Virus record (IMG/VR): IMGVR_UViG_3300028859_000069
Span: 1-21,485 of that record
Source of the DNA: a virus
Length of the DNA: 21,485 nt
Direction: 5' to 3' (one strand)
Of the stretch, positions 1 to 21,485 are shown one piece after another (position 1 is the first letter of the stretch; every line of letters starts with the position of its first letter). A model generated the notes under the pieces. That model made no database searches. It was not told where the DNA came from and saw only the letters and a program-made list of their open reading frames with translations. Position numbers and translations under genes: made by a program.

Positions 1-642
1 AAGGTCCGCATTGTTAGAAACACCACCCGCCGTTAACCCGGCATAGACAGTGCCTCCCGAGCCGGACACCACCAATAATGGAGCTATGGTTGTTAATGCG
101 CCCAGCACAGATGGAACGCCAGTGGCGGTGACGGCATAGATTGCATTTGTGGCCGTCGGAGTGTTGGTTATCCCCGCACCATTTCCAAACAAATTATGGG
201 CAATAACGTTGGTCACAATTATTCTCCCATACCCCATTGTATCACCGGCTGCGTCAAGAAACTGCCCGTTCCCCATCGAATCATTAGCCGCGTCGGAATA
301 AACCCCACTCCCCATTACATCACCGGCTGCGTCCTGAAATCTTCCATAACCAATGTAATCCCCCGAATCATCGTTATAGTACTGTGAAGTAATAGCAGTA
401 TTAGCAAGAATATTATTAGCATCAATAGCATTAGCATTAATAGCATTGAAATTAGCCGCGCCATTAACTGTTATTGCTGGGCCACCATTAGTTCCCCAAA
501 ACGTTGTATTAAATGCAGTCCCGTTATTGGTTGGCACCCAACCATAGCCTGGACCGCTCCCTCCGCCCCCACCACCTCCCCCACCAGTGACACTGGCGAA
601 GCAACTAATTACCATCAGAAACCATGTTAAGATTATTTTCAT
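1..642 (-). CDS. Tail fibre-like protein with signal peptide and 13-residue repeats (5' part, runs off left edge)
   Basis: The frame is open for 214 codons from ATG 642 to the window edge, so the C-terminus is missing. A GGGAG site 9 nt upstream supports this start, which follows the previous stop by one base. The N-terminus (MKIILTWFLMVISCFASVTG) looks like a Sec signal peptide, or a lipobox with VIS-C at residues 11-14. Nine glycines follow (20-28). Residues 65-84 form four five-residue units (FNAIN, ANAID, ANNIL, ANTAI). Residues 91-142 form four 13-residue units of type DAAGDxMGxGxFx. Residues 151-160 (LFGNGAGITN) match the GNGxGLTN motif common in phage fibres and beta-helix adhesins. 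Its place after the internal virion genes fits a fibre or host-recognition role, which is inferred. A signal peptide on a phage fibre is odd, so a surface-anchored host-modifying protein is an alternative. Confidence 0.75.
   Translation of the reverse strand, partial: MKIILTWFLMVISCFASVTGGGGGGGGGSGPGYGWVPTNNGTAFNTTFWGTNGGPAITVNGAANFNAINANAIDANNILANTAITSQYYNDDSGDYIGYGRFQDAAGDVMGSGVYSDAANDSMGNGQFLDAAGDTMGYGRIIVTNVIAHNLFGNGAGITNTPTATNAIYAVTATGVPSVLGALTTIAPLLVVSGSGGTVYAGLTAGGVSNNADL
217..372 (-). repeat. Four tandem 39-bp coding units (13-residue repeat)
   Basis: Four in-frame 39-bp units encode residues 91-142 of the fibre-like protein: DDSGDYIGYGRFQ, DAAGDVMGSGVYS, DAANDSMGNGQFL and DAAGDTMGYGRII. 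The conserved pattern is D-A-A-G-D-x-M-G-x-G-x-aromatic-x. The DNA copies share blocks such as CACCGGCTGCGTC on the plus strand, so the expansion is fairly recent at DNA level, but every unit differs. Confidence 0.85.
391..450 (-). repeat. Low-complexity Asn/Ala/Ile tract in fibre-like gene
   Basis: The plus strand shows recurring AGCATT/AGCATC/ATTAGC hexamers. They encode four five-residue units, FNAIN-ANAID-ANNIL-ANTAI (residues 65-84). The short period suggests expansion by slippage. It is not the canonical A(D/N)Lxx pentapeptide repeat. Confidence 0.6.
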
Positions 643-643
643 A

Positions 644-928
644 TTAGGAAACTCCCTGCAGACGGACATCAGCGCCTCCTGCCACGGAGATCGCATTAAC
701 AGTCTTGTTATTCACGTTACGCATCTGATCATTATTGAGCGTCACCCAAGCACCTGGAGCGAGGGGAAAACCATTTGCCGTCGTCAAAGTTTCAGGAGAA
801 CTGGCTGTCTCTCCACCATCAAACTGAAGAAAGATGTAGTTGGTGTCATTATTGAAGATTGAGATGAAGTCACGATTACCGGCAACAGCCAGGGCAGTGA
901 CGGTGGTTCCTACGGTTACTTTTTTCAT
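644..928 (-). CDS. Small beta-rich structural protein, 94 aa
   Basis: No catalytic motif is seen. The sequence alternates short beta-type segments with polar turns (RDFISIFNNDTNYIFLQF, APGAWVTLNND, NAISVAGGADVRLQG). This looks like the small beta-sandwich virion proteins often annotated as head-fibre, decoration or tail-associated proteins in podoviruses. It lies 2 nt after the 843-aa gene stop and 1 nt before the fibre-like gene, so it belongs to the same operon. No Shine-Dalgarno site is visible before ATG 928. The structural role is inferred from position and composition. Confidence 0.7.
   Translation of the reverse strand: MKKVTVGTTVTALAVAGNRDFISIFNNDTNYIFLQFDGGETASSPETLTTANGFPLAPGAWVTLNNDQMRNVNNKTVNAISVAGGADVRLQGVS
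652..656 (-). promoter_or_regulatory. Shine-Dalgarno site of the fibre-like gene
   Basis: The minus strand reads GGGAG followed by 9 nt and then ATG at 642. It selects the first ATG, and hence the signal-peptide-like N-terminus, over the in-frame ATG at residue 10. It lies inside the end of the preceding gene, as expected for a coupled operon. Confidence 0.7.
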
Positions 929-930
929 AA

Positions 931-3462
931 CTAGTGGTTCACGTGTTCACTTGGCTTAACCAAGTATTGTTGATGATCCTGAGTCTCAGTCCGAGATTCA
1001 CTACGCTCAAGCGATCCGGGACTCATCATCGCCTGTAAATTCCATAATATAAAATAATTCAGGACAGGTCTTAAGTAAAACAAATTAGCAAACGGAGCAT
1101 TATCCAGGAGTAATTTTGTGGTTGGCCACTTAACAGACTTCCCAGCCTCAGCCTGCTGCTTAATATCAAAGATGCGATCCAGTTGCCCAAATGTGGGACC
1201 AGCGGCATACTCAAGATATGAGCGGTACTGCCCTGAGAACTCTCCCATGGTAGTCTCACCATACAGGCCCAGGGACCCACCTCGAACCATGATCTTCTGT
1301 ACGTTCTCCCAATCAACCTTACCATCATTGATGAGGGGGAGCGGCCCCTTACCATTGATGAGATCATGCATGCACTGTGAAACGTACCCGGCGCCAGTCA
1401 TCATTGCGATAGTCATCGCCATGTTGAACTTGCCGCGATTATCTTTGAGGATCCAGTCCTTAATATTATCAGCACCATTACCGTACACGTCACGACCAAG
1501 TATCTTCGACATGATGGTAATGGGAAATGACTTAAACATCATGAGCATTCGCATGGTCTCACCAAGTGGTGTTCCCGCCTGGGTGTTGAATGTCGCATAC
1601 TTCCTCTCAGCTGCTCCAGGAGTGGGTACAGCAACATCAGCACGATCAGCAAAGTACGTCCCAAGGGAGGTCTCCAGCTTATCTCGCATGCGGGCAATAT
1701 TAGTAGCAGAGGCAGTCAGCCCCTCAGACTCCACCAACTTGGCTATACGCTCCTGTGGAATCTCAGCGACCTTGTCTGGGCTGATGAATTTGGACCCATC
1801 ATGATCATAGGCATGTTCACGCAGAACATCCCATCGTGAACTGGATATATCATACTGAGACAATATATTCCTTAAATGTCCTGGTAATTCCTCGTGTGAC
1901 ATGTGGGCATGATCGCCGAGGTTATTAGCGAGAGTAACAGCGACTGAGCTGCGGAGGGCATCATTCCACCTGGGCAGCAGGGACATGGAGTAGAACTTCT
2001 TCTGCATCTCATGAGTCCAACCATAGACTGAGGAGTGCTCCTGAAATCGTGATAGGCTGTTACCAATCAGCGCCTCCATGCCAACTCCCATCTTCCTGGC
2101 AAATTGCTTATAGTCACCACTCATGTGACCCATGTTGGCGAGCCCACGACCGAGCGTTGACAGGGAATTTAAACCGTTGTGTGCCATCTCAGAGGTGATT
2201 GCTCCAGCATCAACAACCTTGGAGAGGACGACGGCGCCCATCTTGCTAAGTTGAGCATTCACCTTCAGGAAGTTGGTGAACTTTGAGAGTGTGGGATTAG
2301 CACTAAACTCATTCTTACCAGTCACCTCATTGAAGTCAGCGTTAAGCTTCCAGTCGCGGAGCGAGTCCATGTGCTTGCCTGGATCATCCAGTGTGCGGGC
2401 CTCCTCCTGCAACTCATTCTTCACCTCCTCAAAGTTGCGCTCAAAATGTGGGCCAAGATTCTCCATCAAGGCGATTTGACGAGAGCGGGTGTGGATGTCG
2501 GAAATTACAGCCTCACGAAACTGCTTAATGCCAAAGGCCTGGTTGTACTTATATGCTGAGTCAGCGTCCTTGAAGTGGAGGACTCGCTCATGACTAATCT
2601 TATTTGCGATATCGCTAAATTTTCCACCATATCCGAGGTCGGATTCCTCGTGCGCGGGACCATGCTTACCAGTGTAAAGCGCCTCATGCACGTTTCGTAG
2701 AGTCTTCTCAGGATCAGTGCCCTTGAATGTGCGTTCATAATCAAGTAGTGGTTTAGTAAACTCAGACCAATTCTTATATGACTCAGCCTTCGACTCCGCA
2801 TTGTTCCCCATCTTCCCAACAGACCGGATGGCCGCCATATCATGCGTCTGCCGCAAGACGTACCCAGGCATGCGGGTAATGAATCCCCCAGCGCGGTTCT
2901 GTCGTGCGACCATCTCGGCGTATACTGAGTCGAGGATCTTCGCAGTCTTATGTGCGGCGGGATTGTCGGTCACCTGCTTGGCAGGCATTCCTGGGTGCAT
3001 CGCGCCCATCTCCTTATACACGTCACGCACGAAGTCAGGCGAGGACTTCTTGAAGTCGGCAAGTACCCCCTCATTCTCAAGTTGAGTTACCAGCGAGTTG
3101 AAGTACTTCCCATTAGTGTACTTGGCTTGGTAGTCAACGGAGTTACGCCCACCCTCACGCAGCTTATTGGACCCCACAAGTAAGGCTCGCAGACCCTCAC
3201 CAAATGTTGGAAATCGGCGCGCAACATCCTTCATCTGCTTCTTGGCGCGAATATTCAGGAGGTTATTGCGCTGGTGGATGAGGTCCATGTTCTTCTGTTC
3301 CGCCTTAATCTCACCAGCGATATCGCGCAGGGAGTCCTGGATGGACAGGCCGGTCTGTGTGGATCGGATCTTGGCGCGGTTGGAGGCCTGCTGGAGGAGG
3401 GCCTCAGCATCCCTCTCAGATAATCCCGTGTCCTTAACTGCTGGGTTGCAAGGTGAGCTCAT
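931..3462 (-). CDS. Large internal virion protein (gp16-like C-terminal region), 843 aa
   Basis: The protein is mostly helical and charged. It starts with a Gln/Arg-rich region (about 1-90). Around 640-660 is LMMFKSFPITIMSKILGRD; around 680-710 a hydrophobic stretch (NMAMTIAMMTGAGYVSQC) is followed by DLINGKGPLP; and around 784-825 DNAPFANLFYLRPVLNYF leads to SPGSLERSE. This FKSFP / GKGPLP / PFANLFY / PG-R series is typical of the C-terminal part of large podovirus ejection proteins (T7 gp16 type). Unlike gp16, no lytic transglycosylase domain is seen at the N-terminus. Its start overlaps the upstream stop as ATGA, and no Shine-Dalgarno site is apparent. It is probably ejected into the host envelope during infection; that role is inferred from family and position. 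Confidence 0.75.
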   Translation of the reverse strand: MSSPCNPAVKDTGLSERDAEALLQQASNRAKIRSTQTGLSIQDSLRDIAGEIKAEQKNMDLIHQRNNLLNIRAKKQMKDVARRFPTFGEGLRALLVGSNKLREGGRNSVDYQAKYTNGKYFNSLVTQLENEGVLADFKKSSPDFVRDVYKEMGAMHPGMPAKQVTDNPAAHKTAKILDSVYAEMVARQNRAGGFITRMPGYVLRQTHDMAAIRSVGKMGNNAESKAESYKNWSEFTKPLLDYERTFKGTDPEKTLRNVHEALYTGKHGPAHEESDLGYGGKFSDIANKISHERVLHFKDADSAYKYNQAFGIKQFREAVISDIHTRSRQIALMENLGPHFERNFEEVKNELQEEARTLDDPGKHMDSLRDWKLNADFNEVTGKNEFSANPTLSKFTNFLKVNAQLSKMGAVVLSKVVDAGAITSEMAHNGLNSLSTLGRGLANMGHMSGDYKQFARKMGVGMEALIGNSLSRFQEHSSVYGWTHEMQKKFYSMSLLPRWNDALRSSVAVTLANNLGDHAHMSHEELPGHLRNILSQYDISSSRWDVLREHAYDHDGSKFISPDKVAEIPQERIAKLVESEGLTASATNIARMRDKLETSLGTYFADRADVAVPTPGAAERKYATFNTQAGTPLGETMRMLMMFKSFPITIMSKILGRDVYGNGADNIKDWILKDNRGKFNMAMTIAMMTGAGYVSQCMHDLINGKGPLPLINDGKVDWENVQKIMVRGGSLGLYGETTMGEFSGQYRSYLEYAAGPTFGQLDRIFDIKQQAEAGKSVKWPTTKLLLDNAPFANLFYLRPVLNYFILWNLQAMMSPGSLERSESRTETQDHQQYLVKPSEHVNH

Positions 3463-5054
3463 ATAAGTTTTTCTAATATGCAGGAGATGGCTGTCTCGAC
3501 AGTATTTTCCATGGGTGGAGTAATCTTCTCCCCCTCCTCATTCTTAGTTTCAGGCTCCTCAACCTTCCCTCCAAGTCCCTCGATGTCGTCCTTTATGCCA
3601 TTGGCGAGGTGGTCCGCCTCACCATTGTACTTCTCAACGTGCTGGCGAGGAACAGTGGGATCAGGTATTTTGGGCTTAGCTGGTGAGGACAACTCCTGCT
3701 TCTTTTTAGCGACCCAGTCACTGATGGCTGCCTGGCGCTGTGCTTCAATTTTCTGTTGAACTTCGGGTAGTGAGAAGAAGTGGTCTTCCATCTTCTGCTT
3801 ATTATAGGCACGAACTGTGTTGACTGCCTCAGCTTCAGTATATCCCTTATCAAGCATGTCCGCATATACCTTGCGTTCGAGTGGATCCATCTCATCAACA
3901 TCCCCTGTGCCATAAAGCAGCTGCTCTGATGTGACGCCTCCCGACTTCTTCACCTCCTCAGGAGATTTTTCAGGAAGTCCATGCAGCTTGGCAGCATCAT
4001 CCATGTTGACGAATCGGCCCCTATTCGTCCACATACCTCGCTCAGCTCCCTCCTCACCAGCCTGGGGTATCAACCAATGGTGCTGGCCGAGGTATATTCC
4101 AGATGGATTATCCTCAGTGGGATTAGACTTGATGGCTGCCTTTACTGAATATTCAAGATCCTTGTTCTTAATGTCGTTCTTGATCTTCTCAAGGTCAATG
4201 GATTTCTCAGCCTCCATCCGTTCCTGTAACTCCTGCTGAATGGCTTGGTACCGTATTACGTGCTCATCAAGGGGAACATACTGGTGGGCAGAGGTGTCCT
4301 TATCATCCAAGAAATCGTTGACTGACTGCTTTGACATCGCATCAGTTGTCCCAGCGTGTAACATCTTCAAGCCCTCGACACTACTGTGGAATAACCCAGC
4401 GAACGCAGCCTGCCCAAGAACATCCAGCCCAATATGTGGGTTGGGTTGTCCCTCAACATGGGCCTCCCACATCTTTGGAACATCCGCCATTCCCGCCCAC
4501 ATCGCACCCTGAGCCATCGACTCAACCAATTTTGGGACTGGCACGCCAGTCCTAGCGATCTGCTCTGAGGTGATCAGCCCCCTCGCGAGGGTACCTTGGA
4601 TGGTCTTACCCGCCGCAAATAGCTCTGCCGCCCTCCCCTCCTGACCAACGAATGGAATGAACATCGATCCAAGATCAACTGGATTGGCCATGGCTCCAAG
4701 CATTGAGGCCGCCATGCCTGGGATGAATCGTTCCTTAGTAGCCCCAGAATATAGGTAGGCTTGCTGATCCATCCTGTCACGCTCACGACCATTCAATATG
4801 CGGGCCAGGGACTCTTGGGTTGGCTGTGTGAACTTCAGATTGCCTACTCCCCACTTCTTATTGGCATCATCAGCGCTGAGTACTGGTGAGGTGTCGTGTG
4901 AGAGCTGATCCTCAGTGGTGCGAGACAGTGAGGATAGGATGGAGTCATCCTGTCCAGAGTGGAAGGACTCACCAAGATACTTTCCAATTGGCACGGACAG
5001 CTTCTCAACTGATCCGCTGGTCCCTGGCTCAATCTGTGGGAGTAGATCACTCAT
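3459..5054 (-). CDS. Internal virion protein, 531 aa
   Basis: No specific domain is recognised. The first 100 residues are polar. A hydrophobic, glycine/alanine-rich stretch follows (about 115-140, MAASMLGAMANPVDLGSMF), with a second near 210-225 (LGQAAFAGLFHSSVEGL). These could be amphipathic or membrane-active helices. The middle is acidic and coiled-coil-like (QQELQERMEAEKSIDLEKI). The C-terminal third is rich in Lys, Glu and Pro. Its start overlaps the upstream stop as TAATG and its stop overlaps the next start as ATGA. Position between two large internal-protein genes suggests an ejection-core component; that role is inferred. A GGAGGGG run lies about 14 nt before the start, which is rather far. 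Confidence 0.7.
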   Translation of the reverse strand: MSDLLPQIEPGTSGSVEKLSVPIGKYLGESFHSGQDDSILSSLSRTTEDQLSHDTSPVLSADDANKKWGVGNLKFTQPTQESLARILNGRERDRMDQQAYLYSGATKERFIPGMAASMLGAMANPVDLGSMFIPFVGQEGRAAELFAAGKTIQGTLARGLITSEQIARTGVPVPKLVESMAQGAMWAGMADVPKMWEAHVEGQPNPHIGLDVLGQAAFAGLFHSSVEGLKMLHAGTTDAMSKQSVNDFLDDKDTSAHQYVPLDEHVIRYQAIQQELQERMEAEKSIDLEKIKNDIKNKDLEYSVKAAIKSNPTEDNPSGIYLGQHHWLIPQAGEEGAERGMWTNRGRFVNMDDAAKLHGLPEKSPEEVKKSGGVTSEQLLYGTGDVDEMDPLERKVYADMLDKGYTEAEAVNTVRAYNKQKMEDHFFSLPEVQQKIEAQRQAAISDWVAKKKQELSSPAKPKIPDPTVPRQHVEKYNGEADHLANGIKDDIEGLGGKVEEPETKNEEGEKITPPMENTVETAISCILEKLI

Positions 5055-7351
5055 TAGAGTACAGTCCCCTCCTTCCCAGTAAAGTCGCCGTGCTGATGTT
5101 GTTGAGTAGCCGCTGGCCAGTTGGTGGTGCTAGTCATGGCGTCAGGAACACCAACCATTCCTCCAAGACCATATGGGTTATATCCCCCATGGCTAGTACT
5201 GCTCGGATAGTCGGTCACGGTTGGAAGGTCCTTAAACTCCATCATAATAGGCTTATGGTCCGTCCCCCTGAGTTGGAAGTGGTTCCCACTATCTTCATAG
5301 TATAGCGAGAAGCTATGCCCATCAGGATTCATGTTTGGGACGACGTGCCTCTGTATCTGATCCCTCAGGGCATCCTGCGCAGTTCCCTCATGACCAAACA
5401 GTGACAATACGGGGAATAATGGCCTATGGTTATCATCAGTCAAATTGATCCTGGATGGGTCAAGTTTCACCATGGCGGCCTGTATTGACCTAGATAACTC
5501 AGCGGGAGTTCCCTTATATACGTCCTTACTCACCCACAGGGTTCTCCCATTCACATTGGCTGTGGTGTGCCCTGACAGTATGAGGTCGTCTATGGCCGTG
5601 GTCATGGCAGCAGCCGGGGTCTTACCATCCTGAACCATCCCCATAGCGTATGTGATCGCCGCACTCTTCACATCAGACACGATGCTTTGGCGCTGAAAAT
5701 TATCTGCTGCAGTAGATTTACTCCACTGCATCCAGTCGTTATTCGACTGCATGATCTTGTCGAAATCCTCACGAGTCGACCCCTTCTGGGACCCCACGGT
5801 CTTCTCCAAGTCCTTGGCGCTCATTAGCGCTCCCATCAACTTATCTTGGAATGGGGCACCATAGTGTGACTCAACAGACCACATATCACCTGGCAAATTA
5901 CCGTGATTCACTAGATCATTTAGGACTGCCGCCTGGTCATCAGGATGGTATGATTGTATTGTGTCATGCAAAATTTTTGCGGCCTGTCTAGGTCCTGATC
6001 CCTGGATCTGTCCAACGATCTGCTGTGCTTGCGACTTATCAAGCAGGTGCATCTCATGCATCGAGAGATTCAGATACTTAGAGTCGTCCTCACCACTCGG
6101 GGCCGCGCCCTGATACTTCTTGAGCAATGAAACCATGTTCTGAAACTTATCTGGGGATGGGTCATCCCGATAGTTTTGGGTAGCAGAAGCAATATCCTTG
6201 TTGTTGGAGGAGAGGTACTGGATAGGATCCTCATGTAATTGGCGTATGCTCTCCTGCACAAACTTCTGTGTGCGACTAAACACTTCAGCATCGTGGTCAA
6301 AATGTTGGTTATTGGGATCAGACTTCAGGGACGCGTAGAGACTGTCCTGCTCCTTTAGCAGTGATTGCTCATTCATCCCAGTGATGTTGTCCTTGATCTT
6401 GGCAGCATCGGAGTTGATGGCCAGCTTATCGGCGACACGCATGGCGAGGTCCTGTGCCTCCTTTGGCTTGTATCCATGTGCCTCATAGTAGGCTGCAGGA
6501 AATCCCTTAAACACTTGATCGGGAAAGACATCAGCCTTCTTCAATAAGTCCGTCGTCTCGTCGATTGCCGTCTGTTTGGCGGCAATGTTCTGCGACTGTC
6601 TGGCAGTCTGAATTGAATCCTCAAGGAAGTGGCGTGTTCGCCCCTCAATGTATCCTCTATTAAGGATCTTTTCGGCAAGATCGGGGTCAGTATTGACGAC
6701 TCCATACGCTGCCTGGGAAGTGACTTGCTCCTTGAGGTCACGGGCCATCTGGGGAGCGATCGTACCGTATGTTGCATCAATCTTCTTGAACAGCATGTCG
6801 GTCTGCTTATACAACTCCCCACCAGCATCGATGTTGGGAGACTTGAGATTAGTGCGATAACTATCAAGCATCTGATTTGGGGCCAGGGCAAAATCATTGA
6901 ATCCTTTCTGCATCATCACATCACTCTGAGTCTTAAAGGCAGACTCAAGGCGTGTCTTCTGCAAGTCGTTGTACTCCAACTTCAGCTGGTTGGACGCCAG
7001 GCGATTGGGCGCATTCTTCAACAGGTCTGGCAAGTTATCAGTGAACAACTGCTGAACATTGTGTGAGAAATTAGGGTCAGAGTAATTCTTCGGATCTGCC
7101 ATGAATTTATCAACCATGTTGGCATGGTTAGTCATGGCATTCGACACATATGACTGAGCGGCAATGTGGGCATGCATCTCACCAATATCAGCTATGGTGG
7201 CAGATCCCTTATTGATCGATTCTCCCAGTTGCTGCATGCGCTCACCAACCTGAGATCCAAAATCCTCAGCAGTTGAGCGTGCCCCAGTCTGTGATTCGAC
7301 TGGTAGCATCGCCTCTGAGTAGTACTCTCCCTCTGGTCCTCCTTTTGCCAT
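5054..7351 (-). CDS. Internal virion protein, long helical (gp15-like position), 765 aa
   Basis: A long, Gln/Asp-rich, mostly helical protein with no recognised enzyme motif. Repeated heptad-like stretches are visible (NQLKLEYNDLQKTRLESAF, about 120-140; TDMLFKKIDATYG, about 185-200; SQNIAAKQTAIDETTDLLKK, about 250-275). The last 60 residues are Gly/Ser/His-rich. Length and place directly after the gp14-like gene match the core protein gp15 of T7-type virions, which helps form the DNA-ejection conduit. The assignment rests on synteny and size, not on a diagnostic motif. The minus strand has GGGGGAGG upstream of the ATG at a long spacing, and the gene starts one base after the upstream stop. 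Confidence 0.7.
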   Translation of the reverse strand: MAKGGPEGEYYSEAMLPVESQTGARSTAEDFGSQVGERMQQLGESINKGSATIADIGEMHAHIAAQSYVSNAMTNHANMVDKFMADPKNYSDPNFSHNVQQLFTDNLPDLLKNAPNRLASNQLKLEYNDLQKTRLESAFKTQSDVMMQKGFNDFALAPNQMLDSYRTNLKSPNIDAGGELYKQTDMLFKKIDATYGTIAPQMARDLKEQVTSQAAYGVVNTDPDLAEKILNRGYIEGRTRHFLEDSIQTARQSQNIAAKQTAIDETTDLLKKADVFPDQVFKGFPAAYYEAHGYKPKEAQDLAMRVADKLAINSDAAKIKDNITGMNEQSLLKEQDSLYASLKSDPNNQHFDHDAEVFSRTQKFVQESIRQLHEDPIQYLSSNNKDIASATQNYRDDPSPDKFQNMVSLLKKYQGAAPSGEDDSKYLNLSMHEMHLLDKSQAQQIVGQIQGSGPRQAAKILHDTIQSYHPDDQAAVLNDLVNHGNLPGDMWSVESHYGAPFQDKLMGALMSAKDLEKTVGSQKGSTREDFDKIMQSNNDWMQWSKSTAADNFQRQSIVSDVKSAAITYAMGMVQDGKTPAAAMTTAIDDLILSGHTTANVNGRTLWVSKDVYKGTPAELSRSIQAAMVKLDPSRINLTDDNHRPLFPVLSLFGHEGTAQDALRDQIQRHVVPNMNPDGHSFSLYYEDSGNHFQLRGTDHKPIMMEFKDLPTVTDYPSSTSHGGYNPYGLGGMVGVPDAMTSTTNWPAATQQHQHGDFTGKEGTVL

Positions 7352-7352
7352 A

Positions 7353-7850
7353 TTATTCTTGTCCTCCCCCGCTAAACGATGGGTTACTGATTATTTCTGA
7401 AGCAGATCCTATACCAGACAGTATTGTCCCAGTAGCTCCAACTGCTCCGGCGAATTGATCAAATCCTGCTTGCGATTGATCAAGTTGAGCTTGTGACATC
7501 TGCTGGTTCACTGCCAATGACCCCTGATATAGGGTGGAAAGCTTATCAAGTTCACCAGCCCGCTTAGTGGAGTTGGTAACATCGATGAATGACCCACTGT
7601 TCGCGTCAAAACCAGACGCAGCCATGGCGGCACGCTGTGTGGCAACTTGCCGACGAGTCTTATCTTGTATTTGTTGGGCGTTGAATTTCGCCTGCTGTGC
7701 TGCGGCACCAGCATTATTAGATGCTACCGCAGAATTATATTTAGCGGACTCAGATGCGGCATTAGCTGATGCTATAGTTCCATATGCTCCCACTCCAGCC
7801 CCAACTACGGCAACTGATGCTGCTACTATTCCTATTGCTGCAAATGACAT
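7353..7850 (-). CDS. Internal virion protein, gp14-like, 165 aa
   Basis: Residues 3-30 (FAAIGIVAASVAVVGAGVGAYGTI) form a hydrophobic Ala/Gly/Val helix. A long Gln/Ala-rich coiled region follows (NAGAAAQQAKFNAQQIQDK, RRQVATQRAAMAASGF, then a Gln/Ser-rich stretch near 110-130). The segment AASGFDANSGSF is a familiar feature of T7 gp14-like small internal proteins, which insert in the outer membrane on ejection. GGGAGG 9 nt before ATG 7850 is one of the strongest ribosome sites in the window, and the start overlaps the cupin gene stop as TAATG. High expression fits a multi-copy core protein. Confidence 0.78.
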   Translation of the reverse strand: MSFAAIGIVAASVAVVGAGVGAYGTIASANAASESAKYNSAVASNNAGAAAQQAKFNAQQIQDKTRRQVATQRAAMAASGFDANSGSFIDVTNSTKRAGELDKLSTLYQGSLAVNQQMSQAQLDQSQAGFDQFAGAVGATGTILSGIGSASEIISNPSFSGGGQE

Positions 7851-8278
7851 TAGTGCGTTCCTCCCAATATCTTCTTGAACTCAGCAAGTTCTAACTCATG
7901 CTTACAGAACTCCTCTGACTTCACGATGAGCATGGATTCAAGCTGACTCACATCAGTTACATTAGTTGGGTGGATCGTCACCCACCTCATATCCATGTGG
8001 ATGTAGAGCATCTTACGAACACCGGGCTTGGATATGAAGGTGGTTGGTCCTGATATGAGATCAACCTTCCCCCCGCCAAGATAGACAGTTGCTACGCCCG
8101 ATAACACGATGTTAAAGTGCTCAGTCAAGTGCTCGTGCCCAATAATGAACGATCCCTCAGGCATGAAGATCTCACGATAATACACACCTGGGGCAAATAA
8201 GTGTGTCAGCGGAAGCTCAATTTGTGGTAACCACAATAGCTTCTTCTCCAACTGCTCTATTTTGTCATTATCACTCAT
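7850..8278 (-). CDS. Cupin-fold virion-cluster protein, 142 aa
   Basis: Residues 42-61 (GSFIIGHEHLTEHFNIVLSG) follow cupin motif 1, with possible metal ligands H48, H50 and E53 or H54. Residues 77-86 (GPTTFISKPG) fit motif 2, with further histidines at 94 and 103. This is a single-domain beta-barrel. Metal binding is plausible, but whether it is catalytic cannot be said. It sits between tail tubular protein B and the internal virion genes, overlapping the former by 8 nt, so a virion or assembly role is more likely than metabolism; that is inferred. The last 30 residues are a charged helix outside the barrel. No Shine-Dalgarno site is visible; translation is probably coupled to the upstream gene. 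Confidence 0.75.
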   Translation of the reverse strand: MSDNDKIEQLEKKLLWLPQIELPLTHLFAPGVYYREIFMPEGSFIIGHEHLTEHFNIVLSGVATVYLGGGKVDLISGPTTFISKPGVRKMLYIHMDMRWVTIHPTNVTDVSQLESMLIVKSEEFCKHELELAEFKKILGGTH

Positions 8279-11078
8279 TTGTGTTGCTCATGGGCATCAA
8301 TCCCAAGATGGTTAGTGGGTATGGTTGATTCTGAGTAATAAAATATTGAGCCTGAGTATCCCAAGAGAGATCAACACTGAATCGTGAATCGCCCGTAACA
8401 ATCTGACCTTGAGTTGCATCATCATTCAGGTCCTCAATAAAATTAGCAGCATCAATCAACGTCAGGTGTGTGAGATCTGGGCCATGTGAGAAGGGCAGGG
8501 CGTCCTTCACCCGCACAGTGATCTCAGTGATTTGCTTACGCTTACCTTGTGTTGTTCCGATTGAGGTGTTGGACTCAACGCTGAGCGGTTTTAATGTGGA
8601 AGAGTACAGTAATCCCACCACCACATTAGTCCCAGCAGAAGTAAGGGTGATCGATCCACCACTGACAGTGAATGGACCTTGAGCAACACCATTTACCACA
8701 GCCCAAACGGATTGTCCCTGTAGGTAAGTTAACCCGGTGATTGTAGAAGTGGAAGACCCCACATATGTAAGGCTGCAGTCAAGGAACTGCATGGTGTTGA
8801 GGGTATCCCCCGCCTGGGTATCAAAGATGGGGTTGATCATCTCAATATAGCGAACAACGCTACCATTAATTGTGCGCTTAACTGTGATGTACACATCATC
8901 GCGATTAGTATTTGGAATCACCGCAATACTCTCAACCGTTCCCCCAGCAATCGTGTGACTAGTGAAGGCAACAATCTCCTGATCACGATCATACGTACAA
9001 CTCACGAGATCACCATTATTGCACACAATCCACATCAATTGGATGGGGTCCACCTGAACAGCCATGTACTTAGCTCCGCCACGAATCCTCATGATATGCT
9101 CACTAACGATTGAGATGTCCTTCGAGTTGAAGGCATTAAACTGAAACTGATACAGCATCTCACGAATCTTATTCCCACCGCGCTGTAGGAATATCGTAGC
9201 TACTCCAAATCTGTATCCAACTGTGGGAGCCAGGGACCCATAGCTGGATTGTAGTGTGGCTTCTATATTGGATGGTGAGATGCCACCAGAAGCTGGTGCA
9301 TCAATCAAGTATTCGCTCGAATATGTTCCAAGGAGTAAAACTTGCCCTGAACGAATCCATGTGATCTGATCAAGATTTCCTGAAGCAAGAGTTAGGTTTA
9401 TGGCATCCGTTGCAATAACTGTCCCATCCTCCTCAGTGGGGGCCATGTTCATATAGTCAGCGGACTGACTGAACCACACAGTAGAAGGCTGGAGTTGGGT
9501 ATTTGCGAAGATCAGCCGCTGGTCGTGAAGACCAACAATAGCTGGATACCCATTGGTAGGTGACCATGCACCAGCACAGAAAGTATCTGCCCACCCATCA
9601 TTATATGGGTTTGTGGCATTTATCAAGTCATATGGCATGTAGTCATTGAGTGTCCCACTCGCAAAAGTATTTGACACCACGGAGGTTACTGTGAATGAGC
9701 GCCACTGACTCGCAAATTGTAGCCTGAACTGAGTTCCAGTATCAGTAAATTGTAGAATGGGGGTTGAGAATGAGATTGTTGCCTCAATCACTCTATCATC
9801 CTGCAATGTCATACTCACGCCGGGATACGTGTACTGAAACACAGATAGGGCGGTCCCAATGCAATTAGAACTAGTGTTATACCCTGTTATTAAGGACCAC
9901 GCCTGAGTAGCTGTGCTCCTAACATACAGGCCAATATTAGTTATTGAAAACACTGCAGAATAACTTGATGTTATGGTAGAACCACTTATCGCAATATCAA
10001 ACTCACCACTATTCACAAATATTTGTGGTAGTACCTTAACCGTAACTTGAGTTGGTGACACATATGAGAGTATCTGGGATAAGTAATATACGCCATCCAC
10101 AAGATATTCAAGATACTTACCCACAGATCCTGTGGTAAAGTTTATGTTTGTGAATGTGAATGTTCCAGATATTAAAGTAACTTGTGTAACCACCACAATA
10201 GAAGGATTATACACTGAAGTTATTACATACCACAATCCAGTGTTTGTATCTTGTATGTATAATCCTACGCACCCAGAATTAAAGTTCTGAATTGGAACTC
10301 CACCCTCACTTGCTTCTATGGTATGAGATGATGAATTATATGTGAAGATCTCACCCACCGCATTTTGAATCCACTGATCTAACCCCAGGTATGTTCCAGT
10401 AACATGCTCAGTATCCACATATGTTCCAACTTGGAATAATGGCTGGGATGAACTTCCAGTGGCAAGCAACTTACCAACAGAACCAGATGAGAATACTGTA
10501 GTAGTGGCACTAACACTGATAACGGTGCTGTTCACTGTCATCACCATCGTGGTCACATCAGAACTTACCTGTATTCTGGCCTGATTACCGCTAGTATCGG
10601 CGTCAAGATATGGCCCATCAAGAGGAACATACTGGGTAAAAGTCCAACTTATGTTTGACAGCCGCGATAATACGTATGGGGGGTAATTTGGGTGCGCTAC
10701 AAACAACTCATCCGCGGATTGCACGATGGTAAGTTGATCAAGATCTGATGCAGCATATGGTGTAGTTACTGTCACTGTACTCATGCCGTTAACCACCAAT
10801 GATCCATCAATATAGAAGCGGATGTATGCTGCTCCAAACTCCAATATATAGGCCAAGTTATTACTTACTACAAATGGCAATATTCTAGTATAGTTTCCAG
10901 TGGCGGCAGAACTAATGAATTGTGTTCCAGGACGACGGCACGTACCTCCCTGTGGGCGCACAATGAAGTTAGTGAGCTGTGCAGCACCATTCTGATACTT
11001 ATTGGTATCAGTCCTAGAATACATCAGTGGGGAAATTTCCCCAGCAGTAAAATTCGTTTGTATGGTATTTGCTCTCAT
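8271..11078 (-). CDS. Tail tubular protein B-like (gp12 type), 935 aa
   Basis: The N-terminus (MRANTIQTNFTAGEISPLM, then RPQGGTCRRPGTQFI) is diagnostic of podovirus tail-nozzle proteins of the T7 gp12 type. The rest is beta-rich, Ser/Thr-rich and full of short repeats, with DQRLIFANTQLQPSTVWFS near 520-540 and LTLASGNLDQITWIRSGQVL near 565-585, both typical of this family. The frame extends upstream to 11174, but that would run through the end of tail tubular protein A. ATG 11078 lies one base after that gene's TGA and begins the conserved N-terminus, so it is preferred. The product forms the distal tail tube below the gp11-type ring. Confidence 0.85.
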   Translation of the reverse strand: MRANTIQTNFTAGEISPLMYSRTDTNKYQNGAAQLTNFIVRPQGGTCRRPGTQFISSAATGNYTRILPFVVSNNLAYILEFGAAYIRFYIDGSLVVNGMSTVTVTTPYAASDLDQLTIVQSADELFVAHPNYPPYVLSRLSNISWTFTQYVPLDGPYLDADTSGNQARIQVSSDVTTMVMTVNSTVISVSATTTVFSSGSVGKLLATGSSSQPLFQVGTYVDTEHVTGTYLGLDQWIQNAVGEIFTYNSSSHTIEASEGGVPIQNFNSGCVGLYIQDTNTGLWYVITSVYNPSIVVVTQVTLISGTFTFTNINFTTGSVGKYLEYLVDGVYYLSQILSYVSPTQVTVKVLPQIFVNSGEFDIAISGSTITSSYSAVFSITNIGLYVRSTATQAWSLITGYNTSSNCIGTALSVFQYTYPGVSMTLQDDRVIEATISFSTPILQFTDTGTQFRLQFASQWRSFTVTSVVSNTFASGTLNDYMPYDLINATNPYNDGWADTFCAGAWSPTNGYPAIVGLHDQRLIFANTQLQPSTVWFSQSADYMNMAPTEEDGTVIATDAINLTLASGNLDQITWIRSGQVLLLGTYSSEYLIDAPASGGISPSNIEATLQSSYGSLAPTVGYRFGVATIFLQRGGNKIREMLYQFQFNAFNSKDISIVSEHIMRIRGGAKYMAVQVDPIQLMWIVCNNGDLVSCTYDRDQEIVAFTSHTIAGGTVESIAVIPNTNRDDVYITVKRTINGSVVRYIEMINPIFDTQAGDTLNTMQFLDCSLTYVGSSTSTITGLTYLQGQSVWAVVNGVAQGPFTVSGGSITLTSAGTNVVVGLLYSSTLKPLSVESNTSIGTTQGKRKQITEITVRVKDALPFSHGPDLTHLTLIDAANFIEDLNDDATQGQIVTGDSRFSVDLSWDTQAQYFITQNQPYPLTILGLMPMSNTNE

Positions 11079-11079
11079 G

Positions 11080-11739
11080 TCAAGTACCAGGAGTTGCTCC
11101 ACCATTCCATGGTGGGAATGGGGGATCACGGTGGAGCATCGGTCCTCCAACACGTGACTGCAGCCACACATCAATGTCCAACTGCATGGAGGGATCCTCC
11201 ACAGAATCTACGTAGGCCGCAATGCGCTTAGCCTTCATCAAGATCTTAGGATCAGGCGCCGCGCCAGTTAATGTCTTGCACAACTTATCATAGATGTATG
11301 CGGAAAGATACTCACAGAAGAGGGGATCAAACATGCTCACATCAGTCACATCAGAGATGTAGATGATGTTCGCATAACTCATATTTGAGTAGATGAAGTC
11401 ACCCATCACACGATATGGTGCACCAGATCCATCAGCATCACCCTTAACATCATTGAATGACACTAACCGCAAGTAGTCCGCCGGTAGGGGGTACCGTATT
11501 GAGAAGCCAGTGATTGGGGCGTAATCTGGGTCAGCCACTAACTGTACTTGCTCCTTAGCAAACTTCCACAAACCTTCGCGCAATGCTGCGCGGCGATAAG
11601 TATCCCAGTTCGTGGAGACTAACTTGCACTCCTTGGATGAGTCAGTGGCCGCAGAAATGAGCCTAGTGCCCACAAGAGTGAGGGCACTATTCGCGATCGG
11701 AATCCCCGATCCATCACTAGGAAAACCAGCATCTGCCAT
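11080..11739 (-). CDS. Tail tubular protein A-like (gp11 type), 219 aa
   Basis: The N-terminus (IANSALTLVGTRLISAATD) and the following NWDTYRRAALREGLWKFA and YPLPADYLRLVSF are the hallmark of T7 gp11-like adaptor proteins, which form the dodecameric ring joining portal to nozzle. The helix pair near 140-185 (LFCEYLSAYIYDKLCKTL, LMKAKRIAAYVDSVED) also fits. The C-terminus is Pro/Gly-rich (RDPPFPPWNGG). It is followed after one base by the tail tubular protein B gene, the normal order. Upstream is a hairpin-bearing spacer (11749-11784). No Shine-Dalgarno site precedes ATG 11739. Confidence 0.85.
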   Translation of the reverse strand: MADAGFPSDGSGIPIANSALTLVGTRLISAATDSSKECKLVSTNWDTYRRAALREGLWKFAKEQVQLVADPDYAPITGFSIRYPLPADYLRLVSFNDVKGDADGSGAPYRVMGDFIYSNMSYANIIYISDVTDVSMFDPLFCEYLSAYIYDKLCKTLTGAAPDPKILMKAKRIAAYVDSVEDPSMQLDIDVWLQSRVGGPMLHRDPPFPPWNGGATPGT

Positions 11740-11748
11740 AAATTAAGG

Positions 11749-11784
11749 GCGGAAGGACGAAGGACCCACACTCCGTCCTCCCGC
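11749..11784 (-). terminator. Hairpin between the 198-aa structural gene and tail tubular protein A
   Basis: In minus-strand RNA, GCGGGAGGACG (11784-11774) pairs with CGUCCUUCCGC (11759-11749): 11 base pairs with one G-U, around a 14-nt loop. It is followed by CCUUAAUUU, a weak U-tract. It could be a leaky terminator or an RNA-processing or stability hairpin that sets the ratio of the capsid block to the tail genes. Because the tail genes need read-through, full termination is unlikely. Confidence 0.55.
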
Positions 11785-11800
11785 AGCAACCCAACGCCGA

Positions 11801-12397
11801 CTAATCAATGATGTACATGACGTATCCCTGGATGATCTGAGTGGTCAGGGAGGCCGCACCGACCGTGGCCGTGAGGAAGCAGTCCTTCGCCAGCATGTAC
11901 AGCCACGCGCCAGTCGCGATGTTCAGCACACCCTCGGCAGCCGGGGCTGCTTGATACACCTGGCACGTACGAGTCAGCAGCTCAGTAGCGGTGGTGGTGG
12001 CCGTATAGGCCACCGCACTCGCGATACAAGTCGTGCTGTCCGCCACCTGGGCACCAATCGAGTCGGCGCCATTCATACCAGCCACCGACCCATACACGAT
12101 GTTACCGTCATCAATGTATCCGTTGCCATTTGCCCCAGCCAGGCCAAAGGCGAGGGTAGCAGTTCCACCCAGACTCGCCGAGAAGTTCACCTGGATGGAC
12201 AGCAGGCGTGCCCCCTTGGGAAGCTTCAGCAGTGCGATGTTCTGTCCTGAGGCATCAGCTGCTGCCTTATAGGTAAACATCTGAAACCGCAGCCGACCAC
12301 CCAGTTGGTTCGGACGAACTGGGGCGTAAGTTTGCACCGAGCCAGGAGGTCCCTGGTTCAGCTCCAATGAGTAATTATTAATAGTAGTTGCGGCCAT
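11801..12397 (-). CDS. Putative head decoration/structural protein, 198 aa
   Basis: A Gly/Ala/Thr-rich beta protein. Residues about 25-60 (VRPNQLGGRLRFQMFTYK) lead into LLKLPKGARLLSIQVNFS (about 56-73) and GTATLAFGLAGANGNGYI (about 77-94). This pattern of a KLPKGARI-type strand followed by a beta-sandwich is common in phage virion proteins near the capsid gene, often annotated as decoration or head-associated. It follows the 92-aa gene and precedes the tail tubular genes. The A-rich leader AACAAAACAAAAAT before ATG 12397 contains no Shine-Dalgarno site. No enzyme motif is seen, and the role is inferred from position and composition. Confidence 0.65.
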   Translation of the reverse strand: MAATTINNYSLELNQGPPGSVQTYAPVRPNQLGGRLRFQMFTYKAAADASGQNIALLKLPKGARLLSIQVNFSASLGGTATLAFGLAGANGNGYIDDGNIVYGSVAGMNGADSIGAQVADSTTCIASAVAYTATTTATELLTRTCQVYQAAPAAEGVLNIATGAWLYMLAKDCFLTATVGAASLTTQIIQGYVMYIID

Positions 12398-12409
12398 ATT
12401 TTTGTTTTG

Positions 12410-12688
12410 TTAGCTGGCCGCGACAAGCGTGGCAACAGCAGTTTCAATTGCTGAGGTATCAATGCCCTCGGCGAGGAGTCCAATGTACCCATACAGGCCA
12501 GTGACTTGTGAGTCATTGATCTCAACATGAGTATTGGTTGGAACTTCCACATTCACGGCCCCAGTGGCCGAGAGGATGGTGATCCCATTCCCCACAGATT
12601 GCTTGATCTTATTCCCCCCACCCAGATTACCGAGACTCTCCTTGGTGATCTGGATGAGGACACTGTACTTTGGTGCGGCTTCAGCCAT
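12410..12688 (-). CDS. Small structural protein of unknown function, 92 aa
   Basis: I do not recognise this protein. Residues 1-20 are polar (KYSVLIQITKESLG), followed by a Gly/Asn patch (NLGGGNKI, 20-27). Short beta-type strands follow (GITILSATGAVNVEVP, about 34-49). The C-terminus is Ala/Thr-rich and probably helical. It lies 6 nt after the capsid gene stop and 12 nt before the 198-aa structural gene. That location suggests a head-completion or decoration component; this is inference. No Shine-Dalgarno site is visible. Confidence 0.6.
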   Translation of the reverse strand: MAEAAPKYSVLIQITKESLGNLGGGNKIKQSVGNGITILSATGAVNVEVPTNTHVEINDSQVTGLYGYIGLLAEGIDTSAIETAVATLVAAS

Positions 12689-12694
12689 AATGGT

Positions 12695-13591
12695 TTACTT
12701 GGTTTCGTCGCAGAGCACTTGGTAGACTTTCGCCTCCCACATCCGGGTCGACCCAAACATGCCGCTGCAATACACTTGAATTGAGTTCCGCTTGTCACGG
12801 CGAGGACCAACATCAACTGCGATCTCCTCACCAATGGCGAGCAACAATCCCTGGCGCTCAAATGCGATGCACTGACGATAGCCAGATGCATTGAGACTGA
12901 GGCGATTCGACTTGACGAACTTGAAACCCATGAATGTATCAACATCACCATTCACGAGCGCCTTGACGGTGTTGTAGTCAGAGTTTGTAACTTCAGTCTG
13001 CCGGAGCAGCGCTTGGATCTGCGAGGGGTCCACCACGATGGTGAGGTCCGCCTCCATGTCCTCGGTAGCCTCCGCCTTATCCAACAGGTAGCGGATATTC
13101 CGCAACTTACCAATCGTAAGATTGGAGTTGGCCGCCGTGCCGGATTCAACGTAGTTGACCGCGATGATCGAGGTTGAGGGGAAGGTTACTGAGGTGCCAC
13201 CACTCACGCCCGCATAAGCAGTAGAGAAGGCTGCCTGAATTACCACATCATCCATCGAGCGGCACAGCGCCATGACGGCGTTAGTGACGTACGGGGAGGT
13301 TGGATCAGCCAACATCCGAATGCGATCCTGCTTGTCGATTAAGTCCGCCCAATCAAACATGCGCAAACCAACGCGCCGACGATCGAATGGGGTTGAAACG
13401 AGGGGAGTGTCCGAGTGACGGTTGATTACCTCAACCGCGTCCACCGGGCCAATACGATCATAGAACTCATATTCAGCGTGCTGCGACTCAACCCGCACAC
13501 GGTCACGGAACCGAGACGTCGCCTGCTGAAACATGATCTCAATATTGGCACGATAGGCATTAACGAGTGCCGTATCAATTGCAAAGCTCAT
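12695..13591 (-). CDS. Major capsid protein, 298 aa
   Basis: The protein has the look of the podovirus major capsid family of about 300-330 residues found in BPP-1-like phages. It starts with FAIDTALVNAYRANIEIMFQ (about 2-22) and RFRDRVRVESQHAEYEFYDR (about 27-46). RRVGLRMFDWADLIDKQDRIR (about 71-91) and DPTSPYVTNAVMALCRSMDD (about 95-114) follow, and the C-terminus carries GFKFVKSNRL and AFERQGLLLAIGEEI. Its place after the scaffold-type gene supports the call. It forms the icosahedral shell (HK97 fold, from family knowledge). It is preceded by a 199-bp spacer with two hairpins, the only large gap in the structural block, suggesting its own expression control. No Shine-Dalgarno site is seen before ATG 13591. 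Confidence 0.85.
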   Translation of the reverse strand: MSFAIDTALVNAYRANIEIMFQQATSRFRDRVRVESQHAEYEFYDRIGPVDAVEVINRHSDTPLVSTPFDRRRVGLRMFDWADLIDKQDRIRMLADPTSPYVTNAVMALCRSMDDVVIQAAFSTAYAGVSGGTSVTFPSTSIIAVNYVESGTAANSNLTIGKLRNIRYLLDKAEATEDMEADLTIVVDPSQIQALLRQTEVTNSDYNTVKALVNGDVDTFMGFKFVKSNRLSLNASGYRQCIAFERQGLLLAIGEEIAVDVGPRRDKRNSIQVYCSGMFGSTRMWEAKVYQVLCDETK

Positions 13592-13698
13592 GATTTATGA
13601 AAGTTTCTGAAATCACCAACGCGGCGGAGTTGTCCTCGCGGATTTCGCCTCACGTACCACAGCACGCTATTCTGAGCGAGTTATCGCCATCAGTTCGG

Positions 13699-13716
13699 AT
13701 CTGGACGTATCCAGAT
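13699..13716. other. Short perfect hairpin in the capsid leader
   Basis: ATCTGGA-CGTA-TCCAGAT gives a 7-bp stem with a 4-nt loop. GTTCG (13693-13697) and CGAAC (13724-13728) can extend it beyond a small asymmetric interior loop. It lies about 110 nt upstream of the capsid start. It has no U-tract, so a leader structure, RNA-processing site or DNA-binding site is more likely than a terminator. Confidence 0.5.
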
Positions 13717-13741
13717 TGTCCAACGAACCAACTATACAATG

Positions 13742-13773
13742 CTGGGCCTCAGATGTAAACACCTGAGGCCCAG
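13742..13773 (-). promoter_or_regulatory. Strong 11-bp hairpin upstream of the capsid gene
   Basis: CTGGGCCTCAG (13742-13752) and CTGAGGCCCAG (13763-13773) are perfectly complementary with a 10-nt loop, starting 18 nt after the stop of the zinc-ribbon gene. Neither strand has a U-tract after it (minus strand continues CATTGTATAG). It looks like a processing or stability hairpin, or an inefficient terminator, between the assembly genes and the capsid gene. Confidence 0.6.
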
Positions 13774-13790
13774 GATAATGATTGTCCTGA

Positions 13791-14222
13791 TTACTTCGAC
13801 TGATCAGGAACACTCTTAATGTCACCGATAGCTGCCCGCACATCATCAATGTGCAGGCACTCAGCAAGGTTGCACCCCGCCTGATCATTCACCGGCACAG
13901 CCAAGTTGCCATTGCAGTTATCATTCCCAGCAACTGCATCGTGGAGAATACCAACAATTGGCTTCTGCCAACCTTCAGACATTCTCAAAACACGATCACC
14001 GTTCTTTGCTTCCCGTCCATTTGCGTAATGCATATGTTGTTTGTATTTACTTTGTTGCTGACATTTCTTACATAGGTCAGTTTCTATGTGCCAATCCTTA
14101 CCGTGAGTCTTACGGCAATTAGGGCAAATTGTGTTCCATAAAGGTCCAAATGCCTCATCATTAGGACAAATAAGTATGTCTGCAGAATCATACTGGGATG
14201 AGGCTGGAAGTGAGCGACTCAC
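13791..14222 (-). CDS. Zinc-ribbon protein between scaffold and capsid genes, 143 aa
   Basis: Residues 33-36 (CPNC) and 51-54 (CKKC) form two CxxC knuckles 14 residues apart, a probable zinc-binding site; C19 lies just before it. The C-terminal half (NGREAKNGDRVLR, then GILHDAVAGNDNCNGNLAV and ECLHIDDV, about 68-127) looks like a small beta-barrel module, with further cysteines at 103, 117 and 122. I recall similar NGR-GD-V...CN modules in small proteins beside phage capsid genes, but that memory is weak. The start is GTG 14222, with AGGA about 10 nt upstream and the scaffold TAA immediately before it. The role is unknown; assembly or nucleic-acid binding is possible. Confidence 0.65.
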   Translation of the reverse strand: MSRSLPASSQYDSADILICPNDEAFGPLWNTICPNCRKTHGKDWHIETDLCKKCQQQSKYKQHMHYANGREAKNGDRVLRMSEGWQKPIVGILHDAVAGNDNCNGNLAVPVNDQAGCNLAECLHIDDVRAAIGDIKSVPDQSK

Positions 14223-15140
14223 TTATTGTTCCTGCTGTTTACCAGGCATGATCATCTTCTGAAGATTCAACATCTGCTCCACAGCGCGCTTGTGGTTGGG
14301 ATGATTGCGCTGAGTGAATGCCTTCATAAATTCAGGATCACCCTTCAACTTACCAAGCTCCTGCTGGGCACGTGTGGCATCAGTGATGATCATCCCCTGA
14401 CCAGCGCTCCCACCACGTGAAGTATCCTCAATCATGGCCTTACCGATATTGGCTAATGCCTTAATGAGGCGAGGATCATTCCCGCCACCCTCATTGATGT
14501 ACGCGACAAACTCAGGGTCGGCGAATTTATTGACAGTCGCCTTAGCAAGATTCACGTTAATGTCGTACTGATCGCCCCACTCAGTCTTGAGTGCGGTCTC
14601 AGCCTGTATCTTACGTTGATCCAACTGGGTGGCCAGGGACTTAGTGGTTGTAACCGTGTCCTCATAGTAGCGGCTAAGTACGATCTCAGCCTGCTTCTGA
14701 GTGAGCCCCGCCTTGTGGAGTGCATCCGCCGTCTGCTTCCAGCGGGGGTCATCAGTCTTAACTTCCACCCCCTCAATTTTTGGGGGGACATAGTCGCCAG
14801 GAGTTTTCGGGCGGCCGACCGCCTCGTAGAATTCATTCCACTGACCATCCGCCCAGGTGGGTTCTGGGGCAGCAACACGCTTGGCCCCAATCAATTTCTG
14901 CGCATGGACGTACCCCTTGGCGAGTGTCGTCGGGGAGTCCATGTTCTTCAGGCACGCCTCGGACTGGAGATCGGTTGGGAGCGATCGTATGAAGTCGTTG
15001 AGAGTAGGAGCTCCTCCCGCTCCACCTGCTGATGCTGCCGCTCCAGCACCTCCACCACCTGCTCCTGTACCTCCGCCAGCCGCGCCCGCAGCTCCTCCCG
15101 CTCCTGAGTCGAGATTCTTGTTTACATATAGTCGTGTCAT
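14223..15140 (-). CDS. Scaffolding protein, 305 aa
   Basis: After MTRLYVNKNLD comes a flexible Gly/Ala run (about 12-45). A conserved part follows (LNDFIRSLPTDLQSEACLKN, about 47-66; LAKGYVHAQKLIGAKRV, about 73-89; FYEAVGRPKTPGDYVPPK, about 104-121). A long acidic and Gln-rich helical C-terminus ends in a basic helix (QRNHPNHKRAVEQMLNLQKM). The pairing GRPKTPGDY and the helical tail match podovirus scaffold proteins, which guide capsid assembly and exit before packaging. It lies between the Bbp19-like gene and the capsid gene as expected. GGAG 8 nt before ATG 15140 and an ATGA overlap with the upstream gene support the start. Confidence 0.82.
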   Translation of the reverse strand: MTRLYVNKNLDSGAGGAAGAAGGGTGAGGGGAGAAASAGGAGGAPTLNDFIRSLPTDLQSEACLKNMDSPTTLAKGYVHAQKLIGAKRVAAPEPTWADGQWNEFYEAVGRPKTPGDYVPPKIEGVEVKTDDPRWKQTADALHKAGLTQKQAEIVLSRYYEDTVTTTKSLATQLDQRKIQAETALKTEWGDQYDINVNLAKATVNKFADPEFVAYINEGGGNDPRLIKALANIGKAMIEDTSRGGSAGQGMIITDATRAQQELGKLKGDPEFMKAFTQRNHPNHKRAVEQMLNLQKMIMPGKQQEQ

Positions 15141-15436
15141 AGTTGTTGCTCCATTAATTGTTGTTCAATCTGGTCGAATTTCTCAGACTGGTCAATCTTC
15201 GCCATCTTCAAGATGGAGAGGGCCAGTCTCCTCGACCCCTCATTCATGGCGGTTTGGTGTGGATCGCCCGCCACGAAAGTAGATGAGAGCACGAAGCCCT
15301 CATTCATGATGTGCCTCAGCACACGCTCCCCATCAGGGTTGCCAAATACCTTATGGTATAGTCTACCAGTATCTCGCTTCCTTGTGATGAGATTGATGGT
15401 ATCACTGATCCTATCGATTACTGCCCTGGTATTCAT
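15137..15436 (-). CDS. Bbp19-like small virion-cluster protein, 99 aa
   Basis: The middle (GERVLRHIMNEGFVLSSTF, about 36-54) followed by HQTAMNEGSRRLALSILKM (about 60-78) fits the pattern of the Bbp19 family named from Bordetella phage BPP-1: G-R-x-L...(F/E)xEGxRxxxLxI. The C-terminus is a Gln/Glu-rich helix. Its position between portal and scaffold is the same as in BPP-1-type phages, which supports the call. The molecular role is unknown; a head or connector accessory is likely. It overlaps the portal gene stop as ATGA and the scaffold start as ATGA, so all three are translationally coupled. Confidence 0.65.
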   Translation of the reverse strand: MNTRAVIDRISDTINLITRKRDTGRLYHKVFGNPDGERVLRHIMNEGFVLSSTFVAGDPHQTAMNEGSRRLALSILKMAKIDQSEKFDQIEQQLMEQQL

Positions 15437-17070
15437 TGTGCGGGGAGGAGGTTCTGGATATTACCACCTGGACTCTTCGCACTCGCATCAGCAAGATTCT
15501 TCATTGACTTGCTGATCGGTTCCGCGGTCTGGGCGGCCTGCTGCAATTGTTGCTGCTTCTGTTTCTGCTGCCTCATCTGCTGAATGTCCTGAGCCGAGCG
15601 AAGCATGGTTCGTGGAACTCCACGTGCAATGGCCAACGTCTGGACGGTCTTGTCGAGGTCGATGGCATCCACGCACGTCGGATCAATCTGCATCAGTGGG
15701 GCTAGATCCTGTACAAATCGACTGATTGTCGTCGCGCGACTCCCCAACTGGGCCATTGCCGCAGGATTCAGGTATCCAACCTTCAACTTCGCCTTGGCGA
15801 CCATCCCCGGCGCCTGTGGGATGCGGCCATGATCATTCAGTAGGTGGTATGATCGTGCAATCATGGGTCCCAGCAACTCAGAAGCAATGCGGCCAAATAT
15901 GGGGGCAAGTAGGCGCAACTTCTCATCGCGTCGATCCTGCACCTCATATGCCGTCATCTCCACATTCTCCTTGGACATCTTGATCCAGTCGGAGTAGAAG
16001 CACGCCTTGATGAACGTGCGCTTCTGCTCAGCCTTCTCCTCGCCCCATGGGAGGTTTCCCTTGGTCTCAAGTGGAGTGATCTGGGACTCCTCATTCTCCT
16101 TGAAGATGAATGATCCAGGCGACGTCTTGATGGGTAGGAGGAATGAATCAGTCGCAAGAACCAGTGGTGGATCAACCTGCTTCTGACCGGCCTTGATGAT
16201 GGTCTTCTCCATCTGGTTGAGCATCTTAATATCAGGCAAACACTTCTTGGCGGGACTCCTCCCATACACCTCGCCGGCAAGTTTTGTCCAGCGCGGAACA
16301 TGGTATGGGAACGTATCATACCCCGACTCGGCGAGGACCTCACAAGTGGACTGTGATATCCACACTGAAGCCCACGGCTTATTTTTCGCATCCTTCCGCC
16401 CCATCTTACGATCAGTGCGTGGATAGACGTAATGAATCACGTCCACCAACTTGTCGGGATCAGAAGCATACTTCCTCAAGCCCTCAGGTAGCTCACCAAA
16501 CTCCTGCTCTACTTGTCGTACAGACCACGCAAAATACCGAAGGAGTGAATCCACGCGCCCCTTAGAGTTTTCGGTGAAATAGCAATTCTGGAGGGGACGT
16601 GCAGCAAATAAGATTCCATTAGTTGTTGGATCCCACTCCTGATTGAGGCAGCCTGTTCCAAAACTTCCAAGGTCCATGTATGTTTCATGGAGCGCAAGAT
16701 TGATCGATGAAGTTTCACGTGCATATTCTGCATAAATTACCTCACTCACCTGTTGGGTCCATGCTAACACCTCGGGATCCTCGGCCCATGGGTTCTGGCC
16801 ATCAATCTGAACCTCAAACCAGCGCTCAGCAGGGTTGGTGAGGTATGAGTGCAGGGCGGAGGCGAGTTCCTCCAGCGCGCTGCCTGCCGTGCCATCATAG
16901 CACGTCTCCGGCATGACCGTGTAAAACTGCAGTTGTGGACTGTACGTGGCATACTGAGTGATTGGACGCACGAAGTATCTCACGTCCTGCCAGTCAGTCT
17001 CAAATGGGGCACGAATTGAGCGCAACTTCGAGAAGCGCTCAACCACATATTCTGCGAGCTTATCAGTCAT
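15433..17070 (-). CDS. Portal (head-tail connector) protein, 545 aa
   Basis: The sequence shows the features of T7 gp8-type connectors. Near the N-terminus is RAPFETDWQDVRYFVRP (about 20-36), then YDGTAGSALEELASALHSYL (about 58-77), NPAERWFEVQI (about 79-89), LHETYMDLGSFGTGCL (about 125-140) and YHVPRWTKLAGEVYGRSPAK (about 255-274). The C-terminus is a Gln-rich helix (QQMRQQKQKQQQLQQAAQ). It forms the dodecameric portal through which DNA is packaged by TerL. The frame could begin at TTG 17085, but ATG 17070 is preferred: it follows the previous stop by 4 nt and has GGTGG 8 nt upstream. Confidence 0.85.
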   Translation of the reverse strand: MTDKLAEYVVERFSKLRSIRAPFETDWQDVRYFVRPITQYATYSPQLQFYTVMPETCYDGTAGSALEELASALHSYLTNPAERWFEVQIDGQNPWAEDPEVLAWTQQVSEVIYAEYARETSSINLALHETYMDLGSFGTGCLNQEWDPTTNGILFAARPLQNCYFTENSKGRVDSLLRYFAWSVRQVEQEFGELPEGLRKYASDPDKLVDVIHYVYPRTDRKMGRKDAKNKPWASVWISQSTCEVLAESGYDTFPYHVPRWTKLAGEVYGRSPAKKCLPDIKMLNQMEKTIIKAGQKQVDPPLVLATDSFLLPIKTSPGSFIFKENEESQITPLETKGNLPWGEEKAEQKRTFIKACFYSDWIKMSKENVEMTAYEVQDRRDEKLRLLAPIFGRIASELLGPMIARSYHLLNDHGRIPQAPGMVAKAKLKVGYLNPAAMAQLGSRATTISRFVQDLAPLMQIDPTCVDAIDLDKTVQTLAIARGVPRTMLRSAQDIQQMRQQKQKQQQLQQAAQTAEPISKSMKNLADASAKSPGGNIQNLLPAQ

Positions 17071-17074
17071 AGCA

Positions 17075-17263
17075 TCATCCACCAAGCAGAGTTGACTTGC
17101 TTAGATTCGCCGCATTCACTGAACTAGAGGAATTATTTCCCAGTATCGTGGAGTCAAACCCAACAGGTGGGCGCTTCTTCCCCTGCTCAAGAATATTCTT
17201 CGCCGCCTGATCCTTCGTTGGGGCGGCGGGCGGTCCTGGTGGTGCTCCTGGTCCTGATGGCAT
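17075..17263 (-). CDS. Tiny Pro/Gly-rich protein, 62 aa
   Basis: The protein begins with a Pro/Gly/Ala run (MPSGPGAPPGPPAAPTK), continues with a charged segment (DQAAKNILEQGKKRPP), and ends Ser/Asn-rich (NNSSSSVNAANLSKSTLLGG). No domain is seen; it is probably disordered. It fits snugly between the 97-aa gene (4-nt gap) and the portal gene (4-nt gap), which is the main evidence that it is translated. Small disordered proteins beside portal genes are common in podoviruses, but no function can be assigned. No Shine-Dalgarno site is visible. Confidence 0.55.
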   Translation of the reverse strand: MPSGPGAPPGPPAAPTKDQAAKNILEQGKKRPPVGFDSTILGNNSSSSVNAANLSKSTLLGG

Positions 17264-17267
17264 AATG

Positions 17268-17561
17268 TTATAGTAATCTTATGAGTCTATCTGTGCGGTA
17301 CCAGTGGTACTTAGACCCTGGACCTCGTGCGAACCCTATCCATTCTAAATAATAAGGCATACAAAGTAAACAACAAAAAATATTCCCCGCAGCCGCCTGA
17401 ATGTGCCACCCACGACCTTCCACACAGCAACCCATGAGGAAGAAATCAAGATCACGAAACACATATCCATGACTAGAATAATATAGCAAATCAGCGTCAA
17501 AATCAAGCCCAGCATCGCTATACATTCTCCGAATTTCCTCCTCATATATATTGGTGTTCAT
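17268..17561 (-). CDS. Small protein of unknown function between TerL and portal, 97 aa
   Basis: I do not recognise this firmly. The start at ATG 17561 (MNTNIYEEEIRRMY) is chosen because AGGAG lies 10 nt upstream; the longer frame from 17600 would add an Arg-rich leader (NLRRRRRS) translated from within TerL. The gene overlaps the TerL end by 20 nt. It contains GLDFDADLLYYSSHGYVF, a GRGWHIQAAAGNIF segment, a hydrophobic cysteine-rich stretch (FCCLLCMPYYLEWIGFA) and a basic end (YHWYRTDRLIRLL). The WHIQAAAG/FARGPGSKYHW pattern loosely recalls small acetyltransferase-like proteins found near the packaging genes of podoviruses. That is only a suggestion. Confidence 0.6.
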   Translation of the reverse strand: MNTNIYEEEIRRMYSDAGLDFDADLLYYSSHGYVFRDLDFFLMGCCVEGRGWHIQAAAGNIFCCLLCMPYYLEWIGFARGPGSKYHWYRTDRLIRLL

Positions 17562-18909
17562 CGATCGCCTTCTCCTGCGGAGGTTTACCCGCCTCCCCAT
17601 ACTTGGGACGATCCCTCATCCCCATAGCACCAGTGCGGAAACCATCCGCGGCATGACTCGTCCAGTCGTGCAGTGGAGTGTTGCTGTATGTCTTCGTGTC
17701 CTCATTATACTTCTTACGATACTGACGCAATGCCTCGATGCCACGCTCACATCGCTTCATGCTGAAATAACACCTGGGTAACAGGGACCTCACGGCTTCA
17801 ATTCCATCCGCAACCTCATGCTGGTGGACTGCCTGAAACTTGATCCCCAATCCACGGGCAATCTGCTTACGTGACTTACCGTCGCCGCTCAATTCACGCA
17901 CCGAGATGTCGTGTGGGGCGATGTGCTTCCCATAGTAGTACTCAGAGCGGTGCTCCCCATCCTTAATGGACGCCTGCCCTGATAACACCTTGGCGTAGTG
18001 TGTTAAGCCCTCGCCGCTATTCTCATAGTAGTCGATTATTCGCACCTCCACACCATACAGTTGCACGAACCATATGGTGGTGCTATCGTTCATTCCGAGA
18101 TCCCACCACGTATGGACTGGGAGCTTTGGATCATAGGGGATATCCTCCATGATGCGACCCTGCTTCTCAGCCGTCAGCATGTGAGATCCATAGTAACTCC
18201 CAATGAATGGTGAATCAAAGCTGCAGAAATACTCCTGCTGGACCATAGCCTCCTCCATTCCGGAGTCGCGCTCCTCCTGAATCTGCTCATCACTAAAGAC
18301 TGGCTTCCCATCCTCGCGCCTCGTCCCAGCGTCGCCAGCCTTCAGGACCTGGCAGAACCACTTCTTATTCTTCTTCGCCATCTCCAATAGCGTGTACCCA
18401 TGGTTCCTCCCACGTGCAGTATAGATGAACACCGCCCAACCACCATTCTCCAATAGTATGGGGCGGATGTAATCCCACGCGGCGGGATCATGCAGGGAGT
18501 ACTCAGAGAAGACGCAACCAATGGGATTCGTCCCCACCAATGAGTTGATGTCGTCCGTCCCCACAACTTGGTACATCGACCCGTTCGTGAAAGTGACGCG
18601 CATCTCAGTGCCGTTCTTACTGGCGACCAGGGACTGTGGGAAGTGGTCTAGGAATGCCCTACCATTCCGCGTCATCCCATTCCATACGATCGCCCTGCCC
18701 TGCTTATAGGTTGGGAGCAAGTGCCAATACAACCCCACGCGCTCCTGACTCTTCGTCGCGACAAGATTGATCGCCATGAGGTCCTTCCCCGCACGACGAT
18801 GCCACACTAGTGCCGCGCGCTTCGCCTCAGCATCCCCCTCCATGTATGACCATGCGGGGATCTGGTATTGCCTCGGCTCATAATTATATGGAAGGATTAG
18901 CTCACTCAT
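17542..18909 (-). CDS. terL: Terminase large subunit, 455 aa
   Basis: An ATP-driven DNA-packaging motor with nuclease. The N-terminal ATPase has a Walker A-type loop HRRAGKD (37-43), a Walker B strand with E136 in CVFSEY (132-137) and the coupling motif YTARG (163-167). The C-terminal RNase H-like nuclease shows acidic residues D270 (TWWDLGMND), D293 (IIDYYE), D334 (APHD) and D415/D422 (HDWTSHAADGFR). The length fits compact podovirus terminases. The usual Walker B Asp is Ser (SE instead of DE), a variant that I recall also occurs in related podoviruses. The start overlaps the TerS candidate stop as ATGA. It docks on the portal encoded downstream. Confidence 0.93.
   Translation of the reverse strand: MSELILPYNYEPRQYQIPAWSYMEGDAEAKRAALVWHRRAGKDLMAINLVATKSQERVGLYWHLLPTYKQGRAIVWNGMTRNGRAFLDHFPQSLVASKNGTEMRVTFTNGSMYQVVGTDDINSLVGTNPIGCVFSEYSLHDPAAWDYIRPILLENGGWAVFIYTARGRNHGYTLLEMAKKNKKWFCQVLKAGDAGTRREDGKPVFSDEQIQEERDSGMEEAMVQQEYFCSFDSPFIGSYYGSHMLTAEKQGRIMEDIPYDPKLPVHTWWDLGMNDSTTIWFVQLYGVEVRIIDYYENSGEGLTHYAKVLSGQASIKDGEHRSEYYYGKHIAPHDISVRELSGDGKSRKQIARGLGIKFQAVHQHEVADGIEAVRSLLPRCYFSMKRCERGIEALRQYRKKYNEDTKTYSNTPLHDWTSHAADGFRTGAMGMRDRPKYGEAGKPPQEKAIDEHQYI
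17572..17576 (-). promoter_or_regulatory. Shine-Dalgarno site deciding the start of the 97-aa gene
   Basis: The minus strand reads AGGAG 10 nt before ATG 17561, inside the 3' end of TerL. No such site precedes the alternative start at 17600. Confidence 0.6.
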
Positions 18910-19361
18910 GACTTCACCTCAACTATCGTGCCTGGTATCCTCCGTATTGGTGCGTCCTCAATCCTTCCATCAGGGCCAAACCTGCGTATCACCACAGTGT
19001 GGTTGTGGTCCACCTGGCCTGTAACCTCCACACTCTTCAGCTCTGGCACCAAGAATTTCACGAGGAACTTGCAGATGCTCACCTCCAACTGCTCATCATC
19101 CGTGTTCTTCGCGATGTCGATCAGCCTCTCAATTGGCGAGAAATCGTGCTTCTGAAACAGTAAGTCCAGACCCTCACGTATCTCCCTCGGAGTAAACTTC
19201 TTCCCCAACTTCGTGATGGCCAACTCGTTGATTGCTTGCTCAACCTTATCTTCCACCGTCTTCGAGATTAAGTCCTTCGCCTCGCTGATCTCCAGGGACT
19301 TTAATGGGGGCAGTCCCTGTAGTTTCCTGCGCATCTCTTCTGGTGATAGTGGTTTTTGCAT
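18906..19361 (-). CDS. Terminase small subunit candidate, 151 aa
   Basis: The call rests mainly on position directly upstream of TerL with an ATGA overlap. The protein is helical, with two basic/acidic helices (SKTVEDKVEQAINELAITKL, about 33-52; TPREIREGLDLLFQKHDF, about 57-74). A leucine-rich segment (about 77-110) and a beta-type C-terminus (VTGQVDHNHTVVIRRFGPDG, about 116-135) follow. The size fits small terminases, which bind packaging sites and regulate TerL. No clear helix-turn-helix signature is visible, so the assignment is inferred from context. ATG 19361 is one base after the exonuclease gene stop. Confidence 0.6.
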   Translation of the reverse strand: MQKPLSPEEMRRKLQGLPPLKSLEISEAKDLISKTVEDKVEQAINELAITKLGKKFTPREIREGLDLLFQKHDFSPIERLIDIAKNTDDEQLEVSICKFLVKFLVPELKSVEVTGQVDHNHTVVIRRFGPDGRIEDAPIRRIPGTIVEVKS

Positions 19362-19362
19362 C

Positions 19363-19935
19363 TTACTCGGGTTTTGCCTTGCTCATCAACCACTTGTATA
19401 GGTCCGCACATGCCCTTATATCTGCCATTGCATCATGGGCTCCCTCAAGAGTTTTATTCAGTAGTATCTTGTATGCTTCCTCAAGTTTGGGCCACTTCTT
19501 TCCGTATGGCCCTGGTAGTGCACAAAGATCAGTTGTTGCTTGCATCGTGCAGAAGAATTGCACATTTGGTAGAGTACTAAGTGATGGCATCCCATGAATA
19601 TGAAATGCCCGCTCAAGTACTATGATATCATACTTCACGTTGTGGGCAACTAATACTTTCACGTTCTTCAATAACCTTTGGATTAGCAACAGTACTGCCT
19701 TCTCATTGACACCGAACTCTGTGGCGATCTCAGTCGTAAAGCCATGTACTTCTGCGGCCTCCTTAGGGATCATGAACCCATCTGGCTTGATTATCAGGTT
19801 GATCTCTGCCCGTACTTTCCAGTCCATGTCAAATAGGATTCCACCAAATTGGACCATGCGTGGTTGGCAATCAGCAGTTGGAGCCTTTTTGAAGTCTCCC
19901 TTACCTGTGGTTTCTGTGTCGAAGACAAGAATCAT
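19363..19935 (-). CDS. DnaQ-type DEDDh 3'-5' exonuclease, 190 aa
   Basis: All three exonuclease motifs are present. Exo I is FDTETTG (5-11, catalytic D6 and E8), Exo II is AHNVKYD (97-103, D103), and Exo III is HDAMAD (167-172, the HxAxxD pattern with H167 and D172). VHGFTTE (64-70) is also typical of the DnaQ/RNase T family. The enzyme removes nucleotides from 3' ends of DNA or RNA using two metal ions. It is a stand-alone domain. The gene directly precedes the TerS candidate (1-nt gap), so it is transcribed with the packaging genes. That is unusual, since such nucleases normally sit with replication genes. The role could be DNA-end processing, nucleotide recycling or proofreading. No Shine-Dalgarno site is visible. 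Confidence 0.88.
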   Translation of the reverse strand: MILVFDTETTGKGDFKKAPTADCQPRMVQFGGILFDMDWKVRAEINLIIKPDGFMIPKEAAEVHGFTTEIATEFGVNEKAVLLLIQRLLKNVKVLVAHNVKYDIIVLERAFHIHGMPSLSTLPNVQFFCTMQATTDLCALPGPYGKKWPKLEEAYKILLNKTLEGAHDAMADIRACADLYKWLMSKAKPE

Positions 19936-19996
19936 ATGATACTATGATATATTGTAGTAAGAGCTTTGTACACAGGATAATTATTGTGTGGGTGTG

Positions 19997-20173
19997 TTAC
20001 TTTATTGCAGAATGCTTCTGGAAGTGGGCACCAGAGATCGTGGGATGGTGTCTCCTCAGTCCGTCAACTCTAGGGCCCCCTGGGCCATGTTCATGGAATT
20101 CGCTGACGCTCATGTAGCAGTTGATGCCTGACGGCATGAATGTTGGAGTATGGGTGTGGTCTACCTGTGTCAT
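19997..20173 (-). CDS. Short histidine-rich ORF, 58 aa (possible first gene of the late operon)
   Basis: ATG 20173 to TAA 19997 encodes a 58-residue product beginning MTQVDHTHTPTFMPSGINCY. It has nine histidines, some as HTH, HEH and HH pairs, two Pro/Gly clusters and no hydrophobic segment. It ends 61 nt before the exonuclease gene and starts one base after the downstream 21-bp promoter-like repeat, so it would be almost leaderless if that repeat is a promoter. M13 or M21 are alternative starts. No Shine-Dalgarno site precedes ATG 20173. The frame could be chance, since it is short and nothing is recognised. The histidine spacing would allow metal binding, but this is speculation. Confidence 0.4.
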   Translation of the reverse strand: MTQVDHTHTPTFMPSGINCYMSVSEFHEHGPGGPRVDGLRRHHPTISGAHFQKHSAIK

Positions 20174-20194
20174 TCTAGTATAACCTAAAGGTAT
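20174..20194 (-). promoter_or_regulatory. Promoter-like direct repeat, proximal copy
   Basis: In the minus direction the core reads CTTTAGGTTATACTAGA. It matches the distal copy (20235-20255) at 19 of 21 positions. The core resembles the SP6 RNA polymerase promoter (ATTTAGGTGACACTATAGAA) around TTTAGGT and TAGA, but is one or two bases shorter between them. It also contains TATACT, which is close to a bacterial -10 box. It faces the late operon. Confidence 0.5.
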
Positions 20195-20209
20195 TGTATA
20201 TCAAAATCT

Positions 20210-20223
20210 TGACACAAGTGTCA
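20210..20223. promoter_or_regulatory. Palindromic operator-like site
   Basis: TGACAC-AA-GTGTCA is a 6-bp perfect palindrome with a 2-bp centre. A second, overlapping one (GTGTC-AC-GACAC, 20218-20229) shares an arm. Both lie between the two promoter-like repeats, a natural place for a repressor or activator site. GTGTCA recurs at 20167-20172, just downstream of the proximal repeat. Confidence 0.5.
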
Positions 20224-20234
20224 CGACACGTAAC

Positions 20235-20255
20235 TCTAGTATACCCTAAAGTTAT
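20235..20255 (-). promoter_or_regulatory. Promoter-like direct repeat, distal copy
   Basis: In the minus direction the core reads CTTTAGGGTATACTAGA. It starts 61 bp from the matching start of the proximal copy and differs from it at two positions. Two near-identical copies at the head of a 20-kb unidirectional late block, and none with the full core elsewhere in the window, suggest tandem promoters or activator sites. Confidence 0.5.
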
Positions 20256-20679
20256 CCTCGGGAATGGCTCCCGAACCCCCGATTTTTATGCCCTTAACAC
20301 CACAATCAAGTCACATCTATTACCTAATCTAATCAAATGAATAACCAGCATTAATACATCGTAATCCAGGGACTCAGATTTATTCCTAATCGTAATTTTA
20401 TTTATAGATAGGTATTACACAAGGAACCACCGTAATATCACTCCAATGTCAATCCTAATATAATAAATACAATGGTTGTGTTAAGGGTATTAAAGGTATT
20501 ATCAATTTTATAAATCAAAAAAATCCAAAAAATAAGTCAAAATTTAAGTAATATCCTTAATACAACCATGATAATTTTTAGATAAGTCCTTAATAGACAA
20601 CACTTTATAAATATTAAGGCCCACAACACAATTCTACGTATATCTGCGCACATCTGCGTTGTTACTCCATGATCCATGT
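20256..20679. other. AT-rich non-coding control region (candidate origin or divergent promoter region)
   Basis: No reading frame longer than about 15 codons begins here on either strand at the ATGs I checked. The stretch is clearly richer in A and T than its surroundings. It holds a 21-bp inverted repeat (20472-20492 with 20549-20569) and repeated CCTTAA-type motifs (20291, 20474, 20554, 20587, 20612). Its place between the leftward late operon and rightward genes fits an origin, a divergent promoter region, or both. No convincing sigma-70 promoter was found for the rightward genes. Confidence 0.5.
20472..20569. repeat. 21-bp inverted repeat with 56-bp AT-rich centre
   Basis: The left arm (20472-20492, starting ATGGTTGTGTTAAGGG) and the right arm (20549-20569, which reads ATGGTTGTATTAAGGA on the minus strand) are complementary at 19 of 21 positions. 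The 56-bp centre is almost entirely A and T. Each arm carries one copy of the CCTTAA(C/T)ACAACC motif. Confidence 0.75.
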
Positions 20680-20882
20680 GTAGCTATTTGTGTTTTCATG
20701 ATTCGCAGGTCACCAGACCTACAATCGTCACGAGCACCTCATGCCAGAACCTCGTCAAAGTCGACGAGAACCTGTCATTCGGTCCTCTACGATTGTTGCT
20801 GCACTGTTTGCTATCGCAAGCCAGTGCATCACCGATCTGGCTCCCTATTGCAAAAACGAATCATGAAAACACAAACAACTAC
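20680..20882. ncRNA. Candidate structured element (cloverleaf RNA or cruciform) closed by a long inverted repeat
   Basis: The arms TTTGTGTTTTCATGATTCG (20687-20705) and its exact complement (20857-20875) extend to 26 bp with two mismatches (20680-20705 with 20857-20882). Nested inside without conflict are AGGTC-ACCA-GACCT (20707-20720); ACAATCGT (20721-20728) with ACGATTGT (20789-20796) enclosing CTCGTC-6 nt-GACGAG (20751-20768); and a hairpin of 12 pairs with one bulge (20800-20811 with 20816-20828, loop TATC). On paper this is a four-way-junction cloverleaf. The start codon of the next gene (20863) lies in the closing stem, so a cis-acting translational control RNA is one reading. A free structured RNA, a DNA site for packaging or replication, or an invertible segment are alternatives. 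No match to a known RNA class was recognised. Confidence 0.55.
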
Positions 20883-21150
20883 CCAAACGGATCACCGGAA
20901 CAAGTACTACGCAGTCACCGCAAAAATCCTCGTAATTCGCGAAGACGACACCGTCATCTACAGCTTCCAAGACCCCATGCTCTGGGACCCCAAAACCCAA
21001 AACTACACCTCACTCTCCACCGACCCAGACAAGTTCAGCACCATAGCTGAAGACTTCGAAACCGCAAAATCCGAATTCTGGTTCAAGTGGAACACATACT
21101 CCAAGCGCCGCTTTGGCTACAGCGTCCCACTCGATCTCACCTGGATCTAA
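20863..21150 (+). CDS. First rightward gene, unknown function, 95 aa
   Basis: The likely start is ATG 20863 (MKTQTTTQTDHRNKYY). The frame is open back to 20659, but that part encodes an unlikely Cys/Arg/Ser-rich peptide and coincides with the structured element, so it is excluded. No Shine-Dalgarno site is present, and the ATG lies in the right arm of the inverted repeat. The protein is soluble and beta/alpha in look (YYAVTAKILVIREDDTVIYS, about 15-34; a Trp/Phe-rich end EFWFKWNTYSKRRFGYSVP, about 71-89). It resembles no family I know. Codons on this strand favour C endings and avoid G, unlike the late genes. It is probably an early or accessory host-interaction gene, inferred from its position and orientation. 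Confidence 0.6.
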   Translation: MKTQTTTQTDHRNKYYAVTAKILVIREDDTVIYSFQDPMLWDPKTQNYTSLSTDPDKFSTIAEDFETAKSEFWFKWNTYSKRRFGYSVPLDLTWI

Positions 21151-21186
21151 CATCTTCTCGCATAAACCTACACCATATAACATACC

Positions 21187-21327
21187 ATGAAAATTAAATT
21201 CATCAACAACATAAAACCCGAAACAGAATACACCGACCTTCGAAGCGCCGACCTCCGATTCGCCAACCTTCGAAACGCCGACCTATCCAACACCGACCTC
21301 ACAGACACCGGCATCACCATAAATTAA
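21187..21327 (+). CDS. Miniature pentapeptide-repeat protein, 46 aa
   Basis: ATG 21187 to TAA 21327. After MKIKFINNIKPETE come six five-residue units: YTDLR, SADLR, FANLR, NADLS, NTDLT, DTGIT. These follow the A(D/N)LxR pattern of pentapeptide repeats, which fold as a right-handed quadrilateral beta-helix. Six units would make only about one and a half coils. Larger relatives include DNA-mimic gyrase inhibitors (Qnr, MfpA), but no such role can be claimed for so short a protein. It may be a remnant, an oligomer-forming unit, or a host-directed peptide. It lies 36 nt after the previous gene on the same strand. No Shine-Dalgarno site is seen. Confidence 0.6.
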   Translation: MKIKFINNIKPETEYTDLRSADLRFANLRNADLSNTDLTDTGITIN

Positions 21328-21361
21328 CCAATTTTCGGTAAACCACAACATACATACACAT

Positions 21362-21485
21362 ATGACCATACAAGAAATCAACAACATCAAGAAAAAAATA
21401 CAACGCTTAAACAACATAATGTGTTACGACATGCAACACAGCAAAAAGAAAAATCGCGACAAAGCTCGTCAAGAAGCCAACCGCA
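21362..21485 (+). CDS. Partial lysine/asparagine-rich protein (runs off right edge)
   Basis: ATG 21362 opens a frame of at least 41 codons that reaches the window end without a stop. The visible part (MTIQEINNIKKKIQRLNNIM, then CYDMQHSKKKNRDKARQEAN) is strongly basic and looks like a coiled-coil helix with I/L at heptad-like spacing. It shares the strand and the G-poor codon style of the two genes before it, and again has no Shine-Dalgarno site. Function is unknown. Confidence 0.5.
   Translation, partial: MTIQEINNIKKKIQRLNNIMCYDMQHSKKKNRDKARQEANR

Follow-up and report, generated by a model that had tools for sequence, protein, structure and literature searches.

A predicted structured RNA conserved beside a candidate replication origin in a group of environmental podoviruses

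What kind of element is closed by a long inverted repeat between the late and early genes of an environmental phage, and what might it do there? The DNA analysed here (the window) is the whole of the 21,485-base virus record IMGVR_UViG_3300028859_000069, a fragment in which the minus strand carries a late virion-gene block (portal, capsid, tail and the terminase large subunit TerL, the last at 17542-18909) and the plus-strand early genes start at 20863. The lineage carrying the element is one of podoviruses: the nearest named relative is the Manatee Spring podovirus (MW202510; TerL 64%, portal 54.5%), with pelagiphages such as HTVC010P being more distant named relatives. On comparative sequence evidence, the element is almost certainly a conserved structured RNA, predicted to be read from the minus strand, and a role as an origin-linked initiator or regulator RNA is the best reading of what it may do, if a tentative one.

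The inverted repeat and its fold

The sequence-only reading of this DNA drew attention to a 19-bp perfect inverted repeat. This is indeed present, with TTTGTGTTTTCATGATTCG at 20687-20705 perfectly complementary to 20857-20875, and nowhere else in the window is there an exact 19-mer inverted repeat within 250 nt. The imperfect outer arms described in the same reading are also there, as a wider ungapped 29-nt repeat (20677-20705/20857-20885) that is 90% complementary, but the element reaches further than had been proposed: on the minus strand, P1 runs on into an outer stem and the closing helix spans to about 20672-20892. Comparison of folding energy with shuffled sequence, which had been suggested as a check, gives values far beyond chance for both strands (plus strand -82.9 kcal/mol, z -10.1; minus strand -109.6 kcal/mol, z -12.6), with 0 of 200 shuffles as good in either case. 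In a scan of 220-nt folds the element is the most extreme across the window record and MW202510.

The minus-strand fold, 190-220 nt in length, comprises P1, a purine loop, P2 and then a three-way junction with a hairpin (P3) and a rod (P4). In the purine loop above P1, GGGA lies opposite GUGA and can be read as forming tandem G.A pairs. The parts are as follows:

20672-20892, minus strand: the complete structured RNA, its closing helix as extended (folding)
20857-20875, minus strand: P1 5' arm, CGAATCATGAAAACACAAA on the plus strand, holding the complement of the early start codon (inverted repeat)
20687-20705, minus strand: P1 3' arm, the perfect 19-bp partner (inverted repeat)
20852-20856, minus strand: conserved internal-loop tract (U5) topping the P1 5' arm (alignment)
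20834-20841, minus strand: P2 5' strand GCCAGAUC, after the GGGA half of the purine loop (fold and alignment)
20712-20719, minus strand: P2 3' strand GGUCUGGU; the GA half of the loop comes next, at 20710-20711 (fold and alignment)
20797-20831, minus strand: P3 hairpin (fold and covariation)
20721-20796, minus strand: P4 rod, with UGACA (20773-20777) opposite UGGC (20743-20746) as a conserved internal motif

This is not the plus-strand four-way cloverleaf first put forward, as homologues keep the minus-strand closing helix and the three-way junction (P2/P3/P4) instead. One 5-bp hairpin of the cloverleaf, AGGTC/GACCT at about 20708-20721, is not conserved, the same bases forming P2' and the GUGA loop in homologues. 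Its 8-bp long-range stem survives as the base of P4 and its remaining hairpins as parts of P3 and P4.

Homologues, covariation and strand

Searches by synteny with TerL and TerS and by DNA patterns identified seven homologues in IMG/VR phage contigs, bringing the number of related phages with the element to at least eight once the window is included. The seven are:

L009: IMGVR 3300006052_000046
L010: IMGVR 3300037264_000423 (contig starts within the P1 arm)
L163: IMGVR 3300002301_000032
L156: IMGVR 3300005563_000050
L159: IMGVR 3300017988_000452
L288: IMGVR 3300025410_000039 (left out of the covariance model)
L315: IMGVR 3300020059_000003 (strongly diverged)

Six members, the window among them, were used for the alignment and covariance model, with RNAalifold and pair counting. 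Across these six, 33 of 55 pairs have changed on both sides yet still pair, a result seen in 0 of 500 shuffles, and 95.5% of cells are paired, compared with 74.3% in shuffles and 37-47% in slid controls. The compensatory changes, which had been named in advance as a check, occur in several helices and exceed both kinds of control, as is generally expected of a structured RNA; it is the internal helices that are retained in homologues, not the arms alone. The top of P1, for example, appears as AUUCG/CGAAU, UGAUC/GAUCA or UUUCG/CGAAA, and P2 as CCAGAUC/GAUCUGG or CUUGUC/GACAAG. Part of P1 (UUUUCAUG/CAUGAAAA) is invariant, shows no covariation and coincides with the early start codon, and for this reason the evidence from P3 and P4 weighs most for the RNA claim. 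Nor do we count the length of P1 alone as evidence, since the identity of the arms could come from template switching.

The six-member model matched L288, a seventh member not used in building it and obtained via TerS synteny, at 109.6 bits (E 2e-32). The match to L315 is partial (23.3 bits): the sequences of P1 and P2 have been replaced with pairing retained, whilst P4 keeps UGACA/UGGCG. In all eight members, UGACA lies opposite UGGC in P4.

The element is present in every relative with TerL at ~66% or more and the region covered. The RNA model finds no match in MW202510 (TerL 64%), L011 (64%), L319 (62%), L013 or L014, and structure scans of MW202510, L011, L013 and L014 reveal other folds only (a structured region before TerS and AT-rich hairpins). 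Searching 50,697 phage records by blastn with the element and its L163 homologue gave short chance matches only, the exonuclease or early proteins as single queries for relatives gave almost nothing, and a pattern scan of sequenced bacterial genomes produced, among the matches listed, none that was element-like by helix check. Each genome carries a single copy at one syntenic locus, with no second copy in the window record.

Which strand is read is indicated by several features of the alignment. Paired cells include 20 G-U against 2 A-C combinations on the minus strand (p 1.2e-4 by cells); because the cells of related sequences are not independent, we give beside this the count by columns, which is 7 against 1 (p 0.07). 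The late strand gives the better fold in all eight members, the model scores at most 20-25 bits on the opposite strand compared with 146-173, and the conserved purine mismatches become U.C mismatches if read on the plus strand.

The element matches no catalogued RNA family. At gathering thresholds, Rfam 15 has no match in the window, the best sub-threshold scores being 16-17 bits against cut-offs of 45-52, and the L163 homologue likewise has no Rfam match. Together with the internal helices kept by compensatory change, this bears out the suggestion of a novel phage RNA. A survey of the open-access literature found no description of the element's RNA.

A number of specific classes were tried and rejected. 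ARAGORN reports no tRNA or tmRNA genes in the window. Bearing on retron ncRNA, no RVT_1 domain (PF00078) was found in the window record, G001, G002, G011, G012, G013 or G019 (the window, G001 and G002 being fragments), with positive controls. The pRNA covariance model in Rfam, which would detect a phi29-type pRNA, gives no match, and a MITE would need several copies at different sites, which this single-copy element at one syntenic locus does not have.

The early gene, the promoters and the AT-rich region

The locus is invariant: in all eight members the element lies on the late strand, ~1 kb upstream of the terminase genes. Its surroundings in the window include the following:

20863-21150, plus strand: divergent early gene, 95 aa (MKT...), with its start codon inside P1
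20316-20615: most AT-rich 300 nt, a candidate unwinding element/origin, starting 72 nt past the element's 3' end on the RNA strand
20474-20567, minus strand: long AT-rich hairpin with arms GGTTGTATTAAGGATATTA / TAATACCTTTAATACCCTTAACACAACC, inside the AT-rich region

The early start codon falls within the 5' arm of P1 in all eight members, the arm sequence at this point being ATGAAAAC in six, ATGAAAAA in L288 and ATGAAACG in L315. The early protein belongs to no Pfam family, and its AlphaFold model, which is fair (pLDDT 80), has no significant match in the PDB. In L163 the second arm copies more of the early gene, generating a 34-bp perfect inverted repeat (5579-5612 / 5840-5873) made up of early-gene codons and a copy of them beyond the RNA's 3' arm; this looks like either recent template switching or strong selection. 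Elsewhere among the early genes of the window, a short ORF (21228-21302, plus strand) contains a 15-nt periodic direct repeat (GCCGACCT...) that is pentapeptide-repeat-like.

A sigma-70-like sequence, TTTACW-N17-TATATT (TAGGAT in L010), is found just before TerS in six relatives (L288 was excluded from the scoring), and in most of the six it nearly abuts the start codon, so that the mRNA would be leaderless. Since this separate promoter-like box directly precedes TerS, the element is not simply a leader of the late operon, which makes that form of the cis-regulatory leader once suggested for it unlikely. Upstream of P1 there are only weak, non-conserved promoter candidates, with no conserved promoter recognised, and scanning of the window and L163 found no terminator directly 3' of the element. 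Candidate -10 boxes for the early gene lie beyond the element, such that the early mRNA would carry the element's complement, although the assignment of these boxes is weak.

Between the element and the late genes are further sequences of interest. A second conserved region upstream of TerS (20039-20097, minus strand), which reads (C)CAGGGGGCC...GACACCANCCCACG and is also found in MW202510 and L316, may, given its place upstream of the late promoter, be a DNA site for packaging (cos/pac) or regulation. Between this region and TerS, the window encodes a DnaQ-like exonuclease (RNase_T; 19363-19935, minus strand); no exonuclease gene occupies the equivalent place among the homologues read. Two copies of TCTAGTATAMCCTAAAG at 20174-20190 and 20235-20251 (plus strand), 61 nt apart where 0.04 would be expected by chance, are promoter- or operator-like, with none recognised in relatives.

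On the transcript strand, an A+T-rich region such as an R-loop or RNA-primed origin would need lies directly downstream of the element in all eight members: in each record, three of which are 40-43 kb long, the 300 nt richest in AT begin between -16 and +87 nt from the RNA's 3' end. Long AT-rich hairpins occur within it in most members, and TAATAACC is found at +186 to +261 in six of the eight, its sole copy on the RNA strand. The first 150 nt have a G skew of +0.28 to +0.61 on the RNA strand in all eight, unremarkable in several members when set against other windows of the same record, and the GC-skew minimum of the nearest complete relative falls at the late/early divergence point. The orientation of transcription also shapes skew, and since divergent promoters are expected at the same place, AT richness and skew are unspecific for an origin. 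A further sequence, TTGGG(R)CAT or TTTTGGGGG followed by an A/T run, is seen at +113 to +180 on the RNA strand in L163, L159, L010, L009 and L288; G clusters like TTGGG(R)CAT favour R-loops. Judged by sequence, DNA replication probably starts in the AT-rich stretch beside the element, and the region looks as an RNA-opened origin would. MW202510, which has no match to the RNA model, keeps the AT-rich region, and the RNA is therefore not required for replication in all relatives.

Possible roles of the RNA

How might an origin-linked RNA work? The transcript would start inside the divergent early gene and run 3' into the adjoining AT-rich, G-skewed, repeat-bearing region, which would be the replication origin. 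Its folded 5' domain, either alone or bound by a protein, would hold the nascent transcript, and the 3' part would form an R-loop that opens the origin; the R-loop RNA could be cut into a primer, or the 5' domain could gate the R-loop step. Making the RNA would also work against early transcription, since the early gene's first codons fall within the 5' arm, and replication would in this way be tied to the early-late switch. In its fullest form, as a phage origin built on a large conserved RNA fold whose 5' domain controls R-loop priming and which, by arms mirroring where the first early gene begins, couples replication to early-gene shut-off, the proposal is a doubtful one.

Several known systems invite comparison. 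The phi29 packaging RNA has a closing helix and a three-way junction, and like it our element is a phage RNA with both, on the strand of the packaging genes; the phages concerned, however, have genes for TerL and for a TerS-like protein, and the RNA lies ~1 kb from these, with a separate late promoter in between. In the RNA II/RNA I system of ColE1, a structured 5' RNA is followed by an origin, in antisense geometry. The element resembles this in having a structured 5' RNA and then a candidate origin, with antisense geometry possible (similarity was tested via Rfam only), but its locus is in a phage with its own replication genes and no RNA I counterpart has been identified. A ColE1-type RNA origin is also described in the introduction of a study of mycobacteriophage prophages (Alma, LadyBird, RedRock) that need an ncRNA-expressing ori (PMC7157519). 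Those origins serve prophages that replicate outside the chromosome, and phages lacking them still grow lytically as normal (PMC7157519); the likeness, by description only, is a phage ncRNA region tied to replication. In T4, oriF and oriG combine a promoter with an A+T-rich unwinding element, and an R-loop does the priming (PMC3016281); the likeness here is an A+T-rich region by the transcript, proposed from position. The minimal T4 origin is ~100 bp (promoter and A+T-rich element), with no large conserved RNA fold mentioned in the passage describing it (PMC3016281), whereas the A+T-rich region of our phages is preceded by a covarying RNA of 190 nt, and both promoter and R-loop are putative. 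The T4 oriF and mycobacteriophage origins show that such a mechanism has precedents; they do not show that our element belongs with them.

The main rival is antisense control of the early gene, in which the predicted minus-strand RNA, being the complement of the early mRNA's leader and start region, would block its translation or transcription in the manner of CopA or RNA I. We consider this unlikely, even with the early start codon lying inside the 5' arm in every member, an early mRNA that would carry the element's complement and, in L163, an inverted copy of the early gene that continues through the 34-bp perfect repeat, such that the second arm tracks coding sequence. Against it, pairing with the RNA's own 3' arm ties up the 5' arm in a very stable helix, the unpaired conserved motifs (the purine loop and UGACA/UGGCG) suggest a bound protein or tertiary structure more than plain complementarity, and the early promoter assignment on which the argument draws is weak. 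A second way of relating the element to the early gene, as a cis-acting leader of its mRNA in which a complementary plus-strand fold would hide the start codon, is very unlikely: the start codon is inside P1 throughout and the plus strand too folds well (-82.9, z -10.1), but the G-U/A-C asymmetry and the model scores favour the minus strand, and the conserved purine mismatches turn into U.C on the plus strand.

Quite unlikely, too, is that the RNA acts in trans as a stable ncRNA, such as a decoy or ribonucleoprotein component produced in infected cells, with the double-stranded closing helix being protective. The great length of that helix, the strongly conserved internal motifs and the restriction of the element to one lineage among relatives would suit such an RNA, but no terminator follows the element in the two members scanned, and a trans RNA could sit anywhere, whereas this one keeps its place by the AT-rich region and the early gene in all eight members. 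Least probable of all is that only DNA matters, whether the element is a cruciform, serves as a site for packaging or recombination, or is a mobile inverted-repeat element. Long perfect inverted repeats are what such a structure would have, and template switching could preserve arm identity, in the L163 repeat especially; the strand asymmetry, the conservation of internal helices with noncanonical loops and the occurrence of one copy per genome at one fixed locus argue otherwise. The earlier suggestion of a DNA structure used in replication or packaging thus fares badly as a pure DNA structure, which the strand asymmetry disfavours, but a role in replication is plausible given the adjoining AT-rich region.

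To our knowledge, few structured RNAs of lytic-type phages are known outside model systems. The element adds a covariation-supported structured phage RNA at a fixed place beside an origin candidate. Were it an antisense regulator, it would represent an early-late switch with an RNA arm copied from the gene under control; if, as in the preferred reading, it is an initiator RNA, RNA-controlled replication would extend to a group of environmental podoviruses.
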